Source of the DNA: an uncultured Bacteroidota bacterium
GTDB lineage: Bacteria > Bacteroidota > Bacteroidia > Chitinophagales > Chitinophagaceae
DNA length: 53,871 nt
Direction of reading: 5' to 3'
NCBI GenBank assembly: GCA_903906365.1
Contig: CAIVKC010000049.1
Location: 1-53,871, forward strand
The stretch's first letter is position 1. Every line of letters starts with the position of its first letter. Below the pieces are notes generated by a model. The model saw nothing but the letters and a program-made list of their open reading frames with translations, was not told where the DNA came from and ran no database searches. Below are positions 1 through 53,871 of the stretch, one piece after another. The translations under genes were made by a program, and so were the position numbers.

Positions 1-530
1 GGCTGCCTGCTGCCTGCGCCAAAAGCGGTATAGGCAAATATGCGGGGTGCCGTGATCTGGTTTTTGGCGCTTTTTTGTTTTTCCTCCAGTACCCAGTCCA
101 GCCCGTTGAAACATCCCGGGTCGCGTATGGTGGTGATGCCATGGGCCATCCAAAGCTTAAATACATATTCGGCAGAGACTCCCTGCGGAATCCCGCCGAT
201 ATGACCGTGCACATCGATAAATCCGGGCAGCATGTACATCCCTTCGCAATCCAATTCCCGCCCGCCGGGCCGCAGCGCAGGCCGGTCGGAAGGCAGGATT
301 TTTCTTCCGGGGCTTCCCAGCAAGACGATATCGGCAATGCGGTTGTTCTCTATGACAACATCAACGGGACCCAGTGCCGGGGAACCGGTGCCATTGATGA
401 GTATGACCCCGCGTATGATCAGTTGGGTCCAGGGTCCTTCCCCCTCGTTTCTGGGAGGGGCTTTTTGAATCTGGGACCAGGCCTGAAAAAAGGCCAGGCC
501 GGCGAGCAGCAGGCAGAATAATTTTCTCAT
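1..530 (-). CDS. Exported amidohydrolase, N-terminal part (cut by window edge)
   Basis: The first 176 codons of a metal-dependent hydrolase; the rest lies beyond the left edge. Residues 1-20 form a signal peptide (MRK, then a Leu/Ala/Phe-rich core, then a small-residue cleavage region), so the enzyme should be exported to the periplasm or anchored. The next segment (about 36-100) is the small beta-sandwich that precedes the barrel in amidohydrolases. It is followed by LPGFIDVHGH (101-110), whose HxH pair (H108, H110) supplies two metal ligands on strand 1 of the TIM barrel. The family includes imidazolonepropionase, dihydroorotase-like and dipeptidase-like enzymes; the substrate cannot be told from this part. 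The gene is divergent from rlmH, with about 70 bases between the starts. Confidence 0.85.
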   Translation of the reverse strand, partial: MRKLFCLLLAGLAFFQAWSQIQKAPPRNEGEGPWTQLIIRGVILINGTGSPALGPVDVVIENNRIADIVLLGSPGRKILPSDRPALRPGGRELDCEGMYMLPGFIDVHGHIGGIPQGVSAEYVFKLWMAHGITTIRDPGCFNGLDWVLEEKQKSAKNQITAPRIFAYTAFGAGSRQ

Positions 531-603
531 ACAGGTATATTAGTAAGGGAATTTACAGAGATTTTAGTGATATCTATAGAAACACATTCCTTACTTTTAA
601 AAA

Positions 604-1077
604 ATGAAAATACAATTGTGGTCAGTCGGAAAAAACCATGAGCCCCATGTCCTCACCGGTGTGGAGGATTTTACACGACGTATTTCCAAATATTTCCCCG
701 TGCAGTGGACCATCATCGCCCCGGTCAAACATGCCGCACAGATGGCAGAAAAGGAATTAAAAAAAAAGGAAGGCGAAACCATCCTGGCCATGCTCCAGAA
801 AGAAGATTACCTGGTAGCCCTCGACGAACGCGGCAAACAGTTTCATTCAGAGGAACTCTCCAGATTCCTGGAAGCCAGGGCCGGGGAGAGCACCAAGAAC
901 CTCATATTCCTGATCGGAGGGGCCTACGGCATAGATGATCCGGTGCTGCTCAGGGCCAATTTCCGGTGGTCCCTCTCTGCTCTTACCTTTCCCCACCAGC
1001 TGGTGCGGCTCATCCTGGCAGAACAGGTTTACCGGGCCTGCACCATCATTCGGCATGAAAAATACCACCACAGCTGA
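604..1077 (+). CDS. rlmH: 23S rRNA (pseudouridine1915-N3)-methyltransferase RlmH
   Basis: A SPOUT-class methyltransferase that uses S-adenosylmethionine to methylate pseudouridine 1915 in helix 69 of 23S rRNA on assembled 70S ribosomes. The length of 157 residues matches the family (about 155). The glycine-rich SAM-binding knot loop FLIGGAYGI is at 102-110. The second conserved block, LTFPHQLVRLILAEQVYRA, lies at 127-145. The C-terminal HEKYHH tail is the conserved RNA/SAM-contacting end. The first ATG directly follows an A/T-rich stretch and no stronger start lies upstream. The rhomboid gene follows after 47 bases in the same direction. Confidence 0.95.
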   Translation: MKIQLWSVGKNHEPHVLTGVEDFTRRISKYFPVQWTIIAPVKHAAQMAEKELKKKEGETILAMLQKEDYLVALDERGKQFHSEELSRFLEARAGESTKNLIFLIGGAYGIDDPVLLRANFRWSLSALTFPHQLVRLILAEQVYRACTIIRHEKYHHS

Positions 1078-1124
1078 AGGCTGTGAGGTTGGTCAATTAA
1101 AGGTTATCTTTAAAAAAAATATCG

Positions 1125-1745
1125 ATGTTCACCATAACCATCAGCATCATTATTATCACCTGCATCATTTCCTTTACGGGCTTCAGCAACACCCGTATCA
1201 TTGACGACCTCATATTCTGGCCCCCGGCGATTACACAGCGCAGACAATATTACCGGTTTATCACCTGCGGTTTTATTCATGCCGACATGATGCACCTGTT
1301 CTTCAACATGTTTACGCTCTATTGGTTTGGCAGGGCTATGGAAGTCTATTATCCGGGGCGACTGGGTTTGCCCCAGTATTATTTTGCCATCCTCTATTTC
1401 GGCGCACTGGTCGCCTCTTTACTTCCCACCTATTTCAAGCATCGCAATGACAGCCAATACAGGAGCCTTGGCGCCTCCGGGGCCGTCTGCGCAACCCTGT
1501 TCGCCTACATCCTGCTGGATCCCTGGCAAACCATCTATGTCATTTTCTTCCCTGTGCCCGCCATACTCTATGCGGTCATGTTCCTGGCCTATTCCATATA
1601 TATGTCGCGGCGGGGCGGAGATTACATCAACCATGACGCCCATTTTTACGGAGCCCTGTTTGGTGTGGTCTTTACCATTGTAGCCAGGCCGGAAGTCTTT
1701 ACCACCTTTCTCAATGAACTAAGCCATCCGCGTTTCAATTTTTAA
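1125..1745 (+). CDS. Rhomboid-family intramembrane serine protease
   Basis: A polytopic membrane protein of 206 residues with the minimal six-helix rhomboid core and no extra domains. The HxxxxHLxxNM signature (H52, H57, N61) marks TM2. The nucleophile is S118 in GASGA (116-120), and the second dyad member is H173 in the HxxGxxxG motif (H173, G176, G180). All catalytic residues are therefore present and the protease should be active, cleaving within or next to transmembrane segments of substrates I cannot identify. The last 27 bases overlap the convergent tilS gene, so the two 3' ends share sequence. Confidence 0.93.
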   Translation: MFTITISIIIITCIISFTGFSNTRIIDDLIFWPPAITQRRQYYRFITCGFIHADMMHLFFNMFTLYWFGRAMEVYYPGRLGLPQYYFAILYFGALVASLLPTYFKHRNDSQYRSLGASGAVCATLFAYILLDPWQTIYVIFFPVPAILYAVMFLAYSIYMSRRGGDYINHDAHFYGALFGVVFTIVARPEVFTTFLNELSHPRFNF

Positions 1746-3062
1746 TACCAGGGTGGTCCGGGGAGTTATTTTGAATCTGTCATCGATGCGGTGGCCGACC
1801 ACCCAGATGATCTTCCGGTCCATTTCAAGTACCCATGTGCGTTCCTTCTCTGTAGCGGAAACCCGGGCGTCAATGAGGAAGCGTCCGACCTTTTTTTTCT
1901 TTGGCATGCCCAGTGGATAAAAATAATCTCCTGGCTTCCATTTTCGTAGACAGAGGGGATAGCAGATCGCGTCCGCATCGATTTGGGCTACAGCGGCATC
2001 AGTGAGCAGCCGGTGGCTTTGCGACGGGATCTCTTTAATGACTAGCGACCCGTTCCCATAATCCACCGTGGTTTGACCTTTTTCTATCAGTATATGCGGG
2101 GACCCTGCATGCTGGAGCGGGGAAATGATCAGCCATTGGCGGTTTTTCAGGATACGATGTGTCCCGGAAAGCAGGTACCTGCCCGTCTCACTGTCCATCA
2201 GGCTGATAACCCCCTGGACCTGACCGGGGGAAAAACCAAATTCACGGATGATTTCATAGAGGATGGTTTCCAGCGGATTGGATTTTTTTAGCTTCAGCAG
2301 GGGAATATGCCACTCCTCCCCTTTTTTTTCAAGCAGTTTTTCTTTATGCGAACCGATGGCCTGGCGATAGAGTATTTCCGCTTCCCGGAACCGTCCGATA
2401 TTGGCCGCCACATTTTCCATGGCTCCCGGGATGGTCCTTTCCACCAGGGGAATTACCTGCCTGCGAAAAAAGTTCCTGGCATATTTGTCTGTGTCGTTGG
2501 AACTGTCTTCCACCCAGGACAGGGAAAAGGCCTGTGCGTATTGTTCCAACTGCTCCTTTCTGGCAAAGAGCAACGGGCGCATCAGGTTCTCCTGCCTGGG
2601 AAGGATCCCATGGAGACCCGCCATTCCGGTACCCCTGAAAAAATTCATCAGCAGGGTTTCAATGTTGTCATCCATATGATGGGCCGTTACTATGTACTTC
2701 AGTGAACCAGCGGCTCCTGTTCCAATCAGGGCAAGAAACCAGTTATAACGCAGTTCGCGGGCTGCTACCTGGATGGAAACCCGCTGGCGGGCAGCATAAT
2801 CGCTGGTGTCAAAGCGGCGGACATGAATGGGCCGGTTGTACTGGCGGGCGAGCTCCCGGACAAAGGTTTCATCCCTTTCACTCTCCGGGCCCCTCAGGCA
2901 GAAATTACAGTGGGCGATTTCAAAATCATAGCCCATTTTGTCAAGCAGGTGGCAGAGTACCACCGAATCCAGCCCTCCGCTGACGGCCAGCAGGAGTCTG
3001 TCGGAATGAACAAAGAGTTTTTCGCGCTCAATAAATTGCTGACAAAGTAGATCAAGATGCAT
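1719..3062 (-). CDS. tilS: tRNA(Ile)-lysidine synthetase
   Basis: It ligates lysine to C34 of the CAU-anticodon tRNA-Ile using ATP, which switches decoding from AUG to AUA, so it is normally essential. The PP-loop ATP-binding motif SGGLDS is at 28-33. The conserved AHHMDDNIET block and the FRGTGMAGLHGI block follow in the N-terminal catalytic domain. The C-terminal TilS domain, with RKWKPGDYFYPLGM and GRFLIDARV, covers roughly 370-445. The length of 447 residues is normal. The start is the only ATG before SGGLDS that gives the usual N-terminal extension of about 25 residues. Confidence 0.96.
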   Translation of the reverse strand: MHLDLLCQQFIEREKLFVHSDRLLLAVSGGLDSVVLCHLLDKMGYDFEIAHCNFCLRGPESERDETFVRELARQYNRPIHVRRFDTSDYAARQRVSIQVAARELRYNWFLALIGTGAAGSLKYIVTAHHMDDNIETLLMNFFRGTGMAGLHGILPRQENLMRPLLFARKEQLEQYAQAFSLSWVEDSSNDTDKYARNFFRRQVIPLVERTIPGAMENVAANIGRFREAEILYRQAIGSHKEKLLEKKGEEWHIPLLKLKKSNPLETILYEIIREFGFSPGQVQGVISLMDSETGRYLLSGTHRILKNRQWLIISPLQHAGSPHILIEKGQTTVDYGNGSLVIKEIPSQSHRLLTDAAVAQIDADAICYPLCLRKWKPGDYFYPLGMPKKKKVGRFLIDARVSATEKERTWVLEMDRKIIWVVGHRIDDRFKITPRTTLVLKIETRMA

Positions 3063-3148
3063 GCGTGGGGTATAATAAACCTAATTCAGGATGATTGAAT
3101 AGGTTATGTGAATAAGGGATATTCCTTAAAACAGCCTGGCTGTCCGCA

Positions 3149-3460
3149 TTAGTCAACAAGGTCTTCATAGGCGGCCTGCAGTTCATTAAAGGCATGGTTG
3201 TCTCCGGCCCTCCGGGCTTGTTCCATCCCTTTTTGGTACCAGTGGACAGCCAGTTCCCTTTCCCCCTCGTTTTCCAGCAGCCTGGCCAGATGATAATAGG
3301 TTCCAATATAGGCGGGATCCCGCCCAAGAATTTCTTCAAAAAGCAGCCGGGCTTTTTGTGGTTCTCCTATTTTGAGGTATTCCAGGGCCAGGGCATGCTG
3401 GACAAAATTATCCTTCGGGCTGGCCACCAGGAATTCTTTGAGTTTTTCTATGCGTTCCAT
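3149..3460 (-). CDS. Small tetratricopeptide-repeat protein
   Basis: A 103-residue all-helical protein. Two to three TPR-like helix pairs can be read: roughly 16-47 (ALALEYLKIGEPQKARLLFEEIL) and 50-82 (YIGTYYHLARLLENEGERELAVHWYQKGM), with a closing helix at the end. There is no signal peptide or membrane segment, so it is probably cytoplasmic. TPR units bind other proteins; no partner can be inferred. It lies upstream of tilS in the same direction (about 85 bases apart) and is divergent from etfB. Confidence 0.75.
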   Translation of the reverse strand: MERIEKLKEFLVASPKDNFVQHALALEYLKIGEPQKARLLFEEILGRDPAYIGTYYHLARLLENEGERELAVHWYQKGMEQARRAGDNHAFNELQAAYEDLVD

Positions 3461-3486
3461 CTTTTGGTCAATAATTTTTTAGCGAT

Positions 3487-3520
3487 TTTGCGCTACCTAT
3501 CTTTACAAAACTTATCTTTG
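3487..3520 (+). promoter_or_regulatory. Bacteroidota-type promoter for etfBA
   Basis: TTTG at 3487-3490 and TATCTTTG at 3513-3520 match the Bacteroidota -33 (TTTG) and -7 (TAnnTTTG) elements, with a 22-base spacer. The expected transcription start is near 3527, which gives an etfB leader of about 40 bases. The position of the promoter supports the downstream ATG at 3569 as the real etfB start. Confidence 0.6.
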
Positions 3521-3568
3521 TATTAGTTGCATAAACAACTTTATTCATCCACTCTAAAACCCCGGATA

Positions 3569-4312
3569 ATGAAGATATTGGTTTGTATCAGTAAAACGCC
3601 GGACACAACGGCAAAAATAGCCTTCAAGGATAACAATACGAAATTCGTTGCCGAAGGGGTGCAGTGGATCATCAACCCATATGATGAATGGTATGCCCTG
3701 GTTCGCGCCATCGAATTAAAAGAAAAGGACCCTGCCACCATCCTGCACCTGGTATGTGTCGGGCTCCCCGACGCTGACCCGGTCATCCGCAAGGCACTGG
3801 CGCTGGGGGGAGACGAGGCCATCCGGGTCAATGCAGACAGTCAGGACAGTTATTATATCGCAGCCCAGATAGCTGCCGTTGCACGGGAAGGAAACTATGA
3901 CCTGATTTTTACCGGCAAGGAAACCATCGATTATAACGGCGCCTCCATCGGCGGCATGGTCTCCGAACTGCTGGACCTTCCTTTTATCTCCTTGGCTACA
4001 AAATTTGAACTGGCCGGTTCGCTGGCCACCGTGACCCGGGAAATAGAAGGCGGAGAGCAAACCGAACAGGTGGGTCTGCCGCTGGTGGTCAGTTGCCAGA
4101 AAGGGATGGCCGAGCAGCGGATCCCCAATATGAAGGGCATCATGGGCGCCCGCAGCCGGCCCCTGAAAGTGGTGGAACCGGTGACGGCCGATACCCTGAC
4201 CTCGGTGGTCAGCTTTGAGCTGCCACCTGCCAAAGCGGGGGTTAAACTGGTATCAGCTGATAACCCGGCCGAACTGGTGAGACTCCTCCATGAGGAAGCC
4301 AAAGTTTTCTAA
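3569..4312 (+). CDS. etfB: Electron transfer flavoprotein, beta subunit
   Basis: The small subunit of the ETF heterodimer, which takes electrons from acyl-CoA dehydrogenases and similar flavoenzymes and passes them to the quinone pool via ETF:quinone oxidoreductase. The protein starts MKILVCISKTPDT, the usual beta-subunit N-terminus. The ETF signature region includes FTGKETIDYNGASIGGMVSELL, followed by VSCQKGMAEQRIPNMKGIMGAR. The length is 247 residues. The frame is open upstream to a TTG at 3527, but family alignment and the promoter position favour the ATG. etfA follows after a 67-base gap, so the two are surely one operon. Confidence 0.95.
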   Translation: MKILVCISKTPDTTAKIAFKDNNTKFVAEGVQWIINPYDEWYALVRAIELKEKDPATILHLVCVGLPDADPVIRKALALGGDEAIRVNADSQDSYYIAAQIAAVAREGNYDLIFTGKETIDYNGASIGGMVSELLDLPFISLATKFELAGSLATVTREIEGGEQTEQVGLPLVVSCQKGMAEQRIPNMKGIMGARSRPLKVVEPVTADTLTSVVSFELPPAKAGVKLVSADNPAELVRLLHEEAKVF

Positions 4313-4379
4313 TAGCCCGGCAGGACTCCGGTGAGAGGCCCTGCCTACCTGATTGATTACAACCTTATAACCGCATCAT

Positions 4380-5345
4380 ATGTCAGTACTTGTTTTCATA
4401 GACCATTCTGCCGGCCAGATAAAAAAATCCTCCCTGGAAGCACTGTGCTACGGGGCTGCACTGGCTGCCAGCACAGGCACCACCGCAGAAGGTATCCTGC
4501 TGGGAACCGTGTCACAGGATTTGTCCGAGTTGGGCTGCTATGGGATCGGCAAGATTCACCAGGTAGCCAGTGATACCCTCAACAACCTGGATGCCAGGGT
4601 ATTTTCAACCGTTTTGGCCGAGGCGGTGCGTTCCACCGGGGCCAATATCATTGTATTTTCAAATAACCTGAGCGGCAAGGCCATTGCCCCAAGGCTTTCA
4701 GCCAGGCTAAAAGCAGGTCTGGTATCCGGAGCCATCGACCTGCCCCAGGTGGCCAATGGCTTCACCGTTCGCAAAACCGTATTCTCGGGAAAGGCCTTTG
4801 CCAATGTCTCCATACATACGGAGATCAAGATCATTACCCTCAACCAGAATGCTTTTCCGTTAACAGCCGGGCAGGGCACTGCCCAAGTCATCCCATTAGA
4901 CATCAAGGCTGCAGCACCTGACGTGAAGACGGTTTCTGCCACCCAATCCTCCGGGCAGGTTCCCCTTACAGAAGCCGAAATCGTAGTCAGTGGCGGCCGC
5001 GGGCTGAAAGGACCTGAGAACTGGGGCATGGTCGAAGAACTGGCCAGGGTACTGGGCGCAGCCACCGCCTGCTCGCGTCCGGTGGCAGATGCCCACTGGC
5101 GTCCGCACAATGAACACGTGGGGCAGACCGGTATAGCCATCGCGCCCAACCTCTATATTGCCATCGGCATTTCCGGGGCCATCCAGCACCTGGCCGGAGT
5201 AAACAGAAGCAAGGTGATTGTGGTCATCAACCAGGATCCGGAGGCTCCCTTTTTTAAAGCTGCTGATTACGGGATCGTGGGAGATGCCTTTGTAGTGGTA
5301 CCCAAAATCATCGAAGCGGTCAAACAACTCAAGGGAGTGGCATAA
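4380..5345 (+). CDS. etfA: Electron transfer flavoprotein, alpha subunit (FAD-binding)
   Basis: The large ETF subunit, carrying the FAD. The N-terminal half (1-190) is the nucleotide-binding-like domain shared with EtfB. The C-terminal FAD domain has SGGRGL (204-209), the SRP...DAHW segment, HVGQTG (246-251) and GISGAIQH (263-270), all typical flavin contacts. The length of 321 residues is normal. It is the second gene of the etfBA operon and is followed by a clear intrinsic terminator. No acyl-CoA dehydrogenase or ETF:quinone oxidoreductase gene is nearby, so partners must be encoded elsewhere. Confidence 0.95.
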   Translation: MSVLVFIDHSAGQIKKSSLEALCYGAALAASTGTTAEGILLGTVSQDLSELGCYGIGKIHQVASDTLNNLDARVFSTVLAEAVRSTGANIIVFSNNLSGKAIAPRLSARLKAGLVSGAIDLPQVANGFTVRKTVFSGKAFANVSIHTEIKIITLNQNAFPLTAGQGTAQVIPLDIKAAAPDVKTVSATQSSGQVPLTEAEIVVSGGRGLKGPENWGMVEELARVLGAATACSRPVADAHWRPHNEHVGQTGIAIAPNLYIAIGISGAIQHLAGVNRSKVIVVINQDPEAPFFKAADYGIVGDAFVVVPKIIEAVKQLKGVA

Positions 5346-5377
5346 ATCGGTGGCTCCCGCAAGGAATTATAGCGGTC

Positions 5378-5407
5378 AAAGCGGCCGATTTTTGGGTCGT
5401 TTTTTTT
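5378..5407 (+). terminator. Intrinsic terminator after etfA
   Basis: The arms AAAGCGGCC (5378-5386) and GGTCGTTTT pair over about nine positions with two G-T wobbles, around a short T-rich loop. The 3' side runs into a stretch of eight Ts at 5400-5407. It sits about 30 bases after the etfA stop and closes the etfBA unit. Confidence 0.7.
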
Positions 5408-5428
5408 GAATAAAATCCCTTAGTTTCG
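5400..5428 (+). promoter_or_regulatory. Possible promoter of the bifunctional-nuclease gene
   Basis: TAGTTTCG at 5421-5428 matches TAnnTTTG at seven of eight positions. The T tract of the preceding terminator (5400-5407) could act as the -33 region. The start codon is 11 bases downstream, so the 5' leader would be very short. The -33 spacing is not ideal. Confidence 0.35.
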
Positions 5429-5438
5429 TGCATCATTT

Positions 5439-6032
5439 ATGAAGAAGATAGAATTGGAAATTGTGGCTTTGTCACACAGCATTACCCAGACCCATTCTTA
5501 TGCAGTAGTGCTGGGAGAGGTAAACGGATTGCGCCGACTTCCCATTGTCATTGGCGGATTTGAAGCGCAGGCCATTGCAGTTGCGCTGGAAAAAATGCAT
5601 CCCAGCAGGCCGCTGACCCATGACCTGATGAAAAATTTCATGAGTGCCTTTAACATAGATCTCCAGGAAATCATTATCTGCGATTTACAGGAGGGCATAT
5701 TTTATTCCAAATTAATCTGTTTCAGCGAACACGATACAGTGGAAATTGATTCACGCACCTCTGATGCGCTGGCGCTGGCCGTGCGATTCGGCTGCCCCAT
5801 TTATACCTATGAACATATTCTGGAGAGCGCGGGGATCCTTATGGAAGATTCTTCCTCCAAGAAGAAAAAAACAGTTACCACCACCACGACCACCGAAACC
5901 ACGCCTAGGGAAGACATGAAAGCCCTTTCCCTGGAAGAACTCAATACCCTGCTCAACGAGGTCCTGGAGCAGGAAGATTATATCCGGGCCATTGCCATAC
6001 GCGATGAGATCAACCGCCGCAGAAAACCCTAG
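5439..6032 (+). CDS. Bifunctional nuclease family protein (DUF151) with C-terminal UVR motif
   Basis: Residues 1-130 are the DUF151/BFN domain (LEIVALSHS start, GLRRLPIVIGGFEAQAIA, SRTSDALALAVRFGCPIYTYE). Plant and Aquifex members of this family have been reported with DNase/RNase activity; the bacterial role is poorly defined. A low-complexity linker at 138-157 (four Lys, then a Thr-rich run) joins it to a UvrB/UvrC-type helical hairpin at 161-195 (LSLEELNTLLNEVLEQEDYIRAIAIRDEI), a protein-interaction motif of excision repair and Clp-associated proteins. The length is 197 residues and the protein is cytoplasmic. A weak terminator follows the gene. Confidence 0.88.
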   Translation: MKKIELEIVALSHSITQTHSYAVVLGEVNGLRRLPIVIGGFEAQAIAVALEKMHPSRPLTHDLMKNFMSAFNIDLQEIIICDLQEGIFYSKLICFSEHDTVEIDSRTSDALALAVRFGCPIYTYEHILESAGILMEDSSSKKKKTVTTTTTTETTPREDMKALSLEELNTLLNEVLEQEDYIRAIAIRDEINRRRKP

Positions 6033-6065
6033 GGTTGGCTGTTGTCCGTTATTTGTATAAACGAT

Positions 6066-6092
6066 CCCTGCCTTGGAACAGGGCCTTTTTTT
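6066..6092 (+). terminator. Weak intrinsic terminator after the BFN gene
   Basis: CCCTG (6066-6070) pairs with CAGGG (6079-6083) across an eight-base loop, followed by CC and seven Ts. The stem is only five base pairs, so termination may be partial, and ispE starts 56 bases later. Confidence 0.45.
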
Positions 6093-6147
6093 GCAGTCTG
6101 TTCCAACTGCCTGTTGCAGGCGGTCTAACCATCCAACCTTTTGTGAG

Positions 6148-6957
6148 ATGATAGTCTTTCCCAATGCCAAAGTCAATTTAGGATTGCATATCCTGCGCAA
6201 AAGGGCAGACGGATACCACGACCTGGAAACCGTTTTCTATCCCCTGCGGTTCCATGATGCCCTGGAAGTGCTTCCCTCCGCGCATTTCGGGGTGCATCAC
6301 TCGGGTCTGCCCATCCCCGGAGAGGGAACCGATAACCTCTGCGTCCGCGCCTATGAGCTGCTCAAAAGGGATTTCCCCCGCCTGCCTCCCATTGACCTAT
6401 ACCTGTATAAGCATATTCCCATGGGCGCAGGCCTTGGCGGCGGATCCTCCGACGGGGCTGCCATGCTTCAGCTGCTCAACCGGCAGTTTGGCCTGCAACT
6501 CGACCTGGCAGCCCTGACCGCCTACGCAGCGATACTGGGAAGCGACTGTCCGTTTTTTTTGGTCAATACACCCTGCCTGGCCACCGGTCGCGGGGAAATA
6601 CTCCGGCAGGTGCGGCTGGATCTGTCTGCCTACTGGATCCTGCTGGTCAACCCGGGCATTCATGTGAATACAGGCCAGGCCTTTGGCCGGCTGAAGCCCG
6701 CAGTACCGCCAAAATCGGTCTCTGACATTATCGCCCAGCCCATTGAAACCTGGAGGGAGGAACTGCATAATGATTTTGAAATCCCGGTGACCGATATGTA
6801 TCCGGTCCTTCAACCGGTCAAAAAAGCCTTGTATCAGGCAGGGGCCCTCTATGCGTCCATGAGTGGAAGCGGTTCCTGTTTTTTTGGTATTTTTAAAAGC
6901 CATGCGGTTCCATCCCTTAGCTTTGGACCTTCATTTAAAACAGTACTCATTAAATAG
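6148..6957 (+). CDS. ispE: 4-diphosphocytidyl-2-C-methyl-D-erythritol kinase
   Basis: The fourth step of the MEP (non-mevalonate) isoprenoid pathway: ATP-dependent phosphorylation of CDP-methylerythritol. It is a GHMP-family kinase. AKVNL with the catalytic Lys8 is near the N-terminus, the ATP loop PMGAGLGGGSSDGAAML is at 91-107, and GSDCPFF with the catalytic Asp133 is at 131-137. The C-terminal MSGSGSCFFGIF is the third GHMP motif. The ATG at 6148 is chosen because the protein then begins MIVFPNAKVNLG as in homologues; an in-frame upstream ATG at 6073 lies against the previous gene's terminator. The length is 269 residues. ispD, the preceding pathway step, is about 11 kb away in this window. 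Confidence 0.95.
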   Translation: MIVFPNAKVNLGLHILRKRADGYHDLETVFYPLRFHDALEVLPSAHFGVHHSGLPIPGEGTDNLCVRAYELLKRDFPRLPPIDLYLYKHIPMGAGLGGGSSDGAAMLQLLNRQFGLQLDLAALTAYAAILGSDCPFFLVNTPCLATGRGEILRQVRLDLSAYWILLVNPGIHVNTGQAFGRLKPAVPPKSVSDIIAQPIETWREELHNDFEIPVTDMYPVLQPVKKALYQAGALYASMSGSGSCFFGIFKSHAVPSLSFGPSFKTVLIK

Positions 6958-6963
6958 ACCCCC

Positions 6964-7836
6964 TTGAAAGTTGCCGGTTTTACTTTTATCCGAAATGCCG
7001 TAAAATTTGATTACCCCATCACGGAGGCCATCAGATCCATCCTGCCCCTATGCGACGAAGTCGTGGTGGGCGTGGGTGCTTGTGAGGACGGCACCGGGGA
7101 ATTAATCGGCGCGGTGGCCTCTGAAAAGATCCGTACTTTTCCCTCCGTTTGGGACGACTCCCTCCGGCAGGGGGGCCAGGTACTGGCTGCCGAAACCGAT
7201 AAAGCCTTTGATGCGGTTTCCGCGGATGCAGACTGGTGCATCTATATCCAGGGAGATGAACTCATTCATGAACAATACCACCTGGTCATAAGGGAGGCCA
7301 TGGAAAAATACCTGGATGATCCCCGCGTAGAAGGCCTGCTGTTCAACTACCTGCATTTTTACGGCAGTTATGATTATGTGGGCGATTCAAGAACCTGGTA
7401 CAGCCATGAAATAAGGGTCATACGCAATGACAAGGCCATTCGCTCCTACCGCGATGCACAGGGCTTCAGAAAGAACGGCCGCAAATTAAGGGTCAAGCCC
7501 ATAGAGGCCTGGATTTACCATTATGGATGGGTCAAGGATCCCTCCCAACAGTTGCAAAAACACCTCAGCTTCGAAAAACTCTATAATGTGCACAATCACG
7601 CCGACCGGGTATCGGCCGGGAAAGTGGAGGGTTTTGACTACTCCGCCATCGATTCCCTCACCCGGTTTACCGGAACGCATCCGGCTGTCATGCAGGACCG
7701 TATTAAAAGAAAAAACTGGGTGTTTGAATTTGATACCCGGCGTAAAAATTTCTCCTTAAAAGGCAGGCTGCTCTACTGGATTGAACGCAAGACGGGTAAA
7801 AGATTGTTTGAATACCGCAATTATACCATTATCTGA
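6964..7836 (+). CDS. Family 2-like glycosyltransferase (TTG start)
   Basis: The 290-residue protein begins KVAGFTFIRNAVKFDYPITEAI after the start, resembling GT2-type glycosyltransferases with a reduced GT-A fold. GACEDGTGE (38-46) and YIQGDE (94-99) occupy the places of the nucleotide-sugar and DxD-like metal motifs. No membrane segment is seen, so it probably acts at the cytoplasmic face of the membrane. The start must be TTG at 6964: the same frame holds the ispE TAG three codons upstream, and the next in-frame ATG is more than 100 codons inside the conserved domain. Donor and acceptor are unknown. Confidence 0.8.
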   Translation: MKVAGFTFIRNAVKFDYPITEAIRSILPLCDEVVVGVGACEDGTGELIGAVASEKIRTFPSVWDDSLRQGGQVLAAETDKAFDAVSADADWCIYIQGDELIHEQYHLVIREAMEKYLDDPRVEGLLFNYLHFYGSYDYVGDSRTWYSHEIRVIRNDKAIRSYRDAQGFRKNGRKLRVKPIEAWIYHYGWVKDPSQQLQKHLSFEKLYNVHNHADRVSAGKVEGFDYSAIDSLTRFTGTHPAVMQDRIKRKNWVFEFDTRRKNFSLKGRLLYWIERKTGKRLFEYRNYTII

Positions 7837-8037
7837 TTCCGGGTTACGCCAAAAATGAGTATCTTGCCCTAAATTAAGTCCCATTTTAGCCTCTCCGACC
7901 ATACTATATTTTCTGGATCAAAACCTTGATTTACTCGATCATCAACGATGACGATATGATCCCCTGGGCTTATAAGCTGACAGGCAGGGCCCGGCATTTG
8001 TTTTCCTTATTTTTCCTTTTTACAAATCTTCTTATTT

Positions 8038-9306
8038 ATGTCCTCCATTTCATCGTTGACCGAGAAATCCAGCCATTTTATTGAACTGGAAGAAAAATAC
8101 AGTGCCCACAATTACCACCCCCTGCCCGTAGTACTGAGCCGTGGCGAGGGTGTCTTCGTCTGGGACGTGGATAACCGGCGTTATTTTGATTTTCTGAGCG
8201 GCTATTCCGCCGTCAACCAGGGGCACTGCCACCCCAAAATAATTGCCACCCTCACCGCCCAGGCACACAAACTAACCCTGACTTCCAGGGCTTTTTTCAG
8301 TGACCTGCTTGGTGAGTATGCACAGTACATCACCCGTTATTTTGGATTTGACAGGGTGCTTCCCATGAATACCGGTGTGGAAGCGGTGGAGACCGCCCTG
8401 AAACTATGCCGGCGCTGGGGATACGTGTCCAAAGGCATTGAAGCCAATAAAGCACGGATTATTGTATGCGGCGGCAATTTCCACGGCAGGACCAGTACCG
8501 TCATTTCTTTCAGCAGTGACCCTTCCTCCTTTCAAAATTTCGGCCCCTTCATGCCTGGCTTTGAGATCATCCCCTATAACGACCTCCCGGCCCTCGCCAA
8601 GGCCCTGCAGGACCCCCATGTAGCCGGATTCCTGCTGGAGCCCATCCAGGGGGAAGCTGGTGTACTCGTCCCTGATGAGGGTTATCTTTCCAGGGCAAAA
8701 GCTTACTGCGAACAGGCCAATGTCCTGTTCATAGCAGATGAGATTCAGACCGGATTGTGCCGCACGGGCAGGATGCTGGCCTGCGATCATGAAAGCGTCA
8801 GACCCGATATATTGATCCTGGGCAAGGCCCTCAGCGGCGGCACCCTGCCTGTTTCTGCCGTCCTGGCCGACGACCCCATCATGCTGACCATACGGCCGGG
8901 TGAACATGGGTCCACCTATGGGGGCAACCCGCTGGCCTGTAAGGTAGCCATGACTGCCTTAAGCATATTAAAAGAGGAAAATATGGTGGAAAATGCCGCC
9001 TTGCTGGGAAACCTCTTCCGGGAACGCCTGGCCGGGCTGTCTTCGCCTTTTATAAAGCTGGTGCGCGGAAAGGGCTTGCTCAACGCCATTGTAATAGACC
9101 ATCCCCATCCCGACGCTGCCTGGCAACTATGCCTGGCACTGAAGGAAAACGGACTGCTGGCCAAACCCACCCATGGCGATAAGATCCGTTTTGCGCCTCC
9201 CCTGGTCATAAGCCGCAGTCAAATATTGGAATCTGTGGAGATTATCTCGAAAAGCCTGCAGGCCCTGGAAAGCCTGCAAGGGAATGGGGCTGTTTTGATC
9301 ACCTGA
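8038..9306 (+). CDS. rocD: Ornithine--oxo-acid aminotransferase
   Basis: A PLP-dependent class III aminotransferase that converts ornithine plus 2-oxoglutarate to glutamate semialdehyde and glutamate, linking arginine/ornithine and proline metabolism. [18 protein letters not shown] (51-68) and the FHGRT block (148-152) are typical of ornithine aminotransferase. ADEIQTGL (233-240) carries the PLP-ring Asp234, and LGKALSGG (261-268) carries the Schiff-base Lys263. The length of 422 residues is normal. Related class III enzymes (acetylornithine aminotransferase) are the main alternative, but the N-terminal [14 protein letters not shown] region is that of RocD. It stands alone, about 200 bases from the previous gene. 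Confidence 0.92.
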
Positions 9307-9388
9307 ATTCAAATACCCGTTTATTTAAGTAATTTGCCCCATTTTCACTGCCAGCGGATAAATAACCATAAACCCACAACCAAAACCC

Positions 9389-10096
9389 ATGGACACACTG
9401 CTTCACCACCAGCATACCGAGCATCATATGCAAAGTTCAAAGATCCTTACAGACATCGTTATCGGGATGTCTGACGGTCTGACTGTTCCATTTGCGCTCG
9501 CAGCCGGTTTGAGCGGAGCGGTGCAAAATACCAGCCTGATTATTATTGCCGGTATTGCGGAAATTGCAGCGGGTTCCATTGCCATGGGACTGGGTGGTTA
9601 CCTGGCCGGAAAAACGGAAACTGACCACTACAATTCCGAGCTCAAAAGGGAATATGACGAAGTGGAGCATGTGCCGGAAAAGGAAAGGGAAGAGGTCAAG
9701 GAATTCTTTGCCGGACTTGGACTCAGCCAGGAAGTTCAGGAACAGGCCGTTATGGAAATGACCAAAGACAAGGACAAGTGGGTGGATTTTATGATGAAAT
9801 ATGAACTGGGCCTGGATAAACCGGATCCCAAAAGGGCCGGCAAAAGCGCTTTTAATATCGGCGCCTCCTACATCGTAGGCGGGCTCATCCCGCTGAGTCC
9901 CTACTTTTTTGTTGAACATGGCATCGACGGCCTGAAAATTTCGGCGGCCATTACCCTGGCCTGTCTGTTTATTTTCGGCTTTTTTAAAAGCAAGATGACC
10001 GGGGTAAACCCCTGGTCCGGGGCCCTGCGGGTGATGATTATTGGCGCCCTGGCAGCAGGCTGCGCCTTTGGGGTAGCCCGTCTCATTGAACACTAA
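9389..10096 (+). CDS. VIT1/CCC1-family iron/manganese transporter
   Basis: A 235-residue inner-membrane protein. The N-terminal helix carries the signature DIVIGMSDGLTVPFALAAGL (22-41), and the second helix is GIAEIAAGSIAMGLGGYLAGK. A charged Glu/Lys/Asp-rich soluble segment (about 77-145) corresponds to the cytoplasmic metal-binding domain of VIT1/CCC1 proteins. Three more helices follow, giving the expected five. The family moves Fe2+ or Mn2+ out of the cytoplasm, usually by proton antiport. The N-terminus is His-rich (six His in the first 13 residues), which could help metal capture; that is inference. Confidence 0.9.
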   Translation: MDTLLHHQHTEHHMQSSKILTDIVIGMSDGLTVPFALAAGLSGAVQNTSLIIIAGIAEIAAGSIAMGLGGYLAGKTETDHYNSELKREYDEVEHVPEKEREEVKEFFAGLGLSQEVQEQAVMEMTKDKDKWVDFMMKYELGLDKPDPKRAGKSAFNIGASYIVGGLIPLSPYFFVEHGIDGLKISAAITLACLFIFGFFKSKMTGVNPWSGALRVMIIGALAAGCAFGVARLIEH

Positions 10097-10313
10097 AGGC
10101 CCGGGCCTTCCGGATGGGACCGGCAGGGATGAAGCAGGGACCAGGTGGATAATGAATTGTTTTACAGCGTGTTCGATGCATAGCCGGCAAACCATTCGCA
10201 TCTTGGGGAGACCTGAAGAATTTGGATGGCTTTTCCTTAGAAATCCTGTTAATTTGTTTTATCTTTAATCCCCCTGTGACTATTCTTCCAGTCGCTAATT
10301 ATTATAAAAAGAC

Positions 10314-11219
10314 ATGATTTTTAAATTGCCATTTCGGGTCTTTGCGCGTGTTTTCAAGAATCTGTATTTTCTCACCTTTCTGAACGGGTTTTTAATATCC
10401 TCGTTGCTGTATTTCCATATGGAAGCCAGTTATGAGGAGCAACTTTTTTCCGGCATTCAAAAAAACATTGATAAGAAGATTGACTTAAATGATACCCAGG
10501 ATTCGGTCGTCATTAAAATCATGAAGACCTGTAATAACCTGCTGGGAAACAGGGCCTCCGTTTTTATAGATGATGCCGACCTGGATGGTTTTCAGACCAA
10601 TTACCTGCACCCCGCCAGCATTGACCTGATGACCGCAAAAGGGGCCTGCGGCAGTTATTCGCTGGTGCTGGCACGCATCCTGCAAAAATACCAGTTCCAG
10701 GTGAGGATTGCCCAGATGAAGGCACACGGAAGGTTTGGGGGCCATAACATCATAGAAGTGAAACTCGATGAGGGCTGGGTGGTCCTGGACCCCACCTTTA
10801 ACCTGTTTTTTACCAGGCCGGATAATCAGCTGGCCAGTTTTTCCGATATCCGCAACAACTGGGCCTATTACAGCAAACAGCTGCCGCTGGGGTATGACCC
10901 GGGCTATAAATATGAGGATGTCCGTTATACCAACTGGGAAAAAGTTCCCTTGCTGCTCCCCGCGGTCAAAAAGACCATGGCATTTTTCATAGGTCAGGAA
11001 AAAGCCGATACCTTTTGCATGCGTATTTTCTTTTTAAAAATGTACGACCTGTATTTTTATATCACCCTCCTGCTGCTGATTCCCGTATTCCTGTATACTT
11101 TCAAAAAAGGGGTCAGAACCAAACTTTTTCCCCGGTACGATATCCCCTTTACCCTGGGAAATATCCTCAAGTACCTCAAATTGCGGTTTGAAAATATCTA
11201 TTTGAAAAAGAGCTTCTGA
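10314..11219 (+). CDS. Membrane-anchored transglutaminase-like protein
   Basis: A 301-residue protein with one N-terminal hydrophobic segment (about 18-35) and one near the C-terminus (about 241-262). The domain between them has a Cys-His-Asp triad in transglutaminase/papain-like order: C112 in GACGSYS, H144 in GGHNIIEV and D159 in VLDPTFN. The spacing and local sequence match the transglutaminase core used by many bacterial proteases and amidases. The topology suggests the catalytic part faces the periplasm. I do not recognise a named family. It precedes, in the same direction, a Gfo/Idh oxidoreductase and a sugar transferase, so a role in polysaccharide or envelope assembly is possible but not shown. 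Confidence 0.7.
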   Translation: MIFKLPFRVFARVFKNLYFLTFLNGFLISSLLYFHMEASYEEQLFSGIQKNIDKKIDLNDTQDSVVIKIMKTCNNLLGNRASVFIDDADLDGFQTNYLHPASIDLMTAKGACGSYSLVLARILQKYQFQVRIAQMKAHGRFGGHNIIEVKLDEGWVVLDPTFNLFFTRPDNQLASFSDIRNNWAYYSKQLPLGYDPGYKYEDVRYTNWEKVPLLLPAVKKTMAFFIGQEKADTFCMRIFFLKMYDLYFYITLLLLIPVFLYTFKKGVRTKLFPRYDIPFTLGNILKYLKLRFENIYLKKSF

Positions 11220-11281
11220 ACCCAGGTCCATCCGCTGCTTTCAACTTACCCTGTTCCGCTGAAGTTCCCGGGCATTATGCC

Positions 11282-11289
11282 TATATTTG
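11282..11289 (+). promoter_or_regulatory. Possible -7 element for the Gfo/Idh-sugar transferase pair
   Basis: TATATTTG is an exact TAnnTTTG match, 22 bases upstream of the oxidoreductase ATG. No good TTTG lies 19-22 bases further upstream, so the -33 half is unsupported. Confidence 0.4.
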
Positions 11290-11311
11290 GCTTTTAAACA
11301 AACATAGCAAC

Positions 11312-12286
11312 ATGCTGAAAGTAGGCGTTTTCGGGGTTGGCCATCTGGGAAAATTTCATTTGAACAACTGGAAGGAAATAGAAGGAATTGAACTGGTGGG
11401 ATTCTTTGATCCCAATGACCATGTGGCCGCGGAAGTCTCCCAAAAATATCAGATCCCCCGCTTTGAGGATGCCGAGCGCCTGCTGGATGCCTGCGATGCA
11501 GCGGACATCATTGCACCCACCACCTTTCATTTTGACCTCTGTCAGCAGGCCATCCGTAAGGGCAAACATGTATTTGTTGAAAAACCCCTGGCCAATACCA
11601 TGGAGGAAGCCAGGGAACTGATCAACCTGGTCAAGGAATCCAACATCAAATTGCAGGTAGGACATGTGGAAAGGTTCAACCCGGCCTACCTGGCGGTGGA
11701 AAACCTGAAACTGACGCCCATGTTCATCGAGGTGCACCGCCTGGCCGAATTTAATCCCCGGGGAACGGAAGTGAGTGTAATACTGGACCTGATGATCCAT
11801 GATATTGATATTATCCTAAACCTGGTAAAAAGCGAGGTCAAGCATATCTCTGCCAGCGGGGTGGCGGTGATGACCGATACCCCCGACATCGCCAGCGTCC
11901 GGATCGAATTCAACAACGGATGTGTGGCCAACCTTACCTCCAGCAGGATTTCCATGAAAAAGATGCGAAAAATGCGGCTATTCCAGAAGGACGCTTATAT
12001 AGGGATTGACTTTTTGAACAAAAAAACAGAAATCATCCGGTTGAAAACAGCCGAGGATCCGGATGCTTTTTCCTTTGATATTGACACTTCCGCCGGAAAA
12101 AAGACCATTGCCATTTCCAACCCTGCCATTCCGGAGGTAAACGCCATCCGAACAGAACTGGAAAAATTTCGGGATGCTATCCTGCACAATACACAACCCC
12201 TGGTCTCAGCGGTGGACGGGTTCCGGGCCATGGATGTTGCTCACCACATCTTGCAGAAGATAAAGCACAATACCATCAACAGCTGA
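11312..12286 (+). CDS. Gfo/Idh/MocA-family NAD(P)-dependent oxidoreductase
   Basis: A 324-residue sugar-type dehydrogenase. The Rossmann motif GVFGVGHLGKFH (5-16) binds NAD(P), and the family signature EKP (90-92) contains the catalytic Lys91. The second half is the alpha/beta substrate-binding domain, with VGHVERFNPAY and DLMIHDIDIIL, whose conserved His residues sit near the active site. Members oxidise or reduce sugars, inositol or nucleotide-sugars. VGHVERFNPAY resembles family members that act on UDP-N-acetylglucosamine derivatives, and the next gene (8 bases away) is a lipid-carrier sugar transferase. A nucleotide-sugar substrate for a surface glycan is the best inference. Confidence 0.88.
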   Translation: MLKVGVFGVGHLGKFHLNNWKEIEGIELVGFFDPNDHVAAEVSQKYQIPRFEDAERLLDACDAADIIAPTTFHFDLCQQAIRKGKHVFVEKPLANTMEEARELINLVKESNIKLQVGHVERFNPAYLAVENLKLTPMFIEVHRLAEFNPRGTEVSVILDLMIHDIDIILNLVKSEVKHISASGVAVMTDTPDIASVRIEFNNGCVANLTSSRISMKKMRKMRLFQKDAYIGIDFLNKKTEIIRLKTAEDPDAFSFDIDTSAGKKTIAISNPAIPEVNAIRTELEKFRDAILHNTQPLVSAVDGFRAMDVAHHILQKIKHNTINS

Positions 12287-12294
12287 GCGTCTTT

Positions 12295-13713
12295 ATGAAG
12301 CAATCTAAAAAGATCCATATCACCTGGTATATTTTCTCTGATTACCTGGCAGCTATCCTGGCATGGATCATTATATACTTTGCCCGGAGGATATTGCTCT
12401 CTGAAAAAACCATGGAAGATGGAATCCCTTACCTGAACAATCGTTTCTGGCTGGGCATAACCATCATTCCCCTGGCATGGCTGATATTTTACGGTATGGT
12501 GGGTTCCTATAATTCGCTGTATAAGAAATCAAGGCTCAACGAATTCACCCTCACCTTCATCTGCAGCCTGATCGGATGCACCGTGATTTTTTTCTCCATA
12601 GTCATCAATGACCCGCAAACCGATTACCGCTATTATTATAAGACCTATTTTATTTTTTTAGGGGCCCAGTTTATCCTGACCACCATTGGCCGCTGGATAC
12701 TGCTGCACCTGGTGAAAAAACAACTCGAAAACGGGACCATACAGTTTAATACCCTGCTGGTTGGCAGCAATCCGACGGCTTCCAAAATTTATAAGGACAC
12801 CCATGACGGACTCAGATCCATCGGGTACCATTACCTGGGTTATATAACCAACGAAATCAATCTGAAAAACGGCATCAGCAAATACCTGCCGCTATTGGGC
12901 AATTTTGATGACCTGGAAAATATCATTGACAGCCGCGGCATCTCTTTGGTGGTGATCGCCATGGAAAAGTCGGAGATCGGCCATGTCGAAAAGATCATTG
13001 AACGATTAAGCGAAAAGGACGTGGAGATCAAGATCGTTCCCAACATCCTGGATATCCTCTCGGGTTCCGTCAAGACAAGCAATGTCTTTGGCGCCGTATT
13101 ATCTGATATCCAGACCGCCCTGATTCCCGACTGGCAGCAAAACATCAAAAGACTCATAGATGTCATGGTCGCCCTGCTTGGAATGGTGTTCCTGTCCCCC
13201 CTGATTTTATATGCCGCCCTGCGCGTAAAATTTTCTTCGCCGGGCAGCGTTATATATTCACAGGAACGCATCGGATACAAAGGAAAACGGTTTAAGATCT
13301 ATAAATTCCGGTCCATGTACCAGGATGCCGAAAAAAACGGTCCTGCCCTTTCCTCCCTCAATGACCAGCGGGTGACGGCCTGGGGGAAGACCATGCGGAA
13401 ATGGCGGATCGACGAACTGCCCCAGCTTTGGAACATCCTCAAAGGGGAAATGAGCCTGGTGGGACCCAGGCCGGAGCGTGAGTTTTATATCAACCAAATC
13501 CTCCGTGAAACACCTTATTTCAGGTACCTGCTGAAGGTAAAACCAGGCCTGACTTCCTGGGGAATGGTGCAGTTCGGGTATGCCGAAAACGCGGCAGAAA
13601 TGATCGAGAGAATGAAGTATGACCTCATTTATATAGAAAATGTTTCCCTGGCCCTGGATTTGAAGATAATGACCCATACGCTGCGCATTATTTTCAAGGG
13701 CAAAGGCAGATAG
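12295..13713 (+). CDS. Polyprenyl-phosphate sugar-phosphate transferase (WcaJ/WbaP-like)
   Basis: An initiating glycosyl-1-phosphate transferase that loads a hexose-phosphate onto undecaprenyl phosphate for exopolysaccharide or O-antigen synthesis. Residues 1-140 hold about four membrane helices. A CoA-binding-like Rossmann domain covers about 150-265. The bacterial sugar-transferase domain starts at KRLIDV (285-290) with a re-entrant helix, then YKFRSM (336-341), DELPQLWN (373-380) and SLVGPRPE (387-394), all core catalytic motifs. The length of 472 residues is typical. It is translationally close to the upstream oxidoreductase. No flippase or polymerase genes are nearby. Confidence 0.9.
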   Translation: MKQSKKIHITWYIFSDYLAAILAWIIIYFARRILLSEKTMEDGIPYLNNRFWLGITIIPLAWLIFYGMVGSYNSLYKKSRLNEFTLTFICSLIGCTVIFFSIVINDPQTDYRYYYKTYFIFLGAQFILTTIGRWILLHLVKKQLENGTIQFNTLLVGSNPTASKIYKDTHDGLRSIGYHYLGYITNEINLKNGISKYLPLLGNFDDLENIIDSRGISLVVIAMEKSEIGHVEKIIERLSEKDVEIKIVPNILDILSGSVKTSNVFGAVLSDIQTALIPDWQQNIKRLIDVMVALLGMVFLSPLILYAALRVKFSSPGSVIYSQERIGYKGKRFKIYKFRSMYQDAEKNGPALSSLNDQRVTAWGKTMRKWRIDELPQLWNILKGEMSLVGPRPEREFYINQILRETPYFRYLLKVKPGLTSWGMVQFGYAENAAEMIERMKYDLIYIENVSLALDLKIMTHTLRIIFKGKGR

Positions 13714-13714
13714 G

Positions 13715-13735
13715 CCCCTTTTTCAAAAAAAGGGG
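13715..13735. other. Small perfect hairpin after the sugar transferase
   Basis: CCCCTTTT and AAAAGGGG form an eight-base-pair inverted repeat with a five-base loop, right after the sugar-transferase stop codon. There is no T tract following it on either strand, so a terminator role is uncertain. Confidence 0.35.
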
Positions 13736-13786
13736 GAATCACCATGAACCAGCATACCGGCCATCTTATTTGATAAAAAACAACGG

Positions 13787-16663
13787 GTGAAAACAATCCT
13801 TGTACTGCTTATCTCCTTGCTTTCCCTGCCTGCCATGCCGCAACGTGCTTATTGGCAGCAGCAATTATCCTACACCATCGATGTCTCGCTCAATGACGTG
13901 GAACACACCCTCGACGGCTTTATCAAAATAATATACACCAATCACTCTCCGGATACCCTTCCCTTCATATGGTTTCACCTCTGGCCCAATGCCTTCCGAA
14001 ATGACCGGACTGCATACAGTGAACAGCTCCTGCAGCATGGAAGCACCGAATTTTATTTTTCCGACAAAGACCAAAAGGGATATATCAACAGGCTGGATTT
14101 CAGGGTCGACGGCAGGCAGGCCCGGATGGAGGACCACCCGCTTTATATCGATGTGGTCAAAATTTGGCTTCCCAAGCCCCTGGCTCCCGGAGACCAGGCT
14201 GAGATCACTACCCCTTTTCACGAAAAAATACCCTTTAACTTTAACCGGGGAGGACATATCGGTCAGGCCTACCAGATCATACATTGGTATCCCCGCCCGG
14301 CAGTCTATGACCAGAAAGGCTGGCATGAAATGCCCTATCTTGACCAGGGTGAACTGTATGGGGAATGGGGCGATTATAAAGTGAGCATCACGTTGCCGGC
14401 CAATTATGCGGTGGCCGCCACCGGCGAACTGCAGGATCCCGAGGAAATAAAATGGCTCCGCAGCAGGTCGGCACCGGTCCTTTTGCCTCCCCCACCCAAA
14501 GCCCAGGCGGCGCATGGGGGGGCTGCCGCCCATAAAGCAGGACCACCCGCCGGACTCCGGTTTCCCCCTTCAGGCAAAGCGGAGAAGACCCTCGTATTTA
14601 AACAGGAACAAACAGTCGATTTTGCCTGGTATGCCGATAAACGCTACCAGGTGCGGGTGGATTCCCTGCAGATGCCTTCCGGATCCACCCTATCCATGTA
14701 TTGCTACAGTCTGCCTGGCAACCAGGTCCTTTTCCAAAAAGGTATTGAAAAACTGAAAAGCGCCATGCTCTTTCATTCCAAACTACTCGGGGAATACCCT
14801 TACCGCACCATGAGTGTGGTGGAAACGCCCGGCAGCGGAGAGGGCAGCTGTTCGGCTCCCATGGTGGCCTGCGTGCCAGCCGGACTCGATGAACGTCATC
14901 TGGATCTTCGGATAGGACATGAAACGGGGCTGATCTGGGTCACCGGGCTGATTTCTCCGGACGCAAACCGCTACCCCTGGATGGATAAGGGGCTCAATGA
15001 TTACTATGATAAACGCTATGCAGACCAGTTGAACCGATCCCTCCTCCCCTTGCATGCCAAACCGGCGGCTCCCGCAGGGGCCCCCTCTACCGGTCTGGAA
15101 AGGAAATTCCCGGAAGACCGGGAAAAGCGCTGGCTGGATATCATCCTGGCTGAACATACAGACCAGCCCCTATCGGGGGAAGCATCCGGGTTTTCTCCTG
15201 AAAATTTCCGGCTGGTATCCGGAGCCAAGGCCAGGCTATGGACCCGGGCACTGGAGGACAGCCTGGGCAGGGCCGGTTTTGATTCTGCCATGCACCGCTA
15301 TTTTACCGCCTGGCTATTCAGGCATCCCTACCCAGAGGATTTACAAGAAATACTGCAACAGTCGGCTGGAGGCCGCATGGACATCAAGCGCCATTTTTCG
15401 CTCCTCGACCAGACCGGGCCCCTGAACCCCGGAAGAACTGCCAAAAAGATCAGGCCTGCTTTTTTGTTTTCGGCCCGTAACACCGAGCAATACCGGTACC
15501 TTAGTTTTTCCCCGGCTGCAGGTTATAACTATTACGACCAGCTGATGATCGGGGCTTTGATACATAACTATAACCTGCCACCCGAGCGGTTTCAATTCCT
15601 GGTGGCGCCCCTGTATGCAACAGGCAGTAAACAGCTCAGCGGCCTGGGCAGGGTTTCCTATAGCTGGTATCCTTCGGGAAAAATACGCGCGGTGGAGCTT
15701 TCCGCGGCAGGATCAAAATTTCAGACCAACCAGTTATCCGACAGCAATAATGTCAAAATTTTTGAAGGCTTTACCAAAATCGCTCCGGCCTTACGTCTCC
15801 ACTTCAGGCCGTCAACTGCGGTGAGCACCGTGGACAGATGGCTTGAATTCAAGACCTACTTCATTACAGAGAGGAGCTTTGATCCTGCCTTTGTGCTTCG
15901 CTTAAGTGATTCCACCCTTCATCCGTCGGCCCTTGATCATTCATTCCGTTACCTCAACCAGATTACCTTCCAAACTGCAGACAACAGGGTCCTGTATCCT
16001 TATAGCGTACAGGGACAGTTGCAACAGGCAAGCCAGTTTTACCGGATGAACCTGACCATCAATTACTTTTTTAATTATGCAGGCGGAGGTGGAATGGATG
16101 TGCGATTTTTTGCCGCCAAATTCGGGCAGATCGGTTCAAAAACCCTGCCCCTGGAATTAGACCTATATAAACCCAAACTTACGGCCAGCCGCGGAAACGA
16201 AGATTATACCTACAGCAATTATTTCATTGGCAGGAATGAATTCACGGGGCTTGCCAGCCAGCAGATCATGGTCAGGGACGGGGCCTTAAAGCTGCGCACC
16301 GATGTATTCCAGGATTTGCAGGGCAGATCAGCCAACTGGATTGCAGCTGCCAATTTCAGCACCACCCTTCCGGCCCATCTGTTCCCGGTAAAACTGCCCC
16401 TGAAGCTCTTCCTGGATGTAGGTACCTATGCGGAAGCCTGGGGTACGCAGCCGCCCACCAGCAAGTTTTTGTATGTTGGGGGCCTGCAGCTTTCCTTGTT
16501 CAAAAATATCCTTAATATATACGCTCCCCTGGTGTACAGCAGTGATTTCAGCAGTCAGCTCAAAGGGCTGGCCCAGGAGAACACCTTTGCCAAGAAGATA
16601 TCTTTCAGTATAGACCTTCAAAATATGAACCGCAGGAAATGGCTGGCCTTTCCCCGGCAATGA
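13787..16663 (+). CDS. M1-peptidase-like protein with degenerate zinc site and C-terminal barrel-like region (GTG start)
   Basis: A 958-residue exported protein. Residues 1-19 are a signal peptide. Residues 25-215 match the N-terminal beta domain of M1 aminopeptidases (YTIDVSLND...HTLDG, WFHLWPNAF). The gluzincin core is at about 290-420. The expected HExxH-18x-E site reads H378-E379-T-G-L382 and, exactly 19 positions on, K401 in WMDKGLN, so two of three zinc ligands are lost (His to Leu, Glu to Lys). The GAMEN exopeptidase motif is also absent (GSGEGS instead). From about 560 onward, alternating aromatic/polar strands resemble an outer-membrane beta barrel. It is most likely a non-peptidase envelope protein. 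GTG is the only start that yields the signal peptide. Confidence 0.75.
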   Translation: MKTILVLLISLLSLPAMPQRAYWQQQLSYTIDVSLNDVEHTLDGFIKIIYTNHSPDTLPFIWFHLWPNAFRNDRTAYSEQLLQHGSTEFYFSDKDQKGYINRLDFRVDGRQARMEDHPLYIDVVKIWLPKPLAPGDQAEITTPFHEKIPFNFNRGGHIGQAYQIIHWYPRPAVYDQKGWHEMPYLDQGELYGEWGDYKVSITLPANYAVAATGELQDPEEIKWLRSRSAPVLLPPPPKAQAAHGGAAAHKAGPPAGLRFPPSGKAEKTLVFKQEQTVDFAWYADKRYQVRVDSLQMPSGSTLSMYCYSLPGNQVLFQKGIEKLKSAMLFHSKLLGEYPYRTMSVVETPGSGEGSCSAPMVACVPAGLDERHLDLRIGHETGLIWVTGLISPDANRYPWMDKGLNDYYDKRYADQLNRSLLPLHAKPAAPAGAPSTGLERKFPEDREKRWLDIILAEHTDQPLSGEASGFSPENFRLVSGAKARLWTRALEDSLGRAGFDSAMHRYFTAWLFRHPYPEDLQEILQQSAGGRMDIKRHFSLLDQTGPLNPGRTAKKIRPAFLFSARNTEQYRYLSFSPAAGYNYYDQLMIGALIHNYNLPPERFQFLVAPLYATGSKQLSGLGRVSYSWYPSGKIRAVELSAAGSKFQTNQLSDSNNVKIFEGFTKIAPALRLHFRPSTAVSTVDRWLEFKTYFITERSFDPAFVLRLSDSTLHPSALDHSFRYLNQITFQTADNRVLYPYSVQGQLQQASQFYRMNLTINYFFNYAGGGGMDVRFFAAKFGQIGSKTLPLELDLYKPKLTASRGNEDYTYSNYFIGRNEFTGLASQQIMVRDGALKLRTDVFQDLQGRSANWIAAANFSTTLPAHLFPVKLPLKLFLDVGTYAEAWGTQPPTSKFLYVGGLQLSLFKNILNIYAPLVYSSDFSSQLKGLAQENTFAKKISFSIDLQNMNRRKWLAFPRQ

Positions 16664-16664
16664 G

Positions 16665-17585
16665 ATGAGCCCGGAAATAAATATATACTATGTGCCCGGG
16701 GAAAGAATCGACCGGAAGAAATGGGAACATTGTATTTCCAATGCTCCCAATGAAAGGATCTATGCCCATTCCTATTACCTGGATCACATGGCCGCTCACT
16801 GGGATGCCCCGGTGCTGGGGGATTATGAAGCAGTGATGCCGCTGACCTGGAACAGGAAATATGGCCTGTATTATCTTTACCAGCCGGCCTTCACGGCAAG
16901 CCTGGGGGTATTTGGAAACCTCAGCGCCAGCGGCCTGACGGAAGCCTTCCTGTCAGCCATACCTGCCAAATTCAGGCTGGCTGAAATCGCGCTCAATCCC
17001 GCAAACCATTTTTCCTCCTTTCCCCCCTACGCGGCAGGGTGCAATAACTACGTTCTTGACCTCAACAGACCCTACACCGAACTGGCCGCCGGCTACAGGG
17101 AAAACGTCCGGAGAAATATCAAAAAATCCAGGCAGCTGCATTGCGAATGCAAAAAGAATATTCCGCTGGATTCCATCGTTGAATTATCCAGGGCGGCCAT
17201 GGGCCCCCTGACCAATGTGAAACAGGAAGACTATATCCATTTTACCCGGCTTTTCAACCTATTGTCAGCCCAAAACCAGGCAGTGACCTACGGGGTGTAT
17301 ACCCCCGCCGGTGAGCTGGTGGCGTCCTGCGTTTATTTCTTTTGCGGGAAGAGGGCCTATTATATCCTGGTAGGAAACCACCCAAACGGCAAGACACTCG
17401 GGGCTTCCCATTACCTGATCGATTGTTTTATCCGGGATTATGCAGAAACAGACCTGCTGCTGGATTTCGAAGGTTCCGATATCAGGAACCTGGCTTTCTT
17501 TTATGGTAGTTTTGGCGCTTCGGTGGAAACCTATCCATTCATTCGAATAAACCGGCTGCCTTTCTGGTTACGGTGGATGAAATGA
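16665..17585 (+). CDS. FemAB/GNAT-like acyltransferase
   Basis: A 306-residue cytoplasmic protein. The N-terminal half resembles a GNAT fold (MPLTWNRKYGLYYLYQPAFTASLGVFG). The YRENVRRNIKKSRQ helix (about 143-156) and the later VASCVYFFCGKRAYYILVGNHPNGKTLGASHYLID and DLLLDFEGSDIRNLAFFYGSFGA blocks are typical of FemAB-like transferases, which add amino acids or acyl groups to peptidoglycan precursors, lipids or glycans. The substrate is not known. The ATG lies one base after the TGA of the M1-like gene, so the two are probably translationally coupled. The 3' end faces ispD 25 bases away. Confidence 0.7.
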   Translation: MSPEINIYYVPGERIDRKKWEHCISNAPNERIYAHSYYLDHMAAHWDAPVLGDYEAVMPLTWNRKYGLYYLYQPAFTASLGVFGNLSASGLTEAFLSAIPAKFRLAEIALNPANHFSSFPPYAAGCNNYVLDLNRPYTELAAGYRENVRRNIKKSRQLHCECKKNIPLDSIVELSRAAMGPLTNVKQEDYIHFTRLFNLLSAQNQAVTYGVYTPAGELVASCVYFFCGKRAYYILVGNHPNGKTLGASHYLIDCFIRDYAETDLLLDFEGSDIRNLAFFYGSFGASVETYPFIRINRLPFWLRWMK

Positions 17586-17610
17586 TAATTTATTTAATAG
17601 GGAAATGGCC

Positions 17611-18288
17611 TTATGGCAAGTTCCTTTGGGAGAGCAGAATTTCAGCCAATGCAAGATCCAGGGGCCGGGTGATTTTAATATTGGAGATTTCCCCTTCCAC
17701 CAGATGGATGGTTGTGCCAAATTGTTCCACCACGCTGGCTTCATCGGTGAAACTTTCCTGGTAGGGCTGAGCGAAGGCTTTTTTCAGGAGGTCTGTAAGA
17801 AAGGTCTGGGGAGTCTGCACGAGCCTGATGGCAGACCGCTCCATGGCCCTGGTTTCCTGTCCGGATACCATACGCACTGAATCTACCGGGGCCACCGCGG
17901 GAATGGCACTGCCTAATTCAAGGGCCTGCTGGTAGCACCGCTGAATCAGGTCCCTGCTGACCAGGCAGCGTACCCCGTCGTGAACAAAAACCACCGATCC
18001 GCCTTCAACGATTTCAAGCCCGTTCTGCACGGAATGAAACCGGGTCTTTCCGCCGGCAACCGTTTGTATGCGACCGCTATCCAAAGTGGAATCTGCAATG
18101 CGTTGCCCCTCTTCCATAAAGTCAGCGGGCAGGACCAGTACCACCTTCAAGTCCGCATAGGCGCTCAAAAAAGCCTGCAGGGTATGCCAGAGCAAGGGCC
18201 GCTGCCCCAACTGCAGGAACTGCTTGGGAAGGTTGCTGCCCATCCGACTGCCCGAACCTGCGGCCACTATGAGCGCATATTTATTCAA
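17611..18288 (-). CDS. ispD: 2-C-methyl-D-erythritol 4-phosphate cytidylyltransferase
   Basis: The third MEP-pathway step: transfers CMP from CTP to methylerythritol 4-phosphate. The nucleotidyltransferase motif AAGSGSRMGS (9-18) with Lys22 (LPKQF) binds CTP. VHDGVRCLVS follows at about 104-113, and later RLVQTPQTF is the conserved substrate block. The length of 225 residues is normal. It is the last of three minus-strand genes (rfaE1-like, asparaginase, ispD); the gap to the asparaginase stop is 16 bases, so co-transcription is likely although the functions are unrelated. Confidence 0.95.
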   Translation of the reverse strand: MNKYALIVAAGSGSRMGSNLPKQFLQLGQRPLLWHTLQAFLSAYADLKVVLVLPADFMEEGQRIADSTLDSGRIQTVAGGKTRFHSVQNGLEIVEGGSVVFVHDGVRCLVSRDLIQRCYQQALELGSAIPAVAPVDSVRMVSGQETRAMERSAIRLVQTPQTFLTDLLKKAFAQPYQESFTDEASVVEQFGTTIHLVEGEISNIKITRPLDLALAEILLSQRNLP

Positions 18289-18304
18289 GAAAAAAAATTG
18301 AAAC

Positions 18305-19252
18305 TTATTTATAAATCGCTACGTATTCTGTTCCGTCGCTGCTTTTCACCCCGCGGTACATACCCAGGCTGTTAAAGATCAACGCACTGTTACCCAGGGC
18401 ATCCACACCGATCATACCGCCTTCCCCCTGAATGCTCACCAGTTTTTCATTGACCACCATATCCATGGCCTGCTGCAGGGTGTACCCCTTGTATTCCATC
18501 AGGCAGCTGACATCATGGGCTGCTACGGCACGGATAAACATTTCACCATGTCCCGTACAGGAAATGGCGCAGGTCCGGTTGTTTGCATAGGTGCCGCAAC
18601 CGATCAGCGGACTGTCTCCGATTCTTCCGTATTTTTTATTGGTCATGCCTCCGGTGCTGGTGGCAGCCGCAATATTGCCGTTTTTGTCGCAGGCCGTGGC
18701 ACCCACCGTTCCAAATTTTTTATCCTTCATGAGTTCTTCCAGACGCTGATGGGTATGGTCCAGGGAGTAATTGTCCGAGTCCCTGATATCCTTCCATTGG
18801 TCATAGCGGAACTGGGAAAAGAAATATTCATCCGGCTCCAGCTTAATACCCTGTTTGATGGCAAAATCATTGGCTCCCTTGCCACTGAGGAATACATGGT
18901 TGCTGTTGCGCATTACCTCTTCGGCCAGTTCAATGGGATTGCGCACGTTGCGGACCCCTGCCACGGAACCTGCCTCCAGGGTGGAGCCGTCCATAATGGC
19001 CGCATCCATCTCCTGGACACCCTTTTTGGTAAAGACCGAACCCCGGCCTGCATTAAAAAGAACATTGTCTTCCAATATGACAATGGCAGCCTTGACCGCG
19101 TTGACCGCAGACCCTTCCTGCTCCAGCACGGCAAAGCCTGCCTGAAGGGCCTGCTGGAGACCTTCCAGATAAGCGCGCTCCAGTTCAGGGGTCATGTCAT
19201 TTTTAAGAATGGTGCCTGCACCGCCATGAATGGCCAGCGTAAATCCTGACAT
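18305..19252 (-). CDS. Isoaspartyl peptidase/L-asparaginase (Ntn-hydrolase)
   Basis: A plant-type (type III) asparaginase that removes isoaspartyl residues from peptides and hydrolyses L-asparagine. It is made as an inactive precursor and cleaves itself before T182 in GTVGA (181-185), which becomes the N-terminal nucleophile of the beta subunit. IHGGAGT (8-14) and NAGRGSVF (67-74) in the alpha part, and GDSPLIGCGTYAN in the beta part, are conserved. There is no signal peptide, so the enzyme is cytoplasmic; some family members are periplasmic glycosylasparaginase-like. The length is 315 residues. Confidence 0.93.
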   Translation of the reverse strand: MSGFTLAIHGGAGTILKNDMTPELERAYLEGLQQALQAGFAVLEQEGSAVNAVKAAIVILEDNVLFNAGRGSVFTKKGVQEMDAAIMDGSTLEAGSVAGVRNVRNPIELAEEVMRNSNHVFLSGKGANDFAIKQGIKLEPDEYFFSQFRYDQWKDIRDSDNYSLDHTHQRLEELMKDKKFGTVGATACDKNGNIAAATSTGGMTNKKYGRIGDSPLIGCGTYANNRTCAISCTGHGEMFIRAVAAHDVSCLMEYKGYTLQQAMDMVVNEKLVSIQGEGGMIGVDALGNSALIFNSLGMYRGVKSSDGTEYVAIYK

Positions 19253-19373
19253 AAGGTTAGAAATTGAAAATAATCAACAACGAAAATAGATAAATTACCA
19301 ACTGAAAATTTTGAATCTTTTTCCAGAAAGCTTGAACAGGCGCTAAGCCCGCGGATCATTTATTGAAAACTGG

Positions 19374-20360
19374 TTAAATCAGGAGCAGTTTGCATTCGGC
19401 CAGCAGGCGGTCCCTGTCAATGGCTGCGGTGCCGACCTGTTCACAGACCAGCCCACCGGCAATATTGGCTACCTGGGCCATGAGGTTAACATCCCTGGTG
19501 GCAGCGTAGATCAGTGAAGCTACGGCAATGACCGTATCACCCGCTCCGGAGACATCCGATATGTTGCGGACATGGGAAGATATGATCGCCGAGTCCCGGT
19601 CATCCTGGAAGAAAACGCCTTTTTCAGAAAGGGTGATAAAGGAAATACGGTGTCCCAGTTTTTCGGATAACTGCCGGTGAATACCCTGCAGGGCAGGCAG
19701 ATCAATTTCCTCTGCCAGGAGGTTAAGTCCCTCTTTTACTTCCTTGAGGTTGGGCTTAAAAATATCTACCCCTTTATAACTGAAGAAGTTTTTTTTCTTT
19801 GGATCGACGGCTGAAACAATCTCATGTCTTTTGCTCAGGTCCACTACTTTTTCAATGAGGGTACTGGTCAGTATGCCCTTGTTATAGTCTTCCAGGATGA
19901 TCACCTGGGGGGCCTCCGCCTCAATGAAGTTCCGCAGGCATTCCAGCAGCCGTTCTTCTTCCTGTCCGCTGAGATCTCGGGTTGTTTCTGAGTCCAGCCG
20001 CATCATCTGCTGGTTACGGCTGATAATCCGGGTCTTATTGGTGGTGATTCGTTCCCCGCTTTTTAACAGTGAAGATGCATTGATGCGTTTTGATTCCAGT
20101 AGATCCTGGAGGATCTTCCCGTCCTCATCCTGGCCAATGATGGAAAAAACGGAGACGGGGGCACCCAGGGAGGCAATATTGAGGGCCACATTTCCTGCTC
20201 CCCCGATGCGGTATTCCCGCTTGTCAAGGGTAACCACCGGCACAGGTGCCTCAGGCGATATTCTCTCCACATGACCCCAGCAGTAGGTATCGAGCATAAC
20301 ATCTCCCAGCACTGCCACTTTTATGGTATCGAACCGCCCGAAGAGCTCATCAAAATTCAT
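19374..20360 (-). CDS. rfaE1: D-glycero-beta-D-manno-heptose-7-phosphate kinase (RfaE1-type PfkB kinase)
   Basis: A ribokinase-family sugar kinase that phosphorylates heptose 7-phosphate at C1 on the way to ADP-heptose for lipopolysaccharide core. VLGDVMLDTYCWGHVERISPEAPVP (18-42) is specific for RfaE/HldE domain I. GGAGNVALNIASLGAPV (53-69) is PfkB motif 1, and DVSGAGDTV (269-277) contains the catalytic Asp275 and the anion hole. At 328 residues it carries only the kinase half; the adenylyltransferase domain fused in Escherichia coli HldE is absent and no stand-alone partner is in the window. Confidence 0.9.
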   Translation of the reverse strand: MNFDELFGRFDTIKVAVLGDVMLDTYCWGHVERISPEAPVPVVTLDKREYRIGGAGNVALNIASLGAPVSVFSIIGQDEDGKILQDLLESKRINASSLLKSGERITTNKTRIISRNQQMMRLDSETTRDLSGQEEERLLECLRNFIEAEAPQVIILEDYNKGILTSTLIEKVVDLSKRHEIVSAVDPKKKNFFSYKGVDIFKPNLKEVKEGLNLLAEEIDLPALQGIHRQLSEKLGHRISFITLSEKGVFFQDDRDSAIISSHVRNISDVSGAGDTVIAVASLIYAATRDVNLMAQVANIAGGLVCEQVGTAAIDRDRLLAECKLLLI

Positions 20361-20459
20361 ACTCCCTTTACTTTAATTGCCTTGCAATATAAGGAAACCC
20401 TCCCAGTCCCGAACCGCTGGAGGAACCAGTGAGCAAAAAACCGGTCGCCGCCAAGATGG

Positions 20460-22823
20460 CTATTTACGGATGACCCGGCATCCGTAAATATCACCGGTGG
20501 TTTTTCCGGTATGAGCCTGGAACCTGATGGTAATGGAGGATTTTCCCCGCACCAGGGAGTCATCGAGCGGGTATTCCAGGTCAAAGAATTTATTGGGATG
20601 TTCATGATGCAATTCCTGGGTTACCAGGAGAACGCCATCGATCAGTATATCATGTATCCTGCCGTTATCTCCACCCCAATAGGTGACCAGCAGACTGTTG
20701 GGACGCGCAGTATCAACCTTCAGGGTGAAAGAAAACCACCCCTCGGTATGGGCGTTCCTGGATTTGCGGTCCTGTTCATCCCCCACATAGGTATTTTCTC
20801 CCATAAAATGATGATCCCGTTCCGGCTGCATTTCCCCCACTCTCAACAGATCAACGGTCCTTGTTTCTATATCATGAACACGGTTTTGTTCTGCCTCATA
20901 GTCGGCTTCCCGTTTTGCCCAGTCTGCATTGGAAAAGAAATCCCAGTATACGCTGTAAGCATTGTCATAATGCTGGTAAAAAGGCCTGAATGTGACATCA
21001 AAGGGCCGGCCGATCCCGTCGGTGCGGAAGGTCAAAGGCCGGTCTGCAGCTGGTTTTAACCAATGGGAGATGTCTTTGTCGCCGGTCAGCATAACCGGTA
21101 CTTTATGAAAATCGGTTACGGGCGTCTGCCCCAGGTCCCCGGCCAGTACCAGCGGGCCATACAGAAAGGCAACCCGGTTGGGATTATCTGGCATACTTTC
21201 ATAATACAAATGCATCGGGAGCACCATACTGATTTTATCCCCGTTCCGCCATGGCCGTTCGATGCCGGCATAGCCGTTGGCCTGTTTGGTATAGGCGATG
21301 GCACGCCCATTCACCCTCAATTGCAGGGCGGATCCTGCCCACCAGGGTATTCTGATCTGTATTTTAAAGAAGGCTGGTTTTTGGGATTTAATGGTAAAAA
21401 GCACGGTATCTGACCTCGGGAAATCAGTTTGCTGTTCCACCATCATATGCCTGGAGGTCCAGTTCAGGACAGAGGGGATAAACAGGTTGATCAATAAACT
21501 ACTGTCCGGACCCTCGTAATAGATACTTTCGGCATACTTGGAATGGTTTTCCATTCCGCTTCCCACGCAGCAGGTAAAGGTGTTAAAGGAATCGCTGAAT
21601 TGCTTTTTGGCTCCCATGCGCAAGGGCACAAAATAACACATCATGCCGTCCTGCGGATTCTGGGAGGCCAGAATGTGATTGTACAGGGCCCGTTCGTAGT
21701 AGTCTCCCAGGGTACTGCTGGGCTGCAGGCAAAACAAATGCCTGGTCAGTTTCAGCATATTATAGGTATTACAGGACTCACAGGTACTCTCGCTGAGGTA
21801 ATCGCTCAATTTATCGGGATCTGCCAGGTATTCATGGTCACTGTTGCCGCCGATGACATAAGAATGGTGCTTCACCACTATGTTCCAGAAATTTTCCGCG
21901 ATCCGGCGGTCTGCTGCGTCTCCCTTCAATTCATACCTGCGGACGCAGCCCAGGATCTTGGGGATTTGTGTATTGGAGTGTTTTCCGGCAAGCGGATCAA
22001 GGCCGGCTGCCAGCGGGTCAAGTATGGCCTTATGCTGGAATTTGTAGGAGAGTGCCAGGTATTTGGGGTTACCTGTAATGGAATAGATGTTAACCAGGAT
22101 TTCATTCATTCCGCCGAATTCACAGGCCAGCATTTTCTGCAGCTGATCCTCATTGAGTCCGGAGAGCGTATGTTCGGTCCAGTCGGCCATTTTCACGACC
22201 ACCTGCAGGGCCTTCGTATTTCCGAAATACAAATAAGCGTCCGTCAGTCCGGCCATGACTTTATGCACCGTATACCAGGGTGACCAGCCACCGTTCAGGT
22301 CGAAACCGGAAGTTTTGATCTGTCCCCTGGCCAGCTTGCCAAAGATGGAGTCCTCCTTTGGAATGGCACCCAGGTACCCTGTCCCCCGGGCGAGCTGACA
22401 GCGGGCCAGTTCTCCCACCAGGGTATCAACCCGGTCCCGGAACCGGCGGTCCCCTGTGGAGGCAAACATCATGGAACAGGCCGACAGGTAATGCCCCATC
22501 GTATGACCGGACAACCCCTCGCTCTCCCACCCGCCGTAAACATCTCCATGGGTGGGCAACCCCGCGTATTCATAAAAACGGTGCATCAAACGGTGGATAT
22601 CGATGGTCAGCAGATAGGCTGCATCCATTTCCATGGCATGACGAAAAGGACTGGGCAGCAGCCGCACGTCACTGAGGGCGAATCCGTAGGCTTGCATGGG
22701 GACGGATGGCTTTATCCTGAAACGCTTATCCCCCCGCTGCGGCACATAAGACTGGGCTGCCAGGCATAAACAAATCAGCATCACAGGCAGCAGCAGAACA
22801 GACTTCTTGGCAGTAATTGGCAT
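20460..22823 (-). CDS. GH127-family glycoside hydrolase (beta-L-arabinofuranosidase type)
   Basis: A 787-residue exported enzyme with a signal peptide at about 1-24. The (alpha/alpha)6 barrel of GH127 (DUF1680) runs from about 45 to 440. In the characterised member HypBA1 a Zn2+ is held by a Glu and three Cys, one of the Cys being the nucleophile. Here the matching residues are E349 and C351 (CESCNTYNM) and C418-C419 (TCCVGSGMENHSKY), and E331 (GGNSDHEYL) fits the acid/base. The active site is therefore complete. Beta-sandwich domains follow. The likely substrate is beta-L-arabinofuranoside in plant glycoprotein or pectin side chains, though other sugars are known in the family. An AraC-type regulator gene is divergent. 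Confidence 0.9.
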   Translation of the reverse strand: MPITAKKSVLLLPVMLICLCLAAQSYVPQRGDKRFRIKPSVPMQAYGFALSDVRLLPSPFRHAMEMDAAYLLTIDIHRLMHRFYEYAGLPTHGDVYGGWESEGLSGHTMGHYLSACSMMFASTGDRRFRDRVDTLVGELARCQLARGTGYLGAIPKEDSIFGKLARGQIKTSGFDLNGGWSPWYTVHKVMAGLTDAYLYFGNTKALQVVVKMADWTEHTLSGLNEDQLQKMLACEFGGMNEILVNIYSITGNPKYLALSYKFQHKAILDPLAAGLDPLAGKHSNTQIPKILGCVRRYELKGDAADRRIAENFWNIVVKHHSYVIGGNSDHEYLADPDKLSDYLSESTCESCNTYNMLKLTRHLFCLQPSSTLGDYYERALYNHILASQNPQDGMMCYFVPLRMGAKKQFSDSFNTFTCCVGSGMENHSKYAESIYYEGPDSSLLINLFIPSVLNWTSRHMMVEQQTDFPRSDTVLFTIKSQKPAFFKIQIRIPWWAGSALQLRVNGRAIAYTKQANGYAGIERPWRNGDKISMVLPMHLYYESMPDNPNRVAFLYGPLVLAGDLGQTPVTDFHKVPVMLTGDKDISHWLKPAADRPLTFRTDGIGRPFDVTFRPFYQHYDNAYSVYWDFFSNADWAKREADYEAEQNRVHDIETRTVDLLRVGEMQPERDHHFMGENTYVGDEQDRKSRNAHTEGWFSFTLKVDTARPNSLLVTYWGGDNGRIHDILIDGVLLVTQELHHEHPNKFFDLEYPLDDSLVRGKSSITIRFQAHTGKTTGDIYGCRVIRK

Positions 22824-22926
22824 GGTTACATGATTTTATCCGATGTAATAAGGGTTGTATCAAGGACGGCCGGGGGGCCTTGCAAATCAGCCCTGACTCC
22901 GCCTTGACCTGAAGCCCTTCGTAGTT

Positions 22927-22934
22927 CAAAATTA
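22927..22934 (-). promoter_or_regulatory. Possible -7 element for the GH127 gene
   Basis: On the minus strand TAATTTTG is an exact TAnnTTTG match, giving a leader of about 95 bases before the GH127 start. No clear TTTG is found at the -33 spacing, which would fit a promoter that needs the divergent AraC-type activator. Confidence 0.35.
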
Positions 22935-23034
22935 TCTGAAAAATGACGGTCCGACCCGGCAGGGATTAATCAATCATTTACTTAAATTAACCCAAAATAA
23001 AGGATTGTCAAAAAAATAGGCTAATATTTGTATT

Positions 23035-23919
23035 ATGAAGGTTGTACAGTTCACCATCCCTGTTGCAAAGAACCAGTCGATCATCGTGCAGGAAGATATA
23101 CTGCCGCATTTCTACGAACACCTGCACCGCCATAATGAAACACAGATCATGTACATAATTTCCGGAGAAGGTACGATGATTGCCGGCAACTTCATGCAAC
23201 GTTTCAGGGCCGGCGATATCTATATCCTGGGATCCAACCAGCCCCATGTCTTTAAGAGCAGCGCCGAATATTTTGACAGGCAACCAGGCAGGCAGGTCCG
23301 CTCCCTGATGGTATTTTTCAATCCGAGAGGAACTTTTTCCTCGGTGTTGAACCTCCCTGAAATGAAACTGATACACCGGTTCATAGAAGCTACCCAACAG
23401 GGGCTTCAGTTACTTGGCCAATACCAGGCAGACTGTTCGGAGGCCATGATGAAATTAAAAAACAGAACCAACGCCAACCGCCTGGCTGCCTTCATTGAAC
23501 TGTTGCAGAAAATGAGTAACCCCAAGAAATGGAAAGTGCTTTCAACAGAAAATTTGGAGCAAGGCATTTCTGAGGCAGAGGGATTGCGCATGAATGATAT
23601 CTATCAGTATACCATGGCCAATTATACAAAGGCCATCACCTTGCCTGAAATAGCGGCAGTGGCCCATTTGACTCCTCAGGCCTTTTGCAGGTATTTTAAG
23701 AAACATACCCTGAAAACCTTTGTAGGCTTTCTTCATGAAATACGCATCAGCGAAGCCTGCAAAAAAATGATGGCAGGCAATTATGGCAGTATTTCTTCCA
23801 TTGCATACGAAACCGGGTTCAGCAATGCGGTAACCTTCAACCGGGTCTTCAAGAAAGTAACCGGTGTATCGCCCCATATGTATATGCGCGAATTTCAGCA
23901 GCCAGCCACACACCCCTGA
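23035..23919 (+). CDS. AraC-family transcriptional regulator with cupin sensor domain
   Basis: A 294-residue DNA-binding regulator. The N-terminal half (about 20-80) is a cupin-type ligand-binding fold: HFYEHLHRHNETQIMYIISGEGTMIAG, then FRAGDIYILGSNQPHVF with the final Gly/Asp/Pro-His pattern. The C-terminal 100 residues hold two helix-turn-helix units; the second has ISSIAYETGFSNAVTFNRVFKKVTGVSPHMY, the AraC/XylS signature. Such proteins usually sense a sugar and activate nearby catabolic genes. The GH127 gene is divergent with a 211-base shared control region, so it is the obvious target. Confidence 0.92.
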   Translation: MKVVQFTIPVAKNQSIIVQEDILPHFYEHLHRHNETQIMYIISGEGTMIAGNFMQRFRAGDIYILGSNQPHVFKSSAEYFDRQPGRQVRSLMVFFNPRGTFSSVLNLPEMKLIHRFIEATQQGLQLLGQYQADCSEAMMKLKNRTNANRLAAFIELLQKMSNPKKWKVLSTENLEQGISEAEGLRMNDIYQYTMANYTKAITLPEIAAVAHLTPQAFCRYFKKHTLKTFVGFLHEIRISEACKKMMAGNYGSISSIAYETGFSNAVTFNRVFKKVTGVSPHMYMREFQQPATHP

Positions 23920-23942
23920 GGCGACAGTTGCCTTTATTCGGG

Positions 23943-25391
23943 TCAGGCTGATTTTTTCCTGGAGACAACCAAATAATAAATGGGTATCCCGGCCAGGGTT
24001 ATGACCAGGCCTTTGGCAGCAAAACTGGTTTTGTAGACGAGCAACAGGACACAAAATGCCGTACCCAGCAATACATAAATGGCGGGCAGCAGGGGATATC
24101 CAAAGGCCTTATAGGGCCGGGGGGTTTGCGGAAGTTTGCGGCGCAGGACAAAAATCCCCACGATGGTGAGTACATAAAAACCAACGGCTACAAAAGATAT
24201 CATATCCAGCAGCTGACCGTAACTGCCGCTCAGGCAGAGGATGGCGGCCACCAGGCACTGCGCCCATAAGGACCACTGGGGGACGGCATTGCTGTTGAGA
24301 CGGGAGGCTTTCCTGAAAAACAGGCCGTCCTGAGCCATCGTATAATATACCCGGGCGCCAGCCAGGACCAGCCCGTTGATGCATCCAAAAGTGGAGATCA
24401 TGATCAGGATGGCAATGATGGTCTGGCCTGCACTGCCAAAAATCACTTTGGCCGCAGCAACCGCCAGCCGGTCATCCTGGGGGAAGGCGACCTGGTTGAT
24501 CGGAAGTACATGGAGATACATGAGATTGGCCGTCACGTAGATGACCGTCACTATCAGGGTGCCGAAAAAAAGGCTTAATCCGATGTTTTTTTGGGGGTTC
24601 TTGATTTCCCCGGCTATGAAGGTTACATTATTCCAGGCATCGCTGCTGAACAGCGACCCGGTCATGGCAGCTGCAATGGCACCCAACAGGGTCACGCCGC
24701 TGATGGCCTGCCAGCCAAGCGGCTGAAGCACCCCGGCGGCATCCTTAGCGCCCAGATCCTGTGTAGCCTGCAGGCCGGTCTGCCAGTTCTCACTCCAGAA
24801 ACTATGCTTGGCCAGTAAAAAACCAAATACAATCAATCCGAAAAGGGCGATGAGTTTGGTACTGGTAAAAACAGTCTGAATGGTTTTTCCCCCTTTGATA
24901 CCCCGGGTGTTGATATAGGTAAGCAGGGTTATGACGGAAATGGATACCAGCTGTGCTGCTGAAATATGGAGGTCTGAAAACCCCAGGGGTATGGTAAACA
25001 GGATGTTCTTTTCCCCGATGGCCGGAAGAAAATAAGCGGTAAAACGCGCAAAAGCCACGCCCACCGCCGCAATGGTGGCTGTCTGGATGACGGCAAAAAA
25101 ACTCCATCCGAACAAAAATCCAACCAGTGGGTTAAACGCTTCCTTCAGATATACATACTGTCCGCCCGCCTTTGGAAACATACCGGAGAGTTCCCCGTAA
25201 CTTACCGCAGCGGTAATGGTCATAAAACCGGTGATGAGCCAGACAAATACAAGCCATCCGGCGCTTCCCACATGTCGGGTAATATCAGCAGAGACTATGA
25301 AAATTCCTGAACCAATCATGGAGCCCGCCACGACCATGGTCGCATCCAGCAGGCCAAGGCTGGGTTTGAAAGCAGTAGTTTGTTCCGGCAT
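23943..25391 (-). CDS. APC-superfamily amino acid permease
   Basis: An inner-membrane transporter of 482 residues with about 12 hydrophobic helices. The first helix region, DATMVVAGSMIGSGIFIVSADI (16-37), has the unwound GSGIF motif that binds the substrate's alpha-carboxyl and amino groups in APC transporters. PKAGGQYVYLKEAFNPLVGFLFGW (74-97) is the second conserved block of amino acid/polyamine antiporters. The profile is that of LAT-like or basic/neutral amino acid exchangers; the substrate is not predictable. It converges on the araC gene with a 23-base gap and shows no functional link to it. Confidence 0.9.
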   Translation of the reverse strand: MPEQTTAFKPSLGLLDATMVVAGSMIGSGIFIVSADITRHVGSAGWLVFVWLITGFMTITAAVSYGELSGMFPKAGGQYVYLKEAFNPLVGFLFGWSFFAVIQTATIAAVGVAFARFTAYFLPAIGEKNILFTIPLGFSDLHISAAQLVSISVITLLTYINTRGIKGGKTIQTVFTSTKLIALFGLIVFGFLLAKHSFWSENWQTGLQATQDLGAKDAAGVLQPLGWQAISGVTLLGAIAAAMTGSLFSSDAWNNVTFIAGEIKNPQKNIGLSLFFGTLIVTVIYVTANLMYLHVLPINQVAFPQDDRLAVAAAKVIFGSAGQTIIAILIMISTFGCINGLVLAGARVYYTMAQDGLFFRKASRLNSNAVPQWSLWAQCLVAAILCLSGSYGQLLDMISFVAVGFYVLTIVGIFVLRRKLPQTPRPYKAFGYPLLPAIYVLLGTAFCVLLLVYKTSFAAKGLVITLAGIPIYYLVVSRKKSA

Positions 25392-25450
25392 AAGAAGTTA
25401 AATATGAGGGAAGATAAGAAAATCAGGTCAAAACATAACGGGGCTTCCTT

Positions 25451-25486
25451 AAAAAAAAAGCGCAGACTGTAGCTGCGCTTTTTTTT
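25451..25486 (-). terminator. Bidirectional intrinsic terminator after the ompH-like gene
   Basis: A GCGCAG/CTGCGC stem with a seven-base loop is flanked by nine As on the left and eight Ts on the right, so it works on either strand. It lies just downstream of the ompH-like stop (minus strand). Confidence 0.85.
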
Positions 25487-25501
25487 AGTCAAGTGGCCCG
25501 G

Positions 25502-26095
25502 TTACTTTTTCTTATAGGTTGCGTTGAGCCCCTCAATGATGTCACCGGTTATATTATAGGCGGAATCCTTGTAATAAATGAAGGAATTGGGCTCATATGC
25601 CATAATGAATGAATAGTTCTTCTGTTTGTTGTATTCACCCAGGAAAGTTTCAATTCTTTTGATGATGTCTGCCATTACCTGCCCGTTACTGCGCGCCAGT
25701 TCTTCCTGCAGGGCCTCTTTGCGGGCCTGGAAGTTTTGCTGCATTTCGGCATATTCCTGCTGGGCCTGCTGACCTTCGGCCTGTGTCATGGTGGAACTCT
25801 TCTGTTGCCATTCTGCGACCTTCTTCTGGTATTTGCTCTGTAGGGAACTCAGTTCCATATTCATGGCATTTTCCTTACCCTTTGCCTGGTTTTCGGCATC
25901 CTTGAAATAGTTATAATGCACTTTTAATGAATCCATCTCAAAGTAGGCGATCTTGAAACCCTGGCTGGCCTGCTTTTCAGCGGCAGCAGCACTGATGGTT
26001 TTGGTCGGCTGGGGATGGCTGAACTGAAGGTAGAAAAGAACACCAATCAGCAACAGGGCCACTACACTCAGAATTACAGATACGTTTTTCATCAA
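25502..26095 (-). CDS. OmpH/Skp-family envelope chaperone-like protein, membrane anchored
   Basis: A 197-residue protein with one hydrophobic segment (about 7-25), a short linker and a long coiled coil (about 65-150, rich in Glu, Gln, Lys and Ala), the two-helix tentacle of Skp. IAYFEMDSLKVHYNYFKDAE (49-68) and the C-terminal YSFIMAYEPNSFIYYKDSAYNIT are the two body strands and match OmpH-like proteins (usual form AYVDSEKI and LVLDxxxVLYxxxxxDIT). Skp carries outer-membrane proteins across the periplasm. There is no clear signal-peptidase site after the hydrophobic segment, so it is probably tethered to the inner membrane. Two adjacent ATG codons could serve as start. Confidence 0.85.
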   Translation of the reverse strand: MMKNVSVILSVVALLLIGVLFYLQFSHPQPTKTISAAAAEKQASQGFKIAYFEMDSLKVHYNYFKDAENQAKGKENAMNMELSSLQSKYQKKVAEWQQKSSTMTQAEGQQAQQEYAEMQQNFQARKEALQEELARSNGQVMADIIKRIETFLGEYNKQKNYSFIMAYEPNSFIYYKDSAYNITGDIIEGLNATYKKK

Positions 26096-26192
26096 TACTT
26101 TTTTTGCAAATTAAATTCTTTAACCAATAGCAAAGTGTTAAAAAACGGCCGGCAGGCCCAAAAAATACGGCAACATCCCCTGTTTAAAGTTA

Positions 26193-26231
26193 AAAAAAAG
26201 TAGGAAGTACTTAGCCTTCCTACTTTTTTTA
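26193..26231 (-). terminator. Intrinsic terminator after rpoC
   Basis: GTAGGAAG (26201-26208) and CTTCCTAC (26217-26224) form an eight-base-pair stem with an eight-base loop, flanked by eight As and seven Ts. Read on the minus strand it ends the rpoC transcript about 20 bases after the stop, so the ompH-like gene is probably a separate unit. Confidence 0.85.
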
Positions 26232-26250
26232 AAATGATGCAGCCGCTCCC

Positions 26251-29200
26251 TTACTCCTCTTCGTCGAATTGCATGGCCTCATGGGTGGTCTGAAGCAGTT
26301 CATATTCTTCCTTACTGCCCACGATCATATTTTCAAAGTCACGCAGCCCGGTACCGGCCGGTATCGGATGACCTGTAATTACATTTTCCTTCAGGCCGAG
26401 CATTTCGTCGGTCTTGCCCATAATGGCTGCTGATGACAGCACTTTGGTGGTTTCCTGGAAGGAAGCTGCTGAAATCCAGCTTTGCGTACCCAGGGAAGCC
26501 TTGGTGATACCAAGCAGCAAGGGCGCTGAAGTGGCGGGGTTTGCGTCCCTGAATTCGGCCAGTTTCTTATCATTGCGGCGAAGAATGGAATTTTCTTCCC
26601 TTACCTCGCGCAGGCTTACGATTTGTCCGGCCCTGAGTTTTCCGGAATCTCCCGGATCAGTGATGATCTTTTTGTCGAAGATCCAGTCATTTTCATCCAG
26701 GAATTCAAATTTGTCTACTGTATCCTCTTCCAGGAACCTTGTGTCTCCCGGATCGACGATGGTCAGTTTACGCATCATCTGCCGGACGATAACTTCAATA
26801 TGTTTGTCGTTGATTTTTACGCCCTGCAAACGGTAAACTTCCTGGATTTCATTGACCACATATTCCTGCACGGCAAAGGGTCCCTTGATGGACAGGATAT
26901 CTGCGGGTGCTGTCTGACCATCAGAGAGCTGGGCGCCGGCCTTGATAAAGTCACCGTCCTGCGCCAGAATCTGCCTGGTCAGGGGCACCAGGTATTTTTT
27001 GACCACACCATCCCTTGCCTCTACAATGATCTCACGGTTACCCCTTTTGATGTTACCAAAAGTGACCACTCCGTCGATTTCGGAAACAATGGCCGGGTTA
27101 CCCGGATTACGTGCTTCAAACAATTCGGTTACACGAGGCAGACCCCCGGTGATATCCCTCAATTTGCCCAGCACGCGCGGTATTTTCACAATTACCTGTC
27201 CGGCCCTTACGTCATCGCCTTCTTCCATCACGATGTGGCTGCCCACTGGCAGGTTATATGATTTGACTTCCTTGGCTCCTTCAATATTGATGGACGGAAG
27301 TTTTGTTTTATCCTTGGTTTCAATAACCACCTTTTCACGGTGACCGGTCTGTTCATCGGCCTCTTCCCTGTAGGTAATTCCTTCAATGACCGCGTCAAAT
27401 TTGACTGACCCGGAAATTTCAGAAATAACCACATTATTAAAGGGATCCCAAGTACAGATGATATCTCCCTTGTTGACCTTCTGTCCGTCTTTCACGTTCA
27501 GGGTAGCACCATAGGGTACGTTGTTGGTGATCAGCAGGCGGTCATTTTTCACATCCATGATACGCACCTCACCGGTGCGTCCGATAACGATTTGAACCTT
27601 ATTGCCATCATTGCCGTCAGCAACAACCGTGCGCAGACCGTCGAACTGGATGGTGCCTTCAAATTTGGCAATCATCGTGGATTCAACGGAGGCTGAACCG
27701 GCCACACCACCCACGTGGAAAGTACGCAGTGTCAGCTGGGTTCCGGGTTCACCGATGGACTGTGCTGCAATAATACCTACCGCATCGCCCTTTTGTGTTG
27801 TATAACCCGTCGCCAGGTTTTTGCCATAACATTTTACGCAAACGCCCCTCTTGCTTTCGCAGGTGAGCACCGAACGTATATCAATGCTTTCAATGCCTGA
27901 CTCCTCAATATGTTTGGCTATATCCTCTGCTATCTCCTCACCGGCACCTACAATGAGTTTGTCTGTGACAGGATCATAAACATCATGCAGGGAAGTACGT
28001 CCGAGTATCCGGTCATATAATGGTTCAACGATATCCTCATTGTCCTTGAGGGCGGAGGTGGAAATTCCTCTTAAGGTTCCGCAATCCTCTTCTGTGATAA
28101 CGACATCCTGGGCAACGTCCACCAGACGGCGGGTCAGGTAACCTGCATCCGCTGTTTTGAGGGCCGTATCGGCCAGACCCTTGCGGGCACCGTGGGTTGA
28201 AATGAAATAGTCCAGAACGTTCAGCCCGCCTTTAAAATTGGAAAGGATCGGGTTTTCGATGATTTCAGAACCGGTGGAGCCGGATTTACGGGGTTTGGCC
28301 ATAAGTCCCCTGATGCCGGCCAGCTGTTTAATCTGCTGTTTGGATCCGCGGGCACCTGAATCAAGCATCATATAAACCGAGTTGAATCCCTGCTTGTCCG
28401 CAGCCAGTTCACGTATCAGCGTTTCTGTGATGCGCGTGTCCACGCGGGACCAAATATCCACGATCTGGTTATACCTTTCATTGTTGGTTATCAGACCCAT
28501 GTTGTAATTGTCCCAGACTTCATCGACTTCCACCTTGGCGCTGTCAAGCAGCTTCTCTTTGGTGTCAGGGATGATGAGGTCATTGATATTGAAGGACAAT
28601 CCACCACGGAAGGCCATACGGAAACCCAGTTGTTTGATATCATCCAGGAATTTGGCAGTCTTGGGGACATTGGTCCATTTGATGATATCCCCGATGATTT
28701 CACGCAGTGATTTTTTGGTCAGCAGCGCATTGATAAAGCCGGCCTGTGCGGGAACATGCTGGTTAAACAGCACACGTCCCACGGTGGTTTCCAGCAATTT
28801 ATTTTCCAGTTCCCCGTTGTCCTTTCTCACATTCACTTTCACCCGGATGAAGGCGTGGAGGTCAACCCTTCCTTCGTTATAGGCGATGATGACTTCTTCG
28901 GGACTGTAAAAAGCCTTGCCTTCCCCGCGCACTTTTTCAGTGGGGGTGGATTTCTTTCCCTTGGTGATATAATAGAGGCCCAGTACCATGTCCTGGGAAG
29001 GCAGGGTGATGGGTGTTCCGTTCTGCGGATTGAGGATATTGTGGGAGGAAAGCATCAGCAATTGTGCTTCCAGTACAGCTGCGCTGCTCAGGGGCACGTG
29101 AACGGCCATCTGGTCACCGTCAAAATCCGCATTGAAGGAGGTGGTAACCAGCGGATGAAGCTGGATGGCCTTTCCTTCAATCAGTTTTGGCTGAAATGCC

Positions 29201-30546
29201 TGGATGGACAATCTGTGCAGTGTGGGGGCCCGGTTCAGCATGACAGGATGCCCTTTCAATATATTTTCAAGGATGTCCCATACAATCGCTTCCTTTTTGT
29301 CAACCAGTTTCCTGGCGCTCTTGACGGTCTTGACAATTCCTCTTTCGATGAGTTTGCGGATGATAAATGGCTTGAAGAGTTCAGCCGCCATATCCTTTGG
29401 CAGACCGCATTCATGAATTTTCAGTTCTGGTCCAACCACGATGACCGAACGGCCGGAATAATCCACGCGCTTACCGAGCAGGTTCTGGCGGAAACGACCC
29501 TGCTTTCCTTTGAGCACATCACTCAGGGATTTGAGCGCACGGCCGCCTTCTGCCTTAACTGCATTTGATTTGCGGGAATTATCGAAGAGGCTGTCGATGG
29601 CTTCCTGCAACATTCTTTTCTCATTCCTCAGGATGACCTCCGGAGCCTTGATTTCCAGGAGGCGTTTGAGGCGGTTGTTGCGGATGATTACCCTGCGATA
29701 GAGGTCATTGAGGTCGGAAGACGCAAACCTTCCGCCATCCAGGGGAACCAGCGGACGAAGTTCAGGAGGAATAACAGGAATATATTGCATCACCATCCAT
29801 TCCGGACGATTGGTAATTCTTGTATTGGCGTCCCGGAAACTTTCCACCACACTGAGGCGCTTGAGGGCATCGGCTTTGCGCTGCTGGGAGGTTTCGTTGG
29901 CGGCAGCTGCACGCAAATCAAAACTCAGCTGGTCCAGGTCGATACGCTGAAGCATATCATGCACCGCTTCTGCGCCCATTTTGGCAATGAATTTATTGGG
30001 ATCATCATCAGGCAGGTACTGGTTGTCTTTGGGAAGGGTATCCAAAATATCCAGATACTCTTCTTCAGTAAGCAGGTCACCGTAATTTTGTCCCTTATCA
30101 GCCCGGATACCGGACTGGATCACCACAAATCTTTCATAATATACGATGGTCTCCAGTTTCTTGGAGCTCATGCCCAGCAGGTAGCCGATTTTATTGGGAA
30201 GGCTCTTAAAATACCAGATATGTACAACAGGTACTACCAGTTTAATATGTCCCATGCGCTCACGCCTGACCTTCTTCTCCGTTACTTCCACCCCGCAGCG
30301 ATCGCACACGATGCCTTTGTAACGGATCCTTTTGTACTTTCCGCAGGCACATTCATAATCCTTCACCGGTCCGAAAATACGCTCGCAGAACAAACCGTCT
30401 CTTTCAGGCTTGTAGGTACGGTAGTTGATGGTTTCGGGTTTGAGAACTTCTCCGTAAGACCTTTCCAGGATGGAATCGGGGGATGCTAACCCGATCGTAA
30501 TTTTGGAGAAGGTGGCTCTGGGACGATTTTCTTTTTTAATTGCCAT
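26251..30546 (-). CDS. rpoC: DNA-directed RNA polymerase subunit beta'
   Basis: The largest core subunit of RNA polymerase. The N-terminal zinc ribbon has C66, C68, C81 and C84 (CACGK...CDRCG). The universal catalytic loop [12 protein letters not shown] begins at N472, with D474, D476 and D478 holding the active-site Mg2+. The second zinc cluster includes [13 protein letters not shown], and the trigger-loop region precedes [16 protein letters not shown]. The length is 1431 residues from the internal ATG used by homologues ([10 protein letters not shown]). The frame is open 12 codons further upstream, but that stretch looks like leader. rpoB, normally directly upstream, is absent; the upstream flank is about 500 bases without a gene. 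Confidence 0.97.
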
Positions 30547-31043
30547 ATTACAATATGAGGTTTTTAGAATTCCTATTGACAAACCAGCGCAGCAGACTTT
30601 TCCGGGTATTTGTGTACCCTGTCATTCTCATGCACTTACTCTGGTGAACATCAATAATTTAGACCAGGGAATTTATTGAAAAATGCCAGCAAACCTAAAT
30701 TAAGGAGGGCAAAGGTAAGTACTAAACTCTGAAAAACCATATAATTCCTGCACCACATACCCCCCAATTCAGCACTTCATCGCCCGCAAGCCGACGGTTT
30801 CCTTATTTTGAGCGGCCCGCACATAGTCAGGGTCTCAGTATCTGCCCTTAAAAGCATACAATAGATTAATTAACAAATACTTGCACCTAAACTGTTTTAT
30901 TGCGGCTCCAAAGGTCGCTCAAAGGCCCAGGGGGAGACCTATCCCGGACTGGGCAGCGTAACATATTTAATTAGTATAATATATGTGCTGGCCGGCCGCC
31001 AGCGGGCCGCCCCGCAAGATCGAAAAAATGACTCCTCCCTCCT
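30547..31043. other. Intergenic stretch upstream of rpoC, no gene seen
   Basis: No protein-coding frame with recognisable content and no tRNA, RNase P, tmRNA or SRP RNA signature was found. It contains the rpoC promoter candidate. An inverted repeat at 30925-30954 has outer arms GCCCAG/CTGGGC and an inner GGGG/TCCC pairing. A GC-rich patch at about 30989-31012 holds the palindrome GGCCGGCC. Base composition swings from AT-rich to GC-rich several times, which is unlike the flanking genes. A small RNA or a scar of lost genes is possible. Confidence 0.5.
30710..30736 (-). promoter_or_regulatory. Bacteroidota-type promoter for rpoC
   Basis: On the minus strand TACCTTTG (30710-30717) is an exact TAnnTTTG -7 element, and a T-rich TTTTT (30732-30736) stands at the -33 position. 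The leader to the rpoC ATG would be about 155 bases. This supports transcription of rpoC from its own promoter instead of from an rpoB read-through. Confidence 0.5.
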
Positions 31044-32654
31044 TCAGGAATGAATCCTCCGCAGGATGATCAGGCCCCTGTCCCTGTATCCCACTTCAAA
31101 ACCCTCTTTGATGCTAAGGGGCAGGCCATCATACTGACCATCGGTGAATAGTACCAGGTAGTTAACCTGGAACTTATCCAGGTCCCGGATAAGTTCTTCG
31201 GGGTGCTGATAGGAGGCGATGCCCCCGTAATCATGGAGGTCCGAGAGGAAAAGGGGGCTCCAGAGGTCCTCGCTGTAATAACCCGCCATATGACTACCTG
31301 CCGGAATATGTGCGCTGATTTTCATGGCCGTTTCATAGGCATCCTTATTGACGTTGATGCGGGTGATGATATAATTGCCGGTTGTATACAAAAAAGGCAC
31401 CACTGCCACTGCCGCCAGGATCCCACGCACCCGGGGTGCGGCCCTGGCCAGCACAAAAAAAAGCAGGCGGAACACCAGCAGGGTGGACAAAATGAGCAGA
31501 ATCCACACATACCTTGGTTCCACGCTCAGCAACAGGTAACCCGATATATACAAGGCTACAAAACCTGCCATGCTGCCCAGGGGGGGCCAGTTGAAAAACA
31601 GCGCCCTTCTGGCCCTGTCAGTAACCAGGAACATCCCCACCGGCAGGATAAATAGCAGCAGGAAAGGATATTTCCCAACTGTCATATACCCCAGTTTTTT
31701 TGCGTTGAGGTAGATCAGTTTGAGGTATACCATCCAGTCCTTGTGATATACCGGGTGCGGACCGGAATGGCTGTAAATCCAGGGCATGTCTTCCCAGCTG
31801 AAATAAGCCTCCGGGTAAGGCAGGGCGCGCAGTATATGCTCCGATTCGAAGGGATGGCGGATGACCCCCTGTGCGTCAAGTATGGAAATGATGTATGGGC
31901 CGGCGGAGGAGAGCATCCATTGCTGGTATTTCCAGTGCATGGCGGCCGACCATAACCCGGCCATTAGCAAAAAAAGAAGGGCTGTTTTTGCCAGACCCAG
32001 GAGCTGGCCTTTTTGCTGGCGCCTGGTGTAGAACATTAAGGCGGTTTTCCAAATCAAAAAAGCCAGGAAGAAATAAAAACAATAGGCCTTTGACAGATAC
32101 AGCAGGCCACCTGCCAGTCCGCAGAGCCAGGCAGAGCGGTATAACCGGCCGGAGAGATCCAGTTCCAGCAGCCAGAGCAGCAATACCAGGGTGAGCAGAT
32201 CAGGGGTAATGGTATTAAAATGAAGGATCAGCAATTCAAGGGCACAGCTGACCAGCATGGAAAAACGGTATACAGCCGGCAAATCGGCGCAGTAGCGTCG
32301 CACAAGGCCTCCTACCTGATAGAGCAGCGAAGCCGCCAGCAGGATATTGAGCAGCCTGAAGGCAATCATTTCCTGCAATCCGGCCCGGATTAGGGGAGCC
32401 AGCATCCAGCATAAAAGTGGAGACCAGCAACCGTTGACAGCAGCCCGCAGGTTACCTTCGGCATAATACCGGGCGATTCTCAGGTAGGCAATGCCGTCCG
32501 GGTTCAGGTGGTAACGGAAAAAGGGCAGCAAGGCCAGGGACAGCATGATAAATGCCAGTGTGACGGGCAGATAAAAAGAGTTTTTTTTCCATGGCTGACC
32601 GGGGAAAGCCCCTGCGGTTATGTTATTCATGTTATGGGGGGAATGGTCCGGCAA
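31044..32654 (-). CDS. Polytopic membrane glycosyltransferase-like protein (ArnT/PMT-like)
   Basis: A 536-residue integral membrane protein with about 10-12 hydrophobic helices. After the first helix comes YHLNPDGIAYLRIARYYAEGNLRAAVNGCWSPLL (about 47-80), in which an Asp-containing first loop precedes W-S-P. This is the arrangement of GT-C enzymes that use polyprenyl-phosphate sugars, such as ArnT or protein mannosyltransferases. The C-terminal 90 residues (after the last helix) form a soluble domain. Donor and acceptor are unknown. The start lies four bases after the stop of the helical-repeat gene, so the two are very probably one transcript. Confidence 0.7.
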   Translation of the reverse strand: MPDHSPHNMNNITAGAFPGQPWKKNSFYLPVTLAFIMLSLALLPFFRYHLNPDGIAYLRIARYYAEGNLRAAVNGCWSPLLCWMLAPLIRAGLQEMIAFRLLNILLAASLLYQVGGLVRRYCADLPAVYRFSMLVSCALELLILHFNTITPDLLTLVLLLWLLELDLSGRLYRSAWLCGLAGGLLYLSKAYCFYFFLAFLIWKTALMFYTRRQQKGQLLGLAKTALLFLLMAGLWSAAMHWKYQQWMLSSAGPYIISILDAQGVIRHPFESEHILRALPYPEAYFSWEDMPWIYSHSGPHPVYHKDWMVYLKLIYLNAKKLGYMTVGKYPFLLLFILPVGMFLVTDRARRALFFNWPPLGSMAGFVALYISGYLLLSVEPRYVWILLILSTLLVFRLLFFVLARAAPRVRGILAAVAVVPFLYTTGNYIITRINVNKDAYETAMKISAHIPAGSHMAGYYSEDLWSPLFLSDLHDYGGIASYQHPEELIRDLDKFQVNYLVLFTDGQYDGLPLSIKEGFEVGYRDRGLIILRRIHS

Positions 32655-32658
32655 GGGC

Positions 32659-34206
32659 CTATTCCCTGCTTCTTTTTAAAAAGTTTTCCCGAAGAATGTC
32701 CTGAACGGGGACATTGCGGATCTTGCTTTCCAGCCAGGAGATGATATCCAGGTAGGCAAAAGCCCGGGTGGCAAACGGGTTTTTCTCCAGCATTTTGAGT
32801 TTGACCAGTAATTTTTCAAACTCCGGCCTGAGTTTGGAAGGCGGAACCCGGAAGGATTGCCGCAGAAAATGAAATATTTCTTCCTCCACGACCCCCAGGT
32901 TCTCCATTTTGGCCATAAACCGGTACACGGATTTGATCAGGTATTCCAACAGTTGAAAATTGCCCAGTTCATAATGGGCAATCAGGTGAAGGAGCCGGGC
33001 ATAGCACTGCAGGTCGGTTCTCAGGTCCACCTTCCAGTTAATAATCTTGCTGAGGTAGTCGATGGTGCTTTCATAATCCCCGCTGCCAAAATACAGGGAA
33101 GCGATCTTGTAATAAAAAACGAATATCCTGTGCCGGTCAATATACAGGCCATATTCGACCAGTTTCTCCTCAATAAACGGAACCAGCTGAAGCCCTTCGG
33201 TAAAGGTACCCTCCATAAAGTGCCGGTTGATCCTGGAAATATTGAGATAGATAAAGGCCTGGATCCTGTTATTGTCATTTTGAAGCACAATTTTTGAATG
33301 TGCAAAATTTTCGAAGGCATGCAGGGTCTCAATGAATTTCTTATGGTTCTGCAGATCGAAATGGGCTCCCAGCAAATTGTGCAGTCCTTTGATATAATGG
33401 GTTGTCTCTATATCGATCATGAACCGTTCTTTCTCAAAGAGATCCACCCACTTTTGCGCATAGCGATAGTACAGCAGGAAATCCTGCCGGATGAACGCAT
33501 ACCAGCAATAGCTCTGGTAGAGGTAGAGTTTCTCATAGAAACCGCTGATCCGGTCCGATTCTGCAGGTAGGTGGTTATCGAAAAAGGACTGCAGGGCCCT
33601 TTCGTCCTTTTCATTGCGGGCATGCCCGTTTTTGATGTACCAGCTGTAAAGCTGCAGCGACAGGTTCGACAGGCTGCCAATCATCCGGAGGCGGTTATTG
33701 ACTTCATCGAGTTCATTGGCGAGGCGCTCGGCCCTGTCCTGCATACTGCGTGTGATATGGAGTCCTTCGATTTTTTTTTCAAAAAACAGGACCTGCAGCA
33801 GGAAGCTGAACTGGTAGTTGGCTTTGGCATTGTCCTTAATCCGGTCCAGTATCTTCAGGCTCTGCAGGTAGAGCCCCTTATTGTAGAGTATCCGCGCGTA
33901 ATCGAGCTGCTCATGGAGCTGGATATCGATATTATCCTCATTTCGGATAAGCCGCAGACTGGAAAGTATCTGTTTGTATAAATGCGCCTTGGTATTAGAA
34001 AGCTGCTGTTTGGTGATTTTCTTGTTCTTTCGGAGAAGCTGGACTTCGTCGTATTCGTCCATTTTATCCAAAGCATCGAATAACTGTATGATTTTCAAGT
34101 CCTCAGCTGGCGAATTTCGTTTAACATAGAGCTTGAAATTTCGCTTCTCTGATTTTTCCAGTGATTTAATCAGTTGAAACAGTGCGTCTGACGATCGGTT
34201 AGGCAT
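32659..34206 (-). CDS. Helical-repeat protein of unknown function
   Basis: A 515-residue protein without signal peptide or membrane helices. The first 100 residues are Lys/Asp/Glu-rich helices (LFQLIKSLEKSEKRNFKLYVKR, then KNKKITKQQLSNTKAHLYKQILSSLRLI), which could include a winged-helix or HTH-like fold. The rest is a solenoid of helix pairs that resembles degenerate TPR units (for example LQSLKILDRIKDNAKANYQFSFLLQVLFFEKK and YFGSGDYESTIDYLSKIINW). I recall similar conserved proteins in Bacteroidota but no function. It is the first gene of a two-gene unit with the membrane glycosyltransferase. Confidence 0.7.
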   Translation of the reverse strand: MPNRSSDALFQLIKSLEKSEKRNFKLYVKRNSPAEDLKIIQLFDALDKMDEYDEVQLLRKNKKITKQQLSNTKAHLYKQILSSLRLIRNEDNIDIQLHEQLDYARILYNKGLYLQSLKILDRIKDNAKANYQFSFLLQVLFFEKKIEGLHITRSMQDRAERLANELDEVNNRLRMIGSLSNLSLQLYSWYIKNGHARNEKDERALQSFFDNHLPAESDRISGFYEKLYLYQSYCWYAFIRQDFLLYYRYAQKWVDLFEKERFMIDIETTHYIKGLHNLLGAHFDLQNHKKFIETLHAFENFAHSKIVLQNDNNRIQAFIYLNISRINRHFMEGTFTEGLQLVPFIEEKLVEYGLYIDRHRIFVFYYKIASLYFGSGDYESTIDYLSKIINWKVDLRTDLQCYARLLHLIAHYELGNFQLLEYLIKSVYRFMAKMENLGVVEEEIFHFLRQSFRVPPSKLRPEFEKLLVKLKMLEKNPFATRAFAYLDIISWLESKIRNVPVQDILRENFLKRSRE

Positions 34207-34296
34207 CGTAATTTGATAACTTAAAAAGTCTTACCTGCAAAGGGTTTCACCCGATTTGGGTCCCTTTACAGAGTGTAATATATTAACAATTATGAT

Positions 34297-34327
34297 TTTA
34301 GATTCATTCCAATCAAAGGTAATTTCG
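34297..34327 (+). promoter_or_regulatory. Possible promoter of leuA
   Basis: TTTA at 34297-34300 and TAATTTCG at 34320-34327, 19 bases apart, fit TTTG-N19-TAnnTTTG with one mismatch in each element. The leader to leuA would be about 78 bases. The same TTCG ending is seen in the promoter before the ilv leader peptide. Confidence 0.4.
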
Positions 34328-34363
34328 GAAATTCAGGTTGCTTGCCCTTTTTTTGTTTTAATA

Positions 34364-34393
34364 CAAATGTAATCAGCCTGCTTTTTGCTGCAA
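34364..34393 (-). promoter_or_regulatory. Promoter of the helical-repeat/glycosyltransferase unit
   Basis: On the minus strand TACATTTG (34364-34371) is an exact -7 match and TTG (34391-34393) lies 19 bases upstream of it. The leader would be about 150 bases and is antisense to the leuA leader, so the two divergent transcripts overlap. Confidence 0.5.
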
Positions 34394-34410
34394 CTTTAAA
34401 AATCATTTTT

Positions 34411-35583
34411 ATGCCTGATAAAAAAATATTCATTTTTGACACTACCCTTCGGGATGGCGAACAGGTACCAGGCTGCAAATTAAACACCAAAGAAAAGGTT
34501 GAACTGGCCCTTCAACTCGAAGAACTCGGCGTGGATATCATTGAAGCCGGTTTCCCCATTTCCAGCCCGGGGGATTTCAGTTCCGTGGAGGAAATTTCCA
34601 AAATCATCCGAAATGCCACGGTCTGCGGGCTGTCACGCGCCGTAAAAAAGGACATCGAGGTGGCCGGACAGGCACTCAAATACGCCAAAAGACCCCGTAT
34701 TCATACCGGGATCGGCACATCCGACCTGCACATTAAAAGCAAATTCAATGCTACCCGGGAAGAAATACTGCAACGGGCAGTGCAGGCTGTTGGCTGGGCC
34801 CGTCAGTTTACAGACGACGTGGAATTCTATGCAGAGGACGCCGGCCGCACGGACAATGATTATCTGGCAAAGGTCATAGAAGCGGTGATTGCAGCAGGAG
34901 CGACGACTGTCAACATCCCCGATACCACCGGGTATTGCCTTCCTCACCAATACGGGGAAAAAATCGCCTACCTTATTTCCCATGTCCCCAACATTGACAA
35001 GGCCGTTATTTCCTGTCATTGTCACAATGATCTTGGCCTGGCAACCGCCAATTCCATTGCGGGCATCATCAGCGGCGCAAGACAAATCGAGTGCACCATC
35101 AACGGGCTGGGTGAAAGAGCCGGCAACACTTCCCTGGAGGAGGTTGCCATGGTCATTAAGCAGCATAAAAAAGACCTCGGTTTCTATACCAGCATCAAGA
35201 GCCAGATGCTTAACCCCATCAGCAGGATTGTTTCGGAAACCATGCGTATGCCAGTTCAGCCCAACAAAGCCATTGTGGGTTCCAACGCCTTTTCCCATTC
35301 TTCGGGCATTCACCAGGATGGCTTCCTAAAGGATGCCCTCACTTATGAGATCATAAATCCCGAAGAGGTCGGAGCCGACGGTTCCAAAATCGTGCTTACG
35401 GCAAGAAGCGGCAGAAGCGCTCTGGCCCATCGGTTGGCCAAGCTCGGATATGAATATACACGCAACGATATTGATGTGCTCTACCAGCGTTTTCTGGCCG
35501 TGGCAGATACCAAAAAAGAAGTAATGGAAGAGGACCTTCACCAGCTGGCTAAACAATACCAGCCTGAATCCGCTACCGCCTAA
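34411..35583 (+). CDS. leuA: 2-isopropylmalate synthase (short form without regulatory domain)
   Basis: The first committed step of leucine synthesis: condenses acetyl-CoA with 2-oxoisovalerate. It is a DRE-TIM metallolyase, with DTTLRDGEQ (10-18) containing catalytic R14 and metal ligand D15, and [13 protein letters not shown] supplying the metal-binding His pair. [16 protein letters not shown] is the acetyl-CoA/catalytic block, which fits LeuA over citramalate or homocitrate synthase. The length is 390 residues, about 120 short of full LeuA; the C-terminal LeuA dimer domain that binds leucine is absent. The ATG at 34411 is chosen because the protein then begins at the conserved [15 protein letters not shown]; the frame runs open upstream through non-conserved sequence. 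Confidence 0.93.
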
Positions 35584-35593
35584 AGAATTGAAT

Positions 35594-36991
35594 ATGACAA
35601 AAACACTATTTGAAAAGATCTGGGATAAGCACGTAATCAGGACCATCGACGGGGGGCCTTCGGTGCTTTACATCGACAAGCATTTTATCCACGAAGTTAC
35701 CAGCCCGCAGGCCTTCCGGGGGCTGGAGAAAAGGGGCCAGAAAGTATTCAGGCCAAAGCAGATAGTGGCTACCGCAGACCACAATGTGCCCACCGTGGAT
35801 CAGCATCTGCCCATCAAGGATGAACTCTCCAGACTGCAGGTACAGCAACTCATCGAAAACTGTCGCAACAACGATATCGAACTCTATGGCCTGGGTCATC
35901 CGTTCCAGGGAATTGTGCATGTCATCGGACCCGAACTGGGCATAACCCAGCCGGGCATGACTATTGTTTGCGGCGACAGCCACACGAGCACCCACGGGGC
36001 ATTCGGAACGATTGCCTTTGGTATAGGAACCAGCGAAGTGGAAATGGTCATGGGAACCCAGTGTCTGCTGCAGGCAAAACCCAAACTGATGAGGATAAAC
36101 ATTGAAGGGACACTGAACCGGGGAGTACTTTCAAAGGACATCATCCTGTATATCATCTCCAGGATTTCGGCCAGCGGCGCCACAGGGTACTTTGTGGAAT
36201 ATGCCGGATCCGCCATCCGCGGCTTATCGATGGAAGCCAGGATGACCATCTGCAATATGAGCATTGAAATGGGGGCAAAAGGCGGCATGATAGCTCCCGA
36301 TGATATCACTTTTGCATATTTAAAAGGGCGGCCTTTCGCCCCCCAGGGGGAAGCCTGGACAAAGGCACTCGCTGCCTGGAAAGAACTTTACAGTGATCCC
36401 GGGGCGGCCTTTGATATGGAAATCCACATTGATGCAAAGGACATCGAACCCATGATTACCTACGGAACCAACCCTGGCATGGGCATTGCCGTTACCGGTC
36501 AAATTCCCAGCCTGCAGGAAGTCGACGATAAGGAAAGACCCTCTTTTGAAAAGTCCCTGCAATACATGGGACTGGAACCAGGTTCCCGGATGAAGGGCAA
36601 AAAAGTGGATTATGTGTTTATCGGCAGTTGCACCAACTCTCGCATAGAAGACCTTCGTATGGTGGCTTCCTTTGTCAAAGGAAAACAGAAGGCATCGGAT
36701 GTGGAGGTATGGATTGTGCCGGGCAGCAAACAGGTGGAAAAACAGGCCACCGAAGAAGGTATCGATAAGGTCTTTGAAGCTGCCGGATTTCATCTTCGCC
36801 AGCCAGGCTGTTCGGCCTGTCTGGGCATGAATGAAGACAAGATCCCCGCGGGCAAGTATTGCATATCCACGTCCAACCGGAATTTCGAAGGCAGGCAGGG
36901 GCCCAACGCCAGGACCCTGCTGGCGTCTCCGCTGACAGCGGCCCTGGCAGCCATCACAGGAGAAGTAGGTGACGTAAGGGAATTTATCTAA
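35594..36991 (+). CDS. leuC: 3-isopropylmalate dehydratase, large subunit
   Basis: With LeuD it isomerises 2-isopropylmalate to 3-isopropylmalate through dehydration and rehydration, using a [4Fe-4S] cluster in an aconitase-like active site. The three cluster ligands are C346 (GSCTNSR), C406 and C409 (CSACLGMN), almost the same positions as in the Escherichia coli enzyme. The N-terminus has [10 protein letters not shown] and the substrate motif DHNVPT. The length is 466 residues. The ATG two codons inside the open frame is taken as start; a TTG precedes it. It follows leuA after 10 bases. Confidence 0.96.
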
Positions 36992-37011
36992 TCAAGCAGA
37001 AGAAGTTGACT

Positions 37012-37602
37012 ATGAGTAAGAAAATAAATATTGTACAAAGCACAGCCGTTCCCCTGGATATGGAAAATGTGGATACCGATCAGATAATCCCCGCCCGTTT
37101 CCTCAAAGCAACCAGCCGCGAGGGCTTCGGGGAAAACCTGTTCAGGGACTGGAGATACGACAGCCACAACCAGCCAAAGAAGGATTTTATTTTAAACGAC
37201 CCGACCTATAGCGGCAGGATACTGGTAGCAGCCAAGAATTTTGGCTGCGGCTCCAGCCGTGAGCATGCTGCCTGGGCCATCAAGGACTATGGCTTTGATG
37301 TGGTGGTCAGCAGTTTTTTTGCGGACATTTTCAAAAGCAATGCCCTTAATAATTTTTTACTGCCCGTAACGGTCAGCGACGAATTCCTGCAAAAGATATT
37401 CCGGGCCATAGCCGGCGATCCTTCCGTGGAATTGATCGTAAGCCTCCAGGACCAGACCCTCACCATTCCTTCCCTTGGAGAAACAACCCATTTTGACATC
37501 AGCGATTATAAAAAAACCTGCCTGCTCAATGGCTACGATGACATCGATTTTTTGCTCAGCATAAAAGATGAGATTGAAGCCTTTGAAAGGTCCAGGGATT
37601 AA
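37012..37602 (+). CDS. leuD: 3-isopropylmalate dehydratase, small subunit
   Basis: The swivelling domain partner of LeuC that determines substrate recognition. [26 protein letters not shown] near the N-terminus and [42 protein letters not shown] are the two conserved LeuD blocks. The length of 196 residues is normal. The ATG is preferred to an in-frame TTG two codons upstream. It lies 20 bases after leuC. Confidence 0.96.
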
Positions 37603-37638
37603 AATCCATTACCCTGTTACACCCTAATTTAATATTAC

Positions 37639-38754
37639 ATGAAAAAGAACATCGTAGTCATTGAAGGAGACGGAATCGGACCGGAAGTTACCAGGCAGTC
37701 CATCAAGGTACTTAATGCCATTGCCGAACAGTATGGTCATGATTTCAATTACAGTTACCACCTCATGGGTGCTGATGCCATAGATAAAACGGGCAGTCCG
37801 CTGCCGGATGAAACCATTGAGGCTGCCCTGAACAGCGATGCCATTTTATTTGGTGCCATCGGACATCCCAAGTATGACAATGATCCCACAGCCAAGGTGA
37901 GACCCGAACAGGGGCTTCTCAAACTAAGAAAATCATTGCAGCTTTTTGCCAATATACGCCCGGTAAGCACCTATGCTTCCCTTCACCATCTTTCGCCGCT
38001 GAAGACCAAAAATATCGAAGACGTTGATTTCGTAATATACCGGGAACTAACCGGGGGGATCTATTTTGGGAAAAAGGAACTCAATGCCGAACAGACCATC
38101 GCCTCCGACGAATGCACCTATACGCGGGAAGAAATTGAACGAATCACCCATCTGGCCTTTAAACAGGCCCTCCAGAGGAGAAAAAAACTAACACTGGTTG
38201 ACAAGGCCAATGTGCTGGAAACCTCAAGGCTTTGGAGAAAAGTAGTTCAGGAGATTGCAGGCCTGTACCCGGAAGTCGCGGTGGACTTTCTTTTTGTGGA
38301 CAATGCTGCCATGCAGATTATCCTCAACCCAAAACAATTTGATGTGGTGTTGACCGAAAACATGTTCGGTGACATCATCTCCGATGAGGCCAGCGTCATC
38401 AGCGGCTCGCTGGGACTGCTGCCCTCCGCCTCCATCGGACACGGATCGGCATTGTTTGAACCCATACATGGTTCTTATCCGCAGGCAGCCGGCAAGGACA
38501 TCGCCAATCCATTGGGCTCGATTTTATCTGCAGCCATGATGCTGGACCATTTCGGACTGCTCAAGGAAGCTGCCATCATCCGGGAGGCTGTAAACTGGAC
38601 CCTGCAAAACGGATTTGTTACAAAAGATATTGATCCGGTCAATTTCTATTTTACCACTACAATCGGCGAGCTGATCAGTGACTATGTGGGCAATAAATTT
38701 CCCGGCGATATCAATAAGGCAAATATCGAGCTGAGGAAATCCACCATTATATGA
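37639..38754 (+). CDS. leuB: 3-isopropylmalate dehydrogenase
   Basis: NAD-dependent oxidative decarboxylation of 3-isopropylmalate to 2-oxoisocaproate, the last leucine-specific step before transamination. GDGIGPEV (10-17) and IRPVSTY are substrate/metal segments. ELTGGIYFG is the LeuB-type decarboxylase loop, and [12 protein letters not shown] with [20 protein letters not shown] is the NAD-binding region that separates LeuB from isocitrate dehydrogenase. The length is 371 residues. It is the last gene before the ilv control region, with no terminator of its own; any read-through transcript runs into the ilv attenuator. Confidence 0.96.
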
Positions 38755-38828
38755 AAGGAGGCTGATGGCCGGAGTCGCAGGAATTCCTTGAAGGATATAA
38801 TAACTATTCGGGGGTAGCAAGAAAGTTC

Positions 38829-38859
38829 TTTGTTTATTGGATGGCTGGACGTATATTCG
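38829..38859 (+). promoter_or_regulatory. Promoter of the ilv leader and ilvE operon
   Basis: TTTG (38829-38832) and TATATTCG (38852-38859) are separated by exactly 19 bases. This is a full -33 match and a -7 match at seven of eight positions to the Bacteroidota consensus. The expected start of transcription is near 38866, about a dozen bases before the leader-peptide ATG, which explains the absence of room for a Shine-Dalgarno site. Confidence 0.65.
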
Positions 38860-38877
38860 CGGTACAACTCTTTGTTC

Positions 38878-38976
38878 ATGGTCAATCGCAGTATACATAA
38901 TATAATCACCTTCGTGCCAGCCCTGCTGGTGGTGGTGGTCATTATTATTCCTGCCATTCCGGGAGGAGGTTGTTAG
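38878..38976 (+). CDS. Leader peptide of the ilv attenuator (32 residues)
   Basis: A short open frame whose translation, not its product, is the likely function. Fifteen of 32 residues are branched-chain amino acids, and residues 16-24 read LLVVVVIII without interruption (codons at 38923-38949), so all three end products of the operon are sensed. Low charged Leu-, Val- or Ile-tRNA would stall the ribosome there. The run ends PAIPGGGC before a TAG stop. Its length and its VVVIIIP core are strikingly like the Escherichia coli ilvGMEDA leader peptide as I remember it, although the flanking sequence differs. The stop codon lies inside the antiterminator fold, as attenuation requires. Confidence 0.85.
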   Translation: MVNRSIHNIITFVPALLVVVVIIIPAIPGGGC

Positions 38977-39017
38977 AGTATACTATAAAGACAAAATATA
39001 CTAAGCGGCCCGCCTCC
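38962..39017 (+). promoter_or_regulatory. Antiterminator structure of the ilv attenuator
   Basis: GGAGGAGG (38962-38969) can pair with CCGCCTCC (39010-39017) at seven of eight positions. Nested inside, AGTATA (38977-38982) pairs with TATACT (38997-39002), six of six. Forming this fold takes away the left arm of the terminator. A ribosome stalled on the Val/Ile codons would leave 38962 onward free, so the antiterminator forms. A ribosome reaching the stop codon at 38974-38976 would cover it. Confidence 0.65.
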
Positions 39018-39040
39018 AAAAAGGCGGGTCGCTTTTTTTT
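39004..39040 (+). terminator. Attenuator terminator in front of ilvE
   Basis: AGCGGCCCGCC (39004-39014) and GGCGGGTCGCT (39023-39033) pair over 11 positions with one G-T wobble, around an eight-base loop TCCAAAAA, followed by a run of eight Ts. It lies 28 bases after the leader stop and 31 bases before the ilvE ATG, so it stops transcription before the operon unless the antiterminator forms. Confidence 0.85.
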
Positions 39041-39071
39041 GCCTATCCTTAAAAAAATAAAAAAATTTAAT

Positions 39072-39965
39072 ATGGCATACTATAACGAGCATACAATTCT
39101 ATACCTCAATGGTGAATTTGTAAAGGCTTCCGAAGCTAAAACAGATTTTTACAGTCAGTCACTTCACTATGGATATGCTGTATTTGAAGGTATACGCTCC
39201 TACCGCACAGCTTCCGGGGCAACCAAAATTTTTAAGGCGGAGGCCCATTTTGACAGGCTGAGACGCTCGGCACTGGCACTGAACATGCCCTATACCTACA
39301 GCAGCCTTGCCCTGGAAGAGGCTACCTATGAACTCCTGCGACTCAATAACCTGCAGGACGCCTATATCCGTCCGCTGGTATACGCGCCGGCCAATATGAG
39401 TTTTAACCTGAATAAGGAATCCTTCATCGCAATTGAAGTATGGGAGATGGCTCCGTTCCTGGGCGACAAACTGCTCAGAGTGATGACTTCCGGTTTCCAG
39501 CGGCCCAATCCCCGGGGATTCCGCATCGAAGCAAAGGCCACCGGCCACTATGTGAATTCCATACTGGCCAGCCAGGAAGCCAAGGCCGCAGGATTTGACG
39601 AGGCACTGCTGACCGATATGAATGGCCAGGTAGCGGAGGGTCCGGGGGCCAATGTATTCTTTGAAAAGGATGGCAAGCTCTTTACGCCCCCGGCAGGCAA
39701 TATCCTTCCCGGCATTACACGGGCCACCGTAAAGGAAATTTGTCTGGAACTGGGCATTGAGGTGGAAGAAAAATTATTTAGCGTCGAAGAACTCAAGGGT
39801 GCCGATGCGGCCTTTTTTTGCGGTACCGCCGCAGAGGTGATCGGATGGGACTCCCTTGATGAGAGCGTATTTCCGATCAAATGGAATGAGACAGTCAGCA
39901 GACGCATCCAGCTGGCCTATGGTAACCTGGTCAAAGAAAAGCAGGAGTTGCCACAGTTGGCCTGA
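39072..39965 (+). CDS. ilvE: Branched-chain amino acid aminotransferase
   Basis: A PLP class IV aminotransferase that makes valine, leucine and isoleucine from their 2-oxo acids with glutamate as donor. LHYGYAVFEGIRSYRT (31-46) and the PLP-lysine K155 in EAKATGHYVNS are diagnostic; EGPGANVFF and LPGITRATV are the phosphate-binding parts of class IV enzymes. The length is 297 residues. The ATG at 39072 is the start used by homologues (MAYYNEHTILYLNGEFV); the frame is open upstream but that stretch is the attenuator terminator. It is the first gene after the attenuator and heads the ilv operon. Confidence 0.95.
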   Translation: MAYYNEHTILYLNGEFVKASEAKTDFYSQSLHYGYAVFEGIRSYRTASGATKIFKAEAHFDRLRRSALALNMPYTYSSLALEEATYELLRLNNLQDAYIRPLVYAPANMSFNLNKESFIAIEVWEMAPFLGDKLLRVMTSGFQRPNPRGFRIEAKATGHYVNSILASQEAKAAGFDEALLTDMNGQVAEGPGANVFFEKDGKLFTPPAGNILPGITRATVKEICLELGIEVEEKLFSVEELKGADAAFFCGTAAEVIGWDSLDESVFPIKWNETVSRRIQLAYGNLVKEKQELPQLA

Positions 39966-40045
39966 TATGATAAGATTGACCGGCCCCCGCTTATACCAGG
40001 GAGCAGGAAAGGAAAAATGAATCAACAGCTAAAACACCACCATAC

Positions 40046-41728
40046 ATGTCGAACGAATTGAACAAATACAGCAGGACATTAACCCAGGACGAAACCCAGC
40101 CTGGCGCCCAGGCCATGCTTTACGCCATTGGCTTTAAGGACGAAGATTTCAAAAAAGCCCAGGTGGGTATTGCCAGCATGGGCTGGGATGGCAACCCCTG
40201 CAACATGCACCTCAATGACCTGGCGAAATCAGTCAAGGAAAGTGTCAATAAAGAGGACCTGGTGGGCCTGATTTTCCACACCATCGGGGTAAGTGACGGC
40301 ATATCCATGGGAACCGACGGCATGCGTTATTCGCTGGTCAGCAGGGACATCATTGCCGACAGCATTGAAACCAATGCGGGGGCCCAGTATTACGACGCCA
40401 TTGTTACCATACCCGGATGTGATAAGAATATGCCGGGATCGATCATGGCAATGGGAAGGCTGAACCGTCCCGGGATCATGTTATATGGGGGTACCATTGC
40501 GCCTGGCCATTATAAGGGGCAGGACCTCAATTTGGTCTCCGCTTTTGAAGCGATGGGTCAAAAAATAGCCGGTCAGATGGATGAAGCCGACTTCCGGGGT
40601 ATTGTCCGAAACAGCTGCCCGGGAGCCGGAGCCTGCGGTGGTATGTATACGGCCAATACCATGGCCAGCGCCATTGAAGCGCTCGGCATGAGTCTCCCCT
40701 ACTCCTCCTCCAACCCGGCACTGAGCACCGATAAACAATTGGAATGCCAGGCCATGGGTGCCGCCATCCGGCTGCTGCTGGAAAAAGACATTAAGCCCAG
40801 GGACATCATGACCCGAAAGGCATTTGAAAATGCGATCACCGTAGTGATGGTTCTGGGCGGATCCACCAACGCAGTACTGCATCTTATCGCGATGGCAAAG
40901 AGCGTGGGCATTCCCCTGACCCAGGATGATTTCCAGGCCATCAGCAACAGGGTACCCGTGCTGGCTGATTTCAAACCCTCCGGAAAATACCTCATGGAGG
41001 ACCTTCATCAATTCGGCGGGGTGCCTGCCGTAATGAAATACCTGCTGAAAAACGGAATGCTTCACGCAGACTGTCTTACGGTCACCGGAAAGACCCTCGC
41101 AGAAAACCTGGCTTCAGCACCTGACCTGGATTTTGACAAACAAAAGATCATCATGCCCCTTGATAAACCCCTGAAGGCAACCGGTCATCTGCAAATACTC
41201 TACGGAAACCTGGCCGAAGGCGGCAGTGTGGCCAAAATAAGCGGTAAGGAAGGGGAGCGTTTTGAAGGAACAGCACGCGTCTTTGACGGGGAGCACGAAC
41301 TCATTCATGGCATCCAGTCCGGCAGGGTGCATGCGGGAGATGTGGTCGTAATCAGAAATATCGGGCCAAAAGGGGCGCCGGGTATGCCCGAAATGCTCAA
41401 GCCCACGGGTGCCATCATCGGTGCGGGTCTGGGAAAAACGGTGGCACTCATCACGGATGCCAGGTTTTCAGGCGGCACCCATGGTTTTGTGGTAGGTCAC
41501 ATCACGCCGGAGGCCTACGATGGCGGACTCATAGCCCTGGTGGAGGATAATGACATCATTGAAATTGATGCCACTAAAAATACCCTCACCCTGAAAGTGG
41601 ATGAGGCCGTGCTGGCGGAAAGAAGAAAGCACTGGAAGCAGCCTCCGCTCAAAGCGACCAACGGGGTACTTTTCAAATACGCCAAACTGGTCAAAACAGC
41701 CGCCGACGGCTGTGTTACCGACGAATGA
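40046..41728 (+). CDS. ilvD: Dihydroxy-acid dehydratase
   Basis: Dehydrates 2,3-dihydroxyisovalerate and 2,3-dihydroxy-3-methylvalerate to the 2-oxo acids. The Fe-S cluster ligands are C52 (NPCN), C125 (PGCDKNMPG) and C197 ([12 protein letters not shown]), the IlvD/Edd family pattern. The C-terminal [28 protein letters not shown] is the other conserved block. The length of 560 residues matches the shorter IlvD type thought to carry a [2Fe-2S] cluster. It follows ilvE by 80 bases in the same direction. Confidence 0.96.
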
Positions 41729-41824
41729 TGCGGCTGCAGGTCTGTGGACCTTTGCCCGTTGAAAATATTAAACTTTGATTGTTCATGTCCTGGCCCCCTG
41801 CAGGGGAACAGAAAAATTTAAAAT

Positions 41825-43570
41825 ATGAATACGCTAGAAATCGCCCCCGAAAAAATCGCCCTCCCCAAGAAGCCCGCCACCCGTCCGGTCAGCGGATCGG
41901 TCGCTGTACTGGAAGCCTTTCTGGCTGAAGGGGTGGAAACCATTTTCGGTTATCCGGGTGGTGCCATCATGCCCATCTATGATGCCCTCTACGATTACCA
42001 GGAAAAACTGAAGCATATCCTGGTACGCCATGAACAGGGTGCCATCCATGCGGCCCAGGGATTTGCCCGTTCCTCCGGTAAGGTCGGTGTGGTATTTGCC
42101 ACCAGCGGCCCGGGAGCCACCAACCTGGTAACAGGACTGGCTGATGCGCAAATAGACAGCACCCCGCTGGTCTGCATTACCGGTCAGGTATATGCCCACC
42201 TGCTGGGAACCGATGCCTTCCAGGAAACAGACGTAATCAACATTACTACCCCGGTCACCAAATGGAATTACCAGGTAACCGATGCCACGGAGATTCCAGC
42301 CGTGCTGGCCAAGGCCTTTTATATCGCAAAGAGCGGCCGACCGGGTCCTGTGCTTATCGATATTACCAAAAACGCCCAGTTGCAGCAATTCGAATACGAG
42401 GGTTACACTCCCTGTGACCACATAAGAAGCTACAGACCCAAACCCATCGTGCGCAAGGAATACGTAGCCCAGGCCGCCGCCCTGATCAATGAGGCCAAAA
42501 AGCCATTTGTACTCTTTGGCCAGGGTGTTATCCTGGGTAAGGCGGAAAAAGAATTCAAGGCTTTTTTGGAAAAAAGCGGCATCCCGGCTGCCTGGACCAT
42601 CCTGGGACTGAGCGCCCTGCCCTCCGACCATCCCCTCAATGTGGGCATGCTGGGCATGCATGGCAATTATGGGCCCAATGTGCTGACCAACGAGTGCGAT
42701 GTGCTCATTGCCGTTGGTATGCGCTTCGATGACAGGGTAACCGGCCGGCTGGACAAATATGCCAAACAGGCGAAGGTCATTCATCTTGACATTGATCCCT
42801 GCGAAATAGACAAGAATGTAAAGACCACCGTGGGAATATGGGGCGACTGCAAAGAGACCCTTCCGCTGCTTACCGAACTGGTGAATGCAAAAACCCATCC
42901 GGAATGGCTGCAGAAATTCAGGGATTACCAGGAACAGGAAAACCAGGCCGTCATCAATAAGGAACTTCGTCCGGGATCCACAGAGATGACCATGGGCGAG
43001 GTGATCAATGTCCTCAATGAGATAACCGGCGGGGATGCCATTATTGTCACCGATGTAGGCCAGCACCAGATGGTGGCCTGCCGGTACGCGAAATTCAATG
43101 AGTCCAGGAGTAATATCACCTCCGGCGGACTCGGTACGATGGGATTTGCCCTGCCTGCGGCCATCGGTGCCAAATTTGGGGCAGAAAAACGCACGGTGGT
43201 AGCCATCATCGGGGACGGAGGGTTTCAGATGACACTGCAGGAACTCGGTACCATCATGCAGAGCGGCATCGATGTGAAGATTATAATACTCAACAACCAT
43301 TTTCTGGGCATGGTGCGTCAATGGCAGCAGCTCTTTCATGACAAACGCTATTCCTTCGTGGATATAGCCAGCCCGGACTTCGTGATGCTGGCCAAAGCCT
43401 ACGGCATTGACGGAATGCACGTTTCCGACAGGCAGGACCTGCGGGAAGCGCTGACCACCATGCTCCTGCACCCGGCTTCCTATTTGCTGGAAGTGAAGGT
43501 TGGAAAGGAAAACAACGTTTTCCCCATGGTGCCCCAGGGATGCAGTGTTTCTGAAATAAGGCTGAGCTGA
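41825..43570 (+). CDS. ilvB: Acetolactate synthase, large (catalytic) subunit
   Basis: A ThDP-dependent enzyme that condenses pyruvate with pyruvate or 2-oxobutyrate, the first common step to valine/leucine and isoleucine. E70 in VRHEQGA activates the cofactor. GDGGF (463-467) to LNN is the ThDP/Mg2+ motif. VIAVGMRFDDRVTG lies in the middle FAD-binding domain, and MVRQWQ near residue 499 is typical of true AHAS. The length is 581 residues. A 96-base gap separates it from ilvD. Its regulatory subunit gene ilvN is not adjacent but one gene further on. Confidence 0.96.
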   Translation: MNTLEIAPEKIALPKKPATRPVSGSVAVLEAFLAEGVETIFGYPGGAIMPIYDALYDYQEKLKHILVRHEQGAIHAAQGFARSSGKVGVVFATSGPGATNLVTGLADAQIDSTPLVCITGQVYAHLLGTDAFQETDVINITTPVTKWNYQVTDATEIPAVLAKAFYIAKSGRPGPVLIDITKNAQLQQFEYEGYTPCDHIRSYRPKPIVRKEYVAQAAALINEAKKPFVLFGQGVILGKAEKEFKAFLEKSGIPAAWTILGLSALPSDHPLNVGMLGMHGNYGPNVLTNECDVLIAVGMRFDDRVTGRLDKYAKQAKVIHLDIDPCEIDKNVKTTVGIWGDCKETLPLLTELVNAKTHPEWLQKFRDYQEQENQAVINKELRPGSTEMTMGEVINVLNEITGGDAIIVTDVGQHQMVACRYAKFNESRSNITSGGLGTMGFALPAAIGAKFGAEKRTVVAIIGDGGFQMTLQELGTIMQSGIDVKIIILNNHFLGMVRQWQQLFHDKRYSFVDIASPDFVMLAKAYGIDGMHVSDRQDLREALTTMLLHPASYLLEVKVGKENNVFPMVPQGCSVSEIRLS

Positions 43571-43602
43571 TCCAATTTTCACAGGAGGGCCAATAATAAG
43601 AC

Positions 43603-44388
43603 ATGAGCACACTGACAGACATAAAATGGAATGCGAAACTCTACGACGACAAACATGCTTTTGTCTTCAAGTACGGGGAAGACCTGGTAGACATGCTGGC
43701 CCCCAGACCCGGAGAGCGCATCCTTGATTTGGGATGCGGCACCGGCTATCTCTCGGACCTGATCGCCCGCAGCGGCGCCCTGGTCACCGGCATAGACAAT
43801 TCGGAGGCCATGATAGCAAAGGCCAAAGAGGCCTACCCCGAAGGTGACTTCCGGGTGATGGCTGCAACGGCCATTGCCTTTGACCAACCCTTTGACGCCG
43901 TTTTTTCCAATGCAGTCCTTCACTGGGTAACTGAAGCCCGAAAGGCAGCCGCTTCCATGGCTGGCTGTTTAAAAACCGGTGGCAGGCTGGTGCTGGAAAT
44001 GGGCGGCAAGGACAATGTAGAAGGGATCGTATCTGCCACCAGGGCCGTACTTTCCAGATATGGATACCACGATCAGGCAGCCAGGGAAGTATGGTATTTT
44101 CCATCCCTTGGCCAATACGCGGAATTACTGGAGAGCCAGGGTTTTCGGATAACCTATGCTTCCCATTATGACAGGGAAACGCCTCTTCAGGATTCCAAGA
44201 ATGGAATTAAGGATTGGCTGGGGATGTTTGGAGAGAACTTTTTCAGGCAAATTCCCCCCCGGGAAGACCTGGAGCCTATACTCGAAGACATTCAAACCCG
44301 GCTTCGGCCTTCCCATTTCCGGGAAGGTTGCTGGTGGGCAGATTATAAACGCCTGCGGATAGTCGCAATTAAACAACCATCTAAATAA
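43603..44388 (+). CDS. Class I SAM-dependent methyltransferase inside the ilv operon
   Basis: A 261-residue cytoplasmic methyltransferase. LDLGCGTGYL (41-50) is motif I, which binds SAM; D65 in TGIDNS is the acidic residue for the ribose. DAVFSNAVLHWV is motif IV and resembles trans-aconitate methyltransferase (Tam) and related small-acid or biotin-pathway methyltransferases. The last 80 residues are a lid domain. It sits between ilvB and ilvN (32 and 27 bases away), so it is very probably co-transcribed with them. A small carboxylic acid substrate made in this pathway, such as isopropylmalate or an aconitate analogue, is a guess only. Confidence 0.85.
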   Translation: MSTLTDIKWNAKLYDDKHAFVFKYGEDLVDMLAPRPGERILDLGCGTGYLSDLIARSGALVTGIDNSEAMIAKAKEAYPEGDFRVMAATAIAFDQPFDAVFSNAVLHWVTEARKAAASMAGCLKTGGRLVLEMGGKDNVEGIVSATRAVLSRYGYHDQAAREVWYFPSLGQYAELLESQGFRITYASHYDRETPLQDSKNGIKDWLGMFGENFFRQIPPREDLEPILEDIQTRLRPSHFREGCWWADYKRLRIVAIKQPSK

Positions 44389-44409
44389 CTCCCTGTTGGG
44401 AGTCGGAGG
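44388..44409 (+). promoter_or_regulatory. Hairpin and strong ribosome-binding site before ilvN
   Basis: ACTCCC/GGGAGT (44388-44403) form a six-base-pair hairpin with a TGTT loop. Directly after it comes GGAGG (44405-44409), six bases before the ilvN ATG. Such a full Shine-Dalgarno sequence is rare in this window. The hairpin starts at the methyltransferase stop codon, which could help set separate translation of ilvN. Confidence 0.5.
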
Positions 44410-44415
44410 AGCATT

Positions 44416-45003
44416 ATGAAACAGGAATATACCATCACCGTTTACACCGAAAACCAGATCGGGTTACTCAACCGGATTGCCATTATATTTTCCAGGCGTA
44501 AAATCAATGTGGAAAGCCTCAACACATCCCCCTCGGAAATTGAAGGCATCCACCGCTTTACCATAGTAATCAATGAGGTGGAGGATGTTGTAAAGAAACT
44601 GGCCCGACAAATAGAAAAGCAGGTGGAAGTCCTAAAGGCTTATTACAATACCAATGAGCAGATCATCTGGCAGGAACTGGCCCTTTACAAGGTTCCCACC
44701 GATGTGATAGCTGAAAAGGTGAAGGTGGAAAGACTGCTCAGAGAACATGGCGCAAGGGCGGTGGTTATTCGCAAGGATTATACCGTTTTTGAGGCCACCG
44801 GGCAGCGGGAAGAAACCGACAAACTGGTGGAGGTGCTGGAACCTTACGGACTCATTGAATTTGTGCGCAGTGCAAGGGTGGCCATCATCAAAGACAGCCA
44901 TGGATTTCATGAAAAGATCAAAGAATTTGAGCGGGAAAAACCCGGGGCTGAGGTCATTGAAAATGAATACCTGGACAAGCAGGCCGAGGTATTTTCGATG
45001 TAA
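44416..45003 (+). CDS. ilvN: Acetolactate synthase, small (regulatory) subunit
   Basis: Binds valine and boosts and feedback-controls the IlvB catalytic subunit. The N-terminal ACT domain covers about 3-78 (YTITVYTENQIGLLNRIAIIFSRRKINVESLNTS, where the GLLNR loop binds the effector). The second, ferredoxin-like C-terminal domain covers about 85-180 (ELALYKVPTDV, then AVVIRKDYTVFEATGQREETDKLVEVLEPYGLIEFVRSARVAI). The length of 195 residues is the usual Bacteroidota size, a little longer than the enterobacterial forms. Confidence 0.95.
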   Translation: MKQEYTITVYTENQIGLLNRIAIIFSRRKINVESLNTSPSEIEGIHRFTIVINEVEDVVKKLARQIEKQVEVLKAYYNTNEQIIWQELALYKVPTDVIAEKVKVERLLREHGARAVVIRKDYTVFEATGQREETDKLVEVLEPYGLIEFVRSARVAIIKDSHGFHEKIKEFEREKPGAEVIENEYLDKQAEVFSM

Positions 45004-45066
45004 GGAGATCCACTGTTGTACTCATGAACAAAGGGTGAGCCGGTCACCGTTAACTAAAAAAGCAAA

Positions 45067-45097
45067 GCCTGCCAGCCCGCAAAAAGGGGCGGCAGGT
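45067..45097 (+). repeat. Inverted repeat (hairpin) between ilvN and ilvC
   Basis: CCTGCC/GGCAGG outer arms and GCCC/GGGC inner arms pair over ten positions with one bulged A, closing an A-rich loop. The repeat is followed by an A-rich stretch, not by a T tract, so it does not look like a terminator on the plus strand. It lies 42 bases before the ilvC ATG. Confidence 0.6.
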
Positions 45098-45139
45098 GCA
45101 GATAAATATAAAAACTAAAAAAACACAAACAAAACCAAC

Positions 45140-46195
45140 ATGGCACAATTAAATTTTGGCGGCACATTGGAAAATGTGGTAACAAGAGAAGAGTTCCCGC
45201 TGTCTAAAGCGCAGGAAGTATTGAAAAATGAAGTGGTAGCCGTTATCGGCTATGGCGTGCAGGGACCCGGACAGGCCCTGAATCAGAAAGACAACGGCAT
45301 CAACGTAATTGTAGGCCAGCGTAAAAACTCAAAAAGCTGGGACAAGGCTGTCCGTGACGGTTTTGTACCTGGGAAAACCCTGTTTGATATCGAAGAAGCG
45401 CTTCAGAAGGGTACCATCATTTGCTACCTGCTCAGCGATGCAGCCCAGATTGCCCTTTGGCCCACCGTGCAAAAACACCTGACTGCCGGTAAGGCCCTGT
45501 ATTTTTCACATGGCTTCGGCATTACATTCAACGAACAGACGGGTATTATCCCGCCTAAGGATGTCGATGTATTCCTGGTTGCGCCAAAGGGTTCGGGAAC
45601 TTCTCTCAGAAGGATGTTCCTGCAGGGCCGCGGGCTCAACAGCAGCTATGCCATTTTCCAGGATGCTACCGGAAAGGCCAAGGACAGGGTTATCGCACTG
45701 GGTATTGCAGTAGGCAGCGGTTACCTGTTTGAAACCGATTTCCGCAAAGAAGTATATTCCGACCTCACCGGTGAAAGGGGAACCCTCATGGGAGCCATAC
45801 AGGGTATATTTGCAGCACAGTACGAGGTCCTGCGCAAAAAAGGCCACAGCCCTTCAGAAGCTTTCAATGAAACCGTGGAAGAACTCACCCAGTCGCTGAT
45901 GCCGCTGGTGGCTGAAAACGGCATGGATTGGATGTACGCCAATTGTTCCACCACTGCACAGCGCGGTGCCCTGGACTGGTGGAAGAAATTCAGGGACGCA
46001 ACCCTGCCTGTGTTTACCGAACTATACGAGAGTGTGGCATCAGGCAAAGAGAGCCAGCGCAGCATTGATTCCAACAGTAAGGCGGATTACCGCGAAAAGC
46101 TGGAAGAAGAGCTCAAAGAACTCCGCGAAAGCGAACTCTGGCTCGCCGGCAAGACTGTCAGAAGCCTTCGTCCCGAAAACCAGAAACCCGCATAG
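45140..46195 (+). CDS. ilvC: Ketol-acid reductoisomerase
   Basis: Mg2+- and NADPH-dependent isomerisation and reduction of acetolactate or acetohydroxybutyrate. GYGVQGPGQ (37-45) is the dinucleotide loop, and QRKNSKSW (60-67) with Arg, Lys and Ser in the cofactor loop fits NADPH preference. YFSHGFGI and the APKGSGTSLRR segment are followed by the knotted helical domain containing ETDFRKEVYSDLTGERG, with the Asp and Glu metal ligands. The length of 351 residues and APKGSGTSLRR resemble the fungal/Bacteroidota class I type, not the long enterobacterial class II. Confidence 0.95.
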   Translation: MAQLNFGGTLENVVTREEFPLSKAQEVLKNEVVAVIGYGVQGPGQALNQKDNGINVIVGQRKNSKSWDKAVRDGFVPGKTLFDIEEALQKGTIICYLLSDAAQIALWPTVQKHLTAGKALYFSHGFGITFNEQTGIIPPKDVDVFLVAPKGSGTSLRRMFLQGRGLNSSYAIFQDATGKAKDRVIALGIAVGSGYLFETDFRKEVYSDLTGERGTLMGAIQGIFAAQYEVLRKKGHSPSEAFNETVEELTQSLMPLVAENGMDWMYANCSTTAQRGALDWWKKFRDATLPVFTELYESVASGKESQRSIDSNSKADYREKLEEELKELRESELWLAGKTVRSLRPENQKPA

Positions 46196-46252
46196 GCGGC
46201 GATCAGCGCTCCCAACAAAGAAGTGGACGTAAAATAATTGTCTCTATATGCT

Positions 46253-46288
46253 TTAACCGGAGCAGCCCGACGGGTCTGCTCCGGTTAA
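46253..46288. repeat. Perfect 13-bp inverted repeat between ilvC and ilvA
   Basis: TTAACCGGAGCAG and CTGCTCCGGTTAA are exact reverse complements, separated by ten bases that contain a further CCC/GGG pair. It ends 12 bases before the ilvA ATG. There is no T tract after it, so it could be an RNA hairpin that protects or blocks transcripts, or a DNA operator for a dimeric regulator. Confidence 0.75.
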
Positions 46289-46300
46289 TAAACAACAACC

Positions 46301-47557
46301 ATGAATTCATTAACACATACCAGGCCGGTACTGGAATTTCACAAAGCTGCTGAACGTCTCAAGAAAGTGGTCAACAGAACTCCCCTGACCTTTAGTCACA
46401 GCCTGTCAAAGAAATACCAGTGCAATATCTACCTGAAACGGGAGGACCTGCAGGTGGTCAGGTCCTATAAGCTGAGGGGGGCCTATAATATGATGAGCAG
46501 CCTGCCTCCCGAACAGCTGCAAAAAGGGGTAGTCTGTGCCAGCGCCGGCAACCACGCACAGGGCTTTGCCTATTCCTGCAGGAAGCTTGGTGTAAAGGGA
46601 GTGGTCTTTATGCCCATCATCACACCCAATCAGAAGGTCAGCCAGACGCGGATGTTCGGGGAAGACAAGATCGAAATCAGGCTTGTCGGGGATACTTTTG
46701 ATGACTGTCAGGTGGCAGCCAAACAATTTACTGAAGACAACTCAATGACATTCATTCCGCCTTTCGATGACTACCGGATCATTGAAGGCCAGGGGACGGT
46801 GGCTGTTGAAATACTGGAAGACCTCTCCGAAGTTGATTTCCTGTTCATCCCCGTAGGGGGTGGCGGACTGGCAGCCGGTGTGGGCAGTTATTTCAGGACA
46901 TTCTCTCCCTCTACCCGGACCATTGGCGTTGAGCCGGAAGGGGCCCCCTCCCTGTATGAAGCCCTGAAGGCGGGACATCCGGTAACCCTTGAAAACATTG
47001 AAAGATTTGTAGACGGCGCTTCCGTCAAAAGAACGGGCGACCTGACCTTCAGCATCTGCCGGGAGGTACTCGACGAAGTCCACCTGGTCAATGAAGGGAA
47101 AGTCTGCACAACCATCCTGAAACTATACAATGAGGACGCCATCGTTGTTGAACCGGCTGGGGCCCTTTCCATAGCCGCCCTGGACGATTTTGCCAGCCAG
47201 ATCAGGGGCAAAAATGTGGTCTGTATTGTAAGCGGGAGCAACAATGACATCGACCGGATGCAGGAAATCAAGGAAAGATCACTTCAGTTTGAGGGACTTA
47301 AACATTATTTCCTGATCCGCTTTGCCCAGCGGCCGGGGGCACTCAAAGAATTTGTCAACCATGTTCTGGGCCCCAATGATGACATCGTACGATTCGAGTA
47401 CATGCAAAAACACAATAAAGAAACCGGACCGGCCCTGGTCGGCATCGAACTCAAACTCAAGCAGGATTACGAAGCCCTGCTGGAGAACCTGAACAAATAC
47501 CACATCAATTTCACAGAACTCAATAAGCAGGACAACCTCTTCGGATATCTTGTGTAA
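46301..47557 (+). CDS. ilvA: Threonine deaminase (ammonia-lyase)
   Basis: A PLP enzyme that turns threonine into 2-oxobutyrate, the isoleucine-specific entry into the pathway. The Schiff-base lysine is K57 in SYKLRGAYNM (55-64). ASAGNHAQGFAYS is the substrate loop, and VGGGGLAAGV binds the PLP phosphate. The length is 418 residues: one C-terminal ACT-like domain (about 333-418, HYFLIRFAQRPGALKEFVNHVLG), whereas enterobacterial IlvA has two. The ilv location and ACT-like domain argue for the biosynthetic form over catabolic TdcB. It is the last ilv gene. Confidence 0.94.
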   Translation: MNSLTHTRPVLEFHKAAERLKKVVNRTPLTFSHSLSKKYQCNIYLKREDLQVVRSYKLRGAYNMMSSLPPEQLQKGVVCASAGNHAQGFAYSCRKLGVKGVVFMPIITPNQKVSQTRMFGEDKIEIRLVGDTFDDCQVAAKQFTEDNSMTFIPPFDDYRIIEGQGTVAVEILEDLSEVDFLFIPVGGGGLAAGVGSYFRTFSPSTRTIGVEPEGAPSLYEALKAGHPVTLENIERFVDGASVKRTGDLTFSICREVLDEVHLVNEGKVCTTILKLYNEDAIVVEPAGALSIAALDDFASQIRGKNVVCIVSGSNNDIDRMQEIKERSLQFEGLKHYFLIRFAQRPGALKEFVNHVLGPNDDIVRFEYMQKHNKETGPALVGIELKLKQDYEALLENLNKYHINFTELNKQDNLFGYLV

Positions 47558-47591
47558 AAAAATGACAGTTTTGTGTCTAATTATTAGTACG

Positions 47592-47626
47592 TTTTATCTA
47601 AAAACGACTTTTTTTTCGTACTTTTA
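47592..47626 (+). promoter_or_regulatory. Possible promoter of gltBD
   Basis: TTTT at 47592-47595 and TACTTTTA at 47619-47626 fit the Bacteroidota layout, with one mismatch each and a 23-base spacer. The surrounding stretch is AT-rich and includes CGTTTT/AAAACG followed by eight Ts, which may also end the ilv transcript. The gltB leader would be about 75 bases. Confidence 0.35.
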
Positions 47627-47707
47627 TTCGATTGCCTACCCATATCCTTAGATATATTTCTACGAAACAGTCTTTTTATTGCAAATATTCAAATTTATAA
47701 ACTAGAT

Positions 47708-50700
47708 ATGGCAAATACTGGTCTATATTCTCCTCAGTTTGAGCATGATTCCTGTGGCATTGGTTTTGTTGCAAACATCAAAAGCAATAAATCCCACCAG
47801 ATCGTTTCCGACGCGCTTACCATCCTTGAAAACATGGAACACCGGGGCGCTTGCGGATGTGAGAACAATACAGGAGACGGTGCTGGCATCATGATTCAGG
47901 TGCCGCATGAGTTCTTTTTTGATGAATGCATCAAATTGGGCATCCACCTGCCGGCTTTTGGAAAATACGGCGTGGGGATGCTGTTTTTTCCCCGGGATAT
48001 CCGGCTTAAAGAGGAGTGCCGGGATATTTTCAACCGTTCGGCAGAAAAGCTCGGACTGGAAATCCTGGGTTACCGGAAGGTCCCGGTGAACCCGGATGGC
48101 ATTGGGCCAACCGCGCTTTCTGTAGAACCTGAGATAGAACAGGTATTTATTGCCTGCCCGGACCATATTGGCAACCCGGATGATTTTGAAAGAAAGTTAT
48201 TTATCCTGCGCAATTATGCCAGTCATACCATTGACAACACGGTAAAAAAAGATGCCATCGGTTTTTACGCGGCCTCCCTTTCCTATAAGACCGTAGTGTA
48301 TAAAGGGCAGCTGACCAGCCTGCAGGTGCGCAACTATTTCCCTGACCTGAGCAACAAACGCATCGTATCAGCCTATGGGCTGATACATTCCCGGTTTGCC
48401 ACCAATACCTTTCCTTCCTGGAAGCTGGCGCAGCCTTTCCGGTACATAGCCCATAACGGGGAAATCAATACCCTGCAGGGAAATCTCAATTGGCTCAAGA
48501 CCAGTGAAAAGGGTTTTGAATCCCCTTTTTTCTCCAAGGAAGAAATGGATATGATCCTGCCCATCATCACCCAGGGCCAGTCTGACTCCGCCTGCCTGGA
48601 TAATATGATTGAGCTGCTCATCCTCTGCGGCCGTTCCCTCCCCCATGTGATGATGATGCTGATTCCGGAAGCCTGGGACGGCAATGAGCAGATGGATCCT
48701 GTGAAGAAGGCTTTTTACGAGTTCCATGCCTCCTTCATGGAGCCCTGGGACGGACCTGCTTCTATTTCCTTTACCGATGGAAAGATCATAGGCGCTACGC
48801 TGGACCGTAACGGACTGAGGCCTTCCAGGTACTGCGTAACCACTGATGACCGGGTTATCATGGCTTCGGAAACAGGGGTGTTGCCGGTTGATCCGAAGCT
48901 GATCAAGGAAAAAGGCAGGCTGCAGCCTGGTAAAATGTTCATCGTTGACCTGGAGCAGGGCAGAATCATCAGTGACGAAGAACTGAAACAGGGTATCTGT
49001 GCACAAAAACCATACGCCGAATGGCTGAACAAATATAAGATCAGGCTGGAAGAACTGCCTGAACCCAGGGTATTATTCACCCACCTGGAACACGAACAGA
49101 TTTTTAAATACCAGAAGGCCTTCGGTTATTCCACCGAGGACCTGGAGACCATCATAGCCCCCATGGCCCTGGATGGCAAGGAGCCCATTGGTTCCATGGG
49201 TACGGATGTACCCCTGGCCGTGCTCAGTGACCAGCCCCAGCACATCACCAGCTATTTTAAACAGCTTTTTGCCCAGGTCACCAATCCGCCCATAGATCCC
49301 ATTCGGGAACGTCTGGTCATGTCACTGGCCACCTTTGCCGGCAGCAATGGAAACCTGCTGGCCGAAGAACCCCTTGCCTGCCACAGTGTGGCGCTGAAGC
49401 ACCCCGTTCTGGGCAACCATGAACTGGAAAAGATCCGAAGCATAGACACCGGTATTTTCCAGGCCAAGACCCTGCAGACCTATTTCAGGGCTGATGGCAA
49501 GCCGGGTTCACTGCAGGCAGGCCTGGACAGGCTTTGCCGTTATGCGGTGGACGCCGTGGAAGACGGTTTTGAGGTACTGATTCTTTCCGACAGGGCCATT
49601 GACTCTGACCATGCGCCCATCCCCTCCCTGCTGGCAACCGCTGCGGTCCACCATCACCTGATCCGAAAAGGGTACCGGGGACAGGTGGGCCTGATCGTGG
49701 AAGCAGGCGACGTATGGGAAGTCCATCATTTTGCCTGCCTCATCGGGTTTGGGACCACCGCAGTAAATCCTTACCTGGCGCTCTCCTCCATTCGTGACAT
49801 GAAACTCAGCGGCAAACTGGAAACAGACATGGATGCCGAACAACTGAAGAAAAATTATATCAAGGCTGTCAATGACGGTCTGCTGAAGGTATTTTCCAAA
49901 ATGGGAATCTCCACCCTGCAGTCCTATCAGGGGGCCCAGATCTTTGAAATCATCGGACTCAATAAGTCCGTGGTCAATAAATATTTCACAGGGGCTACCT
50001 CCCGCATTGAAGGGATGGGACTGGATGAAATTGCCAGGGAGACCCTGGCCAAGCATTTCCTGGCATTCAGCAGCAAGGCCATACCCGTCCAGCGCCTGCC
50101 GGCGGGTGGAGTCTACCAGTGGAAAAGAAAAGGTGAATTTCATTTATTCAATCCCCAGACCATTCACCTGTTGCAGTATTCCACCAAGATGAATGACTAT
50201 GCCACATTTAAAAAATATTCCAAGCTGGTCAATGACCAGAGCGAAAAGGCTGCCACGCTGAGAAGTCTTTTCGCATTCAAGCCCAACCGGAACTCCATAC
50301 CCATCGATGAGGTGGAACCCGCCGAAAAGATATGGAAACGCTTTGCTACAGGAGCCATGAGTTTTGGTTCCATTTCCCACGAAGCCCATTCCACCCTGGC
50401 CATCGCCATGAACCGGCTGGGGGCAAAAAGCAATACCGGGGAGGGCGGTGAAGATGAACTGCGTTACGAGCCCCTTCCCAACGGGGATTCCATGAGGTCT
50501 GCCATTAAGCAGGTGGCATCCGCCAGATTTGGTGTCACCAGTTATTACCTGACCATGGCCAATGAATTGCAGATTAAAATGGCTCAGGGAGCCAAGCCCG
50601 GAGAAGGCGGTCAGCTGCCCGGCTATAAAGTGGATGAATGGATCGGCAAGGTCCGGCATTCAACCCCCGGTGTTGGACTGATATCGCCGCCGCCCCACCA

Positions 50701-52222
50701 TGACATCTATTCCATTGAGGATCTGGCCCAGCTCATTTTTGACCTGAAAAATGCCAACCGCGAGGCACGCATCAGTGTCAAACTGGTATCCAAGGCTGGC
50801 GTGGGAACCATCGCCGCCGGTGTGGCCAAGGCCAAATCCGATGTCATCCTGATTTCAGGAAGCGACGGGGGAACGGGCGCTTCACCCATCAGTTCCATCA
50901 AGCATGCAGGGCTTCCCTGGGAACTCGGCCTGGCCGAATCCCACCAGACCCTGGTGAAAAATAAATTACGCAGCCGGGTCGTCCTGCAGACTGACGGCCA
51001 GCTCAAGACCGGCAGGGACATCGCCATTGCCACCCTGCTGGGCGCCGAGGAATGGGGTGTGGCCACCGCAGCGCTGGTCGTGGAAGGCTGTATCATGATG
51101 CGCAAATGCCATATGAATACATGCCCGGTGGGTGTAGCCACCCAGGATCCGGAATTACGCAATCGGTTTACCGGTGATCCGGACCATGTGGTTAACCTCT
51201 TTAAATTCCTCACCCAGGAATTGAGGGAAATCATGGCCGAACTGGGCTTCCGGACCATCGACGAAATGGCGGGCCAGGTGGACTGTTTGACAGTGCGCGA
51301 AAATATCAGCCATTGGAAATACAAAAAGCTGGACCTCTCTTCCATACTCTACAAAGAACCCGCGTCCCTGTATACCGGCCTGCACAAGCTCGAAGAGCAG
51401 GACCATGGCCTCAGTGATGTGCTGGACTGGAAACTGCTTAAGGCAGCCGCTCCTGCCCTGGAAGGCAAGTCAAAAGTCTTTGCAGAATTCAATGTGCGCA
51501 ATACAGACAGGACCATTGGGACCATTCTCAGTAACGAGATATCCAAAAAATACCAATCCAAGGGATTGCCGGCCGAAAGCATTCACTTCAAATTTACGGG
51601 AACGGCCGGTCAGAGTTTCGGTGCTTTCAACACCCATGGGGTCACCCTGGAACTGGAGGGGGATGCCAATGACTATTTTGGCAAGGGCTTGTCGGGTGCC
51701 AGGCTGATTGTTTATCCATCCCAAAATGCCGGATTTATCCCGGAAGAAAATATCATTATTGGCAACGTGGCCTTCTACGGGGGGACCTCGGGAGAGTCCT
51801 TTATACGCGGGAAAGCAGGTGAAAGATTCGGTGTACGTAATTCAGGCGTGAATGCGGTGGTGGAGGGGGTAGGTGACCATGGCTGTGAGTACATGACAGG
51901 GGGAAGGGTGGTGATCCTGGGAGACACCGGTCGCAACTTCGCCGCAGGGATGAGCGGAGGCATTGCCTATGTATATGATGTCAACGCCCGGTTTGCTTCC
52001 ATGTGCAACCCTGAAATGGTCGACCTGGACCCCGTGGGAGAGGATGACATCAGTGAACTCAAGGATCTGATCAGCCGGCATTACCTGTTCACAGGAAGCA
52101 CGGTGGCTGAATTTGTGCTGGATGATTTTGATAATCAGCTAAAAAACTTTGTGAAAGTATTTCCGAAGGATTATAAAAAAGTGCTAAAGGACAAAAAGGG
52201 GAAATCAGCCATAAAAAGCTAA
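47708..52222 (+). CDS. gltB: Glutamate synthase, large (alpha) subunit
   Basis: Makes two glutamates from glutamine and 2-oxoglutarate. Residues 1-15 are a propeptide removed to expose C16 (DSCGIGF), the nucleophile of the class II glutaminase domain (about 16-430). The central domain and the FMN/2-oxoglutarate TIM-barrel domain follow (about 850-1200; KPGEGGQLPG, ISPPPHHDIYSIEDL, SGSDGGTGASP). The [3Fe-4S] ligands are C1128, C1134 and C1139 (CIMMRKCHMNTCPVG). The C-terminal beta-helix with repeated Gly residues covers the last 250 residues. The length is 1504 residues. The gltD partner 93 bases downstream indicates the NADPH-type enzyme, although the large subunit alone resembles ferredoxin forms. 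Confidence 0.97.
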   Translation: MANTGLYSPQFEHDSCGIGFVANIKSNKSHQIVSDALTILENMEHRGACGCENNTGDGAGIMIQVPHEFFFDECIKLGIHLPAFGKYGVGMLFFPRDIRLKEECRDIFNRSAEKLGLEILGYRKVPVNPDGIGPTALSVEPEIEQVFIACPDHIGNPDDFERKLFILRNYASHTIDNTVKKDAIGFYAASLSYKTVVYKGQLTSLQVRNYFPDLSNKRIVSAYGLIHSRFATNTFPSWKLAQPFRYIAHNGEINTLQGNLNWLKTSEKGFESPFFSKEEMDMILPIITQGQSDSACLDNMIELLILCGRSLPHVMMMLIPEAWDGNEQMDPVKKAFYEFHASFMEPWDGPASISFTDGKIIGATLDRNGLRPSRYCVTTDDRVIMASETGVLPVDPKLIKEKGRLQPGKMFIVDLEQGRIISDEELKQGICAQKPYAEWLNKYKIRLEELPEPRVLFTHLEHEQIFKYQKAFGYSTEDLETIIAPMALDGKEPIGSMGTDVPLAVLSDQPQHITSYFKQLFAQVTNPPIDPIRERLVMSLATFAGSNGNLLAEEPLACHSVALKHPVLGNHELEKIRSIDTGIFQAKTLQTYFRADGKPGSLQAGLDRLCRYAVDAVEDGFEVLILSDRAIDSDHAPIPSLLATAAVHHHLIRKGYRGQVGLIVEAGDVWEVHHFACLIGFGTTAVNPYLALSSIRDMKLSGKLETDMDAEQLKKNYIKAVNDGLLKVFSKMGISTLQSYQGAQIFEIIGLNKSVVNKYFTGATSRIEGMGLDEIARETLAKHFLAFSSKAIPVQRLPAGGVYQWKRKGEFHLFNPQTIHLLQYSTKMNDYATFKKYSKLVNDQSEKAATLRSLFAFKPNRNSIPIDEVEPAEKIWKRFATGAMSFGSISHEAHSTLAIAMNRLGAKSNTGEGGEDELRYEPLPNGDSMRSAIKQVASARFGVTSYYLTMANELQIKMAQGAKPGEGGQLPGYKVDEWIGKVRHSTPGVGLISPPPHHDIYSIEDLAQLIFDLKNANREARISVKLVSKAGVGTIAAGVAKAKSDVILISGSDGGTGASPISSIKHAGLPWELGLAESHQTLVKNKLRSRVVLQTDGQLKTGRDIAIATLLGAEEWGVATAALVVEGCIMMRKCHMNTCPVGVATQDPELRNRFTGDPDHVVNLFKFLTQELREIMAELGFRTIDEMAGQVDCLTVRENISHWKYKKLDLSSILYKEPASLYTGLHKLEEQDHGLSDVLDWKLLKAAAPALEGKSKVFAEFNVRNTDRTIGTILSNEISKKYQSKGLPAESIHFKFTGTAGQSFGAFNTHGVTLELEGDANDYFGKGLSGARLIVYPSQNAGFIPEENIIIGNVAFYGGTSGESFIRGKAGERFGVRNSGVNAVVEGVGDHGCEYMTGGRVVILGDTGRNFAAGMSGGIAYVYDVNARFASMCNPEMVDLDPVGEDDISELKDLISRHYLFTGSTVAEFVLDDFDNQLKNFVKVFPKDYKKVLKDKKGKSAIKS

Positions 52223-52315
52223 AGGGTTTCCTGAAGGGTTTTCCTTCCTCCTGGCTTTAAGCCGGCTGGGGGATACTCGATAAAAAGTTCGTTCATCATT
52301 AAAGAATCAGAGATA

Positions 52316-53785
52316 ATGGGAAAACCAACCGGATTTTTGGAATTCACCCGGGAGCTACCGGGCAAACGTCCAGTAGAGGAAAGAAAACAGGATTACAAGG
52401 AATTTGTAAGCCCCTATTCCGCCGAACAACTCAACCACCAGGCGGCAAGGTGCATGAATTGCGGGGTTCCCTTTTGTCACCATGGATGTCCGCTGGGCAA
52501 TGTAATACCCGAATTCAATGATGCTGTTTACAAACAGCAATGGGAGGAGGCTTATGAGATACTTTCTGCCACCAATAATTTTCCGGAATTTACCGGAAGG
52601 ATATGTCCCGCCCCCTGCGAAAGCAGTTGTGTGCTGGGAATCAACCAGCCGCCGGTGGCTATAGAAGAAATCGAAAAGCATATCATCGAAATTGCCTTTG
52701 ATAAGGGTTTTATCAAAGCATCCAAACCGAACCTGCGGACCGGCAAGAAGATAGCCGTTATCGGTTCGGGCCCTGCCGGACTTGCAGCGGCCGCACAACT
52801 CAATTATGCTGGTCACCAGGTTACGGTCTTTGAAAGGGATGATGCACCCGGCGGGCTGCTTCGTTACGGGATCCCTGATTTCAAGCTGGAAAAATGGGTC
52901 ATTGACCGCAGGATACGCCTGATGGAGGAAGAAGGCGTTGTATTCAGGTGCAATGCGCATGTGGGTGTAAATACCGGGATCAATGACCTGCTCAGGGAAT
53001 ACCATGCCATTGTGCTGGCCATTGGTTCCACCATTCCCCGCGACCTTCCTGTACCCGGCAGGGAACTGCATGGGGTTCATTTTGCCATGGAATTCCTCAA
53101 ACAACAAAATAAGCGGGTTAGTCAGCGGCCGGTGGAGGGCGATGACATTTTTGCCACCGGTAAGCATGTCGTGGTGATCGGAGGGGGAGACACCGGCAGC
53201 GATTGCGTTGGCACCTCCAACCGACAGGGAGCGGCCTCGGTAACCCAGTTTGAGCTGATGCCCCGGCCCGCTGAATCCAGGACCCCGTTCATGCCCTGGC
53301 CCACCTATCCGATGATCCTCAAGACCTCCTCTTCCCACGAAGAAGGCTGTGATCGGGACTGGGCGGTGGCCACCAAGGAATTTGTCGGCGATGATAAAGG
53401 AAACCTCAAAAGTCTCCGGACCGTCCGGCTGGAATGGAAATTCACCGAGGATGGAAAACCCGCACAGTTCGTGGAAGTTCCCGGGACCGAACAGGAAATA
53501 CCCTGCCAGCTGGCATTGCTGGCCATGGGTTTTGTACACCCTCAGCATGAAGGACTGGTCAATGAGTTGGATATTGAACGTGACAGCCGTGGAAATATAC
53601 GGGCCACGGAAAAAGAATACCAGACCAATATTGCCAAGATTTTTGTAGCCGGGGATGCCAGAAGGGGTCAGTCCCTGGTCGTCTGGGCCATCAGTGAGGG
53701 AAGGGAATGCGCCAGAAAAGTGGATGAGTACCTGGTCTCCTATTCCCTGCTGGAATCAAAAGACAAAAGTTTAATTGCACTTTGA
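52316..53785 (+). CDS. gltD: Glutamate synthase, small (beta) subunit
   Basis: The FAD- and NADPH-binding subunit that feeds electrons to GltB. The N-terminal cysteines C46, C49, C54 and C58 (CMNCGVPFCHHGCPLG) and C97, C101 and C105 (CPAPCESSC) hold two [4Fe-4S] clusters. GSGPAG (150-155) binds FAD and GGGDTGSDC (from about 289) binds NADPH. Near the end, VAGDARRGQSLVVWAISEGRECA is the conserved FAD-closing motif. The length is 489 residues. It provides the glutamate used by IlvE and RocD-type transaminations. A terminator follows. Confidence 0.96.
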   Translation: MGKPTGFLEFTRELPGKRPVEERKQDYKEFVSPYSAEQLNHQAARCMNCGVPFCHHGCPLGNVIPEFNDAVYKQQWEEAYEILSATNNFPEFTGRICPAPCESSCVLGINQPPVAIEEIEKHIIEIAFDKGFIKASKPNLRTGKKIAVIGSGPAGLAAAAQLNYAGHQVTVFERDDAPGGLLRYGIPDFKLEKWVIDRRIRLMEEEGVVFRCNAHVGVNTGINDLLREYHAIVLAIGSTIPRDLPVPGRELHGVHFAMEFLKQQNKRVSQRPVEGDDIFATGKHVVVIGGGDTGSDCVGTSNRQGAASVTQFELMPRPAESRTPFMPWPTYPMILKTSSSHEEGCDRDWAVATKEFVGDDKGNLKSLRTVRLEWKFTEDGKPAQFVEVPGTEQEIPCQLALLAMGFVHPQHEGLVNELDIERDSRGNIRATEKEYQTNIAKIFVAGDARRGQSLVVWAISEGRECARKVDEYLVSYSLLESKDKSLIAL

Positions 53786-53822
53786 TATAAATTAGGACAC
53801 AGAGCCGAATTTTATTCATATT

Positions 53823-53854
53823 ATAAAAGCCATTCATACGTGAATGGCTTTTAT
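53823..53854 (+). terminator. Terminator after gltD
   Basis: AAAAGCCATTCA and TGAATGGCTTTT form a perfect 12-base-pair stem, extendable by two A-T pairs, around a TACG tetraloop of the UNCG class. Ts at the end of the right arm make it work as an intrinsic terminator; by symmetry it can act on both strands. Confidence 0.8.
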
Positions 53855-53871
53855 GTTTTATCCAATAAATA

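What the first reader, a model, noticed from the sequence alone, without database searches (positions are those of the whole stretch)
38829..39040. Complete ribosome-mediated attenuator with LLVVVVIII leader peptide in front of ilvE
Seen directly: a promoter-like TTTG-N19-TATATTCG; a 32-codon ORF with nine consecutive Leu/Val/Ile codons; a strong terminator with eight Ts; and an alternative stem (38962-38969 with 39010-39017, plus 38977-38982 with 38997-39002) that cannot coexist with it. Known: leader-peptide attenuation controls ilv operons in Gammaproteobacteria, and in silico candidates have been proposed in Bacteroidetes, but it is rarely worked out there. Inference: it switches ilvEDB-methyltransferase-ilvNCA according to charged branched-chain tRNA. 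The geometry is right: a ribosome on the Ile codons leaves the antiterminator arm free, and one at the stop codon covers it.
Basis: partly seen in the sequence, partly recalled or inferred. Interest (0 to 1): 0.88.

Follow-up and report, generated by a model that had tools for sequence, protein, structure and literature searches.

The report
Branched-chain amino acid attenuator in Bacteroidota
Just before a cluster of genes that make isoleucine and valine sits a very short gene followed by an RNA stop signal; together they very probably switch the cluster on when those amino acids run low, as in E. coli but in a bacterial group where this has hardly been worked out.

Summary
A 32-codon ORF (38878-38976, MVNRSIHNIITFVPALLVVVVIIIPAIPGGGC) with nine consecutive Leu/Val/Ile codons ends 95 nt before ilvE; a 13-bp terminator with eight T lies between. 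Its Gly codons (GGAGGAGG) pair with the terminator's 5' arm. A covariance model of 38 relatives matches 181 of 294 family genomes (76 of 101 genera). Of 88 matches examined, the first gene recognised downstream is ilvE in 58 and ilvD in 29. The run-to-arm spacing is 12 nt in 37 of 38 leaders (62 of 88 in a wider, cruder count), about what a ribosome covers ahead of its A-site codon. The distal antiterminator helix covaries across 51 genus representatives (0 of 20,000 permutations as good), and a Bacteroidota-type promoter is conserved. Corrections: only the proximal stem excludes the terminator; at equilibrium the terminator wins, so antitermination must be kinetic; across the family the run is Ile and Val, Leu being rare. 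It is a new member of a known kind (ribosome-mediated attenuation), with no Rfam match at gathering score. Of side interest: two or three such units in series before ilvE in Flavobacteriales-labelled records. No RNA data were available.

The parts
38829..38859 (+). promoter of the leader transcript: -33 TTTG (38829-38832), 19 nt, -7 TATATTCG (38852-38859); start expected near 38866
   Evidence: TANNTTYG within 120 nt upstream of the leader start in 36 of 51 genus representatives (6.3 expected from shuffles), 32 of 51 also with a -33 box matching at least 3 of 4 (2.1 expected); 34 of the 36 begin 22-31 nt before the start codon
38878..38976 (+). leader peptide ORF, 32 codons plus TAG: MVNRSIHNIITFVPALLVVVVIIIPAIPGGGC
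   Evidence: homologous leaders
38923..38949 (+). regulatory codon run Leu2 Val4 Ile3
   Evidence: in 51 genus representatives the ten residues that end at the run's end are 94% I/L/V (I 262, V 195, L 22 of 510), against 18% in the tail and 32% in the head of the peptide (the run was the anchor, so part of this is by construction)
38897..38948 (+). candidate hairpin inside the ORF: N-terminal codons (ATAATA 38897-38902) with the Ile codons (TATTAT 38943-38948); possible pause hairpin
   Evidence: I11; own pairing better than all 5000 permutations among 49 representatives, z -3.9; coding constraint and relatedness not removed
38962..38969 (+). antiterminator arm encoded by the Gly codons (GGAGGAGG), starting 12 nt after the last run codon
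39010..39017 (+). partner of the Gly-codon arm; part of the terminator 5' arm and loop
   Evidence: arm-to-terminator pairing predicted in 50 of 51 representatives when RNA polymerase is just before the terminator 3' arm
38977..39002 (+). distal antiterminator helix AGTATA 38977-38982 / TATACT 38997-39002
   Evidence: 0 of 20,000 permutations among 51 genus representatives as good; one search likewise in 38
39003..39040 (+). intrinsic terminator AAGCGGCCCGCCT-loop-AGGCGGGTCGCTT with T tract 39033-39040
   Evidence: 4 of 11 consensus pairs with changes on both sides in 34 leaders
39072..39965 (+). ilvE, branched-chain transaminase, first controlled gene
   Evidence: TIGR01122 256.6 bits, cut-off 245.55
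40046..41728 (+). ilvD
   Evidence: TIGR00110
41825..43570 (+). ilvB
   Evidence: TIGR00118
43603..44388 (+). methyltransferase-like gene inside the cluster, function unknown
   Evidence: best BioC and trans-aconitate methyltransferase models, all 11 listed models below their cut-offs
44416..45003 (+). ilvN
   Evidence: TIGR00119
45140..46195 (+). ilvC
   Evidence: TIGR00465
46301..47557 (+). ilvA, threonine ammonia-lyase
   Evidence: TIGR02079
37639..38754 (+). leuB, end of the upstream leu cluster; read-through from it would also meet the attenuator
   Evidence: TIGR00169; leuB detected upstream in 79 of 88 family loci

Best explanation
A ribosome-mediated transcription attenuator that senses charged Ile and Val (in this genome also Leu) tRNA and sets expression of ilvEDB-methyltransferase-ilvNCA. 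Transcription starts near 38866 and a ribosome follows the polymerase through the 32-codon leader. If Ile- or Val-tRNA is short, the ribosome waits on the run; it covers about 12 nt ahead, which leaves the Gly-codon arm (38962-38969) just free. That arm, helped by the distal helix, captures the 5' arm of the terminator before its 3' arm is made, and the polymerase reads on. If the amino acids are plentiful, the ribosome reaches the stop codon and covers the arm, the terminator forms and transcription stops near 39040. Shown here: anatomy, conservation, covariation, genomic position. Inferred: start site, coupling, stalling, termination, co-transcription of the genes and the regulatory response.
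For: Run unlikely by chance: 0 of 5000 shuffles. Homologous leaders with I/V-rich runs upstream of ilvE. Run-to-arm spacing 12 nt in 37 of 38 non-redundant leaders (picked by a peptide pattern of which one option limits the spacing to 6-18 nt) and in 62 of 88 loci of the wider set. Model R1 matches 181 of 294 family genomes, 76 of 101 genera, and the own genome once strongly (106.3 bits; next 27.9). R1 knows no genes, yet in 87 of 88 examined loci the first of eleven window proteins recognised downstream is IlvE or IlvD, starting within 150 nt of the match in 79. Distal antiterminator helix: own duplex -3.83 against -2.71 kcal/mol permuted, z -5.5, 0 of 20,000. A Trp among the last three residues goes with ATACC before the terminator core in 13 of 13 leaders, and 0 of the 25 others have it. 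Terminator basal pairs compensate. With a ribosome on the run the arm pairs with the terminator 5' arm in 50 of 51; with a ribosome at the stop the terminator forms in 51 of 51. Conserved promoter.
Against: No transcript or expression data. At equilibrium the terminator wins even with the arm free in 48 of 51 leaders, so the switch must be kinetic; E. coli ilvL gives the same in a like calculation. 113 of 294 family genomes gave no match at E 0.01; whether they lack ilv genes was not tested, and matches weaker than about E 1e-5 were not examined. L041, L051 and L082 carry ilvE without such a leader, and none was seen in Sphingobacterium (L073, L084-L086), Cytophagales L088 or order-level loci L028-L032. 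In 8 of 88 loci ilvD starts 181-634 nt downstream, in one (L145) no window protein was recognised in the fetched stretch. The 1:2-type helix of the window (38890-38896 / 38978-38984) is not conserved (z 0.6). Core pairs GGAGG/CCTCC hardly vary, so covariation says nothing about them. The Trp-ATACC link may be one inherited change. 9 of 88 loci were dropped from the covariation test because the script found no arm or core. Leaders are related, so permutation counts are not probabilities.
Confidence: 0.93

Rival explanations
1. The hairpin is simply the terminator of the leu cluster and the ORF is incidental; ilvE would have its own promoter downstream.
For: leuB lies directly upstream in the window and is detected upstream in 79 of 88 family loci.
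Against: Only 31 nt lie between the T tract and the ilvE start; the conserved promoter lies upstream of the leader. It does not explain the I/V run, the spacing or the covarying antiterminator.
Confidence: 0.03
2. The ORF makes a functional small hydrophobic protein (for example a membrane peptide), not a sensor.
For: Conserved hydrophobic stretch in a small ORF.
Against: The stretch is 94% I/V/L with Ala 19, Phe 1 and no Met, Trp or Gly of 510 residues, while the tail's Gly codons form an RNA arm; it lies upstream of ilvE or ilvD.
Confidence: 0.01
3. The leader is a T-box, riboswitch or protein-bound attenuator rather than one read by the ribosome.
For: Terminator/antiterminator pairs are used by these classes too (recalled).
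Against: No Rfam family reaches its gathering score in the window; the best weak match is Thr_leader (27 bits, gathering score 55), itself a leader-peptide class (recalled); the conserved features are codon-level.
Confidence: 0.03

Closest known systems
E. coli ilvXGMEDA leader (ilvL)
   Same: 32-codon leader with a ...VVVIIIP... run, terminator with eight T, ilv operon downstream; GTG GTG GTG ATT ATT ATC CCA in E. coli against GTG GTG GTC ATT ATT ATT CCT here; model R1 scores ilvL 33.5 bits, E 1e-4 in 115,762 bases
   Different: Different tail, arms and first genes; the peptide similarity is not significant against shuffles (250 of 2000 as good), so homology is not shown and convergence is enough
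ilvB-II / ilvBNC uORF attenuator of Corynebacterium (PMC10272879, abstract and passages seen)
   Same: Upstream ORF rich in branched-chain codons, terminator and antiterminator, ilv operon
   Different: Peptide of usually 15-17 residues before ilvB; another phylum; no Gly-codon arm mentioned in the passages seen
Leader-peptide attenuation proposed upstream of amino-acid operons in Flavobacterium psychrophilum (PMC9723704, one passage seen)
   Same: Same phylum, same proposed mechanism
   Different: The genes are in supplements not seen here; whether ilv is among them is not known to me
Bacteroid-trp motif RF01692 (PMC2864571, table row seen; that it is a trp leader is recalled)
   Same: Candidate cis-regulatory RNA in Bacteroidetes
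   Different: No match in this window at gathering score

Membership tests
Ribosome-mediated (leader-peptide) transcription attenuators | short ORF with a run of codons for the product amino acids of the operon | tested here: met
   translation itself not shown
Ribosome-mediated (leader-peptide) transcription attenuators | intrinsic terminator between leader and first gene | tested here: met
Ribosome-mediated (leader-peptide) transcription attenuators | mutually exclusive antiterminator whose arm is free when the ribosome waits on the run and masked when it is at the stop codon | tested here: met
   (computed, not measured; only as a kinetic switch)
Ribosome-mediated (leader-peptide) transcription attenuators | conserved position upstream of genes for the sensed amino acids | tested here: met
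   ilvE or ilvD first recognised downstream in 87 of 88, within 150 nt in 79
Ribosome-mediated (leader-peptide) transcription attenuators | 1:2 protector or pause hairpin using the antiterminator arm (present in the trp paradigm, not required of every member; recalled) | tested here: not met
   not conserved, z 0.6; a different hairpin inside the ORF is, z -3.9
Ribosome-mediated (leader-peptide) transcription attenuators | read-through rises on starvation for the cognate amino acid | not testable with these tools
   needs experiment
Known Rfam leader families | score above the family's gathering threshold | tested here: not met
   0 matches at gathering scores; best below it Thr_leader 27 of 55 bits
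E. coli ilvL homologue | significant sequence similarity of the leaders | tested here: inconclusive
   250 of 2000 peptide shuffles score as well, yet R1 hits ilvL in register

The most novel reading that the evidence does not exclude
A family-wide, perhaps phylum-wide, BCAA-sensing RNA system of Bacteroidota in which the Gly-Gly-Gly codons of the leader peptide are the antiterminator arm, placed one ribosome lead (12 nt) behind the regulatory codons, with the codon run also folded into a hairpin with the N-terminal codons; in Flavobacteriales-labelled relatives two or three complete attenuators stand in series before ilvE. Such geometry would mean that ribosomes closely trail RNA polymerase in a phylum that largely lacks Shine-Dalgarno initiation (the latter recalled).
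Probability: 0.4. Interest if true: 0.65.

Novelty: new member of a known kind. Interest (0 to 1): 0.45.

Why it matters
It gives a well-supported, testable attenuator family for Bacteroidota with a simple geometric rule. Ribosome-mediated attenuation works only if a ribosome keeps close to the polymerase, so the spacing makes transcription-translation coupling in this phylum directly testable with a reporter. It also offers a covariance model for annotating a small ORF and regulatory RNA in well over a hundred species genomes, and points to stacked attenuators in flavobacterial relatives.

Tried and rejected
Readings as leu terminator, small protein, T-box or riboswitch were considered and rejected (see rivals). 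The 1:2-type helix AGTATAC/GTATACT looked convincing in the window but is not conserved. Homology with E. coli ilvL was considered: striking in the run, not significant as peptide similarity. A leader before leuA was looked for by eye in 34180-34480: no branched-chain run or strong terminator seen; not scanned by program. Of 13 weak R1 matches in the own genome (27.9 bits and below; one of them is the opposite strand of this locus), three were looked at (L092, L094, L095): they look like ordinary terminators at gene ends. Of the 14 genomes outside the family matched in the class sample, five were looked at (L192-L196): L195 (ilvE, ilvD) and L196 (ilvD) precede ilv genes, L192 precedes a hisG-like gene, L193 and L194 look like ordinary terminators. 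The five matches outside the family in the order sample were not looked at. Papers: nine of ten searches used; none of the listings named a Chitinophagaceae ilv leader, but most subscription papers are not held; Lopatovskaya et al. 2010, cited in PMC4833913, is not held and may contain Bacteroidetes candidates.

Full report
What is there. Between leuB (stop at 38754) and ilvE (ATG 39072) lie a promoter-like pair TTTG/TATATTCG (38829-38859), a 32-codon ORF (38878-38976) with CTG CTG GTG GTG GTG GTC ATT ATT ATT at 38923-38949, a GGAGGAGG arm made by the Gly codons (38962-38969), and a terminator (39003-39034) with T tract to 39040. Downstream are ilvE, ilvD, ilvB, a methyltransferase-like gene, ilvN, ilvC, ilvA (ilvE above the TIGR01122 cut-off, the methyltransferase below the cut-off of every model listed). 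The leuA call upstream of leuC rests on the ORF alone and is recalled, not tested. No Rfam family matches at its gathering score. Among dinucleotide shuffles of the gap, 0 of 5000 had a run of nine.

Where the window comes from.

Relatives. ilvE homologues gave 87 further loci (L004-L090) besides L001. A peptide pattern found the leader in 44 of the 88, 38 after removing six duplicates. The pattern accepts a run followed by 2-6 residues and GG or GS, or IIIP, so it favours some spacings. Variant leaders that it missed are in L015/L046 and L025. In the 38, the arm starts exactly 12 nt after the run in 37 and 9 nt in one. CCCGCCT is in all 38 and AGGCGGG in all but L012 and L045, which have one changed base there. 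L041, L051 and L082, close in ilvE, have no such leader; none was seen in L028-L032, in Sphingobacterium (L073, L084-L086) or in L088; L083 begins inside ilvE and says nothing.

Family-wide test. Model R1 covers the last six run codons to the T tract, with only the terminator as structure. In the own genome it has one strong match (106.3 bits, next 27.9). In the family it matches 181 of 294 genomes, 76 of 101 genera, at E <= 0.01 (E-values are per genome, so about three chance matches are expected); in the order sample 42 of 248, 37 of them of the family; in the class sample 19 of 395, 14 of them outside the family and weak, 48 bits or less. From the family list 88 loci were examined (L099-L186, all E about 1e-5 or better; not a random draw). 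The first of eleven window proteins recognised downstream is IlvE in 58, IlvD in 29, none in one; it starts within 150 nt of the match in 79, 181-634 nt away in 8. leuB is detected upstream in 79 (only about 340-440 nt of upstream DNA in the regions fetched). Script-called runs have five or more residues in 84 of 88; of the four others L181 was a wrong frame and three have interrupted runs. The spacing in this set is 12 nt in 62, 9 in 8, 15 in 5, other or not found in 13. Several of the 88 are genomes already in the set of 38, so the two sets overlap.

Covariation. For one representative per genus (51; the script failed on 9 of 88 loci, which were dropped) the 14 nt after the arm and the 16 nt before the terminator core pair better in their own leader than in any of 20,000 permutations (-3.83 against -2.71 kcal/mol, sd 0.20). 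In the set of 38 the same test gave -4.42 against -3.19, none of 5000 permutations as good. Different genera use different pairs, e.g. TGTAT/ATACA, GTATA/TATAC, TTATAT/ATATAA, CATGT/ACATG, and AGTATA/TATACT in the window. Individual leaders vary: in some, e.g. L127, L171 and L176, the own pairing ranks low. In the 38, a Trp among the last three residues goes with ATACC in 13 of 13, and 0 of 25 others have it; these are close relatives, so it may be one event. Four of 11 terminator pairs show changes on both sides in 34 leaders. The whole antiterminator also beats all 5000 permutations in 49 representatives. Relatedness was reduced, not removed.

Codons. In the 51 representatives the ten residues ending at the run's end hold I 262, V 195, L 22, A 19 of 510. 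So the family mainly senses Ile and Val, the products of this operon; 19 of 88 script-called runs contain any Leu. Ile codons in the run are ATT in 88% against 32% in the eleven window genes counted; the reason is open, possibly the hairpin inside the ORF.

Geometry. [quoted passage not shown] Applied to an A-site Ile codon at 38947-38949, cover would end at 38961, right before the arm; with the stop codon in the A site it would end at 38988 and mask 38962-38969 and 38977-38982. Folding agrees: with the RNA free from the 12th nt after the run and the polymerase just before the terminator 3' arm, the arm pairs with the terminator 5' arm in 50 of 51; with a ribosome at the stop the terminator forms in 51 of 51. 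Against a purely thermodynamic switch: with the whole RNA free, the terminator wins in 48 of 51. E. coli ilvL also gives the terminator at equilibrium, so the order of synthesis must decide, as in the classical model.

Promoter and initiation. A TANNTTYG box lies within 120 nt upstream of the leader start in 36 of 51 (6.3 expected), 32 with a -33 box (2.1 expected); 34 of the 36 begin 22-31 nt before the start codon. No Shine-Dalgarno-like sequence precedes the window's leader ATG (by eye), as is usual for Bacteroidota (recalled).

Known or new. The mechanism class is classical. For Bacteroidota it is in print in general terms: PMC9723704 reports strong clues upstream of amino-acid operons in F. 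psychrophilum (passage) and PMC7366714 mentions sORFs reminiscent of leader peptides in B. thetaiotaomicron (passage). The listings of nine searches named no Chitinophagaceae ilv leader, in a library without most subscription journals. I rate it a new member of a known kind.

Side results. (i) In 11 distinct loci labelled Vaginella, Paenimyroides, Chryseobacterium, Kaistella, Amniculibacterium, Weeksella, Flavobacterium or unnamed Bacteroidetes (L066, L067, L069-L072, L074, L075, L077, L080, L081; one search looked at 21 loci) two leader ORFs, each with its own terminator, stand in series before ilvE, three in L067; e.g. MYNSIIISSIIIAGVISHSGEE and MNFYNNTIIISIIISSPP in L070. An antiterminator-like fold was predicted for the last unit in 8 of the 10 loci where a second script's pattern found it (not L069, L077); the first unit was not folded. 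[quoted passage not shown] here both units look Ile-rich. (ii) Other flavobacterial loci (L054-L065) carry one leader such as MNSTIIILVILVIIGFRW. (iii) A genome of the same class has MKFIQLHHHHFHTCSQARS, a terminator and then a hisG-like start (L192; hisG by eye).

Noticed in passing
L066, L067, L069-L072, L074, L075, L077, L080, L081, within 480 nt upstream of ilvE: Two (three in L067) Ile-rich leader ORFs, each followed by its own terminator, in series before ilvE: tandem amino-acid attenuators in 11 of the 21 loci scanned.
   Followed up: partly
L195 (genome G777): Leader MNTRILNIISIIVVVIIISQG, terminator, then a second short ORF MNRFLNIIISIVIISSPPS upstream of ilvE and ilvD: probably another tandem case.
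   Followed up: partly
L192 (genome G781), minus strand 1501-1610: A His leader MKFIQLHHHHFHTCSQARS with terminator before a hisG-like gene (by eye), found by the ilv model (48 bits).
   Followed up: partly
L197 723-821 (E. coli ilvL) against window 38932-38951: E. coli ilvL and the Chitinophagaceae leaders share nearly the same run at DNA level; convergence or deep ancestry is open.
   Followed up: partly
window 43603-44388: A methyltransferase-like gene sits between ilvB and ilvN; no NCBIfam model listed reaches its cut-off.
   Followed up: no
L075, L076, L078, L079: Identical ilvE upstream regions in records labelled Amniculibacterium, Pedobacter sp. Hv1, Chryseobacterium vrystaatense and a Flavobacterium MAG: recent transfer, mislabelling or contamination.
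   Followed up: no
runs of the 51 genus representatives: Ile codons in the run are ATT in 88% against 32% in window genes, where ATC is the commonest.
   Followed up: no
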